A stretch of 64,000 bases of DNA from assembly GCA_905233585.1 (NCBI GenBank), contig CAJOFD010000002.1, forward strand, positions 1 to 64,000, written 5' to 3'. Below the pieces are notes generated by a model. The model made no database searches, was not told the origin of the DNA, and was given only the letters and a program-made list of their open reading frames with translations. Position 1 is the stretch's first letter, and every line of letters begins with the position of its first letter. Position numbers and translations under genes: made by a program. Positions 1 to 64,000 of this stretch are shown here, piece by piece. The DNA is from an uncultured Bacteroidales bacterium. Its GTDB lineage: Bacteria > Bacteroidota > Bacteroidia > Bacteroidales > WCHB1-69.

Positions 1-53
1 AAAATTCGTAAAAGAATAGAACATTGAATTTTGGTTTATAATTAAAATATTTG

Positions 54-80
54 GGGACGATGTATATCGTCCCTTTTTTT
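54..80 (+). terminator. Intrinsic terminator of an off-window upstream gene
   Basis: An 8-bp perfect stem (GGGACGAT / ATCGTCCC, positions 54-61 and 66-73) is followed by seven T. The same stem and T run recur at 16182-16208, and both are followed by similar sequence, so this terminator belongs to a dispersed repeat. It would stop a rightward gene that ends before the window. Confidence 0.7.
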
Positions 81-84
81 GTTA

Positions 85-190
85 CGGCATTGAGGATGCT
101 GGAATATCCGTTCAATTTGAGATTTGAAAAAATGAGAGGTGAACAATACTTTGTTGGGCTGCCATATTATGGCAGCCGTATTTGTTTTTT
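85..190. repeat. Copy of a modular palindromic intergenic repeat
   Basis: Positions 85-120 resemble 16213-16250 (shared AATATCCGT core), and 157-177 form a perfect 9-bp hairpin (GGCTGCCAT / ATGGCAGCC) followed by GTATTTG. The hairpin and its flank recur at 55087-55115 in the same orientation and at 57123-57149 and 59600-59630 inverted. It lies between an off-window gene and the 3' end of the leftward YgiQ gene. Function is unknown. Confidence 0.65.
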
Positions 191-259
191 GTATAAACAC
201 AATCAATGTGTCAGAAAAGAAAACTTTCTTTGCTACACCCCCAAAAGTTTTTGCGGATT

Positions 260-2032
260 TTATTTGAATTTTTTTCGGGACGAATTGTTATGTTCAAAAA
301 AACAGCGGTTTTGGGCTTGCTTGGCTTCTTTTTTTGTTTCACAAAAGATTTTTTCGCCTGTATAGGGGTTTATTCCCGTGTAAAATATGGTGGAAGACAA
401 GGTCATCGGTGTTGGCGTAAAATCTTGTACTTGTTCAGGGTGAATGCCAATTTGATGTACTTTTTGAGACAGATGTTTCATATCTATTAACCTGCATGCT
501 GGATGAGAGGATATAAAATAAGGTACTATCTGTTGGTTCAAATGCAATTTTTTATTGATAGCGTCAAATTTTTGTTTAAACAATAAAAACTGGTCAAAAT
601 GGGGTTTTCTCATTAGGTCAAGCACGTGGTTTTCAGTGTGTTCAGGAGCAACTTTTAATCTGCCGGAAACGTGTTTGCGTATCAAAAGTTCGGTATATTC
701 GTCTATTTTGAACGAATGTACAATGTCTTTGTTGTTTTCCACAAGCATATCGTAACGGATGCCGCTGCCTATGGTTATCTTCTTTATATTGGGCAGGTTG
801 CCTGCCTGTTTGTATAAATCAATTAATGTTTGATGATTGTAATTGAGATTGGGACATTTTTGAGGAAATATACAAGAGGGTCTGGCGCAACGGTTGCACA
901 ATTGTTCGTTTTTGCCTTTCATATTGTACATATTTGCCGAAGGACCGCCCAAATCGCTGATATACCCCTTGAAATAAGGCATTTGCGTTATTTTCTTGAC
1001 TTCATTTAATATAGATGCTTGACTTCTGTTGGCGATAAATTTGCCTTGATGTGCAGAAATGGCACAAAAGCTGCAGCCTCCAAAGCACCCCCGATGTATA
1101 GTTACCGAATTTTGTATCATCACAAAAGCGGGAATTTCTCCTCGTTTCTCGTATCGCGGATGGGGCAAGCGGGTAAAAGGCAATTCGTAAATCTTGTCAA
1201 GTTCTTGTGTACTGATGGGTTCAAAAGGAGCATTGATGACAACAAAACTGTTTTCATAAGGTTCAACAAGCCTTTTGGCATATTTTTTATGTGATTCTGT
1301 TTCAAAAAGTTTAAAATTGTGGGCAAATGTGTTTTTGCTTTTCAAACAAGCCTGAAAACTGTGTAAAAACAACGTGTTTTCATCTTTTTGAACAGGTTGT
1401 TCTGTTGTATAAGCAATTTGAGGGATATGGAAAAAATCGGATTTTTGAGGGTTTGTTTTATGTTTAAAAACATCTAAAATAGCCTTAAGGGGTCTTTCTC
1501 CCATACCATATATCAACAAATCGGCTTTACTGTCTATTAGTATGCTCGGTTTTAACGCATCTGACCAATAGTCGTAATGTGTCAGTCGTCTTAAAGAGGC
1601 TTCAATGCCTCCAATCACAAGCAGGGAATCAGGGTAAAGTTGTTTAACAATATTGGCATATACTACGGTTGCATAATCGGGGCGGAATCCCGCAACATTG
1701 CCTGGAGTATATGCATCGGTGGATCGTAAGCGTTTGGCTGCGGTATAATGATTGACCATAGAGTCCATGCTACCGGAAGTAATTGCAAAAAATAATCGGG
1801 GTTTGCCATATCGTTTAAAATCCCGCAAATCATCTCGCCAGTTAGGTTGAGCAATTATCCCTACCTTGAATCCTTCTGCTTCGATAAGTCTTCCGATAAT
1901 TGCTGTACCAAAGGCGGGGTGGTCTATATAGGCATCTCCTGAAATCAGAACGACATCTAATTCGTCCCAACCGCGAATTTCAATCTCTTTCTTACTTAAC
2001 GGCAGCCATTGTTTTAAGTCTGTCATTGACAT
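260..2032 (-). CDS. YgiQ family radical SAM protein
   Basis: The product (590 aa) is a radical SAM enzyme of the YgiQ family, whose reaction is not established. An N-terminal cobalamin-binding-like region (about residues 25-180) precedes the radical SAM core. The 4Fe-4S cluster cysteines are Cys316, Cys320 and Cys323 (CFGGCSFC), directly after a TIHRG stretch typical of the family. A second cysteine group lies further on (CNRCARPSC...C). Length matches the family's usual 580-650 residues. It is the last gene of a tight leftward operon, starting 7 bp after the glycosyltransferase gene. An alternative ATG two codons downstream would change little. The 3' end is not followed by an obvious minus-strand terminator. 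Confidence 0.9.
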   Translation of the reverse strand: MSMTDLKQWLPLSKKEIEIRGWDELDVVLISGDAYIDHPAFGTAIIGRLIEAEGFKVGIIAQPNWRDDLRDFKRYGKPRLFFAITSGSMDSMVNHYTAAKRLRSTDAYTPGNVAGFRPDYATVVYANIVKQLYPDSLLVIGGIEASLRRLTHYDYWSDALKPSILIDSKADLLIYGMGERPLKAILDVFKHKTNPQKSDFFHIPQIAYTTEQPVQKDENTLFLHSFQACLKSKNTFAHNFKLFETESHKKYAKRLVEPYENSFVVINAPFEPISTQELDKIYELPFTRLPHPRYEKRGEIPAFVMIQNSVTIHRGCFGGCSFCAISAHQGKFIANRSQASILNEVKKITQMPYFKGYISDLGGPSANMYNMKGKNEQLCNRCARPSCIFPQKCPNLNYNHQTLIDLYKQAGNLPNIKKITIGSGIRYDMLVENNKDIVHSFKIDEYTELLIRKHVSGRLKVAPEHTENHVLDLMRKPHFDQFLLFKQKFDAINKKLHLNQQIVPYFISSHPACRLIDMKHLSQKVHQIGIHPEQVQDFTPTPMTLSSTIFYTGINPYTGEKIFCETKKEAKQAQNRCFFEHNNSSRKKFK

Positions 2033-2039
2033 GGCGATG

Positions 2040-2981
2040 TTATAAATCGAAATTCTTTTTCGCCGACATAAGATAACAAAGATACCCCAATTTATAGAGA
2101 TTGAAGATGGTAAGGTTGGGGTGTTTGCTTCTCAAATTCTTTAGCATGAGTGAACGCGTAAATCTATATAAGACACGGACGAAACCGACCGAATGAGTTT
2201 TTTCTAAGGCATGATAAAATTTTAACAATCTGATATATTTTATCAAACTATCTCTGTCAGGATATTGGTTTAATAAAATTTTCAAATTTTCCACCCCTTT
2301 TTCGGTTTTGTTCAAATAAGTATCGGTGTCATCTATGCCAATATGATACAAGGGATTGTCTATGTGAGTGATATGATAATTTCTTTTTTGTAATTCTATG
2401 CCTAATAGGGTGTCTTCATGTCCATAGTTTTTCAGCAATTCATTAAAACGAATTGACCAAAATAAATCTTTGTCAATCAAAAAATTAAATGAAGAAAATG
2501 AGGTAATTTCGTTCGCTGCTCTTTTGGTTTCATTTTTAGCATTTGCTTTCGACATTTTTTCTTCATATTTTTTGCCATATATCCAACGAAGCTTTGCATT
2601 TTGGGAGGGCTGTTCTTGTTTATAGGCAATACCTCCGCAAACAACTATGTCTTTTTTGTTGCAATAAGGAATATACCTATTAATATAGTTATCATCAACA
2701 ACTTCCGTGTCGCAATCCAAAAATAGGAGGTGTTTGTATTTAGCTTGTCCAGCCAAAAAATTGCGGGCAACAGCACGTCCTGCCGTTGTGGGTAATTCAA
2801 ACAAAGTTACCGATGGCAAATTCTTTAATTGTTGATTGATATGACAGACATTTTCATTGTCGGAAGCATCGTCCAGAAGTAATATTTCATATTCAATGCC
2901 AGTGGAAAGGGCTTGTTGGTGCAATGTTTGTACCAATTGGCGTGTGTCGCAGTTGTATATCGGTATGAGAATAGAAAGCAT
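2040..2981 (-). CDS. Family 2 glycosyltransferase
   Basis: The product (313 aa) is a GT-A fold glycosyltransferase, probably adding a sugar to a cell-surface glycan. The N-terminus carries the nucleotide-sugar fold (MLSILIPIYNCD, then LLLDDASDNEN with the first acidic pair), and LFLDCDTEVVDD near residue 90 provides the metal-binding DxD-type motif. A later GHEDTLLG segment fits the usual ED catalytic motif of GT2 enzymes. There is no membrane segment, so it should act at the inner face of the inner membrane. The gene follows the ABC ATPase gene after only 3 bp and precedes ygiQ, so the three are cotranscribed. Acceptor and donor cannot be read from the sequence. Confidence 0.87.
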   Translation of the reverse strand: MLSILIPIYNCDTRQLVQTLHQQALSTGIEYEILLLDDASDNENVCHINQQLKNLPSVTLFELPTTAGRAVARNFLAGQAKYKHLLFLDCDTEVVDDNYINRYIPYCNKKDIVVCGGIAYKQEQPSQNAKLRWIYGKKYEEKMSKANAKNETKRAANEITSFSSFNFLIDKDLFWSIRFNELLKNYGHEDTLLGIELQKRNYHITHIDNPLYHIGIDDTDTYLNKTEKGVENLKILLNQYPDRDSLIKYIRLLKFYHALEKTHSVGFVRVLYRFTRSLMLKNLRSKHPNLTIFNLYKLGYLCYLMSAKKNFDL

Positions 2982-2984
2982 GTT

Positions 2985-3737
2985 TTATTCAAGTACTTTT
3001 CCGTTTTCAATTTTAATTACCCTTGAAGGTATTTGATTGATAATGAGATAATCGTGTGTTGCTATCAAAACAGATGTGCCTTTTTGGGTAATGTCTCTAA
3101 AAAGAGAAAAAATATCGTAAGAAGTTTCAGGGTCAAGATTTCCCGTAGGTTCGTCTGCCAAAATAATTTTAGGGTTATTCATTAATGCTCGGGCAATACA
3201 AACGCGTTGTTGTTCTCCTCCTGAAAGTTGGTGGGGCATTTTATAGCCCTTGGTTGCCAATCCCACCAAAGCCAAAACTTCTTCTATGCGTTGTTTGCGT
3301 GCATTTTTGTCTTTCCAATCGGTAACTTTTGCGATAAAATTCAAATTATCGTAAACGCTACGGTCTTGCAGAAGTTGAAAATCTTGAAAAACTATACCTA
3401 AATTTCTTCTTAATTTTTGAATGTTTTTGGATTTTATATTTCTAAGGTCAAAACCTGCAATTTTCACTGTTCCGTCAACGGCAGGTACATCTCCATAAAG
3501 CAATTTCAGCAAATTGCTTTTACCCGAACCTGTTTTCCCGACAATGTAAACCAATTCACCTGCCTTGATGGTAAAACTCACTTGATTTAAAATTAAATTT
3601 TTCCCTTGATAAACATTTGCTTTATCAATATGGATAATAAAATCTTCTGCATTTGGGGTATCAATAACAGATTTTCCTTCTGTATTTTCCACAGAAGCAT
3701 TTGATGATTGTTCTAATGTTTGTTCTGCGTTTGACAT
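2985..3737 (-). CDS. ftsE: ABC transporter ATPase, FtsE type
   Basis: The product (250 aa) has a complete ABC nucleotide-binding domain: Walker A GKTGSGKS at residues 67-74, Q-loop near 118 (VFQDFQLL), signature LSGGEQQ at 171-177, Walker B IILADE at 191-196 with the following PTGNLDP, and the H-loop ATHD. This pattern matches FtsE, which with the membrane protein FtsX regulates septal peptidoglycan hydrolysis. The first 30 residues are an acidic, Ser/Asn-rich extension not found in most FtsE proteins. No ftsX gene lies beside it. It is the first gene of the leftward operon with the GT2 and ygiQ. MacB/LolD-type ATPases are the main alternative. Confidence 0.8.
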
Positions 3738-3751
3738 AAAAATAATTTTGG

Positions 3752-3759
3752 CAAAGATA
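3752..3759 (-). promoter_or_regulatory. -7 box for the ftsE-GT2-ygiQ operon
   Basis: Read on the minus strand this is TATCTTTG, a perfect match to the Bacteroidota -7 consensus TAnnTTTG, 14 bp upstream of the ftsE start codon. No good -33 TTTG was found at the usual distance. Confidence 0.6.
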
Positions 3760-4186
3760 ACATTTTTTGTTCAATATTAGCCTATTAAAACTAAGAACTT
3801 TTATTTGTTTGATACAAAGCACGTCGGCTATATTTTTTATGTATATATTTCATGTTTTCACTGAGTTTATTCTTTTTACATAACAAATATTGGTAGTAGG
3901 TTGTTGGCTTGAACATACAAAAATATATATATTGTAGTAGAGGAAAGTTTGTATGGCGAAAAAAGAGTTTTTCTCAAAAAAATATGTCCTAAAAAAATGC
4001 AATGTTGATAATTTTTTCTCTATGCCGTTTGTAAGGTTGTTAAACCAATGATTTTAAATGATTAGATATATCTATTTGATTGTCAATGTTTTATTTATAT
4101 ATATTTGAATTTAAGTGCTTTAATTTTAACTAAAAATAGTTAATAAAAATTAGTGTGAAATATGCTGAAGTGTTTGTTTATAGTGT
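3760..4186. other. Divergent intergenic region between ftsE and nrdD
   Basis: This AT-rich stretch separates the leftward ftsE operon from the rightward nrdDG operon. It carries a -7 box at each end and no ORF, tRNA or strong hairpin. It is long enough to hold regulatory sites for nrdD, but no NrdR box was recognised. Confidence 0.5.
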
Positions 4187-4194
4187 TATCTTTG
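4187..4194 (+). promoter_or_regulatory. -7 box for nrdDG
   Basis: TATCTTTG matches the Bacteroidota -7 consensus and lies 71 bp before the nrdD start, giving a leader of roughly 65 nt. Confidence 0.6.
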
Positions 4195-4265
4195 TAAAAC
4201 CATACGGATTCCTTTATGGAAAAGTGTAAAATCAAATAAATAAACAATTTAATGACAAAATAATT

Positions 4266-6437
4266 ATGCTTGTTGTAAAAAGAGATAATACTGCACAAAA
4301 GTACGACCAAACAAAAATCTACAAAGCGATTGAAGCAGCGTTCAATGCGGTTTGTGAACCATATCAGGCGGGCGAAATAGAAAGCATTATTGGTTCGCTA
4401 AAGTTGTATAATTTCATTAATATAGAAAGTATCTCCGACCAAGTTGAAAGGGAGTTGATGCATAGAAATTATTATAATGTAGCCAAGGCTTTTATTCTTT
4501 ATAGAGAAAAACGTCGTTCTGCCCGTGAATTGGAAAAGAAAAAAACATATATCGGTCGTTATATCAAAGCAAAAAATGCAGCAACAGGCAGTGATTTCGA
4601 TTCCAATGCCAATGTAACGGAAAAAAATATTGCCACTTTGAATGGAGAGCTTTTCAAAGGAGACGTTATTAAATTGAACCGTTCCAGACTGACAGACAAA
4701 ATTAGGGAAATGTATGGTGAAGATTTGGCAAAAGAATATATCCGTCAGTTGGAAAAACACGAATTGTACAAGCATGATGAAACTTCTATTTTCCCTTATT
4801 GTGTGGCCGTAACTATGTATCCTATGTTATTGGACGGCTTGCAAAAAATGGGTGGTATTTCAACTCCCCCAAAACATTTGAGAAGTTTCTGCGGCATTTT
4901 TGTCAATATGGTATTTACCATTGCTTCTCAATTTGCAGGGGCGGTGGCTACTCCTGAATTTTTAATGTATTTCGACTATTTCTGCAGAAAAGAATGGGGA
5001 GATGATTATACTCAACATTTAAATGATATTGTTGAAAAAAGCATAGATAAAGACAGAACAATAAAAGATGTCATTTTTGATTATTTCCAGAATGTTGTTT
5101 ATTATTTGAATCAACCGGCGGCTGCCCGCAATTTCCAATCTGTTTTCTGGAATATCAGTTATTTCGATAGTTATTATTTTCAAGGCGTGTTTGGCGATTT
5201 CGCTTTCCCAGACGGGACAAGACCTATTTGGGAATCTTTAGACGCTTTGCAAAGATTGTTTATGAAATGGTTTAACAAAGAAAGAACAAAACAAATATTG
5301 ACTTTCCCTGTTGAAACAATGGCTTTGCTTACTGACGGTAACGATGTGAAAGACAAGTCTTACGGTGATTTTACAGCAGAAATGTATGCAGAAGGTCATT
5401 CTTTCTTTACCTATATGTCTGACTCTGCCGATAGTTTGAGTTCTTGTTGCCGTTTGCGTAACGAAATGCAAGACAATCAATTCAGTTATTCATTAGGTGC
5501 TGGTGGTGTGGCTACCGGTTCCAAATCAGTGATGACACTTAATATCAATCGTTTAGTGCAAGATGCTATCAATCAAAGAAAAGATGTTTTAGAGTATTTG
5601 CGTGAACAGGTTAAAAAAGTACATTGTTATCAAACGGCTTTTAATGAATTGTTAAAAGACTTTTATCATGCACACATGCTTACCGTTTATGAAGCTGGAT
5701 TTATTTCCTTGGATAAACAATATTTGACTATTGGTGTAAATGGTGTGGTTGAAGCAGCCGAATTTTTGGGAATACAAGTTAGTGATAATAATGATTATAG
5801 AGAATTTATCCAATCTATATTGCAGACTATTTCCGATGAAAACAAAGCGGCCCGTACAAAAGATTTGATGTTCAATACCGAATTTGTGCCTGCTGAAAAT
5901 CTTGGTGTAAAACATGCCAATTGGGACAAGGCAGACGGCTACAAAGTATCAAGAGATTGTTACAATAGTTATTTCTATGTAGTAGAAGACGATTCACTGA
6001 CGATCTTTGATAAATTTAAATTGCATGGCAAAGAATATGTCCAATATTTAGATGGCGGTTCTGCATTGCACATGAATTTAGAAGAACATTTGTCAGTTTC
6101 CCAATATAGAAATCTATTAAGATTAGCTGCAGTTGAAGGTACAAACTATTTCACTTTTAATATCCCCAATACAATTTGTAACAATAGCGATTGTAAACAT
6201 ATAGACAAACGTTATTTGCATCAATGTCCTGTTTGCGGAAGTGAAAATGTAAGTTGGGCAACTAGGGTTATAGGTTATTTGAAACGTATTGATCATTTCT
6301 CTCATGACAGACAAATAGAGGCTTCGAAGCGATTCTACGCTCCCAAGAATAGTCCAATGGGAGAATGCAAGCACGGACACAATCATGAACATAGCCATCA
6401 ACATGTTCAAACACAGGTTGAAAAGGCCGAAATATAA
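4266..6437 (+). CDS. nrdD: Anaerobic ribonucleoside-triphosphate reductase (class III)
   Basis: The product (723 aa) reduces ribonucleoside triphosphates to deoxyribonucleotides by glycyl-radical chemistry under anaerobic conditions. The first ~90 residues are an ATP-cone allosteric domain. The radical site is Gly670 in RVIGYLK. Cys638, Cys643, Cys654 and Cys657 form the zinc site just before it. A Ser-Cys-Cys-Arg segment (SSCCRLR) lies mid-protein. After the radical loop the chain runs 53 more residues and ends in a His-rich tail (CKHGHNHEHSHQH), longer than in typical NrdD. The stop overlaps the nrdG start by one base, so reductase and activase are translationally coupled. Confidence 0.95.
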   Translation: MLVVKRDNTAQKYDQTKIYKAIEAAFNAVCEPYQAGEIESIIGSLKLYNFINIESISDQVERELMHRNYYNVAKAFILYREKRRSARELEKKKTYIGRYIKAKNAATGSDFDSNANVTEKNIATLNGELFKGDVIKLNRSRLTDKIREMYGEDLAKEYIRQLEKHELYKHDETSIFPYCVAVTMYPMLLDGLQKMGGISTPPKHLRSFCGIFVNMVFTIASQFAGAVATPEFLMYFDYFCRKEWGDDYTQHLNDIVEKSIDKDRTIKDVIFDYFQNVVYYLNQPAAARNFQSVFWNISYFDSYYFQGVFGDFAFPDGTRPIWESLDALQRLFMKWFNKERTKQILTFPVETMALLTDGNDVKDKSYGDFTAEMYAEGHSFFTYMSDSADSLSSCCRLRNEMQDNQFSYSLGAGGVATGSKSVMTLNINRLVQDAINQRKDVLEYLREQVKKVHCYQTAFNELLKDFYHAHMLTVYEAGFISLDKQYLTIGVNGVVEAAEFLGIQVSDNNDYREFIQSILQTISDENKAARTKDLMFNTEFVPAENLGVKHANWDKADGYKVSRDCYNSYFYVVEDDSLTIFDKFKLHGKEYVQYLDGGSALHMNLEEHLSVSQYRNLLRLAAVEGTNYFTFNIPNTICNNSDCKHIDKRYLHQCPVCGSENVSWATRVIGYLKRIDHFSHDRQIEASKRFYAPKNSPMGECKHGHNHEHSHQHVQTQVEKAEI

Positions 6438-6904
6438 TGAAATATTATAATTATGACATTGTTTTTCAGGAAATTCCTGATGAAACAACATTAGCGTTCA
6501 ATATTACAAATTGTCCTTGCTTTTGCAAAGAATGTCATAGTCCGTTTTTGGCAGAAGATATAGGTACATCCTTAACAGAAGAAACCATTGATGATATATT
6601 AAAAAAATACATCAATGGTTTAACTTGTGTTGCCTTTATGGGGGGGGATGCCGATGTGCAGGCTGTCAACAATTTGGCAAAATGGGTCAAAACACAATAT
6701 AATTTAAAAACGGCGTGGTATTCAGGTAGAGAAACATTGTCCGATTTATTTCAACCCCAATTTTTCGATTATGTGAAGATAGGTCCCTATAAACCAGAAT
6801 GTGGGGCATTGGACAAGCCGACAACCAATCAAAGATTGTATAGAATAAAACATATTAACGATACTTGCGAGTTGGAGGATATAACTGCAAAGTTCAGAAA
6901 ATAG
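6437..6904 (+). CDS. nrdG: Anaerobic ribonucleotide reductase activating protein
   Basis: The product (155 aa) is the radical SAM activase that installs the glycyl radical on NrdD using SAM and a 4Fe-4S cluster. The cluster motif CxxxCxxC lies near residues 29-36, in a segment written CPCFCKEC that also holds one extra cysteine. A GGD motif (FMGGDAD) matches the GGE-like SAM-binding element of small activases. The length is normal for the family. It overlaps nrdD by one base. No clear terminator follows before the next promoter at 7040. Confidence 0.93.
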   Translation: MKYYNYDIVFQEIPDETTLAFNITNCPCFCKECHSPFLAEDIGTSLTEETIDDILKKYINGLTCVAFMGGDADVQAVNNLAKWVKTQYNLKTAWYSGRETLSDLFQPQFFDYVKIGPYKPECGALDKPTTNQRLYRIKHINDTCELEDITAKFRK

Positions 6905-7039
6905 AAATATGTACAGGAGGGGGATGAAAATAAGTATGACCGATGCGTATGAAGTGAATCTCCAAAATAAACAGAAAAGGAGTATTATTTTGTAATAACT
7001 TTATTGTACAATTTGCTTCTTAATTTTAGGAAAAAATGA

Positions 7040-7047
7040 TACTTTTG
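7040..7047 (+). promoter_or_regulatory. -7 box for the PurF-like gene
   Basis: TACTTTTG fits TAnnTTTG and lies 46 bp upstream of the start codon. A TTTG at 7012-7015 could serve as -33 element, though the 24-bp gap is slightly long. Confidence 0.5.
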
Positions 7048-7093
7048 CAGACGTAAATTATCGTATTTTTTTTAATAATCAATAATAAATAAT

Positions 7094-8500
7094 ATGGGAG
7101 GTTTTTTCGGAGTTGCATCTAAACATGCATGTGTAGAGGATTTGTTTTATGGTATAGATTATCATTCACATTTAGGTACTAAACGTGGAGGAATGGTTAC
7201 CATGGAAAATGGTGTTTTTTATCGTTCTATACATAATATTGAAAATACCTATTTCCGCAGCAAATTTGGTGATGAGTTGGATAAATTCAAAGGAAATTGC
7301 GGAATAGGTGTTATTAGTGATACAGATGCACAGCCGATAGTGGTCAATTCACATTTGGGACGATTTGCCATCGTTACAGTGGCGCGCATTAATAATATTG
7401 CAGAGTTAGAAGCAGAATGTCTTTCGCTTAATCAGCAATTTACAGAATTGAGTTCGGGTACAACCAATCCTACAGAATTGATAGCCTTAATGATTACTCA
7501 AGGAAAAGATTTTGTGGACGGCATACAAAATGTTTACAAAAAAGTAAAGGGTTCGTGTTCTATGTTGATACTTACCGACAATGGTATCATTGCAGCGAGA
7601 GATTATTATGGACGCACTCCTATAGTGATAGGGAAAAATCAAAATGGCTATGTACTTGCTTTTGAAAGTCATAGTTTTGCAAATATGGATTATGAAGTAG
7701 AACAATTTGTAGGTCCGGGAGAGATAGTCCGGGTTTCTCCTTATGGCTGCCAACAATTGTTAGCCCCTAATGATAAAATGCAAATATGTTCATTCTTATG
7801 GATATATTATGGATTTCCTGCAACACAGTATGAGCAAATAAATGTTGAAAATGCCCGTTATATAGGCGGTTATGAATTGGGAAAATCTGATGATGTAGAA
7901 GCCGATTTTGTTTCGGCTATTCCTGATTCAGGTATAGGAATGGCATTGGGTTATGCGATGGGGAAAGGTATTCCTTATCAAAGGGGTATAGTAAAATATA
8001 CTCCTACATGGTCACGTAGTTTTATGCCTTCTTCACAAATAATGCGAGAACATGTGGCTAAAATGAAACTTTTGCCCAATAGAGCATTGCTTTCCGGCAA
8101 AAAAGTGGTGATGTGCGATGATAGTATAGTACGGGGTACTCAATTGAAAGACAATGTGAAAATGATATATAATTATGGGGCAAAAGAGGTACATATCCGT
8201 ATAAGTTGTCCGCCATTGCTCTATGGATGTAATTATCTGAATTTTTCCGCTTCCAAAACAGAAATGGAACTTATCACACGCAGGGTAATAAAAGAATTGG
8301 AGGGCGATAGTAATAAAAATTTACATCTTTATCGTGATGAAACGACCAAAGAATATGCCAACATGGTGGAAATATTGCGGAAACATATAGGGGTTGATAC
8401 GCTTAAATTCAATACCTTATCAACGATTGCAAGAACGATAGGTTTGCCTAAAGAACGGATATGCACTCATTGCTTTGATGGTTCGAGTTATGGAGAATAA
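7094..8500 (+). CDS. PurF-like amidophosphoribosyltransferase homologue without nucleophile cysteine
   Basis: The product (468 aa) has the PurF architecture: an N-terminal glutaminase (Ntn) domain (about 1-230) and a C-terminal phosphoribosyltransferase domain with the PRPP loop VVMCDDSIVRGTQ at 338-350 and the IPDSG motif at 276-280. Canonical PurF begins Met-Cys-Gly, and the processed Cys attacks glutamine. Here the protein begins MGGFFGV, so the nucleophile is Gly. RGG at 31-33 and other Ntn elements remain. A CxxC lies near the C-terminus (RICTHCF). From memory, Bacteroidales carry a second PurF-like protein with this start. It may use ammonia or have a different role. The biochemical activity is not established by sequence. 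The gene is monocistronic between its own promoter and a terminator at 8525. Confidence 0.82.
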   Translation: MGGFFGVASKHACVEDLFYGIDYHSHLGTKRGGMVTMENGVFYRSIHNIENTYFRSKFGDELDKFKGNCGIGVISDTDAQPIVVNSHLGRFAIVTVARINNIAELEAECLSLNQQFTELSSGTTNPTELIALMITQGKDFVDGIQNVYKKVKGSCSMLILTDNGIIAARDYYGRTPIVIGKNQNGYVLAFESHSFANMDYEVEQFVGPGEIVRVSPYGCQQLLAPNDKMQICSFLWIYYGFPATQYEQINVENARYIGGYELGKSDDVEADFVSAIPDSGIGMALGYAMGKGIPYQRGIVKYTPTWSRSFMPSSQIMREHVAKMKLLPNRALLSGKKVVMCDDSIVRGTQLKDNVKMIYNYGAKEVHIRISCPPLLYGCNYLNFSASKTEMELITRRVIKELEGDSNKNLHLYRDETTKEYANMVEILRKHIGVDTLKFNTLSTIARTIGLPKERICTHCFDGSSYGE

Positions 8501-8524
8501 ATGGGAAACAATTAATGATAATAA

Positions 8525-8563
8525 TAGAGGAAATGCAGCAAATGGCGTTTCCTCTATTTTTTT
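8525..8563 (+). terminator. Terminator after the PurF-like gene
   Basis: A 9-bp stem TAGAGGAAA / TTTCCTCTA (8525-8533 and 8548-8556) is followed by seven T, 25 bp after the stop codon. Confidence 0.8.
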
Positions 8564-8673
8564 GCAAAATGTTAATATTTTGTTGAAATAAATATTTATT
8601 TGATTTTCAGTTTATTATAAAATATTGGATATAAAATATTGATCTTATTGCTGTGTTTTACAAAATATTTTAT

Positions 8674-8681
8674 TACCTTTG
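8674..8681 (+). promoter_or_regulatory. -7 box for the membrane protein gene at 8711
   Basis: TACCTTTG matches the -7 consensus 29 bp before the start codon. A weak TTG at 8648-8650 could be the -33 element. Confidence 0.6.
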
Positions 8682-8710
8682 TATTCTTTTAGAGATATAA
8701 TATATAGTGC

Positions 8711-11014
8711 ATGAAAAAGAATCAGACCACGGAAAATACAAAGAAAAATGCGGTAGATAAGGATTCAACAAGCGTTAAATCAACTGTTTGTGAAAAAGAA
8801 CCCTTGTTTTTGAAAAAAGTGTTTTATATTTTGGCGGCAGTGGCATTTGTTGTCGTGCCGTTGTTGAGTCTGAATTCGGGTATGTCTGGTGATGAAAAAT
8901 CAAGTTATGTGCATTCTTCACGTGTATATGACTATTTTGCCAATGGAGATACTGCTGCTGTTAATACACAGGGCGACCCTCTTACACAAAATCTTGAATA
9001 TTACGGACAATCATTTGATAATATTACCTATTTGTTTATCAAATGGTTCCATATAGACAATCCTTACGAATTCAGACATTGTTGCAATGCTTTGTTGGGA
9101 TGGTGCATCGCTTTTATCATAGCCTTGTTGTTGGCAAAAACATGTGGTTACAGGGCGGCAATAATGGGTTTTTTGCTTTTGTTGCTTTCACCGAGATTTT
9201 TGGGACATTCATTCAACAATCCTAAAGATATACCATTTGCTTTAGGTTATACTTTTGCCATTTATCAAATGATTTTATTGGTAAGAGAATTGCCCAAAAC
9301 AAGTTGGAAAAGGTTGCTTTTTGTGGCATTGGGTATTGCTATTGCAAATTCTGTCCGTATAGGTGGTTTGATTTTGGTTGCCTATTTGTTTTTGTTCTGT
9401 GGCATTTGGTATTTCTTTGTCAATAAGGAATACAAATGGAATCAAGGCATGTTTTGGACAAAAGGTTTTATTCTTATTGGGAAATTGTTGCTGACAAGTA
9501 TTGTCGGTTATTTTGTCAGCATAGTGTTGTGGCCATATTTGCAACAGAGTCCTATTGCTCATGCCAAAGAGGCTTTGGATTTGATGGAACATTATAGTGT
9601 GAATTTGCGACAAGTATTTGAAGGAGTGAATATATGGTCTACCAATGCGCCATGGTATTATTTGCCGAAATATATTTTTATGACTATTCCTGAGGCGGTA
9701 ATCCTGGGGCTTTTGGCATTTTTGGTGTTCTTACCCAAAATTATCAAAAAACAGACAGGAATGATAACATTTATTGTTTTCTTCTCGTTCTTTTTCCCAA
9801 TATTCTATATTATTTACAAAGCATCAAATGTTTATGGTGGGTGGCGTCATGTTTTGTTTACCTATCCATTTTTGGTAACGGCTTCTGTTTTCGGTTGGAA
9901 TGCTTGGGCTGACAAGATGAAAGGAAATTGGAAATGGATAGTTTATGGCATTTTTGCATTGTTGTTGTTATTGCCTCTTGTTCATATTTGCAAATATCAT
10001 CCGCATGAATATGTTTATTATAATCAATTGTGTGGAGGTGTCAGCAAAAATTACGGTTATTACGAAATGGATTATTATCAGCATAGTACTCGTGCCGCTT
10101 CTACATGGTTGGACAATTATCTTGTTGAAAATAAATTAAAAGGAAATACGCCTGAAAAAATAAAAATATCCTCCAATGACCATAAGGCTATTGAATATTA
10201 TTTCAGAAATGATTCTGCAAAATATTATGAAATAGGCTATATTCGTTATTATGAACGTGGCAATTCGGATTGGGATTATGCTATTAGTATTAATACTTAT
10301 ATTAATGCTTACCAATTGCAGCATAACATTTGGCCTCCCAAAGGAACCATTCATACCATTGATGTGGATGGGAAGCCTATTGCGGCTATTATCAAAAGGG
10401 AAAACAAAGCCGATTATGAAGGGTATTTGCTAAAATCCAAATTGTCAGACGATAGTTTGTCTATGGAGGAACGTATAAATATTGTTTATGCCGCTATCGG
10501 CAAATATAGAGAAGCCTTGGCATACGATCCCAACAATGAGGCTGCTCTATCAAGTTTGGTGGAATTGTATTCTGGAACAACACATATTGATTCCATTGTT
10601 TATTTCACCGACCGTTTGGTGGAAGTATGTCCAAACGAAAATTTTATATCTTATGCTACCAATATTTATACGCATATATATCAAGCAACCAACAACAATG
10701 TTTATTTGAACAAAGTGTTTGAATTGTCCGAAAAAATGATAGGAATAAATCCATATTCGGCTCAAAATTATTACAATTTGGCCTTGATGTATGCAAGAAT
10801 AGGTAACCCAAATAGGGGCAATGTGATTATGGAAGATTGTATTAAGAAAATGGGACGGAGATTTGAATCACAATATTACCAAGCCATTTATTGGGCACAA
10901 ACGGGCAAGGCAAACGATGCTCTGGACTTATTACAAAAAATGACCAAAAAATATCCGGCACATGCAGATGAGTGTCAGGCTGTTATAAATCAAATACAAG
11001 GAATAAATAGATAA
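8711..11014 (+). CDS. Multipass membrane protein, GT39-like, with C-terminal TPRs
   Basis: The product (767 aa) has a charged cytoplasmic N-terminus (1-35), then about ten hydrophobic segments to roughly residue 435, and a soluble C-terminal half. The first membrane segment is followed by a GDEKSSYVHS loop, an acidic extracytoplasmic loop of the kind that holds the catalytic Asp in GT-C (family 39) glycosyltransferases. SPRFLGHSFNNPKDIPFALG is a likely family signature. Residues about 600-760 look like tetratricopeptide repeats (YGKYREALAYDPNN-type helices). I infer a lipid-linked-sugar-dependent transferase with an adaptor domain, but substrate is unknown. The PKD protein gene follows after 99 bp without a terminator, so the two may be cotranscribed. 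Confidence 0.6.
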   Translation: MKKNQTTENTKKNAVDKDSTSVKSTVCEKEPLFLKKVFYILAAVAFVVVPLLSLNSGMSGDEKSSYVHSSRVYDYFANGDTAAVNTQGDPLTQNLEYYGQSFDNITYLFIKWFHIDNPYEFRHCCNALLGWCIAFIIALLLAKTCGYRAAIMGFLLLLLSPRFLGHSFNNPKDIPFALGYTFAIYQMILLVRELPKTSWKRLLFVALGIAIANSVRIGGLILVAYLFLFCGIWYFFVNKEYKWNQGMFWTKGFILIGKLLLTSIVGYFVSIVLWPYLQQSPIAHAKEALDLMEHYSVNLRQVFEGVNIWSTNAPWYYLPKYIFMTIPEAVILGLLAFLVFLPKIIKKQTGMITFIVFFSFFFPIFYIIYKASNVYGGWRHVLFTYPFLVTASVFGWNAWADKMKGNWKWIVYGIFALLLLLPLVHICKYHPHEYVYYNQLCGGVSKNYGYYEMDYYQHSTRAASTWLDNYLVENKLKGNTPEKIKISSNDHKAIEYYFRNDSAKYYEIGYIRYYERGNSDWDYAISINTYINAYQLQHNIWPPKGTIHTIDVDGKPIAAIIKRENKADYEGYLLKSKLSDDSLSMEERINIVYAAIGKYREALAYDPNNEAALSSLVELYSGTTHIDSIVYFTDRLVEVCPNENFISYATNIYTHIYQATNNNVYLNKVFELSEKMIGINPYSAQNYYNLALMYARIGNPNRGNVIMEDCIKKMGRRFESQYYQAIYWAQTGKANDALDLLQKMTKKYPAHADECQAVINQIQGINR

Positions 11015-11113
11015 AAAACAAAATGGATACAACTTTTTTTGAAAAAGTTGCGTCAGTATAAATAAAGGAATATTGAAAATAAATTTTAGAATAATATATA
11101 AAACCAAGAACAG

Positions 11114-14100
11114 ATGAGGAAGTTTTTATTTATCAGCATCTTTTGCATACTTTCGTTGTATGCATCGGCACAGACCGCAAGTTTTACTTGGAGTTATACC
11201 ACAGGTACTCCTTGTCTTCCAACTTCGGTTATGTTTACCAACACAAGTACCAATCCATCAGGTATTACGGCTATTAATTGGAATTTTGGTGATGGTACTC
11301 CTGCCTATACTATCGTTGGGACAGATCCTACCCACCCATATACAACGGCAGGCAATTTCACCGTTGTGCTTACTGTTACCTATGGCAGTACAACAAAAAC
11401 TTATTCGGAAACTATTCGTATTGTAGAGCCATTAACGGCAACCTTCACAAAGGCCAATGATACGATATGTCCCGGTGAGACGGTTTCTTTCACTATGGTA
11501 CCGACAGCTCCTGCCACAACAAGTAGTTTTAGCGACTTTTTGTGGAACTTTGGTGATGGCGGTAATAGTAGGGTAGCCAATCCGACATGGCGTTATTTAA
11601 ACGCTGGTAATACCAGAATCAATTATACTGTCGGTTTGACTGTTACAGATATAAATGGTTGTGTTTCAACGTATAGCGAGCCGGATTTTGTATTCGTAAA
11701 AAACAGACCGGAGGTGAATTTCACCGTTGATGATTCTGTTTTTTGTTATAATGCAAGTCAGACAACAGGTACATCAACATTTACCAATTTAACTTCGGTA
11801 ACATCAAATAATACGTATCGGTGGTTTTTTGGAGCAATGTCTAATCCATTGAATACAAGTACTCAAGAAAATCCTACACAAGTATTTCCTCAAGGTAATT
11901 ACGATGTTTCTCTTGTGGCTACATCTACGGAGGGTTGTTCTGATACTTTGACAAAGACCAATTATATCAGAATGGTGAACTTCTCTGTAAAAAGGACTGT
12001 TTCAGATACAATTCTCTGTGAAGTAAACAATGACAATTCAGTTGTTACTTTCCGTGGTATCAATGGTGGTGGAACAACATACCACTGGCTTTTTGGTGAT
12101 GGACACGAAGGGCACTCTTCTGCCGGTCCTATTACTAATCGTTACAGACAAGCAGGTGATTTTACCGTGATTGTTACAGGTACGCATTTGACAGGTTGCA
12201 CTGCTAAAGATACCTTTATGATACATGTTACTGACGACAAACGTCCTTCTGCAGCCACCATTATAGATACCAATATGTGCGATCCTGCAACACCTGTTAT
12301 TTTTAAAAATAGTACACAATATCCTACAACCAATGATTTCGGTATGAAAAATACTTTGTGGTTGTTTGGTGATGGACAATCTGCTACGGGTGATTCTGTC
12401 GCCCATGCTTATGGTAGTTTCGGTGATTATACCATCACTATGGTACATACTACACCCTATGGTTGTACCTTGGATTCTACCTATTATAATGTTCATATAT
12501 TTGCAATGAAAGCGGCCGCTGCCGTAACAGATCCTGCACCACCAGATCCTCCACATGGTTGTGCTCCTCATACAGTAACTTTGGCTAATATACCAGATTC
12601 GTTAAAATCATCTTCTCCAATTACGGATTTTATTTGGCGTTGGAATTATGGTGTTGATAATTCAGATTCAACCAATTCAGGTTCTACAAGTCAAATTCAG
12701 CATACCTATAACGATACGGGTGTTTTTGCTGTCTATATCACATTGATAAACCAACAAGGTTGCCGCTATGATGTACCGGTTGCAACTATTATGGTAGGTT
12801 ATCCTCCATTAAGTGGTTTTGAATATGATTTTATACAAGGTTGTAAATCAGCAGTGGGTTTGCAAGTAAGGGCATACGACTCTTTAGATGCAAATGGAAA
12901 GTTGATAGCCAAAGTTCCAGCCAACAATTGGCAATGGTTAGATGACCAAGGCAATCCATTGGCAACAGGTGATACAACCTCGGTAAGTTTTTCATCTGTA
13001 GGCTATCAGCCGATAACCCTTGCACCTTCGCATAACGGTTGTGTAGGAACAGGACCGCGATATGATTCGGTTTGTTATGTTTGTCCTCCTATTGCAGCTT
13101 TTGATAATCCAAAGAACGATATGGCGGGCAATCCACCTTTGTTTTGTGAATACCCGTACATAGAGTTTGCCAAAAATCAAGATAACGTAATGGGTACAAA
13201 ATATATGTGGTGGTTTGGCGACGGCTCTCGTGGTACAATGTTCGAGCAACATACCGATACATTGACCAAAGACTCCAACGACCCTGTTTTCCAATATCCT
13301 TATGGATTGTTGGATAGTGCCACACACCCTGAACCCAATTATTTATATACCTTAAAAGGTGTTGTAATGGCAACCTTGTGGGCAATGAATGATGACTCTT
13401 TGGATCCGAATAGTCCGACATACAACCGTTGCGGATATTGCGAAGATATGACTACCCAACAAATCAATATTTCTGAAGCCAAAATGAATTTTTCCACCAA
13501 TTTAGGCAAAGAAAATATTTATGTTTGTGAAGGTGATAGTATTCAATTTTGGGATTCAACAGTTTCTACGCAAAATATAAGCATGTGGGGTTTCGGCTTT
13601 ACCAATGCCGGTGATACAGACCCAAGTCATTTGGTTCAACCGTATAATCAATATTTATCGTTGAATCCTTATTACCGTCCTGCGTATAGCATACAGCAAC
13701 CTCGTGGCGGTTATTGGGTAACATTCCCAAAACCAAATACTTATACCGTTCTTATGAGAGATACTTGTGATTTGGGTTGTATCAGATATGATTCTGTTCA
13801 CATAAGAATTTATCCGCGTAGTGTGCCGCAATTTGTTACAAGTCATGACAATGTACATTTTATAGGCAGAGATCAAAATCATGACAATTATTCTATAAGA
13901 GACACCTTGTGTGCAACCACTCCAGATACATTGTATGTTAGAGACCAATCATTTTCTCCATCTCCGTTTGATACCGTATCTATTATCGCATGGAAATGGA
14001 AACTGAACAATAATATAGATACTTCTTCATTGCAAAATCCTATGTTGTTGGATACATTCTATGGTTTGCACACTTTGGAATTGACGGTTACCAATGAATA

Positions 14101-16132
14101 TGGTTGCGATTCTACCGTAGCAGAAGAAGAACGTGTATTGACCAATGTGGTACAAGCCAATTACGCAACACAAGGACAACGCAAAAGATATTGTAACAGG
14201 GAAATCGTTACATTCCAAAATAAATCGAATGTATTACCATTGGCATTTAATACAAATACAATTATGCAATGTACTTGGGATTGGGGTGATGGAACACCAA
14301 CAGAGACACAATATATTACGAATAGTTCAAGGGGTTCTGACTTGTATAAACAACATGTTTATGATTTGCCCAATTTAAGTACAAAGGTGCCTGTAACCTT
14401 GACGGTTGAAATACAAGGTTCTACTTGTAAGGGAGTGTTTGTAGATACGATAGAAGTGAATCGTCCTATTGCAAGTTTTGATGACAACGGACACGTATAT
14501 CCTTGTATAGGTATAGGGCAGAATGTTTCATTCTGGAGTACATCTCAAGGTAATATCGTTAATTATGAATGGATATTTGGAGATTCTGCAAGTGGAAGTG
14601 CCGATACGGCTTTAGGACCGAACATGGATTCTGTTGTTCACTTCTATGCTTCGGCTGGAACTTATGATATTAACTTGGTTGTCATGGACGACTTGGGTTG
14701 TACGGACACGGCAAGTGCAATGGGACATGTTTTCATAGATGGTCCTGCTGGAACATTTACCTATTCACCATTTTCTGGTTGTATCAATCTGCGTGCCGAA
14801 TTTACACCGACAGTAAAGAATGTCGATACCGTTATCATTTCACCTGACGGTGGTTCTCAAATGACATTTACGGGTATGGCTATTAACAATACGCAACGAT
14901 ATACCTATCGTACTCCGGGAACCTATGTTCCGTATTTCTACTTGATAAAATGGACTAATAAGGGTGATGGTACAAAAGAACGTTGTGTTGTACAATGGAA
15001 CGGGAACGATACCATTTGGGCTATTGAAATGATACCCGATTTTGATACAACATCGGTTTATTGTTCGGGTGTGCCAATTACATTTGCTAATACTACGCAA
15101 ATCAATCCGAATTTATTGAGTTTGGATTCGGCCAAATGGGTGTTCTTTAGCGGTGATGACACAACTACTATGATAGACGGACAAAAACAATACGATTCTG
15201 CGGGAATATATCGTGTTTCTATGACTGGATATAGTAAAATGTGTTCCAAATCAAAGAATTATTATATTGAAGTTATTGATATTCCTGATTTGACATTTGT
15301 ACCGGATTCTGCAGGTGCTTGTGATGGTTTGGAAGTTGAAATTAAGATGAATGATTCTACCTATACCGATGTCCAATATGCCCGTATGGTTGATTGGCAG
15401 TGGACATTCAACGACGGCGAACAATTTTCAGGACATCCTATCCGTAGGGAATTTACGCAAACAGGAGATTATGCTTTTGAAGTGGAATTGACCTATACAC
15501 CTAAAAATTGTGTGAGAAAATATACGGACACCATTTCTGTAGCCGCCTACAAATCACCTGTGGCTGCCTTTACCCCAAATCCGACAGAAGCCAATGCAGG
15601 TGAAACATTCTCCTTTACCGATGCTTCAACACCAGGCGATGGACGTTTGGTAAAATGGACTTGGGAGTTTGGCGATGGCGTTCAAGATTCTACAACAGGC
15701 TCGAATGTTAATCATGTTTACAAAAATACTTCGGGATATATTACCGTTACTATGGTGGTAACCGATGAATATGGCTGTAAGAGCAATGCTGAAGAACAAG
15801 TGTTGGTAACAGAAAGTATGGCATTCCCGAATGCATTTACGCCCAATGGAACTTGTGAAGTGTCTCCGTGCCGCTTCTGCCCGATTGAAGATAAGGGATT
15901 CTTTAAAGAATTGAAAATGGAAGTTTACAACAAATGGGGTGCTTTGGTTTGGAAAAATAGTTGTAAAGATCCTGATTGCCCGTCTGTTTCTGGCGAATTT
16001 TGGTGGGATGGCCGCAACAAACAAGGCAATGTCGTTTCTGACGGTGTATATTATTGGGTACTCTATGGTGTGCCATTGTCAGAAACAAATACAATTATCC
16101 TCAACGGTTCTGTTACGATAATGAGTAACTAA
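11114..16132 (+). CDS. Giant PKD-repeat surface protein with T9SS type B sorting domain
   Basis: The product (1672 aa) begins with a signal peptide (MRKFLFISIFCILSLYASAQ). It is built of about a dozen PKD-like beta-sandwich repeats, recognisable by recurring W-x-FGDG motifs (WNFGDGTP, WLFGDGHEG, WWFGDGSRG, WDWGDGTP, WEFGDGVQ). The last ~95 residues are the gliding-motility-associated C-terminal domain: FPNAFTPNGT, then VYNKWGALVW, WWDGRNKQG and SDGVYYWVLYG. That domain directs export by the type IX secretion system and retention at the surface. Length and repeats suggest an adhesin-like or structural surface filament. Many cysteines could form disulfides. No enzymatic domain is visible. Confidence 0.88.
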   Translation: MRKFLFISIFCILSLYASAQTASFTWSYTTGTPCLPTSVMFTNTSTNPSGITAINWNFGDGTPAYTIVGTDPTHPYTTAGNFTVVLTVTYGSTTKTYSETIRIVEPLTATFTKANDTICPGETVSFTMVPTAPATTSSFSDFLWNFGDGGNSRVANPTWRYLNAGNTRINYTVGLTVTDINGCVSTYSEPDFVFVKNRPEVNFTVDDSVFCYNASQTTGTSTFTNLTSVTSNNTYRWFFGAMSNPLNTSTQENPTQVFPQGNYDVSLVATSTEGCSDTLTKTNYIRMVNFSVKRTVSDTILCEVNNDNSVVTFRGINGGGTTYHWLFGDGHEGHSSAGPITNRYRQAGDFTVIVTGTHLTGCTAKDTFMIHVTDDKRPSAATIIDTNMCDPATPVIFKNSTQYPTTNDFGMKNTLWLFGDGQSATGDSVAHAYGSFGDYTITMVHTTPYGCTLDSTYYNVHIFAMKAAAAVTDPAPPDPPHGCAPHTVTLANIPDSLKSSSPITDFIWRWNYGVDNSDSTNSGSTSQIQHTYNDTGVFAVYITLINQQGCRYDVPVATIMVGYPPLSGFEYDFIQGCKSAVGLQVRAYDSLDANGKLIAKVPANNWQWLDDQGNPLATGDTTSVSFSSVGYQPITLAPSHNGCVGTGPRYDSVCYVCPPIAAFDNPKNDMAGNPPLFCEYPYIEFAKNQDNVMGTKYMWWFGDGSRGTMFEQHTDTLTKDSNDPVFQYPYGLLDSATHPEPNYLYTLKGVVMATLWAMNDDSLDPNSPTYNRCGYCEDMTTQQINISEAKMNFSTNLGKENIYVCEGDSIQFWDSTVSTQNISMWGFGFTNAGDTDPSHLVQPYNQYLSLNPYYRPAYSIQQPRGGYWVTFPKPNTYTVLMRDTCDLGCIRYDSVHIRIYPRSVPQFVTSHDNVHFIGRDQNHDNYSIRDTLCATTPDTLYVRDQSFSPSPFDTVSIIAWKWKLNNNIDTSSLQNPMLLDTFYGLHTLELTVTNEYGCDSTVAEEERVLTNVVQANYATQGQRKRYCNREIVTFQNKSNVLPLAFNTNTIMQCTWDWGDGTPTETQYITNSSRGSDLYKQHVYDLPNLSTKVPVTLTVEIQGSTCKGVFVDTIEVNRPIASFDDNGHVYPCIGIGQNVSFWSTSQGNIVNYEWIFGDSASGSADTALGPNMDSVVHFYASAGTYDINLVVMDDLGCTDTASAMGHVFIDGPAGTFTYSPFSGCINLRAEFTPTVKNVDTVIISPDGGSQMTFTGMAINNTQRYTYRTPGTYVPYFYLIKWTNKGDGTKERCVVQWNGNDTIWAIEMIPDFDTTSVYCSGVPITFANTTQINPNLLSLDSAKWVFFSGDDTTTMIDGQKQYDSAGIYRVSMTGYSKMCSKSKNYYIEVIDIPDLTFVPDSAGACDGLEVEIKMNDSTYTDVQYARMVDWQWTFNDGEQFSGHPIRREFTQTGDYAFEVELTYTPKNCVRKYTDTISVAAYKSPVAAFTPNPTEANAGETFSFTDASTPGDGRLVKWTWEFGDGVQDSTTGSNVNHVYKNTSGYITVTMVVTDEYGCKSNAEEQVLVTESMAFPNAFTPNGTCEVSPCRFCPIEDKGFFKELKMEVYNKWGALVWKNSCKDPDCPSVSGEFWWDGRNKQGNVVSDGVYYWVLYGVPLSETNTIILNGSVTIMSN

Positions 16133-16181
16133 ACAAAGTACAAGGAATAAAAATTAAATATTTGAAATTGTATTCATTTTT

Positions 16182-16250
16182 AGGGACGATTATATCGTCC
16201 CTTTTTTTATAGACATCGGGTCTGCTAAAATATCCGTGTAGTTTGAAAGT
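16182..16250 (+). terminator. Repeat-borne terminator after the PKD gene
   Basis: A 9-bp stem AGGGACGAT / ATCGTCCCT (16182-16190 and 16194-16202) with a three-base loop is followed by a T run, 50 bp after the stop codon. Positions 16213-16250 then resemble 85-120, so terminator and flank form a repeat unit shared with the start of the window. Confidence 0.75.
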
Positions 16251-16661
16251 TGAGCATTTTTTTCATATTCCTTCGCCATATGCAGTGGCAACTTTTTCAA
16301 GAGAAGGAATTGTATTTATAGGGATACATGGAATGTGTTCGTAGTAGGATGGATAGAAGGGAACTAAAAAATACAACAAAAAAAAATTAAAAAATGAAAA
16401 CGTAAAGAAAAAAGTTGTATTTTTACATTATAGATTTTATTGTTTATAAAATCAACCCAATAAGCGAAAACATAGAATGATATATGAAATACCTGAAACA
16501 AAAGTATTTGTGATAGCGTTTTCTGCTTTCAGTTCTTATGATGATAAATAAATGATGAAAACAAACGTGGAAGTGCCTTTCCTTTTAGGAAAAAAACGAA
16601 CAAAAAAACAATAAAATTCAATCTTTTACGTTTTAAATGAACTGAAAAAATATTATAATCA
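16251..16661. other. Intergenic region before the toxin-antitoxin pair
   Basis: It contains a degenerate copy of the TAGGGAYRCA repeat module (about 16314-16341) and the left copy of an approximately 70-bp direct repeat (16360-16429). No ORF of note and no perfect -7 box was found upstream of the antitoxin gene. Confidence 0.5.
16360..16429 (+). repeat. Left copy of a 70-bp direct repeat flanking the toxin-antitoxin pair
   Basis: This A-rich segment, running from GGAACTAAAAAATACAAC to TTGTATTTTTACATT, matches 17249-17319 with only scattered differences and small gaps. The right copy ends in a good -7 box (TATATTTG), while here the corresponding bases are TATTTTTA, so the promoter has been lost in this copy. 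Confidence 0.65.
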
Positions 16662-16865
16662 ATGGCAACATATACAATTACAATCAATGAGCGGACCAAA
16701 CAAGGTAAAAGTCTGCGAGACTATTTGCAAGCACTGGGAATTATAAAAGATGAGAAAAAGAATCCCGAACAAACACTTACATTACATGCTATTGAAGAAG
16801 CGGAAAGTGAAGAATGTGTTGTTTGCGAGGATTTTGAGGATTATCTGAAAAAAGTGCATGTATGA
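16662..16865 (+). CDS. Antitoxin of a YafQ-type toxin-antitoxin pair
   Basis: The product (67 aa) is small and acidic toward the C-terminus (EEAESEECVVCEDFEDYLKK). It is placed as the antitoxin because its stop overlaps the start of a YafQ-family toxin gene (ATGA, 4 bp). The N-terminal TYTITINERTKQGKSLRDYL could be a short DNA-binding segment, but no named antitoxin fold is recognised. Such antitoxins bind and block their toxin and repress their own promoter. Identification rests on gene arrangement and size. Confidence 0.7.
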   Translation: MATYTITINERTKQGKSLRDYLQALGIIKDEKKNPEQTLTLHAIEEAESEECVVCEDFEDYLKKVHV

Positions 16866-17140
16866 GAAAAATTATATTTACATCTCAATATAAAAAAGAT
16901 TTGCATTTGGCGATTAGGCGTAATTTATCTGAAGAAAAATTGAATACGCTTATTAAAATGTTGGCGACAGATACTCCGTTGCCTGCACGAAATAGAGACC
17001 ATGCCTTGTCAGGAAGATTCGTCGGCTATAGAGAGTGTCATATTCAACCTAATTGGTTATTGATTTATAGTAAAGATGATGACCTGCATTTGTTGAAATT
17101 GATTAGAACAGGCTCTCATGCCGATTTGTTTGGCAAATAA
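16862..17140 (+). CDS. YafQ family (RelE superfamily) mRNA interferase toxin
   Basis: The product (92 aa) has the hallmarks of YafQ toxins: an N-terminal FTSQYKKDLHLAIRR helix, a central LPARNRDHALSG segment followed by GYRECHI, an LLIYSKDDD strand, and the C-terminal LIRTGSHADLF that includes the family's catalytic His. YafQ cleaves mRNA on the ribosome when its antitoxin is degraded. The length is normal and all motifs are present, so the toxin is probably functional. The pair sits between two direct repeats, suggesting arrival or duplication as a unit. Confidence 0.88.
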   Translation: MRKIIFTSQYKKDLHLAIRRNLSEEKLNTLIKMLATDTPLPARNRDHALSGRFVGYRECHIQPNWLLIYSKDDDLHLLKLIRTGSHADLFGK

Positions 17141-17202
17141 TGTAATTTTGGGGGATTGTTTCACCTTACGTTCTTTTCTGCCCATAAAAACAAATAAAAA
17201 AA

Positions 17203-17232
17203 TGTAGGGACGCACTGCGAGAATCCGAAGAT
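17203..17232. repeat. Degenerate module of the intergenic repeat family
   Basis: TGTAGGGACGCACTGCGAGAATCCG matches the start of the palindromic module best preserved at 57092-57118, but the second arm has decayed. Confidence 0.5.
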
Positions 17233-17248
17233 AAATATTTGTGTATAA

Positions 17249-17319
17249 GGAAACTAAAAAATATAACAAAAAAAATTGGAAAAAATGAAAAACTAAAGAA
17301 AAAAGTTGTATATTTGCAC
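17249..17319 (+). repeat. Right copy of the 70-bp direct repeat, containing a promoter
   Basis: This copy matches 16360-16429. It ends with TATATTTG (17309-17316), a perfect -7 box 71 bp upstream of the DUF2589 gene, so the repeat probably originated as that gene's promoter region. Confidence 0.65.
17309..17316 (+). promoter_or_regulatory. -7 box for the DUF2589 gene
   Basis: TATATTTG fits TAnnTTTG and lies 71 bp upstream of the start codon, inside the right direct repeat. Confidence 0.6.
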
Positions 17320-17387
17320 CGTTGTTTTATGCGTAAGCAATACAACTTTAATTAAATAAATTATTAACTAAAAAAACATAGATAATT

Positions 17388-17999
17388 ATGGCAGCAGATT
17401 TAGTTAGCGAATTGAATAGTTTGGATTTTTCCGCTTATATTGGAGGTCCAATGCAGGCCGCAGTAGATGCTCAAAATTCCGCAGCAATGGCTCAAGTGGA
17501 TTTTATTCAAAAGGTTGGATTAGAACCAACAGAATTGGATAACGATAATAATGTGGTAAAAAGTAAAGTTAGAATGGTTGATTTTACATATACCTCTAAT
17601 GATGGAGGAGTTGAAACAACTAAAACATTACAAGTACCTTTTTTAACCATGTTGTCTATTCCAGCATTGCGGATAGATGAAATGACAATTGATTTTAATT
17701 GTAAATTAAATTCAGTTGCAACAAGTCATGAAACTCAAGATGTGAGTGTTGGGGCATCTTTGAATCTTAATGTTTGGAAAGTAAAATTAAATGTAACGGC
17801 AGCATATAAGCAGTCAACAAGCAAATCAGAGCAAGTTGAGCGGACTTATTCTATGAGTGTTCATGTCAAGGTTGTTAATGATGAAATGCCAGCAGGTTTA
17901 GATCGTGTTTTGAATATTTTGGAAAATGAAATCAGAGCAGTATCTGAGGAGGAAGAAGCAAGTTCTGATTCACCTACAAATGCTAATCCAACAGAATAA
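17388..17999 (+). CDS. DUF2589 domain protein
   Basis: The product (203 aa) is recognised as a DUF2589 protein from its N-terminal pattern, a Gly-Gly-Pro after a short helix (YIGGPMQAAVDAQNSAAMAQ) followed by an FIQKVGLE segment. A beta-rich middle (about 55-110, with LQVPFLTMLSIPALRIDEM) and a second beta-rich half (SVGASLNLNVWKVKLNV then YSMSVHVKV) follow. The tail is acidic and Ser-rich. There is no signal peptide or membrane segment, so it is cytoplasmic. The family has no known function. It has its own promoter and a hairpin after it, and precedes a secreted beta-helix protein and two further uncharacterised genes, the second of which (20599) I recall as a common neighbour of DUF2589. 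Confidence 0.75.
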   Translation: MAADLVSELNSLDFSAYIGGPMQAAVDAQNSAAMAQVDFIQKVGLEPTELDNDNNVVKSKVRMVDFTYTSNDGGVETTKTLQVPFLTMLSIPALRIDEMTIDFNCKLNSVATSHETQDVSVGASLNLNVWKVKLNVTAAYKQSTSKSEQVERTYSMSVHVKVVNDEMPAGLDRVLNILENEIRAVSEEEEASSDSPTNANPTE

Positions 18000-18046
18000 T
18001 TACAAATAGGAAATCATTTAGCAAGAGTACATAAAATTGAATATGA

Positions 18047-18076
18047 TAGATAAAACCTTCTTTGAGGTTTTATCTA
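18047..18076 (+). terminator. Hairpin after the DUF2589 gene
   Basis: A perfect 12-bp stem TAGATAAAACCT / AGGTTTTATCTA (18047-18058 and 18065-18076) follows the stop by about 50 bp. No long T run follows, so it may be a weak terminator or an mRNA-stabilising hairpin. Confidence 0.6.
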
Positions 18077-18178
18077 TTTGAATATAAAAAGTTTAAATAA
18101 ATCTTTCAATATTGTTTATATTTTATAGTTTCATATATTAGAAGATTTATAATATTATTTATTTTATTATGATTTAAT

Positions 18179-20530
18179 ATGAAAAAAGGTATATGTTTTC
18201 TACTTACGTTCTGTATGTGTTGTAATATATTTGCTACAACCTATTTTGTTTCTTCTAGTGGAAATAATAATAATGATGGTCTTTCTTGGACTACAGCAAA
18301 ACAAACTATTCAAGCTGCAATAAATATTGCAAGTGTTGGGGATAGTGTTTTTGTCGCAGTAGGAAATTATGCTGGTTTTCAAGCTGTAAATGGTGTTCAT
18401 GTGTTTGGTGGATTTGTCGGAACAGAATTATACTTATATGAAAGACAAAGTCTTACTTATGGTTATTTGTCCAATGGATTATGTACAAAAATAGATCAAA
18501 CGCGTAACATGTATATAAATGGATATAAAGACATCAAAATATATGTTCCTTATTCCCAATCTATCAATACATGTATAGATGGTTTTGTGTTATCGGGGAG
18601 TAATCGTTCTTACTACTCTATTTGTTTAAGTGGTCATTGTAGCCTTAAAAATTGTTATATATCTGAAAATCCTACTGAACATTATGTAATTTTATTTACC
18701 AATACCAAGGGCAATAATTTTTCATTTGAAAATATTCAATTTGAAAAATGTAATGGTTATGCTTTATATGCTCAGAGTGTAGGGACATTGCAAGTGAGCA
18801 ATTGTATATTTAAGGATAATGAAAACAGGGCGATTATTGCTTCTCATGGTACAGACCCATCAGTTTCTACAACAATAGTTAATATCACAAATTGTTCGTT
18901 TATAAATAATAAAAACAATAGTTCTATTATATCATGTGCTACAGGTGTGATGAATATTACGAATAGTAGGATTATGAATAATATGATTTTAGGACAAGAA
19001 ACACCAAGATATACAACACGTCTTATCAATGTTTCTTCTCAAAGTATCTTAAGAATGAGAAATTGTTTACTGGTTAATAATTCTGTGAAAAACAATTATA
19101 CAACAAATAATAATAATGCAGGTGTATGTATTATTTTTGATACAAATGCTGCTAATCTTATACTACAGAATTGTACATTTGCAAATAATAAATTAGAGCA
19201 TGTTAATGCTAATACAAAACTTGCAGGTGTTGCCTACATAAATACAAATAATCTAACATATTATAATAATATATATTACGATACAACCAGTTGTTATCAT
19301 ACTGCTAATTATACTTTTTATAATGCGAGAAAGTTAAAAAGTTTTTCAGGGGTAGGCAATATTGTATTGGATACGCTAAACAATGGTCATGATAGTACAA
19401 AAAACTATGTGCGTTTTGTAAGACCTACTACTTTTGCAGGTGCCGCTACTAATGCTGCGGATTCCTTAGCTATTTTTCAGGCAGATTGGCATTTGTCGGC
19501 AGGCTCTGCCTGTATAGATGCCGGCTACCCCTACTATAATACACTTACTTATCAAGATTCTACAGATTTGGACGGTAATCATCGTGTGTCGGGAGGTCGG
19601 GTGGATATGGGTGCCTACGAGTATCCGCAGGCAGATGCACCCCAGCAAATAGTTTGGAATCAAAATTTGCAAGGGCATCTCAGCGAGGGCTGGTTGCTTA
19701 GCGAGGCAAGTGCTACAAGCGGTCTGCCTTTGTCATACACGAGCAGCAATCCGGGAGTGGCTACCATATCGGGGGATACTTTTGTATTTCATGCCGTTGG
19801 CAAAACCACCATCACCGCCACACAATGGGGCGATAGCGTGTATATGCCCGCAACCCCCTTGGCTAAACTGCTCACTGTCTATGGAGATACTATTTTTGAG
19901 CAAGATACGGTAAAATATTACGATACCGTTTGGCATAACGATACAATATGGCATCATGATACCATTCGCACGCAAATAAACGATACCGTTTGGTACAATG
20001 ATACGATAAGAACACAAGTATATGACACCTTGTGGCACAACGATACCTTGTGGGTGAACGATACCTTGTGGTATAAGGATACGCTGTGGTATCATGATAC
20101 GACAAGAACACATATATACGATACCATTTGGCACAATGACACGACATGGTACAACGATACTATTCGTACGTATATAAACGACACGCTTTGGCATAATGAT
20201 ACCCTATGGACCCGTTTGTATGATACGATACCGATATACGATACCGTTACTATTTATGTGTATGATACGATAACGGTGTATGATACTGTTCGTGTAAATA
20301 TACAGGATATAGATATTTCCGTAGTGCCGTGGCAAATAACGCAAGACGGGGAGAGCATTTATGTCAGCGGAGCCGAAGGCGAATCGGTGAGGGTTTACGA
20401 TGTAACGGGTCGCTGTCTGCATGTGGAGGAAAGGGCGGTAGGCATATTGCGTTTCCGCATGTATGCATCAGGGGTTTATCTGGTGCAAATAGGCAACAAT
20501 CCCGCCCAAAAGGTGGTGCTGACAAGATGA
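18179..20530 (+). CDS. Secreted beta-helix protein with Asp-Thr repeat stalk and T9SS type A domain
   Basis: The product (783 aa) has a signal peptide (residues 1-19), then a right-handed parallel beta-helix (about 25-475) of the type seen in polysaccharide-binding or -cleaving surface proteins. A BIG2-like Ig segment follows (about 490-570: SYTSSNPGVATISG). Residues about 574-707 are a repetitive stalk of 6- and 8-residue units based on DT-[IVL]-W-[HY]-N. The last ~75 residues form the type A sorting domain (VRVYDVTGRCLHVEE, then GVYLVQIGN). No catalytic residues can be assigned, so it may be adhesive. It lies inside the DUF2589 gene group, which is otherwise cytoplasmic. Confidence 0.8.
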   Translation: MKKGICFLLTFCMCCNIFATTYFVSSSGNNNNDGLSWTTAKQTIQAAINIASVGDSVFVAVGNYAGFQAVNGVHVFGGFVGTELYLYERQSLTYGYLSNGLCTKIDQTRNMYINGYKDIKIYVPYSQSINTCIDGFVLSGSNRSYYSICLSGHCSLKNCYISENPTEHYVILFTNTKGNNFSFENIQFEKCNGYALYAQSVGTLQVSNCIFKDNENRAIIASHGTDPSVSTTIVNITNCSFINNKNNSSIISCATGVMNITNSRIMNNMILGQETPRYTTRLINVSSQSILRMRNCLLVNNSVKNNYTTNNNNAGVCIIFDTNAANLILQNCTFANNKLEHVNANTKLAGVAYINTNNLTYYNNIYYDTTSCYHTANYTFYNARKLKSFSGVGNIVLDTLNNGHDSTKNYVRFVRPTTFAGAATNAADSLAIFQADWHLSAGSACIDAGYPYYNTLTYQDSTDLDGNHRVSGGRVDMGAYEYPQADAPQQIVWNQNLQGHLSEGWLLSEASATSGLPLSYTSSNPGVATISGDTFVFHAVGKTTITATQWGDSVYMPATPLAKLLTVYGDTIFEQDTVKYYDTVWHNDTIWHHDTIRTQINDTVWYNDTIRTQVYDTLWHNDTLWVNDTLWYKDTLWYHDTTRTHIYDTIWHNDTTWYNDTIRTYINDTLWHNDTLWTRLYDTIPIYDTVTIYVYDTITVYDTVRVNIQDIDISVVPWQITQDGESIYVSGAEGESVRVYDVTGRCLHVEERAVGILRFRMYASGVYLVQIGNNPAQKVVLTR
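19897..20300 (+). repeat. Tandem 18/24-nt repeats encoding Asp-Thr stalk
   Basis: About nineteen imperfect units, each beginning GATAC(C/G/A) and coding DT-x-W-x-N (18 nt) or DT-x-R-T-x-x-x (24 nt), lie head to tail in frame. Variation is mostly at third positions, so the protein repeat is kept while the DNA has diverged. Unit number could change by recombination without breaking the frame. Confidence 0.8.
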
Positions 20531-20598
20531 TACAACTCAGATACATTTAGAACAGAAGGAATTTATAAATAGAGAAAAAAACAAAAATCAAACAATAA

Positions 20599-21351
20599 AT
20601 GATTTCATTGGAAAATTATCTTAACGGATTGGTGTCAAGCATAGCAGAAGGCAGAGCCTCAGCCGATGCCCTTTCCGCCAGAATAGCCGAAGCGTACAAG
20701 AATGATGAGTTGTTGCGGAATTTTTCTGTTCCCCGAATGAAAATCGGGAACATCAATATGTCCGTTCCAGTGGCTTTTGCAGGCGAAAATACAGGTGCAA
20801 CGACAACATTAAGTCTTATCAAACAACTTGATTTTAATGCTATAGTAGAAACACTCACTTCAACTATTTGTGAGTGCTATTTTTTAACACAGAGAATGCT
20901 GTCTGCCAATAATGGCAATGACAATGAGCGTCTTGACCGTTCATTGCAATATGTTTTGCAAATAGCGGTGAATCAATTGTACAATGAGTTGTTTCAATTG
21001 GGCGACCCCTTAGACCCGACTGATGCCGATACTGCCTTGCAGACTAAAGCAGAAGAAATCTGCAATGCATTTTATGACAATTTGCCTTCCAATGAACCTG
21101 TATTCGCTACCGCTATTGACTTGGGTAATGAGGCGGCACTCTATCGTGTAAAATATGACTTGGAACGTCTTTTTATTCTTCAAAGTGTGTCCAATCAAGG
21201 TATTATGCTTAAAGCAACGGCACAGGAACTGAGTGAGGTAAACAGTGATGCTATTTTCCATATAGACATTGTCATGAAAGAAGACGGTATGCAATGGGCA
21301 TTTTCTCGGGACAATGAAGGTAATATCAACGCAAATTTAGTGCCTGAATAG
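20599..21351 (+). CDS. Uncharacterised protein, presumed partner of DUF2589
   Basis: The product (250 aa) is cytoplasmic (no signal peptide or hydrophobic segment). The N-terminus is amphipathic helical (MISLENYLNGLVSSIAEGR), followed by FSVPRMKIGNINMSVPVAF, which I recall as typical of proteins encoded beside DUF2589. A mostly helical middle (about 75-210) leads to a C-terminal beta segment (AIFHIDIVMKEDGMQWAFS). It shares a general plan with the DUF2589 protein upstream: helix, short beta segment, then a closing beta region. The next gene starts 4 bp after its stop, indicating an operon. Function is unknown. A structure-based comparison would be needed to place it. Confidence 0.55.
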   Translation: MISLENYLNGLVSSIAEGRASADALSARIAEAYKNDELLRNFSVPRMKIGNINMSVPVAFAGENTGATTTLSLIKQLDFNAIVETLTSTICECYFLTQRMLSANNGNDNERLDRSLQYVLQIAVNQLYNELFQLGDPLDPTDADTALQTKAEEICNAFYDNLPSNEPVFATAIDLGNEAALYRVKYDLERLFILQSVSNQGIMLKATAQELSEVNSDAIFHIDIVMKEDGMQWAFSRDNEGNINANLVPE

Positions 21352-21355
21352 TCTT

Positions 21356-21901
21356 ATGAAAGGTTCTACATTGGATATTGTTCAAGGCTTGTTTGACAAG
21401 TTGCAGCAGGTACCTGACAGGGTTTCCGCTTTTGAACGTCGCGATGGAAACTCGGCAATGCTTTGGCTGCAATGGTTGTCCGAATCAGAAAAAATGCTCA
21501 AAGACCATGGCTTTGCCGAATGTGCAGCCTTGGCGGGCATAAGGGCAGATGTGTTGGTGCAATTGTCAGAAAAACAAGTGCGGAAAGAGAAACTGATAGC
21601 GGTGCTTAAAACCGTGAATGCGGCTCAAGCGGTATTGTTGGAAAAATACAATACCTTGTCGGAAAAGGTTGAAAATGTGCGTACATTTCTCAGGCAGGTA
21701 CTTATGCAGATAAACGATGCCGGTATGCTGGAATATGATGACAATACGGATTTTACCTCTTTTGTCAATTTCTTGTTTCAACAAATGAACAGCAATGCAC
21801 AATTGTCGGGGAGTATTCATAATGCTGTTGCCACGCTCGGCAAAAACGATGTGTTAAGACTTATTGCCGAAACGCTGACACAAATAAAATCAGAAATATA
21901 A
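21356..21901 (+). CDS. Uncharacterised helical protein in the DUF2589 gene group
   Basis: The product (181 aa) is predicted to be almost wholly helical and cytoplasmic, with Leu/Ala/Glu/Lys-rich stretches (for example residues 70-120) that could form a coiled coil. No known domain is recognised. It starts 4 bp after the 250-residue partner gene and ends before a strong terminator, so the two are one transcript. Conserved position with the partner is the only clue to a shared role. Lack of cysteine-pairs or catalytic motifs argues for a structural or binding protein. Confidence 0.5.
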   Translation: MKGSTLDIVQGLFDKLQQVPDRVSAFERRDGNSAMLWLQWLSESEKMLKDHGFAECAALAGIRADVLVQLSEKQVRKEKLIAVLKTVNAAQAVLLEKYNTLSEKVENVRTFLRQVLMQINDAGMLEYDDNTDFTSFVNFLFQQMNSNAQLSGSIHNAVATLGKNDVLRLIAETLTQIKSEI

Positions 21902-21934
21902 ATATAATTTCTTCATTGAAAACTAACAATTTAT

Positions 21935-21960
21935 AGAGCCGATGTATTTCGGCTCTTTTT
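21935..21960 (+). terminator. Terminator closing the DUF2589 gene group
   Basis: An 8-bp stem AGAGCCGA / TCGGCTCT (21935-21942 and 21949-21956) runs into five T, 34 bp after the stop. Confidence 0.8.
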
Positions 21961-22074
21961 GTCGGTAGTATTCCCAAAAGTGTATAAAGATAATATTTGC
22001 AAATATATATTGGTTTGTGAATTAAAAAAATATATAATTTTTCTTAAAAACGGTATTGATATAGTTTTTTTTGC

Positions 22075-22082
22075 TACCTTTG
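22075..22082 (+). promoter_or_regulatory. -7 box for the aminotransferase gene
   Basis: TACCTTTG matches the consensus and lies 23 bp before the ATG at 22106. It falls inside a longer open frame that starts at 21959, which is why the downstream ATG is chosen. Confidence 0.65.
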
Positions 22083-22105
22083 GAGAAATTAAAAAAATAT
22101 ATATT

Positions 22106-23419
22106 ATGATAGATACACCAATTCCGTATGATATTGTAAAAGAGAAAATTAAAGAAAGCGGTTTGCCAAATATCGGAAAGGCTTCCATTCGTGAAGTGAA
22201 AAGATTGATTAATGAAATTGAAAAAGCGAGTGGGCAAAAATTTGTTCGTATGGAGATGGGCATACCGGGTTTGCCTGCCGTGCAAGTAGGCGTAGATGCT
22301 CAAATAGAAGCCTTAAAAAATGGCGTTGCTGCTATTTATCCTGATATAGAGGGTATTCCGGAATTAAAGTCAGAAATGGCACGTTTTTGTAAGAATTTTT
22401 TGGATATTGATGTTCCTGCTTCAAGTTGTGTGCCGACAGTGGGTTCCATGCAGGCTGGTTTCGCTGTTTTTATGACATTTAAACATCTCCACAAGGAAAA
22501 AGACACGACTTTGTTTATAGACCCCGGTTTTCCTGTTCAAAAACAACAGCATAGAATAATGGGAGCCAAATATGAAACTTTTGATGTGTATGAATATCGT
22601 GGCGAAAAGTTGCGTGATAAATTGGAATCGTATTTGAAAAAAGGAAATATACATTCTATTGTTTATTCAAATCCCAACAACCCGTCTTGGATTTGTTTTA
22701 CCGAAAACGAGTTGCGGATCATTGCGGATTTGGCCAACAAATATGATGTTGTTGTCATAGAAGATTTGGCTTATTTCGGCATGGATTTCCGTAAGAATAT
22801 CTCTACTCCGGGACAAGCTCCCTATCAATCTACTGTTGCAAAATATACTGATAATTATGTCTTGTTTATTTCAAGTTCCAAGGCATTCAGTTATGCAGGG
22901 GAAAGATTGGCAGTAATGGTTATTTCCGATAAATTGTTCAAGGGACATTTCCCTAATTTGAAAGAAAATTTCGGCACGGATTCTTTAGGTCATGCTATTG
23001 TTTATGGGTCTGTTTATGCTTTAACATCAGGTACTGCACATTCAGCCCAATATGCTATGGCTGCTATTTTGAAGGCTTGCAACGATGGTACATATAATTT
23101 TATCGAGGTTATAAAAGAATATGAAAGAAAAGCCCATGAAATGAAACAAATGTTTACAGACAATGGTTTTGAGGTAGTTTACGATAAAGATGAAGACAAT
23201 CTGTTGGCCGATGGTTTTTATTTTACAATTGGTTATCCAGGTTTTACAGGTGATGAATTGTTGGAAGAATTGTTGTATTATGGCATTAGTGCCATTTCAT
23301 TGTCTATTACAGGCAGTCAAAGACAAGGTTTGAGAGCGTGTGTTTCTTTGGTAAACAGAAATCAGTTCCCTGATTTGAAAGTTCGCCTGGAAAAATTCAA
23401 GGAAAATCATAAACATTAA
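22106..23419 (+). CDS. Class I/II pyridoxal-phosphate aminotransferase
   Basis: The product (437 aa) is a fold-type I aminotransferase. SSSKAFSYAGER (the PLP-binding Lys and following Arg region), SNPNNPSW (the NPNNP-like motif) and VVVIEDLAYFGMD (the PLP-contacting Asp and Tyr) are all in place. The N-terminal MGIPGLPAVQVG segment matches a subgroup in Bacteroidota whose substrate is unsettled. An upstream ATG at 21959 in the same frame would add 49 residues, but the promoter box lies within that extension. The mscS-like gene follows after 22 bp, so cotranscription is likely. The amino-acid substrate cannot be read from sequence. Confidence 0.88.
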   Translation: MIDTPIPYDIVKEKIKESGLPNIGKASIREVKRLINEIEKASGQKFVRMEMGIPGLPAVQVGVDAQIEALKNGVAAIYPDIEGIPELKSEMARFCKNFLDIDVPASSCVPTVGSMQAGFAVFMTFKHLHKEKDTTLFIDPGFPVQKQQHRIMGAKYETFDVYEYRGEKLRDKLESYLKKGNIHSIVYSNPNNPSWICFTENELRIIADLANKYDVVVIEDLAYFGMDFRKNISTPGQAPYQSTVAKYTDNYVLFISSSKAFSYAGERLAVMVISDKLFKGHFPNLKENFGTDSLGHAIVYGSVYALTSGTAHSAQYAMAAILKACNDGTYNFIEVIKEYERKAHEMKQMFTDNGFEVVYDKDEDNLLADGFYFTIGYPGFTGDELLEELLYYGISAISLSITGSQRQGLRACVSLVNRNQFPDLKVRLEKFKENHKH

Positions 23420-23441
23420 ATATTATAAATATTAATTAGGT

Positions 23442-24269
23442 ATGGAACATTTCATAGTAGAAGCAAAGGAGTTTATATTCGGTATTTTATTTAAGAATAT
23501 TCCAGCAATTTTAATTGCTATAGTTGTTCTGTTTGTCGGGTGGAAAATTATCAAATGGGCAGTAAAACTTATAAACAAAGTAATGGAGAAGAGAAATTTA
23601 GAGGCTTCTTTGCTGAATTTCTTGTCTTCATTGGTCGATGTTGCTCTTAAAACCCTGCTCATTGTTACAGTCATTAGTATTGTTGGTATTCCAGTAACTT
23701 CTTTTGTTGCGATTTTAGGTGCAGCAGGTTTGGCTGTAGGTATGGCTTTACAGGGTACTTTGCAAAATTTTGCAGGGGGAGTTATCATTCTATTATTAAA
23801 ACCTTACAAAGTAGGGGATTTTATAGAACAGGGTTCGTTTGCCGGAACAGTGCAAAAAATTCAGATATTCAATACTATACTTTCAACATTGGATAATAAG
23901 ATAATTATTATTCCCAATACACAATTGGCGACCTCTTCATTAATCAATTATACAAAATCAGAAATTCGCCGTGTGGAAATAAAAATAGGTATAGCTTATG
24001 GTGAAGATATCAACAAAGCACGTGCAGCATTGTTGGAATTGCCCGCTTCATCGGATAAAATATTGTATAGCCCTGAGGCTCCGGAGGATCCGACTGTTGT
24101 TGTAACCGATTTGGCTGAATCTTCTATCAATTTGTTATTGAGAGTATGGGTAAAAACTGCAGATTATTGGACTGTGGACTTTGCTTTTAAACAAGCCGCA
24201 TACGAAAAGTTTAATGAAAAACACATTGAGATACCTTTTAATCAATTGCAGGTACATATTAACCAATAA
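23442..24269 (+). CDS. MscS family small-conductance mechanosensitive channel
   Basis: The product (275 aa) has three N-terminal membrane segments. The third is the Gly/Ala-rich pore helix (AILGAAGLAVGMALQGTLQN), followed by the conserved GGVIILLLKPYKVGDFIE that begins the cytoplasmic beta domain. An alpha/beta cage domain completes the chain. MscS channels open under membrane tension and release solutes on osmotic downshock. The length matches E. coli MscS (286 aa). It is the second gene of a two-gene unit and is followed by a terminator. Confidence 0.92.
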   Translation: MEHFIVEAKEFIFGILFKNIPAILIAIVVLFVGWKIIKWAVKLINKVMEKRNLEASLLNFLSSLVDVALKTLLIVTVISIVGIPVTSFVAILGAAGLAVGMALQGTLQNFAGGVIILLLKPYKVGDFIEQGSFAGTVQKIQIFNTILSTLDNKIIIIPNTQLATSSLINYTKSEIRRVEIKIGIAYGEDINKARAALLELPASSDKILYSPEAPEDPTVVVTDLAESSINLLLRVWVKTADYWTVDFAFKQAAYEKFNEKHIEIPFNQLQVHINQ

Positions 24270-24286
24270 AATAAAATGGACATTAT

Positions 24287-24323
24287 AAAAACGGGTATTG
24301 GATTACAATATCCGTTTTTTTTT
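24287..24323 (+). terminator. Terminator after the MscS gene
   Basis: AAAACGGGTATTG and its near-complement AATATCCGTTTT flank a short loop and are followed by a nine-base T run ending at 24323. Confidence 0.75.
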
Positions 24324-24548
24324 GTAAAGGGAAATAAAGGTGATTTTTTAGGTACAAAATATAGACAATCATCAGCCAAAGAAAATAACAACAAATTGTT
24401 GATAAAAAAATTGAATTGTAAAATTATTTAACTGTAAATCATATTTTTATTATTTTTTTGATGTTTTAGAGACAGAAAATATTATTTTGTATTGAAATTA
24501 TTGCTAATTTAGCACTTTGAAAATTATTAGGTAAAATAAAATAAAGAT

Positions 24549-27500
24549 ATGCTTAAAAGAGTACTTTTTACGCTTGTAACAGCGTTACTTATGGGAGAAA
24601 TCTCATATGCACAGAATTCTACCCTTAAGGGCAGGGTTACGGAAATGGACGGCAAAACACCGATAGAATCTGTAACAGTTCGTTTAATGCAGGATAATAA
24701 ATTGGTAACAGGTGCAGCAACCGACCAAAATGGGTATTATACCATTAAATTAATACCTGCAGGTAAATATGATTTGGTGGCAACGTCTGTCGGTTATGCC
24801 AAATGGACAAAAACCGGATTTGAAATCCGTGCCAATCAGATTAAAATTGAAGATATTAAAATGCAGTCAAGTTCTGCTGCTTTGACTGAAGTTGTTGTAA
24901 CGGCAACACAAGAGTTGTTTGACCCAAGTAACTCTGCCAGTCAACAAGTGGGAACAGCGGAAGACATTAAAAATACAGGTGGAAAATCTGTCTCTGACCT
25001 TTTGACTACAATGAGTGGTGTTACTGTCGGCTCTGGCGGGGGTATGAACGTCCGTGGTAATAGAGAGGACCAAACCGCTTATTATGTTGATGGTGTTAGA
25101 ACAAGTGTTGTGCCTAATGGTGCCATCGGTGAGTTCGCTTTTATTTCCGGTGCTCTCCCTGCAAAATATGGTGATGCAACTTCTATTGTAGAAATAGAAA
25201 CGAAAGGAACCCGTCAAGAATTTATGGGTAATGTTGAATTAGATGGAAGTATAGACGGATATAATAATTTCAAATTGCGTTTTGACGTTGTGGGACCTAT
25301 TGTAAAACGTAAAGATATAGTGAAACCCAATGCTCCATCAGGCTCATCAAAAGGAAATGATTTTATTTCTGTCGGTTTCTTGTTATCAGGTGAGGCTGCT
25401 TATAGTACAGGCGGTTCTGTTAGAGATGGTTTGTATGTTGCTTCCCAAGAAACAATAGATTATTTAAAAGCCAATCCTTTAAGAACAGTTGATGGTTCGA
25501 GTGTTTCTACCGCAAACAACTTGAATTATGTTACCATGTATGAAGAAGGCAATATCTTATCTTTGGCAAAAAAGAAAAGTCATCGGCTACAAAATTCCGA
25601 TGGATATTCTGCTGCTTTGCAAGGAAAGATAGACATCAGGTCAAAATCGGTGGATTTTATGATCAGCGGTAACTTACAAGGTGGCGATAGCAGATCGTTC
25701 TCTTTTAGCAATTCTTTGTTTAACTCCGAAAACAACGGACGTTCACAATCTTTGTTGTGGAATGTGAATGCAAGATTGACCCATAGAATCCATTTTAGCG
25801 ATTCTTCAAAAATACAAAACGCTTACTACAGATTACAAGGTTTTTATCAACAATCTGATGGTAGATCATTTAGCCATGTTCATAGAGACAGATTGTTTGA
25901 CTATGGGTATATAGGAAAATACGAACATACACTTTCCAAATATTATAAATCAGTACAAAACCAAGCGGTTCCTCGTTGGGATGGCTCAGGTGTTGATACT
26001 TTAGATGTTCCCTACGTTTTGGAAACCTATTATGTGTCAGATGTTAATTTTACACCAGGAACTTTAAATCCCGATTTGGCACAATATACTTTGGGAGCAT
26101 ACGAAAGAGCAGGCGGTTCGATGGTAGATGATGATGCTATTAGAACATATAAGGGCTTGTTGAATGGCGGTAGCCCTTCAGGTGCATACGGTTTGTTTAC
26201 TGCTCCGGGTGTTACCTATAACGGTTATGGAAAATCAAAAAGTAGCCGAATGGAATTTAAAGCCTTGGTTTCATTTGATATAAAAGGTCGTAATGGTAAT
26301 GACCATGCTGTAGAATTCGGATTTAATTACATTCAAACAATAGGCAGAAGTTATTCCGTTTCCCCAAGAGGTTTGTGGTCATTGATGAGAACTTATGCCA
26401 ATGCACATATAGAAGAATTGGATAGAACCAATCCTATTCCTAGATATGATGAAAACGGTATTTTCTTGGATACGGTTGATTTCAACAGATTGATAAGTTA
26501 TGAAGCACAAAAAACATTTGACAAAAATCTTCGTGCCAAATTGGGGGCTGCTGAAGATGAATGGATAGATGTTGATGCTTATGATCCGACAACATATTCA
26601 TTGGATATGTTCAGTCCTGAAGATTTGTTCAATCAAGGAAGCAATCTTGTTTCTTATTATGGATATGACTATTTAGGTAAAAAAGTAATCAACAAGGGTA
26701 TCACAATGAGTGATGTTAAAAATTGGTTTAACGAAAGCGACCCTGAAGCAAAAAGAGATTTTTCTATGATAGGGGCATCAAAACCAGTACGTATGGCTGC
26801 TTATATTCAAGACAGATTTGCAATCAAAACATTATATTTCAGTTTGGGTTTGCGTTTGGACGTTTTCGACCAAAACCAACCTTACGTAAAAGATATGTTC
26901 TTGTATAGAGATGCCTATACAGTAAAAGAAGCACAAAACAAAGGAATGCTTAGCGAGGCAACAATTCCCGACTTTATGAATCAAAGTGATGACTATTATG
27001 TATATGTAAAAGATGCAAGTGTAACTTCTGCATCTGATGTTGAGATCACCGCATTCAGAAAAGGAAATGTTTGGTATGATGCAAACGGTCAGGAAGTAAC
27101 AGATGCTGCCGAATTGGCTTCTTCAGCAGGTCAAACCAATTTGTTGCCATTGTTGAAGACATTGCCGGGAGACAAAGATGTTACTAAAGTAAATTATAGT
27201 GCTTTCGCAGATTATACACCTACATTCAAAAACGGTGGTATCACTTTATCTCCACGTTTGTCATTCTCATTTGTTGTAGGCGATAACTCATTGTTCTCTG
27301 CAAGTTACAATATTGTAACAACTTCACAACAACAAAGATTTAATCCATTATCTTATTTGTATTTTGAAAAATATGCAAGTAATTCAAGTACATTTTCAAA
27401 TCCTGGTTTGAAACCTGAACGCAGTGTAGATTATGAAATTGGATTCCAACAAGCATTATCAAAAACATTTGCATTAGAGGTTAGAGCATATTATAGTGAA

Positions 27501-28349
27501 AAACGTGATCAAGTGGTTGTTTATCACTACAATCAAGCCTATCCAACAAGTTATTATTCTTATACCAATATGGACTTTGGTACAGTACAAGGTTTTACAT
27601 TTGGTTTAAAGATGTTGCGTACAAAAAATATTTCATTTAATACAAGTTATACCCTTCAATTTGCTAAGGGTACAGGTTCTGACCCAACCTCAACATTGGC
27701 TTTGATTCGTTCTGGACAACCGAACTTACGTACTTTAACAACTTTGACATATGACCAAAGACATAAAATCAACTTCAATTTCTCCTATGTATTTGGATTT
27801 AATGAAGATTATGTCAGAAACAATGGTCCTGTAACAAGAAAGGCTATAAAAAATAGCGATAAAGTTAAAGAAATTAAATGGTTACAAGGTGCAGGTTTGA
27901 GTTTGCAATTAGGTGTAGGTAGCGGTTTGCCATATACACGTTCAAGCGTAGCCTATTCTACTATTGTTGGTCAAGGTCAACGTAGTGTGGAAGGTGGTAT
28001 CAATGGTTCTCGTATGCCTTGGGTTGTAGATTGTGACTTGAACGTATGGAAAGACTTTATTCTTACTTTAAGAAAAGCAGATGATAGCGGCAAAAAACAA
28101 AAGAATGGATATTTGCGTGTTAATGTTGCTATCAAAAACTTGTTTAATATCAAGAAAGTTAGATCCGTATATTCATACACGGGTAGTCCAGTTGATGACG
28201 GTTTCTTGACAGCTAGTGATTATCAACAATATATTGCCAGTCAAGAAAATGTTCAATCATTCATAGATTATTATACCATTGTAATGCAAGGGGTAAATAA
28301 TTATGGTGCTCCAATTCGTGCAGAATTAGGTCTTTCATTTCAGTTTTAA
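24549..28349 (+). CDS. TonB-dependent outer membrane receptor
   Basis: The product (1266 aa) has a signal peptide (1-21), a carboxypeptidase-regulatory-like beta-sandwich (about 24-105: STLKGRVTEMDGKTPI, then ATDQNGYYTIKLIPAGKY), a TonB-box-like segment (ALTEVVVTATQE), a plug domain (about 115-225, including GMNVRGNREDQTAYYVDG) and a large beta-barrel that ends in the C-terminal Phe typical of outer-membrane proteins. Such receptors import substrates with TonB energy, or in T9SS clusters may serve as partners of secreted cargo. The next two genes encode a T9SS cargo and a PorV-family protein, with gaps of about 35-40 bp, forming one operon. No SusD-like gene is present, so a glycan-uptake role is not supported. 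Confidence 0.9.
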   Translation: MLKRVLFTLVTALLMGEISYAQNSTLKGRVTEMDGKTPIESVTVRLMQDNKLVTGAATDQNGYYTIKLIPAGKYDLVATSVGYAKWTKTGFEIRANQIKIEDIKMQSSSAALTEVVVTATQELFDPSNSASQQVGTAEDIKNTGGKSVSDLLTTMSGVTVGSGGGMNVRGNREDQTAYYVDGVRTSVVPNGAIGEFAFISGALPAKYGDATSIVEIETKGTRQEFMGNVELDGSIDGYNNFKLRFDVVGPIVKRKDIVKPNAPSGSSKGNDFISVGFLLSGEAAYSTGGSVRDGLYVASQETIDYLKANPLRTVDGSSVSTANNLNYVTMYEEGNILSLAKKKSHRLQNSDGYSAALQGKIDIRSKSVDFMISGNLQGGDSRSFSFSNSLFNSENNGRSQSLLWNVNARLTHRIHFSDSSKIQNAYYRLQGFYQQSDGRSFSHVHRDRLFDYGYIGKYEHTLSKYYKSVQNQAVPRWDGSGVDTLDVPYVLETYYVSDVNFTPGTLNPDLAQYTLGAYERAGGSMVDDDAIRTYKGLLNGGSPSGAYGLFTAPGVTYNGYGKSKSSRMEFKALVSFDIKGRNGNDHAVEFGFNYIQTIGRSYSVSPRGLWSLMRTYANAHIEELDRTNPIPRYDENGIFLDTVDFNRLISYEAQKTFDKNLRAKLGAAEDEWIDVDAYDPTTYSLDMFSPEDLFNQGSNLVSYYGYDYLGKKVINKGITMSDVKNWFNESDPEAKRDFSMIGASKPVRMAAYIQDRFAIKTLYFSLGLRLDVFDQNQPYVKDMFLYRDAYTVKEAQNKGMLSEATIPDFMNQSDDYYVYVKDASVTSASDVEITAFRKGNVWYDANGQEVTDAAELASSAGQTNLLPLLKTLPGDKDVTKVNYSAFADYTPTFKNGGITLSPRLSFSFVVGDNSLFSASYNIVTTSQQQRFNPLSYLYFEKYASNSSTFSNPGLKPERSVDYEIGFQQALSKTFALEVRAYYSEKRDQVVVYHYNQAYPTSYYSYTNMDFGTVQGFTFGLKMLRTKNISFNTSYTLQFAKGTGSDPTSTLALIRSGQPNLRTLTTLTYDQRHKINFNFSYVFGFNEDYVRNNGPVTRKAIKNSDKVKEIKWLQGAGLSLQLGVGSGLPYTRSSVAYSTIVGQGQRSVEGGINGSRMPWVVDCDLNVWKDFILTLRKADDSGKKQKNGYLRVNVAIKNLFNIKKVRSVYSYTGSPVDDGFLTASDYQQYIASQENVQSFIDYYTIVMQGVNNYGAPIRAELGLSFQF

Positions 28350-28384
28350 TAAATCAATGTAATAAAGGAGAAAAAAATAATACC

Positions 28385-31300
28385 ATGAAAAATATATTAA
28401 GAATATTAAGTTTATTGGTTCTTGTTTCCTTTTTGGGAATGATGACATTACATGCAGAATTGTATGTAGGCGATCCTGTAAAAAAGGCAACGGCATCGCG
28501 AAAGGCAGCAGATTGTATGCCAGCCTCTGGTTCAAGTCAGTTGAATGTAAATAATGTGCGTGCTTACATTGAAACAGCCGGTTCAATGTGGTTCAATAAT
28601 AGTAAGGCACAATATTTTGTTCCTTCCGGACAATTGGCATCGTCTATGTTTGCTGCAGCATTGTGGATTGGTGGTATGGACAAAGCCGGACAATTAAAAT
28701 TAGCGGCTATTCGTTTTCAACAAAGTGGACAAGACTTTTGGCCTGGTCCTCTTAATTTGTCAGATGCGAATATAGAACAGGCCACTTGTTCTATGTATGA
28801 CAAACATTTCTACATGACTAAAGTTATGGCTAAAAACCATAGAGATAGTTTTAATCTCCCAGGTTATGTTATGCCAAAAGAAATCAGAGATTGGCCAGGT
28901 AATCCAATAGATGGAAATAAAGCACAAAGTTGGTATATTGCCCCATACGTAGATGTTGATAATGATGGGTCATACAATCCACAAAACGGGGACTATCCAT
29001 ATTATGATTTTGACAATGACCTTTGTCCTTGGACTGATGCCAACAGAGCTTTGGCTGCAGAAAACAGATTGCCACAAACACAAGAGACAAAACATGAGAT
29101 TTCAACAGGTGGTATCATGGCAGACCAAGTGTTGAAAGGTGATGCTACTTTGTGGTGGATATTTAATGATAAAGGTGGTGCTCATACAGAAAGTAAAGGT
29201 TCGCCTATCGGTTTGGAAATTAGAGCCCAGGCTTTTGGTTTTGCTACTACCGATGAATTAAATAATATGACTTTCTATTCTTATGAAATTATCAACCGTT
29301 CAACATACGAATTGACAGAAACATTTTTCAGCCAATGGGTTGACCCTGATTTGGGATATGCAAAAGATGACTATGTCGGTTGTGATGTAGAAAGAGGTTT
29401 GGGCTATTGTTATAATGGTACCGCTGTTGATGGTAATGGTTTGAATACAGAATATGGAGCCAATCCTCCTGCTGTAGGTGTGGACTTTTTCCAAGGACCT
29501 TATCTTGACCCTGATGGATATGATAACCCTTCCTATAAAGGAGACAATTTCTATGGTCCGTCTTTTTCTGTAAATTATGCCAATGCATGTGATATTGTTA
29601 CAGCACATGAAAATTTGAGAGAATTTACATGGCATCTTCGTTATGATTCCATATCAGAAACGTGGTTTGATACTACCGCTTATGTTCCTGTAAGAGCAGA
29701 AGCTATCAATGGTGTAAACTTTGGTGATGGTATTGTTGATAACGAACGTTTTGGTATGAGACGTTTTGTTTACCATAACAATGACAATTCCAATATCGGA
29801 GACCCATCTGTAGCTGTTGATTATTACAATATGTTGCGTGGTATCTGGAAAGACAATACTCCTATGCGTTTTGGCAGAAATGGTCATTATCTACAAACAG
29901 GTACCAATGCTCCTCAATGTGATTTTATGTTTCCTGGAGATTCAGATCCGTGTAATTGGGGAACAAAAGGGCAAGACCCGGGTTCTGTTTGGACAGAAGA
30001 GGCTGTTGGTAATCCTGCAGGAGACCGTCGTTTTATGCAATCAGCAGGACCTTTTACTTTGAAGGCTGGTGCTATCAACTATATTACAGTAGGTATTCCA
30101 TGGGCAAGAGCAACAGGAACTCCATGGGCATCTGTAGTATTGTTAAAAGCCGCTGATGATAAAGCACAAATTTTGTTTGAAAGTTGTTTCAAAGTTATTG
30201 ATGGACCAGATGCACCAGATTTGGTATTCCAAGAAATGGATAAAAGTTTAATCTGTTACATTTCAAATTCTCATAGTTCTAGTAATTTTAATGAAGCCTA
30301 TGCAGAAGAAGATCCTTCTATTCCAAAATATAGAGTAAAATCTTCCATTCAAACAGAATCAGATACAATTCAGGCTGTACATATTGACACTTTGTCAGAT
30401 ATACATGGTATGGATTCGTTGGTTTATCATGTTTTTGATACTATTGTAACAAGAGCAATAGAAATAAACGATACCATTACTTATGACAGATATTTCAGAT
30501 TTGAAGGATATCAAATATATCAATTGTTAGATGCTTCTGTTGGTGCTGCTGAATTAGATGACAATACCAAAGCACGACTTGCTTATCAATGCGATGTTAA
30601 AAATGGTGTTGCAACAATCATCAATTACGAATATTCTGCTGCTGTCGGTACGGAGGTTCCCAAACTTAAAGTAGAAGGGGCAGATGCAGGTATTGTGCAT
30701 TCATTTGAATTGACAACCGACTTGTTCGGTGGAACCGCCTTGGTAAACAATCAGAAATATTATTATATGGCAGTAGCGTATGCTTATAATAATTATGAAC
30801 AATATTCTACAAGTGCAGACAATCAAGATGGTTTGTTCGGTCAAAAAACTCCATATTTGTCAGGAAATAAAAATGTAAGATTATACACTTGCATTCCTCA
30901 CAAAACAGCCATAGAAAACAATGGTACAGTTGCCAATTCCGTATATGGTACCCAACCTCAAATTATACAATTGGAAGGTCAAGGCAATGGTGGAAATGCC
31001 GTTTATTTGACACAACAAACATTAAACGAAATCTTGACCAATGGTAAAGCAGACAGTTTGGTATTTGAAATCAATGCAGGTCCTATTGGTGTGAAAGTAA
31101 TAGACCCATTACAAGTACATGGCTCTGACTATTTAGTTCGTTTTTATAATGAAGATGGTTCTGTAACAGCTGTTACAGATGATACAAGATGGAGACTTGA
31201 ATATACTACGGCAGAAGGTGTTGATACTATTGTAGAATCAGAACAGGCAATATCTGTTCAAAATGAACAATTGTTCCTTGATTTGGGTATTTCCATCACA

Positions 31301-32869
31301 ATCAATAATGCGAAATTTAAACCTCTTGCCGATTATGTAAATAGTGCAAACAATGCGGCATATTATCTATATTCTACTGTTGAGGCCTTAAAGGCAACCA
31401 CATCAGTAACAGGAACCTCATTTGTTTCCTTTGTTCCCGATGTGGATGGAGAGGCTCTTAGAAATTGGGTACGTGCAGGTCAGACTCGTGATGGCGATTG
31501 GGCTTTATCAACGCAAACTTATGCACAAGCACGGAATGAAGATTATTATTTTGCTTTGATAAATTCTGATGCTTCTGGTGTAACCAAAGGTGGTGCTTCA
31601 ACCTATACTTGTTGGCTTGATAGAGACAAGAATTTCGGTTCATTATTAAATGGAACGTGGGCACCTTACGCTCTTGCCTCTATTTATGACAATGGTCCTG
31701 GTTTCGGTTTTGAAAGTCCTGAGGGAGTAGGATATGATAGTGTAAGAGTAAACAAAAATCCATTTGAAACAATGTTCCCAACCATGACAGAATTGTATAG
31801 TGTGGATATAGTTTTGACCTCTGATACTAGTTTGTGGACAAGATGTCCTGTAGTAGAAATCGGTTCAGATTCAAGTGCAACTATAGGTAAAGCAAGACGT
31901 CATGATTTGCGTAAGAGCCTATCTGTTGGCAAAGATGGAAAACCTGATGGCACGGGCTATGGTATGAGTTGGTTTCCAGGATATGCTATCTGTGTTGAAA
32001 CAGGTGAACGTTTGAATATGATGTTTGGAGAAGACTCCCGTAGAGGCGGTGAAGGTTTTTATGGTACGGATATGATATTCAATCCAGGCAGATATATCAC
32101 TTATGATAATAGTATTGGTTGGATAGCAGGCGGTGGTCATTATGTTTATATTATGGGACACAGAAATTTGTATCAAAAAACAACCAATGGTTATGATTAC
32201 CAAAATGTGAACCAACAATATGTTTGTCCGGAATATGATGAAGGTGCATGGTTGTATCAACAATTAAATAGTGTTTCAACAATGGCATTGGGTAATCGTA
32301 GAAACATATTGAAAAATAGTATTTACAAAAATGCTATGTGGGTTGCAATGGGATATAATATGAGAGAAATACAACCGGGTTCAGAAGTGGTTTATCATTT
32401 GAGAGTAAGTCGTCCTTATCAAAGATGGTCATCTGTAACCAATAGCGGTGTTCAGAATCCTACCAATAATAATTTACCATTGTATAAATTCACGACAAAA
32501 AATATTGCAACAGAATATAACCAACAAACCGTAGCAGAGGATCAAATGGACTCTGTATATGTTGTACCAAATCCCTATTATGGTGTTGCAGTAGGAGGTT
32601 ATGAAACATCACAAATTGATACAAGAGTGAAATTGGTGAACTTGCCAAAGAGTTGTAAAATCAAGATTTACACTTTGAACGGAACACTAATTCGTTCTTT
32701 TGATAAAGATGATGAATCCACTTTATTGGAATGGGATTTGAAAAACTCAGCAAATATTCCTATCGCAAGTGGTATGTATTTGATTCACGTAAGAGACAAT
32801 ACTTACCAAACAGAGAAAATTGTTAAGTTTTTATGTATTCAACGTCCGTTTGATGTTAATGCCTACTAA
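28385..32869 (+). CDS. 1494-residue secreted protein with T9SS type A sorting domain
   Basis: The product has a signal peptide (MKNILRILSLLVLVSFLGMM...HA) and a long extracellular body with several Asp/Asn-rich loops (for example DVDNDGSYNPQNGD at about residue 190) that look like calcium-binding sites. The last ~95 residues form the type A sorting domain (VYVVPNPYYG, KIKIYTLNGTLIRSF, GMYLIHVRD). No enzymatic motif is recognised. Size, loops and conserved three-gene context suggest a surface complex component rather than an enzyme. It is the middle gene of an operon with a TonB receptor and a PorV-family protein. Confidence 0.78.
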   Translation: MKNILRILSLLVLVSFLGMMTLHAELYVGDPVKKATASRKAADCMPASGSSQLNVNNVRAYIETAGSMWFNNSKAQYFVPSGQLASSMFAAALWIGGMDKAGQLKLAAIRFQQSGQDFWPGPLNLSDANIEQATCSMYDKHFYMTKVMAKNHRDSFNLPGYVMPKEIRDWPGNPIDGNKAQSWYIAPYVDVDNDGSYNPQNGDYPYYDFDNDLCPWTDANRALAAENRLPQTQETKHEISTGGIMADQVLKGDATLWWIFNDKGGAHTESKGSPIGLEIRAQAFGFATTDELNNMTFYSYEIINRSTYELTETFFSQWVDPDLGYAKDDYVGCDVERGLGYCYNGTAVDGNGLNTEYGANPPAVGVDFFQGPYLDPDGYDNPSYKGDNFYGPSFSVNYANACDIVTAHENLREFTWHLRYDSISETWFDTTAYVPVRAEAINGVNFGDGIVDNERFGMRRFVYHNNDNSNIGDPSVAVDYYNMLRGIWKDNTPMRFGRNGHYLQTGTNAPQCDFMFPGDSDPCNWGTKGQDPGSVWTEEAVGNPAGDRRFMQSAGPFTLKAGAINYITVGIPWARATGTPWASVVLLKAADDKAQILFESCFKVIDGPDAPDLVFQEMDKSLICYISNSHSSSNFNEAYAEEDPSIPKYRVKSSIQTESDTIQAVHIDTLSDIHGMDSLVYHVFDTIVTRAIEINDTITYDRYFRFEGYQIYQLLDASVGAAELDDNTKARLAYQCDVKNGVATIINYEYSAAVGTEVPKLKVEGADAGIVHSFELTTDLFGGTALVNNQKYYYMAVAYAYNNYEQYSTSADNQDGLFGQKTPYLSGNKNVRLYTCIPHKTAIENNGTVANSVYGTQPQIIQLEGQGNGGNAVYLTQQTLNEILTNGKADSLVFEINAGPIGVKVIDPLQVHGSDYLVRFYNEDGSVTAVTDDTRWRLEYTTAEGVDTIVESEQAISVQNEQLFLDLGISITINNAKFKPLADYVNSANNAAYYLYSTVEALKATTSVTGTSFVSFVPDVDGEALRNWVRAGQTRDGDWALSTQTYAQARNEDYYFALINSDASGVTKGGASTYTCWLDRDKNFGSLLNGTWAPYALASIYDNGPGFGFESPEGVGYDSVRVNKNPFETMFPTMTELYSVDIVLTSDTSLWTRCPVVEIGSDSSATIGKARRHDLRKSLSVGKDGKPDGTGYGMSWFPGYAICVETGERLNMMFGEDSRRGGEGFYGTDMIFNPGRYITYDNSIGWIAGGGHYVYIMGHRNLYQKTTNGYDYQNVNQQYVCPEYDEGAWLYQQLNSVSTMALGNRRNILKNSIYKNAMWVAMGYNMREIQPGSEVVYHLRVSRPYQRWSSVTNSGVQNPTNNNLPLYKFTTKNIATEYNQQTVAEDQMDSVYVVPNPYYGVAVGGYETSQIDTRVKLVNLPKSCKIKIYTLNGTLIRSFDKDDESTLLEWDLKNSANIPIASGMYLIHVRDNTYQTEKIVKFLCIQRPFDVNAY

Positions 32870-32908
32870 AAAGAATGTTGTAATAGAAAAAAATGAAAGG
32901 ATATCGTA

Positions 32909-34054
32909 ATGAAGAACATATATAGAACAATATTAGTAGTATCGTTAATAGTGGTAGGAGTAGTAGTACCACAGAACGTCAATTCGGGTAATAAAGACCG
33001 TTCAGGGCAAGCAGCAGCATCGTATCTGTTGATTAATCCCTGGGCTGGAATTAGTGGCTGGGGAGGTGCAGGCATTTCTTCAACCAAGGGTATTCAAAGT
33101 ACGTTTTCCAACGTAGCAGGTTTGGCATTTACCAGAAAAACAGAATTAGCCTATAGCAACTCTTTGTTATATACAGGTTCAGGTATTATGGTAAATGGTT
33201 TGGGTATCGCTCAAAACTTACGTAGAAACGAAGGTAAGGAACCGGGTGTTTTGGCTGTAACAGCCATGATAATGTCTTTTGGCGACAATGAAATAACTAC
33301 AGTTGAACAACCTGAAGGTGGTTTGGGCTATTTTCGCCATTCTTGCTTCACTTTGGCATTGTCTTATGCTCGTTCTTTCTCAGATGCCGTACATGCCGGA
33401 GTTACCTTTAAGGTGTTGAATGAATCAGTGGCAAATGCATCTGCAACGGGTTTTACAATCGATGCAGGTGTACAATATGTGGCTGGTTACAACAATCAAT
33501 TCCAAATAGGTGTTACCATGAAAAACATTGGTTTGCCTATGGCTTACAAGGGTAGCGGTATGTCTTGGAGAGGTGTTTTGGATAAAGACAGACATAATAT
33601 CTTACATTCTTTGATGGTGGCTTCAGAATCTGCAGAAATGCCTGCTTTGCTATCATTAGGTATTTCTTATGATTTCTTGTTCCAAAGCAAAATGACTAAA
33701 GATGACCCTGAAAATTATGGTCCAAGAGGTCAAAGAGAAATAGATAGAAACAAGGCTCATAGATTGACCTTGACGGGTGCGTTTACAGCGAATGCCTACA
33801 CAAGAGACCAATTCTTATTGGGAATAGAATATAGTATGATGAACTATTTCCAATTAAGAGCAGGTTATACTTTTGAAGCAGGTATGTTCAGTGGAAATTC
33901 TACAACTATTTATGTAGGTCCTACTGCAGGTACATCTGTTTTGATTCCATTGAGTAAGAAAAACTTTGAACGCCGTTTGGCTATAGATTATGCTTATCGC
34001 TTCACTAATGAAACAAAAGGCTGCCATGTTATTGGAGCGAGATTGATTTTGTAA
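32909..34054 (+). CDS. PorV/PorQ family outer membrane protein
   Basis: The product (381 aa) has a signal peptide and a FadL-like beta-barrel. The N-terminal stretch ending in GQAAASYLLINPWAGI and the sequence SNVAGLAF are characteristic of PorV/PorQ proteins. In the T9SS, PorV shuttles cargo bearing C-terminal sorting domains from the SprA translocon to the attachment machinery. This copy lies directly downstream of a very large T9SS cargo, so it may be a dedicated shuttle or attachment factor for it. Whether the main genomic porV lies elsewhere cannot be judged here. A terminator follows. Confidence 0.82.
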   Translation: MKNIYRTILVVSLIVVGVVVPQNVNSGNKDRSGQAAASYLLINPWAGISGWGGAGISSTKGIQSTFSNVAGLAFTRKTELAYSNSLLYTGSGIMVNGLGIAQNLRRNEGKEPGVLAVTAMIMSFGDNEITTVEQPEGGLGYFRHSCFTLALSYARSFSDAVHAGVTFKVLNESVANASATGFTIDAGVQYVAGYNNQFQIGVTMKNIGLPMAYKGSGMSWRGVLDKDRHNILHSLMVASESAEMPALLSLGISYDFLFQSKMTKDDPENYGPRGQREIDRNKAHRLTLTGAFTANAYTRDQFLLGIEYSMMNYFQLRAGYTFEAGMFSGNSTTIYVGPTAGTSVLIPLSKKNFERRLAIDYAYRFTNETKGCHVIGARLIL

Positions 34055-34082
34055 TTTTTTGAAATTTTTATAAACACTTATA

Positions 34083-34121
34083 GTAGAGTCGTTCTTTTAA
34101 GGGACGTCTCTACGTTTTTTT
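34083..34121 (+). terminator. Terminator after the PorV-family gene
   Basis: GTAGAGTCGT and ACGTCTCTAC form an almost perfect stem (34085-34113), followed by seven T. The arms resemble the GTAGAGACG palindrome at 54993-55020, so this terminator may derive from the same repeat family. Confidence 0.7.
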
Positions 34122-34143
34122 ACTTTTTTGAAAAATAATTAAA

Positions 34144-34620
34144 ATGGGAGAAGTTAAATATTATACAGAAGAAGGGTTGGCTGCTTTGAAAGCAGAACTT
34201 AACCACATGATGACCGTTGAAAGACAACGAATTTCTCAGCAAATTGCGGAAGCTCGCGACAAAGGGGATTTGAGTGAAAATGCAGAATATGAAGCGGCAA
34301 AAGAACAACAAGGTTTGTTGGAAATGAAAATTTCAAAAATGCAAGACCTTGTCTATAATGCTCGTGTATTAGATGAAGCCAAAATGGATACTTCAAAGGT
34401 GTTATTGTTTTCAAAGGTAAAGGTGAAAAATTTAAAAACTAATACACAACTTACCTATACTATAGTTCCTGAAACAGAGACAGATATAAAAACAATGAAA
34501 ATATCTGTTACTTCACCTATCGCAAAAGGTTTATTGGGAAAATCTGTTGGAGAACAAGTTGATATTCAAATTCCTGCAGGTAAACTAAGTGTGGAAATAT
34601 TAGAAATAACACGTGTTTAA
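34144..34620 (+). CDS. greA: Transcription elongation factor GreA
   Basis: The product (158 aa) rescues backtracked RNA polymerase by stimulating transcript cleavage. The N-terminal coiled coil carries GDLSENAEYEAAKEQQ with the acidic tip residues, and the C-terminal FKBP-like domain ends with SPIAKGLLGKSVGEQVDI. Length is exactly that of E. coli GreA. The start is preceded by a promoter-poor A/T stretch after the porV terminator. The HIT gene starts 13 bp after its stop (or overlaps it, if an upstream ATG is used), so the two are likely cotranscribed. Confidence 0.96.
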   Translation: MGEVKYYTEEGLAALKAELNHMMTVERQRISQQIAEARDKGDLSENAEYEAAKEQQGLLEMKISKMQDLVYNARVLDEAKMDTSKVLLFSKVKVKNLKTNTQLTYTIVPETETDIKTMKISVTSPIAKGLLGKSVGEQVDIQIPAGKLSVEILEITRV

Positions 34621-34633
34621 ACCAAGTAATGTT

Positions 34634-35032
34634 ATGGAAGATACAATTTTTTCAAAAATAATCAGGGGAGAAATACCTTGTTATAAAGTTGCTGAAGACA
34701 GCCATTTTTTTGCGTTTTTGGATATAAATCCTTTGGCAAAGGGACATACTCTTGTTGTTCCCAAAAAGATTACAGACTATATTTTTGATATTGATGATGA
34801 AGAACTTGGGGCAATGATGGTGTTTGCTAAAAAAGTTGCTAAAGCCATTAAGACTAATTTCCCTTGCCAAAAGGTCGGGATGACGGTGATAGGTTTGGAA
34901 GTTCCACATGCTCATATACATCTTGTGCCGATAAATGATATATATGATATTGATTTTAGGCGAGAAAAATTGAATTTGACCCCAGAGCAATTTCAAGAAA
35001 TTGCAAATAAAATTGCCCATTCAATGCAATAA
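34634..35032 (+). CDS. Histidine triad (HIT) nucleotide-binding protein
   Basis: The product (132 aa) is a HIT-domain protein with the triad at His92, His94 and His96 (PHAHIHLVP). The N-terminus (DTIFSKIIRGEIPCYKV) is typical of bacterial Hint-type proteins, which hydrolyse nucleoside 5'-phosphoramidates. An in-frame ATG at 34613 would overlap greA by 8 bp and add seven residues; 34634 matches the usual family start. The length fits the family. A strong hairpin terminator follows. Confidence 0.92.
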   Translation: MEDTIFSKIIRGEIPCYKVAEDSHFFAFLDINPLAKGHTLVVPKKITDYIFDIDDEELGAMMVFAKKVAKAIKTNFPCQKVGMTVIGLEVPHAHIHLVPINDIYDIDFRREKLNLTPEQFQEIANKIAHSMQ

Positions 35033-35056
35033 CAGATAAATGAATGTATGCTAATG

Positions 35057-35108
35057 TTTGACAAATTTAAGATTTTAAATCTGCAATTTGTCAAATATTT
35101 TTTTATAA
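35057..35108 (+). terminator. Terminator after the HIT gene
   Basis: An 11-bp stem TTTGACAAATT / AATTTGTCAAA (35057-35067 and 35085-35095) surrounds a smaller inner hairpin and is followed by a T run. Confidence 0.8.
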
Positions 35109-35239
35109 CTTTGTTGATTGAATCTATACTATCTTGAGAATCCAATTTGAGTTGTGACAATAAGGAAAATAATGATATTCTATTGGGAGACAATAATGTG
35201 GATGCGCGTTGTAGATATACTGAATAAAAAGATGAATAG

Positions 35240-36373
35240 ATGAAAAACATTGAAAAAGCAAAGATAACTAATTTATTGCCAAATTGTTATGAAAATTGGC
35301 GACTGGAAATAGTGTCATTAATAGAACGGTGAAATACAAGGCTGCCCTCAATGTTAATGCAGAGTTGCTGGCTTTATATTGGAAGATAGGCACGGATATC
35401 ATACAAAAGCAGAAAGAACAGTGTTGGGGAAATCAGGTTGTTGAACAATTGTCGAAAGATATTTTCAACTCATTTCCCTAATGATAGAGGATATTCTTCT
35501 CGTAATTTATGGAATATGAAAAAATTCGCCGAAACATATCCTCATTTACTAAATCTGCAAGTTCAACTTGCAGTAATTCAGGAAATTTCAATTCTGCAAG
35601 CAACACTTGCAGGATTGAAAGCAGATGAAGATAATTTTGTGCGAGTTCCGCTCACTAAAATAACGTGGTATCATCATATATCGTTAATCCCCAAAGTAAA
35701 AGATATTGGAGAACGGGCTTTTTATATTCTGGCTACAGCCCAAGAAGGCTGGAGTCGGGATGTAATGCTTATGCAAATAGCCAATAATTATATCAATACA
35801 AAGGGAAAAGCCATAAATAATTTCAGTGAAACGCTTCCGTCTATCCAGTCCGATTTAGCAAAATATACTTTCAAAGATCCGTATAATTTTAGCTTTTTAG
35901 GTTCTGTTGCTTTGCAAAATGAACTCAGTATAGAAAAAGAACTTACGCAGAGAATAACAGAGTTCTTGCTTGAAATGGGACAAGGATTCTCTTTTGTAGG
36001 ACGGCAATACCACCTGACAATTGATGGAGATGATTACTATATAGACATTCTGAGGTATCATTTGAAATTACATTGTTATGTGGTAGTTGAACTCAAAGCA
36101 GTAGAATTCATTCCCGAATTGGTAAGCAAACTGAACTTTTACATATCGGCGGTTGATGAATATGTAAAGACACCCGAAGATAAACCGACTATCGGTCTTT
36201 TGCTTTGCCGTACAAAAAGCAATACAAAAGCAAAGTTTGCTCTGAGAGGTGTAACGCAGCCACTTGGCATTGCGCAATATGAAACAGAAAAATTGCTTGC
36301 CGATGTAGCATCTGCTTTACCTCAGATAGAGGATATTGAAATTGAAATAGAAATAGAAAAAACGGAAGAATGA
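35240..36373 (+). pseudogene. Frameshifted YhcG/DUF1016 family nuclease
   Basis: Three reading frames together spell one DUF1016 (YhcG) protein of about 375 residues, a family with an N-terminal winged-helix-like domain and a C-terminal PD-(D/E)XK nuclease domain. Frame one (35240-35329) gives the N-terminal helix ending SLIER. A one-base loss near 35328 in a G run leads to VKYKAALNVNAELLALYW. A one-base gain in CCC at 35475-35477 then leads to PNDRGYSSRNLWNMKKFAE. The rest is open to 36373 and contains the nuclease region (YYIDILRYHLKLHCYVVVELKA with the Asp and Glu-x-Lys residues). It starts a decayed defence-like island. The breaks could also be base-calling errors. Confidence 0.8.
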
Positions 36374-36403
36374 AAGTCATACACATATTAGGGATATAGC
36401 ACA

Positions 36404-36679
36404 ATGAAACTTCCTCAGAACACCAAACTCCCAATATCCGCACTTGCAGGAATTTTCAGCAATACCACGGCGACGTATAAGTTCTATTGGTTTGTGGCGA
36501 TGATGGATATTGTGGTGAAAGAACGGCGAACAAAAATGTCGTATTTGTTAGATTTGTCACATTTACAAAGTATAGATTATACTAATTTATTAAAATGGAA
36601 CAACTATGGTCTCATCGAAGAAAGAGCATTAGATGAACTATATACTATGATTCCATCACCCAAAAAACATTTTATATGA
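36404..36679 (+). pseudogene. Chimeric remnant, N-terminus of an HNH-type endonuclease-like protein
   Basis: The 91-residue frame joins two unrelated parts. Residues 1-45 (LPISALAGIFSNTTATYKFYWFV) resemble, from memory, the N-terminus of a family of Bacteroidota HNH endonucleases of 250-300 aa. After about residue 46 the similarity stops and an unrelated ~45-residue tail follows. A deletion fusing two genes would give this. It overlaps the TIR gene start by 4 bp, so the tail may be the end of a former TIR partner. Whether the fusion is translated is unknown. Confidence 0.45.
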
Positions 36680-37293
36680 GATATACGTTTTTTAGTTTTT
36701 GTTACGATGATGTGTGTAGTTTTAGAGCTCATGTTGTAAGAAACAGTTATATTGTAAAAGATAGGGGGAATATTTTTATTGATGGTTCTATTTGGGAAGA
36801 TGCCAAAACGAAATCACCAGCAAAGATTAAAGAACTCATTGACAATTCAGGAATAAAGAATACATCAGTTACAGCAATCCTTATTGGAAACCATACAGCT
36901 AACAGAAGATGGATTAATTATGAGATTTTTAAAAGTTTTGAACAAGGTAATGGTATCCTGGGGATTTATATTAACAGAATAAAGGATAAAACTGGACATA
37001 TTACCCACAAAGGTTTGAATCCATTAGATAGGTTGGCATTGTATGTTTCTGATGATGGTAAAAAGATTAGTTTTCTTGAATTAAAAGGTGGCAAATGGCA
37101 ACTTTTCAATGACTTACCCCAAATAAGCAATAAAAAATCCAACACGATATTTTTCAAAAAAAGCTTGTTTTATACTGATTATGGCAAATTCTATCGCTTT
37201 TCAAACTTTTTCAAAACATATTGTTGGATCAAAGATGAGGGATACAGAAATATTTCACAATGGATAGAAGCAGCAGAACAAGCAGGTCGATAA
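36676..37293 (+). CDS. ThsB-like TIR domain protein
   Basis: The product (205 aa) belongs to the TIR-like MTH538/ThsB group (DUF1863). The TIR fold starts at once (RYTFFSFCYDDVCSFRAHVV), with VRNSYI, the FIDGSIWEDAK loop and the conserved TSVTAILIGNHTANRRWINY strand-helix. A C-terminal extension (about 130-205) is usual for the group. In Thoeris defence, ThsB-type TIR proteins make a cyclic nucleotide signal after phage infection that activates ThsA. No ThsA gene is present here, so the gene is either an orphan or relies on a distant effector. It is the only intact gene in a decayed island. Confidence 0.78.
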   Translation: MRYTFFSFCYDDVCSFRAHVVRNSYIVKDRGNIFIDGSIWEDAKTKSPAKIKELIDNSGIKNTSVTAILIGNHTANRRWINYEIFKSFEQGNGILGIYINRIKDKTGHITHKGLNPLDRLALYVSDDGKKISFLELKGGKWQLFNDLPQISNKKSNTIFFKKSLFYTDYGKFYRFSNFFKTYCWIKDEGYRNISQWIEAAEQAGR

Positions 37294-37308
37294 TAAAACG
37301 ACAAGAAA

Positions 37309-37851
37309 GTGTCGAATCAGGCAAAAGAACTAAATGCACAGTTGAATGATGTTACAAATGATCTTCAAAGCATCAAGACAGAACTCAATCAAAAGAAAAT
37401 TTCTATTAATGAGTTTACCTCTAAATTAGAATTGTTGGAAAAGAAACAAGAAACTTCCGCGCTAATCGAACTGTACAGCGACAACGGCACACGAATTGAA
37501 AATCCGAAAGGAGCCTTGAAGACAACAATGTATATGTCGGTTCTGTTCGCTATCTCACAAATCACCACCTTGAAACGTGAACAGGATTACCCGTTGATTT
37601 TTGATGCCCCGACATCTTCATTCGGCGGTTTCAAAGAGGACACTTTCTATAATGTGATAGATACCATTGACAAACAATGCCTCATTGTTACGAAAGACTT
37701 GCTCAACGTTGACAAAGGAACGGGACATAAGACACTGGATTTTGATACCATCAACAAGCTTTCTTGTTCTGTCTATCGGATTGAGAAAGTCGAACCTTTC
37801 AACGACAAAGATTTGGCAACCATTCAAACAGTTGTTAAACAAGTAAGATAA
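37309..37851 (+). pseudogene. C-terminal fragment of an SMC/RecN-like ATPase
   Basis: This 180-residue frame (GTG start) contains a coiled-coil segment (about 5-50) followed by the C-terminal half of an ABC-type SMC-like ATPase: LKTTMYMSVLFAISQI precedes a Walker B with D-loop (YPLIFDAPTSSFGGF). The Walker A half is missing, so it cannot be a functional ATPase alone. Intact relatives run to 600-800 residues and occur in defence systems. The fragment begins 15 bp after the TIR gene, placing the deletion junction there. It is followed 6 bp later by a second broken gene that was probably its partner. Confidence 0.65.
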
Positions 37852-37857
37852 AGAATC

Positions 37858-38435
37858 ATGGCAGCAGAAAAGATATATGATTTGTGGGCGTCATGCAACC
37901 CGCAGTGGGAAAAAAGATACGAAGACAGTATCATCAAAAACTTCTGTGACTATGGCCGAGGGGCGACTTCGTTACGTGAGGACAGGGAAAAGGTCTTTGG
38001 CGGTGGTTATGAGATTTTTATAGTCGCTTTTTTTATGGGGCTGTATTTCAATCAAAAAAGACCCTCATTGAAGACACGCAAAAACGCAAGACTTTCGACC
38101 AGCCCATTCAATATTGGGGTAATCTTGATTCCGTTAAAGGGCAAAAAGCATATCCGAAACTTCGTGAATACATTTTCACAGCTTTGGTTGCCCGCACCGA
38201 TATTGATTTCATCGCCCTTGAAAAGGGTGAAATGACTTCACGCAAGGCTGTTGACATGTTGATGCAAACCATGGAAGAATACGCCAATTGGGGCTTCCAT
38301 TTCATGGAAGACAAATTGACTGACGATCCCAATTACTTCTATCGCGAAACTGCTTTTCTGGAAGTTTTTTTGGCTTTTGATGCCTCAACTGGCGAAAATG
38401 AAGAGTATAAGGACCTCGAAAGTTTGGATTGATTA
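37858..38435 (+). pseudogene. Frameshifted uncharacterised protein, partner of the ATPase fragment
   Basis: Reading 37858-38066 in one frame and 38067-38435 in another gives a continuous protein of about 190 residues. The first frame ends its coherent part at FFMGLYFNQKRP and the second resumes with LIEDTQKRKTF and continues through YPKLREYIFTALVARTDIDF. The switch needs one extra base in the CCC at about 38066-38068. The resulting protein is soluble. I recall similar proteins next to ATPases in defence islands but cannot name a family. Its placement 6 bp after an ATPase fragment supports an operon remnant. Either a real mutation or a sequencing error is possible. Confidence 0.6.
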
Positions 38436-38573
38436 TGCTTTTTCTATCCCCGCTAAATACTTTATCCATACTTGAGTGCTGCTATCGGCGGGGGACTTGG
38501 AGATTTATCTGAAAGGGTGGAGCAGAGTCTTTATGGTATGTTAATAAGTAGAAGATAACTTTCCCTCAAAAAC

Positions 38574-38606
38574 AATAAAAGCCCATCTTTTTAATGGGCT
38601 TTTATT
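38574..38606. terminator. Bidirectional terminator between the island and the M49 gene
   Basis: A 13-bp perfect stem AATAAAAGCCCAT / ATGGGCTTTTATT (38574-38586 and 38594-38606) lies between convergent genes. Its A and T runs work in both directions. Confidence 0.85.
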
Positions 38607-38624
38607 ACATATAAACACATAAAA

Positions 38625-40259
38625 TTATTCCAAACCAAGACTTTTTTTGCCTTGAATAAAGTCTATATCACGAGGAATATTGGCGTTGGCAATCTTTTCC
38701 AAGTCTGCTTTTAGATTGTCATTTATTTGACCGTTTTCTTGGTAATATTTAATAGCATAGTCAATATCGCCGTCTCCTTCCACTTGAAGAATCAAAGCAG
38801 CCCATTGTTCCATGGCTTGTTGTGCTTTACTCATATCAATGATATATTTACCATTTTCATCGCGATAAAAAGCCCCGTTTTTCTCAAATGAGTTGAAACA
38901 CATAAGGTTTGCATTTCCATGAGCACTTGATGTGCCAAAACGGACCGAACGCAAAATGCCTGCAATGAAAGTAACATAAGCATCTTCTACTGTAATATTG
39001 GTAATTTCGCCTCTTTCAATCAATTTTTGTACCATAAAAAGTCCTAAGATATCGGCTTTGGCTTCTTCCCAAGCGGAATATTGTTCTCCAAGGGCTACTC
39101 TTACAGTTCCTTTGTTGGTGATTGTATTTTTTATACCCAATCCATGAGCCACTTCGTGGAAAGTAACGTTCCAGAAAAAGGCATCAAATTTAACGTTGTC
39201 AAGTTGGTCTTCATTTACAACGACATTTGCAATCGGTACTAATATTTTGTCAAACTTGGCCATCATAGCGTTTTTCAATTGTAAGCGGCGGCTACCTTTT
39301 TGCAAATGTACTCTTTCATCATTAGGAAGATTGATGGCAATGGTTTTGCTGCCTGAATTGCAATCTCCGGCATAATAAACGGCATTGTACACGTTGAGGT
39401 CAGAACTTGTGCCAGGTACTTCTTGTTTGTATTTAGCATCGCAAGGTAATTCTTGTTGCAAACTTGGCAACATGGCAATAAATTTGGATAAATTTTTGCT
39501 TCCTTCCAAGTCTTTTATCAAAACAAATGCTTCGTAGGCGGTTTTTCTGCCGAAAAGTTTGTCTTCATAATTTTCGATAGGTCCCACTACAAAATCGATA
39601 TTGCTGTTTTTCATATCCATCCATGCCATATCGCTGTCAAAATAATTGTCTGTTTTGAAAGCTTGCAAGCGGGTTTCCAAATATTTCTTCATTTCGGCAT
39701 TGTCTGTCAAATTGATAGCTTTTACTAACAATTCGCACACTTTGTCCAATTGTGCTTTGTAATAATCCTTGTACCAAACCACTTGTAGTTTCCCTTCATT
39801 ATCACGGGTGATAACGGTGTATTGGCTTTCTTTATTTTCGTCTGCCAATTGTTCAAATTCTTCTTTTGTCATATCGGCAGGGTAGAAACATGCCCCAGCA
39901 GGTTTTTCGCCATATCCTTCGATAAAAGGAGCCATATTGCCCAGTCTGTCCCAAGGTCCATAGTTTATTTGGGCAAAACGTTTTGCCCATTCGTTAGAAA
40001 TGGTGTCTATCAAAGATTTGTCTCCATAAGATTGTTGCCAAAACAAATCGTCCATAATTTGGGCGATGTCAATAAAAATACCCAATAGTTCTTTTTCGTT
40101 TGCCGAAAGATGAGAAATGTCGGCAGTTAATTCAAAACTTGCAAATTCCTCCACTTTTTGTTGAAGTGGATTTTTTTCAATCAATTCTTTGTTGTTGTTG
40201 CAACTCATGCAAGTTAAAAGGGCAGCAAATGCTGTTGCGGAAATTAAATGTTTGTTCAT
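38625..40259 (-). CDS. M49-like (dipeptidyl-peptidase III family) lipoprotein metallopeptidase
   Basis: The product (544 aa) is a lipoprotein (lipobox ending TCMSC, Cys20). The zinc site is HEVAH at residues 368-372 with EEAKAD at 398-403 giving the second acidic motif. Classical M49 enzymes use the longer HExxGH; here the spacing is the standard five-residue HExxH. The surrounding sequence (FWNVTFHEVAHGLG, then YSAWEEAKADILGL) follows the bacterial branch annotated as dipeptidyl-peptidase 3-like. It should act in the periplasm or at the outer membrane on small peptides. It is transcribed alone from a -7 box at 40295-40302. Confidence 0.78.
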   Translation of the reverse strand: MNKHLISATAFAALLTCMSCNNNKELIEKNPLQQKVEEFASFELTADISHLSANEKELLGIFIDIAQIMDDLFWQQSYGDKSLIDTISNEWAKRFAQINYGPWDRLGNMAPFIEGYGEKPAGACFYPADMTKEEFEQLADENKESQYTVITRDNEGKLQVVWYKDYYKAQLDKVCELLVKAINLTDNAEMKKYLETRLQAFKTDNYFDSDMAWMDMKNSNIDFVVGPIENYEDKLFGRKTAYEAFVLIKDLEGSKNLSKFIAMLPSLQQELPCDAKYKQEVPGTSSDLNVYNAVYYAGDCNSGSKTIAINLPNDERVHLQKGSRRLQLKNAMMAKFDKILVPIANVVVNEDQLDNVKFDAFFWNVTFHEVAHGLGIKNTITNKGTVRVALGEQYSAWEEAKADILGLFMVQKLIERGEITNITVEDAYVTFIAGILRSVRFGTSSAHGNANLMCFNSFEKNGAFYRDENGKYIIDMSKAQQAMEQWAALILQVEGDGDIDYAIKYYQENGQINDNLKADLEKIANANIPRDIDFIQGKKSLGLE

Positions 40260-40294
40260 GTGAAAAAAATTAAGTTTAACAAATTATAATATTG

Positions 40295-40302
40295 CAAAGG
40301 TA
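40295..40302 (-). promoter_or_regulatory. -7 box for the M49-like gene
   Basis: Read on the minus strand this is TACCTTTG, 35 bp before the start codon. Confidence 0.6.
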
Positions 40303-40395
40303 TTAAAAAATATCAAATGAAACACCAACATTATTCACTATTTGTCAAGATAAAATCTGAAGGTATTTATCGGTGTATATTGTGTAAAAAAGTGG

Positions 40396-40403
40396 TATCT
40401 TTG
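40396..40403 (+). promoter_or_regulatory. -7 box for pyrD
   Basis: TATCTTTG matches the consensus 31 bp before the pyrD start codon. Confidence 0.6.
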
Positions 40404-40434
40404 CGAAAATTTTGAAATGCAAAAAAAGTAAAAG

Positions 40435-41343
40435 ATGGCAGATTTATCAGTAAAGATTGGCAATATGTGTTTAAAAAATCCGGTGATGACGGCTTCAGGA
40501 ACATTTGGTTATGGGGAAGAATTTGCCGATTTTTTGGACTTGAATAAATTGGGCGGTTTTATTGTTAAAGGTACTACTTTGTTGCCAAGAGAAGGCAATG
40601 ATTATCCTCGTATGGCAGAAACGCCTGCGGGCATGTTGAATGCTGTCGGCTTGCAAAACAAGGGTGTTGATTATTTTATTGAACATATTTATCCACGCAT
40701 AAAACATTTACAGACCAATATTGTTGTTAATGTGTCCGGTTCCTCGATTGAAGACTATGTGACAACGGCGGACAAAATCAACGAGTTGGACCATATTCCT
40801 GCCATAGAATTAAATATTTCATGCCCAAATGTAAAACAAGGTGGAATGGCATTTGGAACAACAACATCATCGGCTCAAGCCGTGGTGTCTGCCGTGCGAA
40901 AGGTTTATAATAAAACATTGATAGTGAAGTTGTCTCCAAATGTTACGGATATAACGGCTATTGCCAAAGCCGTAGAGCAAGGGGGAGCCGATGCGGTATC
41001 GCTTATTAATACATTGTTGGGTATGGCTATTGATGCGGAAAAGCAAAAACCGGTGCTTTCCACAATAACTGGTGGTTTATCAGGACCTTGTGTCAAACCG
41101 ATTGCTTTACGAATGGTCTGGCAGGTGAGTAAAGCGGTGAATATTCCCGTTGTAGGTTTAGGTGGTATCATGTCGGCGACAGATGCTATAGAGTTTCTTT
41201 TGGCAGGGGCAACAGTTGTGCAAATAGGTACGGCAAATTTTATTGACCCGCAAATTTCTCTCAAAATTGTAGATGGAATCAATGATTACCTTGACAGAAA
41301 ATCTGTGGCTAAAGTCGTAGACATTATCGGATTGATTCGATAA
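40435..41343 (+). CDS. pyrD: Dihydroorotate dehydrogenase, class 1B catalytic subunit
   Basis: The product (302 aa) oxidises dihydroorotate to orotate in pyrimidine synthesis. The catalytic base is Cys130 in ELNISCPNV, the class 1 residue (class 2 has Ser), and [10 protein letters not shown] near the N-terminus and [12 protein letters not shown] near the C-terminus are FMN-binding segments. The start fits the family. Class 1B enzymes work with an iron-sulfur/FAD subunit, PyrK, which is not encoded next to it and may lie elsewhere. It is transcribed alone, convergent with the RNase Z gene 10 bp away. Confidence 0.93.
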
Positions 41344-41353
41344 TGTTATTGTT

Positions 41354-42166
41354 TTAGATAAAGACTTTAAAATCTTCTTTTGCCGCCAATACTTCTGGAA
41401 AAATAGGACGGATTTCTTCCAAAAATGGACTAATATCGCTATATCGGGCAGAGTAGTGTCCGATGAGTAATTTTTTTGCATGTGCCTTTACGGCAATCTT
41501 TGCTGCATCTAATGTTGTGGAATGAAATTTGTCTTGTGCCGCTTGTGTTAATTCTTTCAGAAAAGTGGTTTCGTGGTACAACATATCCACATTTTGAATG
41601 TGTTTGGCAACAGAAGGCATGTATTTTGTGTCGGAACAATATGCAAACGACTGTGCTTGCAGTGCTTGAGTATTGTTTTCTTGTTCTTGGGCAGGTAGAA
41701 GCTTTTCTTGAAAAAGAAATCCATGTGTACGAATGCTATGTTTTAACGGGAAAGCATTTACTTGTAGGGTTGGCAAGTCCAAGAGGGTAGGATATTTGCC
41801 TTTTATCGGGTGAAATATCAAGGGATATTGAAGTTGTGTTTTTTCAATCGCCAAAGTTGTTTTTATAAGTTTTTCCAAGGGTTGATGGGCATAAATATGC
41901 AAAGGAGTTTTTCTGCCCAATAGATTTTGAGAGAAGATAAATCCGAATAAACCGAAGAAATGGTCGCCATGCAGATGAGAAATGAAGATATGTCCAATTT
42001 GTTGCATGCGAATGCTGTTTTTCCGTAGCCGAATTTGAGTTCCTTCTCCACAATCTATCAATATATATTCTCTCAACAAAGAGGAACACAACAAAAAAGC
42101 ACTTGGATATCGTGTAGATGTCGGTGTTGCCGAACTGCAACCTAAAACAGTTAAGGATAAGGCCAT
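41354..42166 (-). CDS. rnz: Ribonuclease Z (metallo-beta-lactamase fold)
   Basis: The product (270 aa) is the tRNA 3'-processing endonuclease RNase Z. The zinc motif HxHxDH is at His64-His69 (SHLHGDHFFGL), GEGTQIRLRK follows the first strand as usual, and later histidines occur in YHETTF and GHYSARY. It is shorter than typical RNase Z (about 300 aa), mainly in loops. Annotation as RNase Z rather than arylsulfatase or MBL nuclease rests on these motifs. The 3' ends of this gene and pyrD converge with 10 bp between. Confidence 0.88.
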   Translation of the reverse strand: MALSLTVLGCSSATPTSTRYPSAFLLCSSLLREYILIDCGEGTQIRLRKNSIRMQQIGHIFISHLHGDHFFGLFGFIFSQNLLGRKTPLHIYAHQPLEKLIKTTLAIEKTQLQYPLIFHPIKGKYPTLLDLPTLQVNAFPLKHSIRTHGFLFQEKLLPAQEQENNTQALQAQSFAYCSDTKYMPSVAKHIQNVDMLYHETTFLKELTQAAQDKFHSTTLDAAKIAVKAHAKKLLIGHYSARYSDISPFLEEIRPIFPEVLAAKEDFKVFI

Positions 42167-42183
42167 AGATAAAAAGGGAAAAA

Positions 42184-42213
42184 CTCCGTCTGTTATAAAA
42201 AAAACAGACGGAG
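42184..42213 (-). terminator. Terminator of the C69 peptidase gene
   Basis: An 11-bp stem CTCCGTCTGTT / AACAGACGGAG (42184-42194 and 42203-42213). On the minus strand it is followed by a T run (AAAAA on the plus strand just before 42184). Confidence 0.8.
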
Positions 42214-42232
42214 AATGAAATATGAGAAAATA

Positions 42233-43981
42233 TTATTTTGCTTGCAAGTTTTCACCAGCATCGTCAACGATAACACCATAGAACCATTGAGGATATTCCG
42301 GATTGTTGGGACTTGCCGAATAGGTCGGATTGTGTCCGTTGCTCTTGAAAGAACCGTCTTCATTGGTTTTCTTTATGTTACCGTCAATATATTTTACCAA
42401 TAAATAGTTGGACAAATCTTCCCATGCATTGAACATTCTTGAGGCTGCTTTTTCAGAGAAAGCATTGATTCTTTCAATGCCTTTTACCGCGTCTGCATTA
42501 TATGATTTGGCAAAGCCTTCTGTTTTTTCATTGACTTGTTTTTCAAAATCTGTTTCCAATTCGTTTTGCACCTTTTGAATATCAACAATCATATCACAAT
42601 ATCTGGAATAAGCAAAATTGCTAACACGATTGAATAACCAGAAAGCAGATGTTCTTGAATAAGTCATCATATTACCGTTGCCTTGTTGGAAACAACGAGG
42701 TATTTTGGTAATGCCACAAAACATTGGCACATAGCAGGTGCTATAAGTATCGTCAACGCCAAACCAAAGAATACCACCGATAGGAGCAGGATATTTTCCA
42801 CGCATTTGGGCAACAAAAGAAAATCCCGTTTGTTGTGTGGACGTTGCACGTTCGTGTATATATTTTTTGCCGTTATACGACCATGTCATGGGTCTCCAAC
42901 GATAAGGGCAAGCAAAAGGACCGGCACCTTTGTCTTTAGTCATATCCATAGATGTTCCTTCATAATGGTCTCTCATCAATTTGATAACATCGGCGAGAGC
43001 TAATTGTTCGGTTGGTTTTATCCACAAAGGCATTTTGTGTTTGAGGTTGTCGCCACGGGCATAATCTTCGTATTGTGCCATAAGTTGAGGATTTACTTTC
43101 ATAAATCCAGCCCATACTCTTGCCTCGCAGTATCTTGCAGCACCAAAATCCAACGGACTATACACATCGCTGAAACTAAATTCTTCATCACTGCCGTTAT
43201 ATATGCCGATTGCCCGAGCATAAGAAATAACATCGGAAGCATAAACAACTTCAACATTAGGGTTGAATATTTTAGCTATATTTTTGCTGCTGATACATGT
43301 TTTGCCGTTTTCTTTTGGAAAAGTTGTGATACGTGCTTGGTTGGCATGCCCGCAAACGTATCCGTCAGGCACACGCATAGCCACCCAAACCATTCCTTTT
43401 GTGTTGCGTTTGGTGTCTATGTTTCCTTTTTTATCTACTATTTTTTTACCTTTTCCGATAAGTTCCATAATCCATACTTCGTCAGCATCGGCAATGGAAA
43501 AAGATTCTCCTGAACTATAATAGCCATATTGAGAGGTGAGTTCATGCATAATTTTTATGGCTTCTCTGGCTGTTTTTGCTCTTTGCAAAGTGGTGTAGAT
43601 AAGGCTGCCATAATCCATTACACCTTCTTTATCAACAAGTTCAGACCTTCCGCCATAGGTTGTTTCGGCAATGGTCAATTGGTGTTCGTTCATATTGCCA
43701 ACCACAGAATAAGTTTTGGTAACTTGAGGAATTGAACCAAGTTTTTTGCCACTATCCCAGTCGTAAATATCTACCATTGTCCCGACGGGATAGGTAGCGG
43801 CAGGACGATAATACAATTCTCCATACAACGTATGGGAATCTGCAGCATAGGTTACAAATGTAGAGCCGTCTTTGCTGGCTCCTTTGGTAACTAAAAAGTT
43901 GGTACATGCTTGTGCTGCATTATAGCCTAATAAAAGTATGCCGGCGATAGCAGCGAAAATCATTTTTTTATTATACATCAT
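42233..43981 (-). CDS. C69 family dipeptidase
   Basis: The product (582 aa) is a secreted Ntn-hydrolase peptidase of family C69 (PepD-like). The predicted signal peptide ends at Ala25, leaving Cys26 as the new N-terminus (AQACTNFLV), which is the nucleophile of the family. The following TKGASKDGSTFVTYAADSH and YSVVGNMNEHQLTIAETTYGG segments match it. It should cleave dipeptides in the periplasm or at the cell surface. The length fits the longer Bacteroidales members. A small gene of unknown function is immediately upstream (11-bp gap), perhaps cotranscribed, and a terminator follows. Confidence 0.88.
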   Translation of the reverse strand: MMYNKKMIFAAIAGILLLGYNAAQACTNFLVTKGASKDGSTFVTYAADSHTLYGELYYRPAATYPVGTMVDIYDWDSGKKLGSIPQVTKTYSVVGNMNEHQLTIAETTYGGRSELVDKEGVMDYGSLIYTTLQRAKTAREAIKIMHELTSQYGYYSSGESFSIADADEVWIMELIGKGKKIVDKKGNIDTKRNTKGMVWVAMRVPDGYVCGHANQARITTFPKENGKTCISSKNIAKIFNPNVEVVYASDVISYARAIGIYNGSDEEFSFSDVYSPLDFGAARYCEARVWAGFMKVNPQLMAQYEDYARGDNLKHKMPLWIKPTEQLALADVIKLMRDHYEGTSMDMTKDKGAGPFACPYRWRPMTWSYNGKKYIHERATSTQQTGFSFVAQMRGKYPAPIGGILWFGVDDTYSTCYVPMFCGITKIPRCFQQGNGNMMTYSRTSAFWLFNRVSNFAYSRYCDMIVDIQKVQNELETDFEKQVNEKTEGFAKSYNADAVKGIERINAFSEKAASRMFNAWEDLSNYLLVKYIDGNIKKTNEDGSFKSNGHNPTYSASPNNPEYPQWFYGVIVDDAGENLQAK

Positions 43982-43991
43982 ATTGTTTAAT

Positions 43992-44531
43992 TTATTTGTT
44001 TGACATTAGTAGGCTTAAATATTTTTCTGTTTGTTGCATAAATGTTGAAAAGGTATTTTCGTCATTGACATTTATAACAAAATCAGTATAATCAATAAAA
44101 TCATTGTTGTTGCCAATACGAAATTGAGCTTTGATAAATGATTGAAAATAATACAATAAATTATTGGTGGATATATCAAACAAAAGTAATATATCGTAAG
44201 ATTGCTTTTGCAAGATTGCTTTTGCTTCTTTGTCAATTGTCCCCTTCCAAGACAAGTGTTTTTTGTGAAACAAATGCTTGTTTGGTTGTGAAAAATCTGT
44301 TTTCATGTGTTGATTGATACAACAAAAAATCTGAAATGTACGGTTGGTTGTTTTTTGCCATTCCGATATTTCATTTGAAAGATTTTCCCATTGTTTATAA
44401 TTTTGACAAGAAGTAAAAATACAGATATGTTTTGCTGTTTGGAGTTGAGGTATATCAATAATTTCATCTCTTTTTCTCAACTTCCAAGCAGAAAGATATT
44501 TGTCAATATTTCGTTTCTGCAAAATGTTCAT
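43992..44531 (-). CDS. Uncharacterised small protein, possibly DUF6913 family
   Basis: The product (179 aa) is soluble, basic at its N-terminus (LRKRDEIIDIPQL) with an alternating beta/alpha pattern (HICIFTSCQN, then TFQIFCCINQHM, then DILLLFDIS). It resembles, from memory only, a small Bacteroidota family of unknown function (DUF6913). It has its own -7 box and probably leads the transcript with the C69 peptidase gene. No catalytic motif or membrane segment is visible. Confidence 0.55.
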   Translation of the reverse strand: MNILQKRNIDKYLSAWKLRKRDEIIDIPQLQTAKHICIFTSCQNYKQWENLSNEISEWQKTTNRTFQIFCCINQHMKTDFSQPNKHLFHKKHLSWKGTIDKEAKAILQKQSYDILLLFDISTNNLLYYFQSFIKAQFRIGNNNDFIDYTDFVINVNDENTFSTFMQQTEKYLSLLMSNK

Positions 44532-44551
44532 TTTTTATTGATTTGGAAAAG

Positions 44552-44559
44552 CAAAGATA
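44552..44559 (-). promoter_or_regulatory. -7 box for the small unknown gene and C69 peptidase
   Basis: On the minus strand this reads TATCTTTG, 20 bp before the start codon at 44531. Confidence 0.6.
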
Positions 44560-44616
44560 CTCATTTTTTTGTAAACTATATGAATATTGATGAAAAAATG
44601 ATTTTTTGAAGTTTTT

Positions 44617-44639
44617 TATCTTTGAAAATGTTATCTTTG
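44617..44639 (+). promoter_or_regulatory. Two tandem -7 boxes before the family 4 glycosyltransferase
   Basis: TATCTTTG occurs twice, at 44617-44624 and 44632-44639, 15 bp apart. Either could be used. The second lies inside the predicted coding region if the ATG at 44628 is the start, so a TTG at 44664 may be the true start. Confidence 0.5.
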
Positions 44640-45833
44640 CAAAAATCAATCAATAAAAATATTTTGAGAATAGCAGTTGTATTATCGCACATTCCATATC
44701 CTTTAGTGAAAGGTGAGCAAGTTAGGGCTTTTAACCAAATGAGAATATTGTCCCGCGATCACGATATTTATCTTTTTATTGTTTCACAAGACCAGATGTC
44801 TGCTCAAGCTAAAGAAGCCTTGGCGGAAATAACGAAAGAAATAATATTTTTCAAATTAAGCGGATTTTCTGTTTTTTTTAATAAAATGATAGCAAGGCTA
44901 AAAGGTTTGCCTTTGCTCTGCGGTCGTTTTTTCAATATGGATGTTTTTACCCAATTGAATAAAAAATTAGATGAATTGAAACCTGATATTATTTATAATC
45001 AACTAATAACAACGACAGAATATACCAAAAACCGTAAGGAAAGAAAAATATTGGATTATCAGAATGTTTTCTCCAAGGATTTATGGCGTTTTATGGAAAA
45101 AACAAACAAAACTGCCAATAAAAAATATCTGAAACGTTATAAACGTTTGCAAAAATACGAATCGGATGTTTTTAAATATTTCGATGAGAAAACAATTATT
45201 ACTCAAGTGGATAGAGATTGGATACAACATCATTGGGCTGATCATATTGTCGTTGTCCCCAATGGGGTGGATATGTCTTATTTTTCTCCTAAAAATACAA
45301 AAAAACAATATGATATAATTTTTACAGGCAATATGTCTTATTTGCCCAATGTGTTGGCTTGTGAATATATTGTCAAAGAGATTCTTCCTCAATTGTTGCA
45401 AAAATATCCCGATATAAAGATTGTATTATGTGGAGTGAATCCTTCACCGCGGGTATTAGCCTTAAAGAATATTCATGTGGAGGTAACGGGTTACGTTGAA
45501 GATATTCGTGAGTATTATGCCCAATCAAAATTGTTTTTGGCACCTTTGGAAATCGGTTCGGGATTGCAAAACAAATTGTTAGAAGCTATGGCCATGAAAT
45601 TGCCTTGCATTACTTCTCCTTTGGCGAGTGAGCCATTAAAAGCCGATGCCAATCGTGATATTTTGATTTGCAATAGTGTTTTGGGTTATGTTGATGCCAT
45701 AGACAATTTGTTGAGAAATAAAGATTTGTACAATTCTATTGCTGAAAATGCTTTCCGTTTTGTACAACAACATTACAATTGGGAGCAAACGACAGCCATA
45801 CTCAACAATTTAATTGTTTCCCCATCGGATTAA
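44628..45833 (+). CDS. Family 4 glycosyltransferase
   Basis: The product (401 aa from the ATG) is a GT-B fold glycosyltransferase, similar to the group that includes sugar transferases of exopolysaccharide loci. AVVLSHIPYPLVKGEQVRAF is the typical acceptor-domain start. The C-terminal domain has the nucleotide-sugar binding region (VVVPNGVDMSYF, FTGNMSYLPN) and the GSGLQNKLLEAMAM segment with its Glu. The start is uncertain because -7 boxes lie at 44617 and 44632; the TTG at 44664 would begin the protein right before its first beta strand. It precedes, convergently, an O-antigen-ligase-like gene, suggesting glycan assembly. Confidence 0.85.
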   Translation: MLSLQKSINKNILRIAVVLSHIPYPLVKGEQVRAFNQMRILSRDHDIYLFIVSQDQMSAQAKEALAEITKEIIFFKLSGFSVFFNKMIARLKGLPLLCGRFFNMDVFTQLNKKLDELKPDIIYNQLITTTEYTKNRKERKILDYQNVFSKDLWRFMEKTNKTANKKYLKRYKRLQKYESDVFKYFDEKTIITQVDRDWIQHHWADHIVVVPNGVDMSYFSPKNTKKQYDIIFTGNMSYLPNVLACEYIVKEILPQLLQKYPDIKIVLCGVNPSPRVLALKNIHVEVTGYVEDIREYYAQSKLFLAPLEIGSGLQNKLLEAMAMKLPCITSPLASEPLKADANRDILICNSVLGYVDAIDNLLRNKDLYNSIAENAFRFVQQHYNWEQTTAILNNLIVSPSD

Positions 45834-45897
45834 TTCTGCAAAGTGATAGCATTATCTGCTTGTTGTATAATATGGTTGGAAAACATTCGGTTGTTTG

Positions 45898-47220
45898 TTA
45901 CATGTGTTTGTCATTGATTTGTCTGTTCTGATAAAAATAGGGTATTTGCAGGAATGAACAGAAAAAAACAAAAAACATAATGCCGATTTGCCGTTCTAAA
46001 ATGGCTTCAAAACAAAAGGAAAACAGGCAAATAAAAAGGAATAATAAAAATTGTATGTTTTTGTATTTGAATCCACTATAAGTTAGTTCAAAAATAAGCA
46101 AACCGAATATCAGAATACCCAACAAGCCCATGCCTGTAAAAATTTCCAAATATTGATTGTGTGCATTTAATTTGTTTTCATAGGGTCTGGTGTATCCCAT
46201 ATCTTTGGCCAAAGCCGCCCCTTTTTCGTTAATGCCGACAATGCCGATTCCTTTGGGAAAAGCCTCTTGACCAAGTATGGAATAGACATGCCAAGCCTGC
46301 ATTCGCGTATCGTAATATTTGGGAGTGTAGGTATTGGCAGCGTGTGTATTTTTTTTGTATTCCACTTCTTCTTTTATAATGTCTTTGGTCGCAACAAATC
46401 TGTTGGTTTGTTTGGGCATAAACCATAGCATAAGTACAGCACAAAGTATAGGAACAGCCAAAATCTTTATGTACAGAAGTATTTGTCTGGGAGAACGGAA
46501 CAACAAATAAATAAAATAGATAGCAAATGTTAGTATGGTGGCCAAGATAGTGCTTCGTGAAAACAACAAAACAATGCCTCCGAACAAAAATATTGTTACA
46601 AAAATAGTCAATATTTGTGATATTATATTCCAATTATTTTTTATACAATTGTATATCAATAAAATAATGGAAATTAGATGTATCATGGAAATATAGGTGG
46701 GATGGTAATGCCATGATAGATTGGAATAGTAATAATGAGAAAGGTCAAAGTGTTGTTTTTCCATAACAAAGGCATGTCCAATCAAGATAAACAAGGAAAT
46801 AAGACAAGAAACGGTCAATGTCCAGATGAGGATTTTTATTTTTTTTGCCGATAAGACATCTGTTTTTTGAATGGCAAAAACTATAGGCATAATTACATAA
46901 GGCAATTTCTGAACAAGATTGTCAAATAGATAGACATCTGAAATGAGAATGCCATAAAGGTAAACTAAATAAAAAAGCAAAAATGGGATTGTTTTTCTCA
47001 ATATTGTTTTCCCTTCGAGGTGTTGGTATGCCTTTTTTACCGTTTTAGTTTTGATATTCAAAAACAAAAACACCAATTCGTTGATAATGAACAAGGCAGT
47101 AATTAATGGTGTTATGTTGAAAAAATCAGGAGTGGTACAAGGCAATGCCACTAAAAAGGCAAACAACAACACAAAAAATGTTTGTTGATGAAATTGGTCT
47201 ATTTTAGTGATTGTATTCAT
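45898..47220 (-). CDS. O-antigen ligase/polymerase family membrane protein
   Basis: The product (440 aa) has about eleven hydrophobic segments and one large extracytoplasmic loop near residue 290-360. That loop ends in LNAHNQYLEIFTGMGLLG, the His-Asn motif typical of the Wzy/WaaL O-antigen ligase and polymerase superfamily. Enzymes of this family join lipid-linked glycan to acceptor or polymerise it at the periplasmic face. Ligase versus polymerase cannot be distinguished. The gene is adjacent to a GT4 gene on the other strand. It starts 8 bp after the beta-helix T9SS gene, with which it is cotranscribed. Confidence 0.8.
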   Translation of the reverse strand: MNTITKIDQFHQQTFFVLLFAFLVALPCTTPDFFNITPLITALFIINELVFLFLNIKTKTVKKAYQHLEGKTILRKTIPFLLFYLVYLYGILISDVYLFDNLVQKLPYVIMPIVFAIQKTDVLSAKKIKILIWTLTVSCLISLFILIGHAFVMEKQHFDLSHYYYSNLSWHYHPTYISMIHLISIILLIYNCIKNNWNIISQILTIFVTIFLFGGIVLLFSRSTILATILTFAIYFIYLLFRSPRQILLYIKILAVPILCAVLMLWFMPKQTNRFVATKDIIKEEVEYKKNTHAANTYTPKYYDTRMQAWHVYSILGQEAFPKGIGIVGINEKGAALAKDMGYTRPYENKLNAHNQYLEIFTGMGLLGILIFGLLIFELTYSGFKYKNIQFLLFLFICLFSFCFEAILERQIGIMFFVFFCSFLQIPYFYQNRQINDKHM

Positions 47221-47228
47221 GTGCTATA

Positions 47229-48698
47229 CTATTGAATGCTGATTTTTGTAACGGATTGTCCATGTTTGTGGGTATATTGCAAAAAGTAAATGCCTTTAGG
47301 TAGGTTGGTAACATCAATTACAATATGTTCATTGTTTGATTGTATCTGTTTGTATTTTTGTCCTAAAACAGAATAGAGGTTAATGTTTATTTTTTCACCA
47401 GAGTTGTTGTAAATGTGAATGGTTTGGTTTTGAACGGGATTGGGATAGATTTTCACAAAATTATCTTCCTCTGTTTTAGCCGTAATGGCTTGAGGTTGTG
47501 CTTGTAAGAAAGGAGAATAAAATACTTTGCCTAAATTGGCGTTATCTGGTTGATGTACAATAACATTTTCTATTTCCAATGAATCGTTGCTACCCCAATA
47601 GTTGCCGATAGCATAAATATTGTCGGCACTGTTATTGTATAAATCATATTTGACTCCGCTATTGCCATTGCCATAGATGGAATTGTTGCCGTAGTCGTTT
47701 AATGTTCCCATATCAATGGCATGATGATTGATGGCAGTGATTCCCCAAAGATTGCCTGTAATGACATTCCCTCTTAAATACGCACGCATAGAAGAATCGG
47801 ATCCATAAATACTGATACCGCTTCCTCCATTGTTGGGAGTTGTTTCTAAATTATTGTCAATAAAATAATTGTTGATAATAATAGAAGAAATGTTTTTGCC
47901 ATATTGAGTGAAACCATAGCGGTTGTTTTTGATTGTGTTGTTTGCTATAAACATTTTTGTAACAATGTTGCTTGGATAGATGTTCATAATTCCAATGCCG
48001 CCAGACATATTTGAGGCAAGACCTTCTATGGTGTTGTCTATAATGTAAAGGGTGTCTTCAGTTGCAGGACCGATGTTTATTTGAGGAAAATTGCCATTGC
48101 TTAAGTCGTTATTGTATAAAATATTGTTTATTATTTTTGGGGAACCGTAGGTATTTGCAGGAGAAGCGATGGCCGCTTTTTGATTGTCATGAAAATAACA
48201 ATGTTGTATAATAGGGTTGCAATTCATATAATTGATGCAGGCATCGGAAAAATTTCGGAATTCACATTTGTCAAATTCCATATTTGTTGTGGAAATCAAT
48301 ACACGATAGCAGTTTTCTATAATCAAATTGGAAAGTGTTGTGGCAGTAGCATTGTCAAAGTGAATACTAAAAAACTTGTTGCTCATCAAGTCTCCGCTCA
48401 ACAACAAAGAATCTGTTCTGTTTTCTGTCAATAATGTTCCTTGTATAGTTATGTCGATGTTGTCGGCCATATTTATGCAGGTTACGGAATTTTCAAGCAA
48501 AAGCGTATCGCCTTGCAAAATAGTAATATTTTCTCCGATTACAAATTTTCCGTCTGCCAATTTTTGCACATTCACAGAATCTATGTTGCTTAATTCAGTG
48601 ATGGTGTAGTGTATTCCATTTCCACTGCTTGACCATTGTGCTTGGGTGCTCCAACAACAAGCAAATAATACAATTGTAATAATAATATTTCTATACAT
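47229..48698 (-). CDS. Secreted parallel beta-helix protein with T9SS type A sorting domain
   Basis: The product (489 aa) has a signal peptide (MYRNIIITIVLFACCWSTQA) and about a dozen beta-helix turns (about residues 60-400) rich in N-x-I repeats (IIDNTIEG, FIANNTIKNNRYG, YFIDNN). The final ~75 residues form the type A sorting domain (KIYPNPVQNQTIHIYNNSGE, then NLPKGIYFLQYTH). Pectate-lyase-like helices of this kind often bind or cleave polysaccharide, but no active site can be assigned. It leads a transcript with the O-antigen-ligase-like gene and has a -7 box at 48734-48741. Confidence 0.82.
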   Translation of the reverse strand: MYRNIIITIVLFACCWSTQAQWSSSGNGIHYTITELSNIDSVNVQKLADGKFVIGENITILQGDTLLLENSVTCINMADNIDITIQGTLLTENRTDSLLLSGDLMSNKFFSIHFDNATATTLSNLIIENCYRVLISTTNMEFDKCEFRNFSDACINYMNCNPIIQHCYFHDNQKAAIASPANTYGSPKIINNILYNNDLSNGNFPQINIGPATEDTLYIIDNTIEGLASNMSGGIGIMNIYPSNIVTKMFIANNTIKNNRYGFTQYGKNISSIIINNYFIDNNLETTPNNGGSGISIYGSDSSMRAYLRGNVITGNLWGITAINHHAIDMGTLNDYGNNSIYGNGNSGVKYDLYNNSADNIYAIGNYWGSNDSLEIENVIVHQPDNANLGKVFYSPFLQAQPQAITAKTEEDNFVKIYPNPVQNQTIHIYNNSGEKININLYSVLGQKYKQIQSNNEHIVIDVTNLPKGIYFLQYTHKHGQSVTKISIQ

Positions 48699-48733
48699 TT
48701 CTTATTCTTATATTTTTTAACAAAAGTAAATAA

Positions 48734-48741
48734 CAAAGATA
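48734..48741 (-). promoter_or_regulatory. -7 box for the beta-helix gene
   Basis: On the minus strand this reads TATCTTTG, 35 bp upstream of the start codon. Confidence 0.6.
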
Positions 48742-48837
48742 TAAAAAATATTCCAATCAAAATTTTATTGATATTAAGTTATTTGAGTAAATTTTTTGCT
48801 AAAAAAACATAGCAAGTGGAAAGAAAATAAAAAATTG

Positions 48838-48845
48838 TACCTTTG
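48838..48845 (+). promoter_or_regulatory. -7 box for the thioesterase-recX-prfB operon
   Basis: TACCTTTG matches the consensus and lies about 90 bp before the thioesterase start, so the transcript has a long leader. Confidence 0.55.
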
Positions 48846-48934
48846 CGAAAAAATAGATTTTATCTGTTATTTATATGTTTATTTTCAATAAAAATAAAGT
48901 GTAAATATTTGATATAAAGAAAAAAGTATAAAAT

Positions 48935-49414
48935 ATGAAACGGAAAATCAAAAATGCTTTTGCAAAAGACGAATACAATTGTTTTGGCTGCTCTCCGTTC
49001 AATCCTATTGGTTTGAACCTGCAATTTTACGAAGTTGATGATTATATCGAATCGGAATGGACCCCGCATGTGCATTTTGAGGGTTATCCCGGTAGTGTTC
49101 ATGGGGGCATTCAAGCGGTTTTGATGGATGAAATTGCGGCTTGGACAATGTATATCAAAGCCAAAAGGGCAGGGGTTACCGCCAAAATGAACATTCGATA
49201 CCGAAAACAATTGGATAGTACTCAAAAAACGATAACCTTGCGAGGCAAATTGCGTGAAATAAAACACAATTTGTGTTTTATGGAAACACAGATACTGAAT
49301 GAAAAAAATGAAATTTGTTCGGAAGCCGAAGTTGTTTATTTCTGCTATTCTCCTGAACAATCGGTGAACGAATGCCATTTTCCTGCTGATTTCAATAGTT
49401 TTTTTGAAGAATAA
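48935..49414 (+). CDS. PaaI family thioesterase
   Basis: The product (159 aa) is a hotdog-fold thioesterase. The conserved HGG motif with the following acidic residue (VHGGIQAVLMDEIAAW) marks the PaaI group, which hydrolyses acyl-CoA thioesters in the cytoplasm. The N-terminus contains a Cys-rich CFGCSPFNPIGLNL segment also seen in relatives. Substrate is unknown. Its stop codon overlaps the recX ATG (TAATG), so translation is coupled. Confidence 0.85.
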   Translation: MKRKIKNAFAKDEYNCFGCSPFNPIGLNLQFYEVDDYIESEWTPHVHFEGYPGSVHGGIQAVLMDEIAAWTMYIKAKRAGVTAKMNIRYRKQLDSTQKTITLRGKLREIKHNLCFMETQILNEKNEICSEAEVVYFCYSPEQSVNECHFPADFNSFFEE

Positions 49415-49893
49415 TGGAAGAAAAACCCAAGCGTATCGTTACAACATTGCAGGCTATCGAAAAGGTGAAACGATATTGTGCCATGGCCGAACATTGTCAA
49501 GAAGATGTTCGGCAAAAGTTAAAGTCGTATAATGTTGATAATGATAAAATTGAATCTATTATTTGTGACCTTATCGCGGAAAAATATATTGATGAATTGA
49601 GATATGCCACCGCTTTTGTAAAAGGAAAAACAAACATTAAATCATGGGGAAAAATCAAGATTATCAACGAATTGAAGAAGAAAAAAATCAGTCAGAAATG
49701 TATTGACATGGCATTGGGAAATATTCCCGAGACAGATTTTCAACAAAAAATGGGCATATTGGCAGAAAAATGGTTGAAAACACATCAAAATGAAGCCCAA
49801 AATCAAATAAAACAAAAACTTTTTCGTTTTTTATATTCCAAGGGCTATTCCTCTGATGAAATATGGAATTTTTTGAACAAAATTAATTTTTAA
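49414..49893 (+). CDS. recX: RecX family regulator of RecA
   Basis: The product (159 aa) is a helical protein with three RecX-type helical triplets. CRQKL-like and ELRYATAFVKGKTNIKSWGKIKI segments match the family. RecX inhibits RecA filament growth. The gene starts on the last base of the thioesterase stop, and the prfB ATG follows 8 bp after its stop, so the three appear to be one operon. No recA gene is in the window. Confidence 0.85.
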   Translation: MEEKPKRIVTTLQAIEKVKRYCAMAEHCQEDVRQKLKSYNVDNDKIESIICDLIAEKYIDELRYATAFVKGKTNIKSWGKIKIINELKKKKISQKCIDMALGNIPETDFQQKMGILAEKWLKTHQNEAQNQIKQKLFRFLYSKGYSSDEIWNFLNKINF

Positions 49894-49901
49894 TAAGAAT
49901 T

Positions 49902-50994
49902 ATGGTATTGCTAAACGGATTAAAAGATTTGCAACAACGTCTGTCCGAGATTCGGAGGCATCTTTGACATTGACAAAAAATTACAATATCTTGCCGAACA
50001 AGAAGAAATAATTCACGCTCCCGATTTTTGGAACAATCCACAAGAGGCTGAAAAACAATTGAAAAACATCAGCCGCATAAAAACATGGACAGATATGTTT
50101 GCCCAAACGCAAACTTTGGTTGAAGAGTTGGAAATAGCATTGGAATTGTTTGGAATAGAGGAAATTACCGAACAGGAGTTGGACAAAGCCTACGAAAAAG
50201 CCTTGGCAAGTGTAGAAAAAATGGAGTTTCGGCGAATGATGTCAGGTGAAGAGGATAGACTTGGTGTTACCATCACCATCAATTCCGGAGCAGGTGGCAC
50301 TGAAAGTCAAGATTGGGCAGAGATGCTTTTGCGAATGTATATGCGTTGGGGTGAAATGCATGGTTACAAAATCCGTGAATTAGACCGCTTAGATGGTGAT
50401 GTGGCCGGCATAAAGTCTGTTACTATAGAGTTGGAGGGCGAATACGGTTATGGCAACCTCAAGGGAGAAAGTGGGGTGCATCGTTTGGTAAGACTTTCAC
50501 CGTTTGATGCGGCCAACAAACGCCATACTTCCTTTGCTTCGGTGTTTGCTTGCCCTGTTATTGATGAAAATATAAACATTGTTGTCAATTCCAGTGATAT
50601 TGTTTGGGATACTTTTCGTAGTGGAGGCCCGGGAGGCCAAAATGTCAATAAGGTGGAAACGGCGGTCAGACTTCATCACCAACCTTCAGGTTTGGTAATT
50701 GAATGTCAAGAGACCCGTTCGCAATTACAAAACAAAGAAAAAGCCATACAAATGCTTAAATCAAGGCTTTATGAAATTGAAATACAGAAAAAATATGCCA
50801 AAATTGATGAAATTGAAAGCAATAAAAAGAAAATAGAATGGGGTTCGCAAATTAGAAATTATGTGTTACACCCCTACAAATTGGTCAAAGATATGCGTAC
50901 AAATTATGAAACATCTAATGCTCAAGCCGTTCTAGATGGTCATATTGATGAATTTTTAAAAGCATATCTTATGGCTTTTGGCTCTGGACAATAA
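49902..50994 (+). CDS. prfB: Peptide chain release factor 2 with programmed +1 frameshift
   Basis: The product (363 aa after frameshift) recognises UAA and UGA. Translation begins at ATG 49902 and hits an in-frame TGA at 49965. CTT TGA C at 49962-49968 is the classic RF2 frameshift site, with an SD-like GGAGG at 49954-49958 just upstream. Skipping the T at 49965 continues with GAC ATT GAC and stays open to 50994. Low RF2 favours the shift, so the gene self-regulates. The SPF tripeptide ([16 protein letters not shown]) and GGQ loop ([18 protein letters not shown]) are present. It follows recX by 8 bp and precedes pepT by 1 bp. Confidence 0.96.
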
Positions 50995-50995
50995 A

Positions 50996-52261
50996 ATGAT
51001 TGTGATGAAAAACAGAATTTTAAATAGATTTTTAAAATATGTGTCATTTGATACACAATCGAATGAACAAAGCATAAGTGTTCCAAGTACAGGTTCGCAA
51101 CTTGTTTTTGCCAAATATTTGGCAAAAGAATTGCAAGACATTGGTTTAAAGAAGGTTGAAATTAGTAAACATGGAATTCTAACGGCTCATTTGCCTGCAA
51201 ATACTGCAAAAAAAATTGCCCGTTTGGGATTTATTTCCCATTTGGATACCGCTCCGGGTATGAGTGGAAAAAATGTGAATCCTCAAGTTGTCAACAATTA
51301 TGACGGGAAAGATATTGTATTGAATGAAGATAAGAATATCCGTCTCTCTGTCAATAGTTTTCCTGAATTGAAAAAGTATATCCACCAAACAATTATTTGC
51401 ACAGATGGTACTACCTTGCTTGGTGCTGATGACAAAGCCGGTGTTGCTGAAATAGTTTCTGTTCTGGAATATCTTGTTACACATCAAGATATTGAACATG
51501 GAGATATTTGCATTGCTTTTACCCCCGATGAAGAAATAGGGCGTGGAGCAGATAATTTTAACGTTGAAACATTCGGTGCCGATTATGCCTATACGGTTGA
51601 TGGTGGAGGTATTGGTGATTTGGAATATGAAAATTTCAATGCTGCCGCCGTTGATGTTTATATTCAGGGGCGGGACATTCACCCTGGGGCCGCTAAGGGG
51701 ATTATGATAAATTCCCAATTGATAGCCATGCAGTTGCAGGCGAATTTGCCCGAAAAAGAAAGACCGGAATTGACAGAGGCTTACGAAGGATTTTTCCTCT
51801 TGACAAACATGGAAGGAACTATTGACAAAACGCATTTGCAATACATTATCAGAGACCATGATAGAGAAAAGTTTGAAGCAAAAAAACAAAAAATACGTTC
51901 TATTGTTCATCAGATAAATCAAGAATATGGGCAGGAATTGGTCATTTGTCATATCAGAGACCAATATTACAACATGAAAGAAAAAATTGAGCCCGTTTCT
52001 TTTTTGATTGATGTGGCTTGTGAAGCTATGAAAAATGCCGGTGTTCAGCCCAATATCGCTCCCATTAGAGGAGGTACAGACGGGGCAAGATTGTCATTTA
52101 TGGGCTTGCCTTGTCCGAATTTGTTCACGGGAGGACACAATTTTCATGGACGGGAAGAGTTTGTCGTGTTGGAAAGTATGGAAAAATCATGCCAAACTAT
52201 ATTGAATATCATTCAGTTGTTTGCCCAAAGACAGATTGTGGCAGAAAAGAAGAATAGCTAA
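50996..52261 (+). CDS. pepT: Peptidase T (tripeptidase)
   Basis: The product (421 aa) is a zinc tripeptide aminopeptidase of family M20. Zinc ligands lie in FISHLDTAPG and TTLLGADDKAG, and the catalytic Glu pair is in FTPDEEIGRGAD. The later IRGGTDGARLSFMGLPCPNL is the C-terminal metal-binding region. The preferred start could also be the ATG at 51005 (MKNRILNRFLKYV); both clear the prfB stop. It is cytoplasmic. The downstream lipoprotein gene starts 2 bp after its stop. Confidence 0.93.
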   Translation: MIVMKNRILNRFLKYVSFDTQSNEQSISVPSTGSQLVFAKYLAKELQDIGLKKVEISKHGILTAHLPANTAKKIARLGFISHLDTAPGMSGKNVNPQVVNNYDGKDIVLNEDKNIRLSVNSFPELKKYIHQTIICTDGTTLLGADDKAGVAEIVSVLEYLVTHQDIEHGDICIAFTPDEEIGRGADNFNVETFGADYAYTVDGGGIGDLEYENFNAAAVDVYIQGRDIHPGAAKGIMINSQLIAMQLQANLPEKERPELTEAYEGFFLLTNMEGTIDKTHLQYIIRDHDREKFEAKKQKIRSIVHQINQEYGQELVICHIRDQYYNMKEKIEPVSFLIDVACEAMKNAGVQPNIAPIRGGTDGARLSFMGLPCPNLFTGGHNFHGREEFVVLESMEKSCQTILNIIQLFAQRQIVAEKKNS

Positions 52262-52262
52262 A

Positions 52263-52862
52263 ATGAAAAAGATATTATTATTTGCTGTAACGCTAATGTT
52301 GTGTGTTGCTTGCCAAAAAACATTCACTATTACGGTTACTTCAAATAATGGCAATTATGGGACTGTTTCGGGTGGAGGTGTGTACACCAAAGGAACGGAA
52401 ATAACAATAAAAGCCTTGCCAAAAGAGGGCTGTAAATTCAAAACATGGGAAGATGGTAATACAGACAATCCTCGCACGCTTATCGTAGAAAACGATGCTG
52501 TATATACTGCTGTCTTCATCGGAGATGAAGATATGTTTACCATAAATGTAAATGCTGATAATGAGAATTTTGGAACTACAATAGGAAGCGGTATTTATGC
52601 CAAAGGAACCAGCATTCAAATACAAGCTGTTCCCAATGTTGCTTGCTATTTCAAAGCATAGAATGACGGGAATAGGGAAAATTCCCGCACCGTTACCGTT
52701 ACTGCCAATGCAACCAATCCGCAAGGTGCAGTATCGGGAATCGCTCATGTATATCGAGGTGGAAGTAGGAGTGCTTATGCTTCGCGTTGCCGTGTAACTT
52801 ATCGTACTATGGGGACACCTACTGAACGTTACAACGACCTTGGCTTCCGTGTTGCCTTATAG
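52263..52862 (+). pseudogene. Broken lipoprotein: InlB-like repeats joined to the end of an FGE-sulfatase domain
   Basis: The frame from the ATG at 52263 gives a lipoprotein (MKKILLFAVTLMLCVAC) with two InlB-type B-repeats (TITVTSNNGNYGTVSGGGVYT and its partner starting TINVNADNENFG). An in-frame TAG at 52659 interrupts YFKA/NDGN; TGG in place of TAG would restore Trp. The same frame then continues to 52862 and ends with a fragment typical of the C-terminus of formylglycine-generating (SUMF1/FGE-sulfatase) domains (VYRGGSRSAYASRCRVTYR then LGFRVAL). About 200 residues of that domain are missing, so an internal deletion plus a nonsense mutation is likely. It was the last gene of the pepT transcript. 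Confidence 0.75.
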
Positions 52863-52877
52863 CCGTTCCCGAATTTG

Positions 52878-52921
52878 TATGGCAGCTGTTTTTGATGTAG
52901 GGATGCACTGAATGTGTCCGT
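52878..52921. repeat. Degenerate copy of the modular palindromic repeat
   Basis: TATGGCAGCTG-TTTTTGATGTAGGGATGCACTG is the junction of the two modules seen intact at 57094-57149 (inverted orientation), with substitutions that break both hairpins. Confidence 0.55.
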
Positions 52922-53120
52922 AAAGACAAGGTTTTGAACAATAGAATCTGAAAAAGGCAGTGGAAAAAACTGTTAAAAAAGTATTACATTTGTATTTTGA
53001 TTATAGTATTTTCAGATATTTATCGAAAGAGAAAAATGACTTTTTTTGAAGAAAACAGCTTTGGAAATTTTACGAAACACATGCCGTTTTTTGCCCTTGA
53101 AAAACGTAAGTGCTTGATTG

Positions 53121-53158
<38 letters not shown>

Positions 53159-53182
53159 ATATAATCCTATATATTTTTTTTA

Positions 53183-53208
53183 CTAGCAGAAAAACCATTT
53201 TTCTGCCA
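53183..53208. terminator. Hairpin between the microsatellite and the outer-membrane protein gene
   Basis: AGCAGAAAAA and TTTTTCTGCC form a nearly perfect stem around a four-base loop. The T-rich run before it and its position suggest a terminator for upstream transcription. Confidence 0.45.
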
Positions 53209-53324
53209 AGCGTATGCATGTCTTATTTTTGTTGTTTTTACCATTTCTTTTCTATGTATATAGTAAGAACGGGAAGGGGCTTTTTTTTGTAAAATCATTG
53301 TTAAATATTTTAATAAAGTTGAAG

Positions 53325-54566
53325 ATGAAAAAAATTGTTTTGTTATGTAATTTATTTACACTTTTTATGGGGGCTTATGCTCAAGATATTATTGTAACCA
53401 AAGAAGCCCAAAAGATTGAGGCAAAAATATTGGAGGTTTCCTCTACCGAAATCAAGTACAAGAAACAGAGTAATTTAGAGGGACCTACTTTCATTTTAGG
53501 GGTAGAAGAAATCAATTCTATTATATATGCCAATGGCGAGGTGCAGTTGTTGTTTACCAAACAGCAAAAGGAACAACTAGTCCAATCAGCCCAACCAGCT
53601 TCCAACGCAACAACTCCAACTCAGCCTATAGAAACAAAACCTATTACTCCAACATCAAAAGAAACCACTCCCATATACTATGCGTCACAATACAAAGGGC
53701 AATCTCTGCCTGTGTTTACTTTCCAAAAAGTGATGGTGCCTTATTATCAAACACCAAGGTATAGATATGTTGCCGATAATATGGTATTTACGGAAGGCGA
53801 GTTTTTGAAATTCTGTAAAGCCCATTGTTATGAGGCTTATAAGTATAAAAATGATATTAGTACCGCATTCAGTGTTTATAATCGCACTTGTGCAGAAAAA
53901 GGCAATGTTGATGAGGAACAAAATACCAATAGAGACAATCCTCAACAAGTTGATAAAAATAATAGGGAAATCACAAATTCATTTGATAAACAATCTGATA
54001 ATCAGCGTCCATTTATCAAAAGAGCCATGTTCAATATGTATATAGATGCTGGTATGATTGTTCCTAAAGCTGTTCCTAAAGGTTTCTTTTTGGGGGCTTC
54101 TACCAATTTTACTTTTGGTTGTAGAATAAAAGATTATGTTTTTGTCGGAGGTAGCATAGGTTACGATTATTTTTTTACCAATTTATTACATCCTTATTAC
54201 AGCTATATTTATAACGAAGAAGGGGAATTGCTGCTGAGAGAACGTGTGCCTATTAATAGTCACGCTATTACAGCAATGGCAAATGTGAGAGTATATATTC
54301 CTGTCAAACCGAATATTTATCCTTATTTTGAAACTTCTGTTGGTACAAGTTCGTTTATTATTTTAAACCCCATATCAACTTCATTCAGATTAAAAGTAGG
54401 AGTTGGTATAGATGCAAGTCGTTTTTCGTTTGGTTTAGGCTATGATTTTTCAAGTAAGACATCTTTTGATTTTGTTGATCATTATGAACATCATCATATT
54501 TATAATAATTATAAAACACATTCCTTCTATTTTAAGTTGGGAATCAGAATTGGACATATGAGATAA
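53325..54566 (+). CDS. Outer membrane beta-barrel protein, unknown function
   Basis: The product (413 aa) has a signal peptide (MKKIVLLCNLFTLFMGAYAQ). The next ~60 residues (DIIVTKEAQKIEAKILEVS, then FILGVEEINSIIYANGEVQ) are a domain common at the N-terminus of Bacteroidota surface proteins. A Thr/Pro-rich linker and a Cys-containing middle follow (about 160-250). Residues about 265-413 alternate hydrophobic and polar residues like an eight-strand barrel, ending IGIRIGHMR. An in-frame ATG at 53214 would extend the N-terminus by 37 residues but puts the signal peptide in the wrong place. Function and substrate cannot be assigned. The TC repeat upstream could affect its expression. Confidence 0.65.
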   Translation: MKKIVLLCNLFTLFMGAYAQDIIVTKEAQKIEAKILEVSSTEIKYKKQSNLEGPTFILGVEEINSIIYANGEVQLLFTKQQKEQLVQSAQPASNATTPTQPIETKPITPTSKETTPIYYASQYKGQSLPVFTFQKVMVPYYQTPRYRYVADNMVFTEGEFLKFCKAHCYEAYKYKNDISTAFSVYNRTCAEKGNVDEEQNTNRDNPQQVDKNNREITNSFDKQSDNQRPFIKRAMFNMYIDAGMIVPKAVPKGFFLGASTNFTFGCRIKDYVFVGGSIGYDYFFTNLLHPYYSYIYNEEGELLLRERVPINSHAITAMANVRVYIPVKPNIYPYFETSVGTSSFIILNPISTSFRLKVGVGIDASRFSFGLGYDFSSKTSFDFVDHYEHHHIYNNYKTHSFYFKLGIRIGHMR

Positions 54567-54601
54567 TAAAATAAGTTAAAAAAAAGATATATTGGGATAT
54601 T

Positions 54602-54645
54602 TTTAATGCTTTTAGTTATTGCTTTTATAAAAAATAAAAGCATTA
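54602..54645 (+). terminator. Terminator after the outer membrane protein gene
   Basis: AATGCTTTTA and TAAAAGCATT (54605-54614 and 54635-54644) pair as a 10-bp stem with an A/T-rich loop. Confidence 0.55.
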
Positions 54646-54661
54646 ACAATTAAAATGGTAG

Positions 54662-54877
54662 AAGATAGAGTTATCCAAACCTGCTTATAATCCCGGTACT
54701 ATTCAAGACGAAATAAAACAAATTTGTGACAAATTAGAACTTTCGGTTGAAGAATTCAATGCCATAATGAACGAGCCGCCAAAATATTATTGGGATTACC
54801 CAAACGACGAAAAGAAATTGGAGTTTATCTACAATGTCTATCGTAAATTGACAGGGAAAAAAGATTATCGAAAATAA
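54662..54877 (+). pseudogene. Remnant of an N-acetyl sugar amidotransferase gene
   Basis: An open frame without a start codon codes 71 residues (LSKPAYNPGTIQDEIKQI... ending RKLTGKKDYRK) that match the C-terminus of WbpG/PseA-type N-acetyl sugar amidotransferases, the enzymes that amidate sugars in O-antigen and pseudaminic acid pathways. PPKYYWDYPNDEKKLEF is the diagnostic part. The catalytic body (about 300 residues) is absent. A TAG at 54659 precedes the frame. It is a 3'-end fragment left by deletion or transfer. Confidence 0.6.
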
Positions 54878-55276
54878 TATTTACACATCGGTCAAATTCA
54901 ATTTTTTATTTGGCTATGTTTATTATTATATGCTTTAAATTTTTCCAACGGGTAATACATAATTATTTTTACCTCAAGGGGAAACTATATTTGTAGAGAC
55001 GTAGCGTGCTACATCTCTACTCGCAAAATTCTTATTTTTCAATTCTCATTTTTCCAATATTCTTCTATGAGGTGAAACTATATATCGGACTGCCATATTA
55101 TGGTAGCCGTATTTCGTATTTTGACCATTTGAACACCCTCAAGGCAAAAATAGCCTACTTTTTGACCAATAGGTCTTTTTTTAAGTAAAATAAATATTTA
55201 TATATGAGTATTTATATAAAAAAAACTATTTAATTATCCATATTTTAATATTTATTATTATTTAATAAAGAAAAAA
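54878..55276. other. Accessory intergenic region with repeat modules
   Basis: No gene is seen. A perfect GTAGAGACG palindrome (54993-55020) and a GGCTGCCATA hairpin (55087-55107) belong to the dispersed repeat family. The rest is AT-rich. Confidence 0.5.
54993..55115. repeat. Copy of the modular palindromic repeat
   Basis: GTAGAGACGTAGC / GCTACATCTCTAC (54993-55020) is an imperfect 13-bp stem. At 55087-55107 the GGACTGCCATA / TATGGTAGCC hairpin follows and is flanked by the same GTATTT that follows copy 1 at 157-184. Upstream bases ATGAGGTGAA at 55067 are shared with that copy. Confidence 0.6.
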
Positions 55277-55279
55277 TTG

Positions 55280-55287
55280 TATCTTTG
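55280..55287 (+). promoter_or_regulatory. -7 box for hipBA
   Basis: TATCTTTG matches the consensus 23 bp before the ATG at 55310. It lies inside a longer open frame beginning at 55277, so 55310 is the supported start. Confidence 0.65.
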
Positions 55288-55309
55288 TAGCAGCATTAAA
55301 TTTATAAAA

Positions 55310-55609
55310 ATGTTAGATACTTTTTCAACACCTACTGATATAGCCCAAGAGGTCGCTATGCGTGTTCGGCAACGGCGTATAGAACAAGGTTTAACACAAG
55401 CGGATTTGTCTGTACGAGCAGGATTGCCTATATCTACTTATCGTCGTTTTGAGCAAAGGGGGCAGATTTCATTTAATGGTCTTTTGCAAATTGCTTTTGC
55501 TTTAAATTGCATGGAAGACTTTAAACTGTTGTTTGCCACTCGCACATGGGCAACAATAGATGAGATGCTTGATGCAAAACCCACCAAAAAACGTGTTCGC
55601 CATGATTGA
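55310..55609 (+). CDS. hipB: HipB-like helix-turn-helix antitoxin
   Basis: The product (99 aa) is a Cro/C1-type HTH protein (MRVRQRRIEQGLTQADLS with the recognition helix GLPISTYRRFEQRG). It should bind operators in its own promoter region and neutralise the HipA-like kinase encoded next. The stop codon overlaps the hipA ATG (CATGATTGA), 8 bp. An ATG at 55277 in frame would add 11 residues but overlaps the -7 box. The C-terminus is basic. Confidence 0.85.
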   Translation: MLDTFSTPTDIAQEVAMRVRQRRIEQGLTQADLSVRAGLPISTYRRFEQRGQISFNGLLQIAFALNCMEDFKLLFATRTWATIDEMLDAKPTKKRVRHD

Positions 55610-56702
55610 TATACAACAAATAGCAGTATGGATGCATGGCAGGCAGGTCGGACGGTTGGCATTGACTCCACAAAGACCTCAAATTTGTGCTTTTGAATAT
55701 TCGCAAGAATGGCTACAATATGGATTTTCCATTTCACCATTTGAGTTGCCATTGTCGCGAGGCGTAAAATTGGCTTCCTATCATCCTTTTAATGGACTTT
55801 TCGGAGTGTTTGCAGATAGCCTGCCTGATGGTTGGGGACAATTGATTTTATACCGTTATTTGGCACAACATGGCATCAATGCTCGTAATCTTAATCCTTT
55901 ACAGCAATTATCTTTGGTGGGAAGCAATGGGCGGGGTGCATTGGAATATTATCCAGACAAAAGTGTTCGTAATATAAAAGAATATATTGATATAGAACGC
56001 ATTGCGTCAGAGGCTCATGCTGTTTTGGAAGACAATGCCTATCAAGGTGAGGCTATAGAGGAACTTGTTAGACGTGGTGGTTCTCCCGGTGGGGCAAGAC
56101 CCAAAATTTTTATGCAATGCGATGGTATTGAATGGCTTGTGAAATTTCGGGCAAGGGTAGATAAACAATCTATTGGCAAGGAAGAATATTATTATTCTCT
56201 TCTGGCTAAAAAATGTGGTATAGAAATGCCTGAAACGCGTATGTTTGACGATAAATGGTTTGGGGTAAAACGTTTTGATCGCGAAAACGAACAAAAAATA
56301 CATACAGTTAGTGCTGCCGGACTATTGCAGGCGGATTATACTATTCCATGTATAGATTATTATCACCTATTTAATATTTCAGCACGGCTATCTCATTCAA
56401 TGGAAGAAATGTGGAAAATTTATCGGCTGATGTGTTTTAATATACTAATAGGTAATCATGATGATCATGCCAAGAATTTTTCTTTTATTTATAATAATGG
56501 GTGGCGTTTTGCTCCAGCGTATGATATTTTGCCTTGTGGAATGAAAGGTGATTATCATACAACTTCGGTCAATGACAATCCTTTACCGACCAAACAAGAC
56601 GTGTTGGCATTGGCTCAAAAGGTAGGCTTAGATTCTGCTAAAGCCGTGCGTATATATGATGAAATAGAGAATGTCTGTAGAGAAAGGAAAGACTATAAAT
56701 AA
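55602..56702 (+). CDS. hipA: HipA-like serine/threonine kinase toxin
   Basis: The product (366 aa) is a HipA-family kinase. HipA phosphorylates a tRNA synthetase and drives growth arrest. A Gly-rich GGSPGGARPK (159-168) is the ATP loop region, Lys181 (LVKF) the likely ATP-binding Lys, Asp287 in NHDDHAKNFSF the catalytic Asp, and Asp308 in AYDILP the metal-binding Asp. The N-terminal subdomain (about 1-110) includes ADSLPDGWGQ, typical of the family. All catalytic motifs are present, so it should be active. The upstream ATG at 55560 extends into hipB and is less likely. Repeats flank the module on both sides. Confidence 0.88.
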   Translation: MIDIQQIAVWMHGRQVGRLALTPQRPQICAFEYSQEWLQYGFSISPFELPLSRGVKLASYHPFNGLFGVFADSLPDGWGQLILYRYLAQHGINARNLNPLQQLSLVGSNGRGALEYYPDKSVRNIKEYIDIERIASEAHAVLEDNAYQGEAIEELVRRGGSPGGARPKIFMQCDGIEWLVKFRARVDKQSIGKEEYYYSLLAKKCGIEMPETRMFDDKWFGVKRFDRENEQKIHTVSAAGLLQADYTIPCIDYYHLFNISARLSHSMEEMWKIYRLMCFNILIGNHDDHAKNFSFIYNNGWRFAPAYDILPCGMKGDYHTTSVNDNPLPTKQDVLALAQKVGLDSAKAVRIYDEIENVCRERKDYK

Positions 56703-56779
56703 AAATAATTGGTTTTGTGAAAAAATAAGAGGTAAAAAATAATATTTTGTAGGTACACACTGCGTGCGTCCGTTTTTAT

Positions 56780-56812
56780 AACACTTTCTTTGATAACCCC
56801 AAAGAAAGTGTT
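56780..56812. repeat. Perfect 12-bp palindrome
   Basis: AACACTTTCTTT / AAAGAAAGTGTT (56780-56791 and 56801-56812) with loop GATAACCCC. No T run follows on the plus strand. Confidence 0.65.
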
Positions 56813-57047
56813 GCAAAGAAAGGGTTTCGCGGTGAGAAACATTTTCTAAAAAAAGTGAAACTTCTCGTTAAAACTGCAACACTATTATTTGTTTCATAGG
56901 TTGAGAACATTGGTTTTGCAGATATAATTTTTCAAAAATTCGGATTTTTTAACTTGTTTGCCCATTTTTTCCATGCAGTTTTTTTACGCTCCAAGTTTCA
57001 CATTTTTGACGAAAATAACTCTAAACCCGCAATTTTATTGACCTCAC

Positions 57048-57082
57048 CCCCAACCCCTCTCCAGCTTGGAGAGGGGTTGGGG
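57048..57082. repeat. Perfect 16-bp GC-rich palindrome
   Basis: CCCCAACCCCTCTCCA and its complement (57048-57063 and 57067-57082) leave a three-base loop. Its C/G richness contrasts sharply with the AT-rich flanks. Confidence 0.75.
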
Positions 57083-57093
57083 AAATGGTATTG

Positions 57094-57186
57094 TAGGGAC
57101 GCACGCAGTGCGTCCCTATGTCAAATACGGCTACCATAATATGGCAGCCCTATAAATTACACGGGTATTTCAGTAGGCACAAGACA
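57094..57186. repeat. Best-preserved composite copy of the modular repeat
   Basis: In order: TAGGGACGCAC-GCA-GTGCGTCCCTA (57094-57118), CAAATACGGCTACCATAATATGGCAGCCC (57122-57150), and ACACGGGTATTTCAGTAGGC (57159-57178). The last module is the inverse of the AATATCCGT module at 85-120 and 16213-16250. Confidence 0.7.
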
Positions 57187-57417
57187 TGAAAAAACAAAGC
57201 CAATATAAATGTAGGTATGTTGTATAAAAACGCTTATTTTATCACCAATTTCCGCACCTTGTTATCGATGCGAACAAAATTTTACATATTTTTTGTTTAC
57301 TATTTATATTAAAATAAAATATTTAGAATAAATGTAAATATACAATATAATATATTAAAAATCAATATATTATATTGTATAAAATATTTTTTTACAATGT
57401 GCTATAAAAAAATTATA

Positions 57418-57425
57418 TATATTTG
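57418..57425 (+). promoter_or_regulatory. -7 box for the lipoprotein trio
   Basis: TATATTTG matches the consensus 28 bp before the first lipoprotein start. Confidence 0.55.
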
Positions 57426-57453
57426 TAAAAAATTTATTAACTAAATATATATC

Positions 57454-57918
57454 ATGAAAAAAATAAGTTTTATTGGTTGTGTAATTATTGCTATTGGTGT
57501 ATTCGTGTTTGTTTCATGTAAAAAAGAAAACGAGACTATTCAAAAAAGTATTGTAAAAAACGATAAAAATCACAAAGAAGCACAGAAACCTTATTATGAA
57601 ATGAAACCTTGTCTAACAGATGATGACGAAGATGGTATCTTATGCCAAGCGTGTCTTTGGCAACCTACATATCAGTGTTCGCTACCTCACCCTTGTATTG
57701 CATTATCTGAATTAGAATCATTATTTCCCTCTACAATGTCCTATGAAAAGGTCGAAGATTTGTTTGATGAAATGTTAGCAGACTATGGAAGTTTTGAAAA
57801 TATTCCGTTAACAAAATCTAATGTACTACATTATTGGAATTTATTTCAATTTTTATATGAAAAGGGTGAAATGATAACAACTCCTCAAAATTTATATGAC
57901 AATGCCCGTGAAGAATAA
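57454..57918 (+). CDS. Cys-containing lipoprotein, unknown function
   Basis: The product (154 aa) is a lipoprotein (lipobox FVSC, Cys22). After a short charged linker a Cys cluster follows (PCLTDDDEDGILCQACLWQ, then CSLPHPC), five to six cysteines in all, with an acidic DDDEDG loop that could bind calcium or metal. The rest is helical. I recognise no family. It leads a three-gene lipoprotein unit (57454, 57934, 59045), with 3- to 15-bp gaps or overlap, suggesting that the three act together at the outer membrane. Confidence 0.6.
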   Translation: MKKISFIGCVIIAIGVFVFVSCKKENETIQKSIVKNDKNHKEAQKPYYEMKPCLTDDDEDGILCQACLWQPTYQCSLPHPCIALSELESLFPSTMSYEKVEDLFDEMLADYGSFENIPLTKSNVLHYWNLFQFLYEKGEMITTPQNLYDNAREE

Positions 57919-57933
57919 CAAATGGTATTATTA

Positions 57934-59052
57934 ATGAAAATAAAACTATTCATATTCTTTCTACTATCTTGCTTGTTCGCTTGTCAATACAATAAACATG
58001 ACATAAGTTATCACATAACAAGAGATACATTGGTGAATGTGCCACTTTATGCACAAAAAGGGTTTTATGAAAATGATAGTGGCATTTATTTCTATTGCAA
58101 GCCGATACAATATGATTCTTTATGTGTGTATAAGATTGGTGAAAATGAAACATTTAATTTTTATAACTATTTAAAGATACCCTCTGTTTTTGCCGATTCT
58201 GTTGATTGCAACCATGAGGTGTCCCAGTGGATATTGGTCAATTTAGACACAATAATTGCATTGGGTAATCAAACTCTCAATTTCTTGGATATGAAAAACG
58301 ATACTGTTTTTCATACTTTTCCCTTGGAAGGAGATGGTTATGTGTTAGATGCTTTGTGTATGAATAGTTTACAATGGAACAAAAATAGGCAGGTCTTACC
58401 TTTGCGTTATGTAAATTATGGCAACATAAAAGAACGAACGTATAATGGTGATGTTGAAATGGTTGCAGAATATTCTCTTGAAAAGGGCTTGCAGCCCATC
58501 GCCCCCAAATATCCTTTTGAGATAAGTGATTCTTATCTGAAAGATTATACTTTTTTGCCCCCGTGTCTTGTTATGCTTGCTTCCCATGAAGATATGTTTG
58601 TCTATGCCTTTTCAACTTCCTCTTTATTAATTTGTTATGATGCAAAAAACAATAAAGTGGATTCATTTTACCTAAACAACGAAAACTACAAACCTTTGCC
58701 TCAATTGGATACAACAGGGATGGCACAAATTTCACGCTCTAATTTTATTGGGCGACAATCTTTGGTAAATTTTTATTATACAGATTTGCTGTACGATGCC
58801 TATAAGGGTATTTATTATCGTTTTTTCAAAAAAGACATGCCATTAAAAAATGAAAAAGGATTTTTTAATACTTGGGACGATGTTATCTATGGGGTTACAT
58901 TGATAGACAATAAATTTAATATCATTGGCGATGTTTGTTTCCAACCTAAAGAATACCGACAAACTAATTTTGTAACATCAAAAGGGCTTTATAGTGCATC
59001 GCAAAAAAATGGCAACACAATAATCTACAAACTGAACTTTGACTATGAATAA
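57934..59052 (+). CDS. DUF4221-like beta-propeller lipoprotein
   Basis: The product (372 aa) is a lipoprotein (MKIKLFIFFLLSCLFAC). The beta-rich pattern with repeated N-D-S/K-T stretches and motifs such as RQTNFVTSKGLY and GNTIIYKLNF at the C-terminus resembles DUF4221 proteins of Bacteroidota, which are thought to fold as propellers. No function is known. An ATG at 57922 would add four residues. It lies 15 bp after the Cys-rich lipoprotein gene and overlaps the next gene by 8 bp. Confidence 0.6.
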   Translation: MKIKLFIFFLLSCLFACQYNKHDISYHITRDTLVNVPLYAQKGFYENDSGIYFYCKPIQYDSLCVYKIGENETFNFYNYLKIPSVFADSVDCNHEVSQWILVNLDTIIALGNQTLNFLDMKNDTVFHTFPLEGDGYVLDALCMNSLQWNKNRQVLPLRYVNYGNIKERTYNGDVEMVAEYSLEKGLQPIAPKYPFEISDSYLKDYTFLPPCLVMLASHEDMFVYAFSTSSLLICYDAKNNKVDSFYLNNENYKPLPQLDTTGMAQISRSNFIGRQSLVNFYYTDLLYDAYKGIYYRFFKKDMPLKNEKGFFNTWDDVIYGVTLIDNKFNIIGDVCFQPKEYRQTNFVTSKGLYSASQKNGNTIIYKLNFDYE

Positions 59053-59497
59053 GATATGTATATTATTTGGTTTGACTATTTTAGTCTTGGCTTGTAGTAA
59101 TCATACTGAAATACAACCAATAGGACAAGAACAATCGTTGGTTTATTCAGAAGAAAAATTATTGATAGATTATTTATACACATATCATAATAATGAGATA
59201 AAAGATGATGACTATTGGTTGTTGACATTCCGTACGGCAAATATTTGTAAAACATGTAGAAAAACTCCTTTGGATACAATTTTAAAATATGTTATATCAG
59301 AAAAAGAAGATAGTTTATACATTCTCTTGGATAATCCTAATGAATCTAAAAATATAAAATCGCAATACAATAACAACTTGCATTGTTTGAGTGGAAAGGC
59401 TAAACTATTGAATCAATATGGGATTCCTCAATTAGAACCATTGCTTTTCCATATTCAAAATAAAAAGGTACTTGCTGTCAGTTATTATGATAATTAA
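59045..59497 (+). CDS. CxxC lipoprotein, third gene of the trio
   Basis: The product (150 aa) is a lipoprotein (LVLAC, lipobox near residue 17). A CKTC motif (NICKTCRK) near residue 77 could be a redox or metal site. The overall fold is not recognised; thioredoxin-like is possible but the surrounding WC-x-C context is missing. It overlaps the previous gene by 8 bp, so the two are translationally coupled. Function is unknown. Confidence 0.55.
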   Translation: MNKICILFGLTILVLACSNHTEIQPIGQEQSLVYSEEKLLIDYLYTYHNNEIKDDDYWLLTFRTANICKTCRKTPLDTILKYVISEKEDSLYILLDNPNESKNIKSQYNNNLHCLSGKAKLLNQYGIPQLEPLLFHIQNKKVLAVSYYDN

Positions 59498-59584
59498 ATT
59501 TATAATTGCCCCAAAAGTGCATAAATAATTTATAAGAGATATAAATCAAGCACTTAATTTTCAAAGACAATAAACTTACATAGT

Positions 59585-59678
59585 CAATGTGTCCCTACAT
59601 CAAATACGGCTGCCATAGTATGACAGCTGTACAAAATATTTTGTATTTTTGTAGAAACGTTCTACGGAACGTTTCTAC
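59585..59678. repeat. Repeat copy and bidirectional terminator between convergent genes
   Basis: Positions 59585-59630 carry GTGTCCCTACATCAAATACGG and the imperfect GGCTGCCATA / TATGACAGC hairpin. Next, GTAGAAACGTTC / GAACGTTTCTAC (59651-59662 and 59667-59678) form a 12-bp perfect stem followed by a T run. It lies between the last lipoprotein gene and the leftward riboflavin synthase gene. Confidence 0.7.
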
Positions 59679-59709
59679 ATTTTTAGATATGCAATACCTA
59701 TGCAATTTG

Positions 59710-60315
59710 TTATTTGGCTTCCATATATTGTTTTAGCAGTCGGGCAACGTATTTTCCAAAGACATCAAATTCAATATTTACTTTTGTTCCGACTTTGAAG
59801 TTGTGAAAATTGGTCACTTTTTGAGTATAAGGAATTATGGCAACCGAAAACATGCCCGGGGCGGAATCTACCACGGTAAGGCTCACGCCATTGACGGAAA
59901 TGGAGCCTTTGGGAACGGTGATATTTTCTTCTTGCGGTTCATATTCAAAATAATAGCGCCAGCTGCCGTTTTCGTCAACCACTTTTGTGCAGGTTGCGGT
60001 TTGGTCCACGTGTCCTTGAACAATGTGTCCGTCGAAACGTCCGTCCATTTTCATGCTGCGTTCCAAATTGATTTCATAACCTTTTTGCCATGTGGACAAA
60101 TTTGTTTTGAGCATGGTTTCCAACATGGCTGTAACAACATATTGTTTTTTTTCTTTATCCACTTTTACAACGGTTAAACAACATCCGTCATGACTCATGC
60201 TTTGGTCTATAGCCAATTCGTCTGCAAAATCCACTTCAACAACAAAGTGTACATTTGTATTATCTTTAATAATGTCAATAACTTTTCCTGTTTTTTCTAC
60301 GATTCCTGTAAACAT
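59710..60315 (-). CDS. ribE: Riboflavin synthase alpha chain
   Basis: The product (201 aa) converts two molecules of 6,7-dimethyl-8-ribityllumazine into riboflavin. It has two tandem lumazine-binding barrels: the first starts MFTGIVEKTGKV and contains DGCCLTVV, the second contains GHIVQGHVDQTA and NGVSLTVVD. The chosen ATG (60315) matches the family N-terminus MFTGIV; an ATG at 60345 would overlap the next gene's 3' end. It lies 19 bp after the T9SS protein gene on the same strand, possibly read from that transcript. Confidence 0.93.
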   Translation of the reverse strand: MFTGIVEKTGKVIDIIKDNTNVHFVVEVDFADELAIDQSMSHDGCCLTVVKVDKEKKQYVVTAMLETMLKTNLSTWQKGYEINLERSMKMDGRFDGHIVQGHVDQTATCTKVVDENGSWRYYFEYEPQEENITVPKGSISVNGVSLTVVDSAPGMFSVAIIPYTQKVTNFHNFKVGTKVNIEFDVFGKYVARLLKQYMEAK

Positions 60316-60334
60316 AATATCTATTTTTATTTTT

Positions 60335-62896
60335 TTATCTTGCAAGTGTAATCGACCCTGTTATAGTTCGGGAGGCGATGCCTTTGAGTGTGTATTCATT
60401 AACAACACAGACATAGTAATAAACGCCGTCAGAACAAGGTTTTTTTGTTTGTTTGCTTGTCCCGTCCCAATTGATATTGGGGTCGTTGGTTTCAAAAACA
60501 ATATTTCCCCAACGGTTGTAAATAGTAATAGTTGCACTTTCAACAAAATCAAAGTCGTAAGGTGTAAACACATCGTTGATACCGTCTCCGTTTGGGGTGA
60601 AAATGTTGGGTAGTTTATAGTTGTCGCACAAATCGTTGCCGAAACAAGTTATATTGCAACTGTCGCATTCATTTCCATTGGTATCAATGGCGGTTACCAT
60701 CCAACAACCGATCACTGAAATCATATTGACCAATTGATATTTGGTTGTTTCGGCGGAGACACTGTCATAGATTTCAAAATCGGAGTTATAATTCGGTTTG
60801 TAATGAATATAAAATTGGGCAATGTCATTTGCTTGGCAGGTGTCTATAGACCAATGCAGTTCAATGGATTTGCAATCGGTTTCGCCACTTAAAACAGGGC
60901 AACAAGGCGGTTCTCCGTCAAATGGGGTAACACTTATTGTTTGCGACAAGTTGAGCAAAGGTCTGATAATGTTCGTATCGGCATAGTTGCCCCACGATTG
61001 TACAAAGTAGGTATATTGTTGCTCGTTTTGCAACCCCGAATCCATATAATAATTTTCAGACACACAATCTATCGAGTCAAAATTTTGAGTCTGTTCGTTG
61101 TATCTGTAAACGGTGTATTGATAATTGTCCCACGAAACATTTTCTTTCCACTCAAGTAAAATAGCGGTATTGTAAGCCGTGGAGTGGAGGAAAACAGATG
61201 ACGATATTTCCGATTCTCCCATTAATGTTTTTTCATGGGTATAATTAAACATTTTTACACGGTAATAAAAAATATTTTCTTTTGTATTTTGTTGCCGGTG
61301 GGTGTAATTGTACAAGCCGTCAGGGAAACTGTCCACCAGCACAAAATGATTGGTGTCGTTAAGACTGGCATACAATTCAAAACGATAAGGACCTTGGTAT
61401 TGTGAGGTGTCAATATCTTTTGGTTTGAGCCATGCGATGTCTGTTTCTCCGCTGTCGGTATCGGTTTTGACAATGCTTATTTTTGTCAAAATAGGTTTGG
61501 TTTGGGGAACAATAGCACAGGCTTCGTTGGAAGCGTAACTTTCGCTTTTGTCTGCCAATTGTGCGGTTATCAGATAGCAATATTCCGTTGCCTGACTTAA
61601 TCCCGTATGATTATTGTCGTCAATAAAAGACGTTTGTCCGATGGGTACTGAGGCAATCAACTGATAGCCCGTATAATCGGGTATGCCCGTTTGGCAATGG
61701 TCGGGAACAAAACCAGACCTGCCCTTTCTGCGATAGATGAGATATTTTTGGGCATATTGATAGCAAGGCGTATGATTCCACGATAGGGCAATAGCGCTTT
61801 CAAATGCTGTGGCTTGCACATTGACGGGAGCGGGGCAAACAATGGAAATGCTTACCGTCTGTTGTTTTATCAAATGAATAGGCAAACCGTTGTCCATAGC
61901 TTTAAAAACAACATAATAGGGTTGTTTCCGGATGTGTCCGCAATCGGTTTGCCAAACAAAATTGTTGCTTGCCGTTCCATAACCGTATGCGGTGTCAAAA
62001 ACAGCGGGTGAATTTGCCAAAGACAAAGGTTCTCCCATGCCTGACAGGGTAACAAGCTGAGTGTTAGTGTCAGTGGCAGTTACCGCAAACGAAAGCAATG
62101 TGCCTGCTTCGATACAGGTATCTGTTATGGTGTATATTTCAGGCGGTTTGTTATCACAAGCGGTAATGGCTATCTGCATATCCCGAATAATAGAACTGAT
62201 TTTGATGCCGTTGCGATATTCTTCTATAAGAATGGCGATATTGTATTCTCCTTGCATCATAGGATAATTCCAAACAAAATCCCCTGTTTGGGGGTCAATG
62301 GAAATGCTGTTGCCTGCAGCGGGAAGGCTATAACCCGGTATTGTCGTACCATTGAATCCCCGACAATCCACCAACGAAAATGACAAACTGTCCCCGTCCG
62401 GATCAACGGCAACGGGATTGTGGTAAAAAATCTCTCCCACACAACCTACATCGATAGGCGGGTTTTGCAGAACGGGCGAATTGTTGGGTTTGAGAAAACT
62501 GTTGATGGTGATAATGGTTTCAACATAAAAAGGAATATTTACCGAATTGGGAATATTGACAATGCCTTGATTTCTGTTTTCATCTTCCACTGAAACGGTA
62601 TAACTGCCCGAGGCAGGAAAGGTATGTTGTGCAACATATAGGTTCCTATTAATATCATTGCCGATATATGTTTTGGAAACTCTCGGCACAAGCGTGGTAG
62701 TGCCGTCCCCCCAATTGAGTTCCAATTCGGGTCTGTCGGCCAGACTGACAGAATAGGTATAAGTGAGCAGGGTAAATTCGTAGGTGGTGCCGCTAATATG
62801 CCTATAGGTGATTTCTCCGGCACGCTCATGTGTGGCGAAAACAAGCACTCTGCAAAAGAGCAATAAGCCTATAAAAACGAATTTGACCTTATACAT
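60335..62896 (-). CDS. Surface protein with T9SS type B (gliding-motility-associated) C-terminal domain
   Basis: The product (853 aa) has a signal peptide (MYKVKFVFIGLLLFCRVLVFA). An N-terminal PKD-like domain with LNWGDGTTT follows, then a cadherin-like segment (VAVDPDGDSLSFSLVDC) that probably binds calcium. The middle consists of Ig or fibronectin III-like repeats. The last ~95 residues are the type B sorting domain: NIFTPNGDGINDVFTP, YNRWGNIVFE, INWDGTSKQTKK and SDGVYYYVCVVN. It is a second example of the domain found in the giant PKD protein at 11114. A -7 box lies at 62953-62960. Confidence 0.88.
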   Translation of the reverse strand: MYKVKFVFIGLLLFCRVLVFATHERAGEITYRHISGTTYEFTLLTYTYSVSLADRPELELNWGDGTTTLVPRVSKTYIGNDINRNLYVAQHTFPASGSYTVSVEDENRNQGIVNIPNSVNIPFYVETIITINSFLKPNNSPVLQNPPIDVGCVGEIFYHNPVAVDPDGDSLSFSLVDCRGFNGTTIPGYSLPAAGNSISIDPQTGDFVWNYPMMQGEYNIAILIEEYRNGIKISSIIRDMQIAITACDNKPPEIYTITDTCIEAGTLLSFAVTATDTNTQLVTLSGMGEPLSLANSPAVFDTAYGYGTASNNFVWQTDCGHIRKQPYYVVFKAMDNGLPIHLIKQQTVSISIVCPAPVNVQATAFESAIALSWNHTPCYQYAQKYLIYRRKGRSGFVPDHCQTGIPDYTGYQLIASVPIGQTSFIDDNNHTGLSQATEYCYLITAQLADKSESYASNEACAIVPQTKPILTKISIVKTDTDSGETDIAWLKPKDIDTSQYQGPYRFELYASLNDTNHFVLVDSFPDGLYNYTHRQQNTKENIFYYRVKMFNYTHEKTLMGESEISSSVFLHSTAYNTAILLEWKENVSWDNYQYTVYRYNEQTQNFDSIDCVSENYYMDSGLQNEQQYTYFVQSWGNYADTNIIRPLLNLSQTISVTPFDGEPPCCPVLSGETDCKSIELHWSIDTCQANDIAQFYIHYKPNYNSDFEIYDSVSAETTKYQLVNMISVIGCWMVTAIDTNGNECDSCNITCFGNDLCDNYKLPNIFTPNGDGINDVFTPYDFDFVESATITIYNRWGNIVFETNDPNINWDGTSKQTKKPCSDGVYYYVCVVNEYTLKGIASRTITGSITLAR

Positions 62897-62952
62897 TATT
62901 ATCTTAACGAGATTATCTTAACGAGCGAATAATTGTTCTTATATCAAATTTA

Positions 62953-62960
62953 CAAAGATA
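62953..62960 (-). promoter_or_regulatory. -7 box for the 853-residue T9SS protein
   Basis: On the minus strand this reads TATCTTTG, 57 bp before the start codon. Confidence 0.55.
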
Positions 62961-63015
62961 ATCAAATTTTTCTTTGGTTTTGCATTAGCGAAAAAAGAGT
63001 ATATATTTTTGATTT

Positions 63016-63048
63016 TTTGTTTGATAATATATTTTTTTATTATATTTG
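63016..63048 (+). promoter_or_regulatory. Promoter (-33 TTTG and -7 TATATTTG) for the tail-fibre-like gene
   Basis: TTTG at 63016-63019 and TATATTTG at 63041-63048 are 21 bp apart, the best-spaced Bacteroidota promoter in the window, ending 47 bp before the start codon. Confidence 0.65.
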
Positions 63049-63095
63049 CACTTTAAAAATAAGTGTTATTAATTATAAACTAAATTTATAAAGAT

Positions 63096-63940
63096 ATGAA
63101 AACAATTAGATTTTTGGTGATGACAATCATCTTTTCAGTAGCGGCAATGGCTGCAAATGCCCAATTTACGGATACGACAAGTGGAGGAACAAGGACAACA
63201 TATTGGGAAACTTCCCCAATATTTGGAACTAGTAATTATTCTATTGGAACATCAAATTTCTCTCCCTTTCGGGTAAAAACCAATGATTCTTTGCGTATGT
63301 ATGTCGGAGCAGACGGCAATATAGGCTTGAATACTTCAGAACCCTTTCAAATGCTTCATGTGGTGGATGGAAATATTCTATTGAGTCACACATCAAGTTA
63401 TCTCACCAATGGCTCAAAGGCTCCTGGGTCGCAAAATGGAAGTTTGTTGTTCGGTGCGGATATTGATGGCAATATTCCGTATGGCAATTGGGTATAGAAT
63501 ATTTAAATATTACGGAAGACAGTCTGTTCGGTTTGAATTTTTGGCAACCATGGAATAATATGGGCAACAATGGTGTCAATTTTCTCCTTTTTTTGCATGA
63601 CAACGGCAATGTGGGTATAGGGACTTGTTATCCGCAAGCAAAATTAGCCGTAAACGGCGGTATTTTGGCAAAAAGCGTAAAAGTGAATACCAGTGCCTCC
63701 TACTGGCCGGACTTTGTTTTTGCCCCAGAATATAAACTGATGAATCTCTATGAGTTGGAAAATTTTGTAAATACCAATAAACATTTACCCAATGTTCCCT
63801 CTGCAAAGGAAGTGGAAAAACAAGGCAACGTGGACTTGGGCGAGATGAATGCCCTTTTGTTGCAAAAAGTGGAGGAACTAACCCGATATGTGATTGACTT
63901 GCAAAAGCAAATTGATGAACTGAAAAACGGGAAGGAGTAG
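63096..63940 (+). pseudogene. Frameshifted tail-fibre-like secreted protein
   Basis: Two frames spell one protein. The first (from ATG 63096) has a signal peptide (MTIIFSVAAMAANA) and runs to GNIPYGNW. A one-base loss in a G run at about 63489-63491 stops it (TAG at 63495). The second frame resumes with GIEYLNITEDSLFG and ends with NTNKHLPNVPSAKEVEKQG, LGEMNALLLQKVEELT and a coiled coil. This C-terminal end is common in Bacteroidota tail-fibre or endosialidase-chaperone-like proteins. An intact version would have about 281 residues. It is otherwise undamaged, so a sequencing error is possible. Confidence 0.75.
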
Positions 63941-64000
63941 AGTATGCTTTTCAGAATGCGTAATTGGATTTTTATAAAAAAATTGTCAGCACTTTTTTTA

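Follow-up and report, generated by a model that had tools for sequence, protein, structure and literature searches.

Among described systems, the release of large proteins by programmed lysis comes close to what we describe here. In Yersinia, Tc toxins leave the cell by type 10 secretion (PMC10847048), and the release of YenTc by a holin-endolysin-spanin cassette is an example of this lysis (PMC10847048, PMC10847046). Similarly, wall hydrolases devoid of leader peptides lie beside the gene cluster of the domain family DUF2589 in several lineages, and one cluster is accompanied by a Tc-toxin B-like gene. However, the three genes that form the core of these clusters encode no holin-like membrane helices, no hydrolase is found at the locus studied here, and no sequence or fold link connects the two systems. 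Because of the missing holin and, at this locus, the missing hydrolase, we do not file the triad as a type 10 system. A second relative is the cargo of type IX secretion (T9SS), since a leader, repeats and a C-terminal tail of the kind seen in such cargo are found in P783, the surface protein of the locus, and in its relatives. Yet these proteins are encoded with a cytoplasmic triad and the tail of P783 scores below the curated cut-off; to our knowledge, the triad DUF2589-P250-P181 is not part of any described T9SS. Finally, Pfam DUF2589 (PF11655) is an entry with no function, partners or system. The 203-aa protein of the locus belongs to it, but its partners P250 and P181 are absent from every profile library searched. 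In the open-access library searched, DUF2589 is named by one paper, in passing, and accession-style names give no match.

The locus lies within a window of 64,000 nucleotides (the whole stretch of DNA that was analysed) and is composed as follows:

17388..17999, plus strand: DUF2589 protein, 203 aa (PF11655 match at 1.9e-30; AlphaFold model at pLDDT 68.6)
18045..18078, plus strand: 15-bp perfect RNA hairpin directly 3' of DUF2589 (-16.6 kcal/mol, z -5.7)
18179..20530, plus strand: P783, a secreted beta-helix protein with a choice-of-anchor Q region, an Asp-Thr stalk and a T9SS-type tail
20599..21351, plus strand: P250, 250 aa, with an N-terminal helix, a strand, a helical insert and C-terminal strands (family A2; AlphaFold pLDDT 75.3)
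21356..21901, plus strand: P181, 181 aa, helical according to the original prediction (family A3)
21935..21962, plus strand: intrinsic-terminator-like hairpin at the end of the set, after P181

All four reading frames are thus found where the original prediction had placed them, in one rightward block, with 4 bp between P250 and P181 and with P783 inserted between DUF2589 and P250. P783 shows the features of a surface protein: it has a Beta_helix match (1.1e-6), a hydrophobic leader and an Asp-Thr stalk, its T9SS tail being sub-threshold. The hairpin at 18045-18078, which stands between DUF2589 and P783, is a possible attenuator or terminator candidate that comes without a strong T tract. DUF2589 is present as a single copy in the 2.28-Mb genome. 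Just upstream of the set (16663-17140), a 67-aa ORF overlaps a gene for a YafQ-family toxin (PF15738, 8.4e-31), likely forming a type II toxin-antitoxin pair. On sequence reading alone, a gene upstream of the set (11114-16132) encodes a protein of 1672 aa that has PKD-like repeats and ends in a C-terminal region of gliding/T9SS type, and aminotransferase-like and mechanosensitive-channel-like proteins are encoded downstream of the set.

The assignment of the first protein is clear: it matches PF11655 with 106.7 bits (E 1.9e-30) over profile positions 6-153 of 154, the curated cut-off being 23 bits. For P250 and P181, on the other hand, Pfam, NCBIfam, PADLOC and PHROG contain no model that scores above threshold, and the match of P181 to PADLOC LmuB (E 0.0099) is at chance level. 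The three small proteins had been said to have no known role, and this holds, with no recorded function for PF11655 and no library matches for the other two. Neither do they turn out to be known phage or housekeeping families in Pfam, NCBIfam, PHROG and the phage and viral collections. In fact, we rejected DUF2589 as a phage family, since scans of phage and viral collections yielded just two IMG/VR contigs and, from the phage records, an unverified scaffold of 4 kb. The scaffold, a 'Bacteriophage sp.' record (L077, MT839761.1), carries DUF2589-P250-DUF2589 and a muramidase, and its phage label looks doubtful because Bacteroidales genomes carry the identical layout. In one IMG/VR contig (L148), about 1-2 kb separate an M15-patatin-DUF2589 block from genes that read as phage-tail-like, and integrase-like genes are found near two further clusters (L062 and L149).

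DUF2589, P250 and P181 are inherited together and keep a fixed order. Across 296 Bacteroidota genomes, DUF2589 is patchily distributed (19/296), P250 is found in 12 and P181 in 11, and the three sets are nested: every genome with P181 has P250, and every genome with P250 has DUF2589. The chance of such nesting is about 1e-15 if genomes are taken as independent, a figure that shared descent makes an overstatement. P250 adjoins DUF2589 and P181 adjoins P250 in Chryseobacterium, Balneolia, Bacteroidales and other Bacteroidota, and an Ignavibacteria contig stops inside P250. The gaps between the genes of the full triads compared are short, -8 to 102 bp for DUF2589-P250 and -58 to 22 bp for P250-P181, some negative values reflecting the choice of start codon by a simple ORF caller. 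Two loci depart from this: L066 has an additional, interleaved DUF2589, and in the window 2599 bp separate DUF2589 from P250. The original prediction that DUF2589 and the 250-residue type occur side by side in other bacteria, as a conserved unit, is therefore borne out, and the unit extends to P181. One genome (G076) is the sole carrier of P250 that lacks P181; it has DUF2589-P250-DUF2589, a layout also seen in L077, L132, L136 and L149, so that P181 looks like a replaceable third member. A known domain family proves to be the core of a conserved unit that is apparently undescribed.

Could the members of this unit be related to each other? The original prediction proposed that DUF2589 and P250 share a helix-then-beta plan, and the AlphaFold models agree with it. 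In DUF2589 a long N-terminal helix (residues 14-44) is followed by strands and a C-terminal helix (pLDDT 68.6, poor at residues 111-149); in P250 an N-terminal helix (residues 4-35) is followed by a strand, the helical insert and C-terminal strands (pLDDT 75.3). Profile-profile alignment with hhalign gives E 0.0018 at a probability of 15%, and E 0.011 at 3.8% with another set of P250 sequences, which suggests that the two may be distant relatives. No homology was found between DUF2589 and P181. Short DUF2589-type proteins, considered as a bridge to P250, match DUF2589 (E 4.5e-16) and not P250. A PDB sequence search with all three family profiles gave no usable match, and Foldseek with VIA-align found nothing at E<=0.001 for the DUF2589 and P250 models (best VIA Z 3.0), nor any match to a pore-protein fold; given models of middling confidence, this null is uninformative either way. 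MscS and 5-HT3 rows in the fold comparison were dismissed at TM 0.2 or less. The three families show no clear membrane helix by hydropathy: the best 19-residue medians are 1.32, 0.92 and 1.20 for DUF2589, P250 and P181, and only 2/31, 2/22 and 0/19 members, respectively, lie just above 1.6. Around residues 97-110 and 113-137, DUF2589 is strongly amphipathic in the beta conformation, which is compatible with a membrane-entering hairpin and equally with an ordinary beta sandwich.

What accompanies the triad differs from lineage to lineage. Secreted proteins and lytic enzymes replace one another beside it, and the enzymes mostly carry no export signals. In Chryseobacterium-type loci the order M15 peptidase, patatin, DUF2589 is kept in all 16 of the 16 in which that side is readable, while the outer flanks vary. 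An N-acetylmuramidase lies near DUF2589 in L077, L132, L136 and L075, the last of these a deltaproteobacterial plasmid, and it is the sole such enzyme of genomes G689 and G620. Four other DUF2589 genomes have their muramidases elsewhere, so the adjacency is not obligatory. By a hand estimate (8 muramidases, neighbourhood length over genome length), fewer than 0.1 adjacencies are expected by chance and 3 are seen, those of G689 and G620 probably being one event. A CHAP enzyme follows in L060, as does a subtilase in L054 (with a homologous-looking protein at the equivalent place in L063); an M15_3 peptidase is found in L131 and a trypsin-like protein in L055; in L067 a TcB-like protein is encoded 233 bp behind the triad. 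Like phage endolysins, nearly all of these enzymes are devoid of a hydrophobic leader at the N-terminus, whereas the T9SS-type partners of Bacteroidales have one. Hydrolase relatives occur near the clusters and in none of 234 control genes further out, a weak control because the queries were drawn from the near set. LytTR DNA-binding proteins account for 6 of 129 genes near clusters, two in one locus and three from related clusters, and do not belong to the families that are matched at least twice among 130 control genes; these regulators, near L128, L131, L132, L136 and L149, lie upstream by coordinates. No wall hydrolase was recognized among the neighbours of the window's set or in the triads L061, L059 and L048, and several triads have ordinary neighbours alone. 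LemA- and MscS-type neighbours were taken as ordinary.

The surface protein of the window seems to belong to this series of neighbours. P783 matches Beta_helix (1.1e-6) and choice-of-anchor Q (8.3e-9) and reaches 18.3 bits against the T9SS C-terminal sorting domain TIGR04183, below its cut-off of 23; relatives in L071 and L147 have a T9SS C-terminal domain above the Pfam cut-off. Its hydrophobic N-terminal stretch starts at residue 5 (mean Kyte-Doolittle 2.64) and reads by hydropathy as a Sec-type leader, and the Asp-Thr stalk can be read from the sequence. Its genome holds no second full-length copy. In four other Bacteroidales loci, orthologues of P783 or other secreted proteins begin 13-133 bp after P181: an orthologue at 34 bp in a goat-rumen Bacteroidales genome (L144/L051), a relative at 26 bp in L071, another member of the window's family, and fn3-type secreted proteins of different architecture at 13 bp in L147 and 133 bp in L133. 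In L047, P181 is followed by a truncated ORF whose start resembles a leader. Thus, the P783-type association is recurrent in Bacteroidales. P783 lies between DUF2589 and P250 in the window only, which looks like a local rearrangement that displaced it from its usual place after P181. Of the functional link that the original prediction drew to the surface protein, the adjacency is upheld by these four loci, while the position proves specific to the window and the link itself remains conjectural. Since the position is genome-specific and enzymes stand beside the triad elsewhere, P783 seems to be one among several partners that can replace each other.

Because the triad adjoins interchangeable wall-, membrane- or protein-cutting enzymes or, in relatives of the bacterium studied here, a large secreted protein, the three genes probably serve one unrecognized job at the cell envelope. 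To explain these results, we tentatively favor, ahead of the alternatives below though short of an even chance, a cytoplasmic multi-subunit module for envelope permeabilization or release with an exchangeable effector. DUF2589, P250 and P181 would form a cytoplasmic hetero-oligomer that would act, under regulation, on the cell's own inner membrane or envelope and let the partner protein reach the wall or leave the cell. Such use would be analogous to that of a holin-endolysin (type 10) cassette, but with unrelated soluble beta-rich proteins as building blocks. We infer oligomerization, membrane action and release from the nested co-occurrence, the fixed order and spacing, the several unrelated types of wall-lytic enzymes and their missing leaders, and also from the TcB-like gene in L067, the upstream LytTR regulators and the amphipathicity of DUF2589 at residues 97-137. 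Against this release model stand the window, L061, L059 and L048 with no wall hydrolase, the T9SS-type partners with leaders of their own, the lack of a membrane helix or a pore-fold match, and the reported presence of DUF2589 in Archaeoglobus, an archaeon without bacterial peptidoglycan. Moreover, many loci share descent, so there are fewer independent events than apparent. In the window's lineage, where the partner brings secretion signals of its own, the module would not serve export as such but help with passage through the wall or with timing, and this is the weakest step of the model.

The triad could also have an unrelated function, such as a cytoplasmic structural or stress role, the enzymes and the surface protein being passengers. 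We rank this next, as a doubtful explanation: neighbours vary by lineage, several triads have ordinary ones alone, the integrase-like and phage-tail-like genes near L062, L149 and L148 would fit, and DUF2589 has been reported in the archaeon Archaeoglobus (PMC3949148). However, passengers would hardly account for the recurrence of unrelated wall-enzyme types, for M15-patatin being kept in 16/16 Chryseobacterium-type loci or for a muramidase adjacency that is also found on a deltaproteobacterial plasmid. Somewhat unlikelier, and third in our ranking, is a suicide (abortive infection) defence that senses phage or damage and unleashes a patatin, a protease or a wall hydrolase. Leaderless patatin, subtilase and trypsin-like proteins resemble the effectors of known suicide systems, and a patchy distribution (19/296) would be in keeping with it. 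Yet the four window proteins have no PADLOC match, although an undescribed system would be absent from that library, no recognized sensor or nucleotide-signalling gene is present, and T9SS-type partners are ill-suited as suicide effectors. Last, and unlikely, comes a cytoplasmic unit that would assemble, chaperone or regulate a large surface or secreted protein during its production or display. The differently built secreted proteins directly after P181 in L144, L071, L147 and L133, and P783 inside the window's set, speak for it; against it, loci from beyond the Bacteroidales have leaderless enzymes or housekeeping genes as neighbours and no surface proteins.

DUF2589, formerly a bare domain name, now stands for a defined set of three genes whose partner rule can be tested: the core is shared, and the envelope enzyme or surface protein beside it changes with the lineage. 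If the core opens or prepares the envelope, as in the release model, it would provide a holin-independent route for large proteins in gut, rumen and environmental Bacteroidota. More speculatively, and improbably in our own estimate, DUF2589 and P250 could have diverged within a single superfamily of beta-rich proteins whose members assemble into a soluble-to-membrane device with no kinship to holins or secretins; such a device would be the shared core of a widespread envelope-opening system of bacteria with exchangeable effectors.

Two minor observations concern the partners. A family of 247-250 aa follows DUF2589 clusters in L139 (7253-7996), L142, L143 and L138 and is reminiscent of lysozyme-like enzymes in two motifs, MTESLGT and AATYNAG. 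A lytic transglycosylase or amidase was considered for the 247-aa and 177-aa neighbours (L139, L129), which gave no Pfam or PDB match; being a motif impression alone, this reading is not counted as evidence. As for P783, comparison with its L144 orthologue gives 62/95 identical residues at the leader end and 77/96 in the region before the stalk, the beta-helix middle being less conserved (about 35-55%). The GC contents of the two halves of its gene are 0.290 and 0.457. Together, this split and the least-conserved middle look as if passenger and stalk had different histories.
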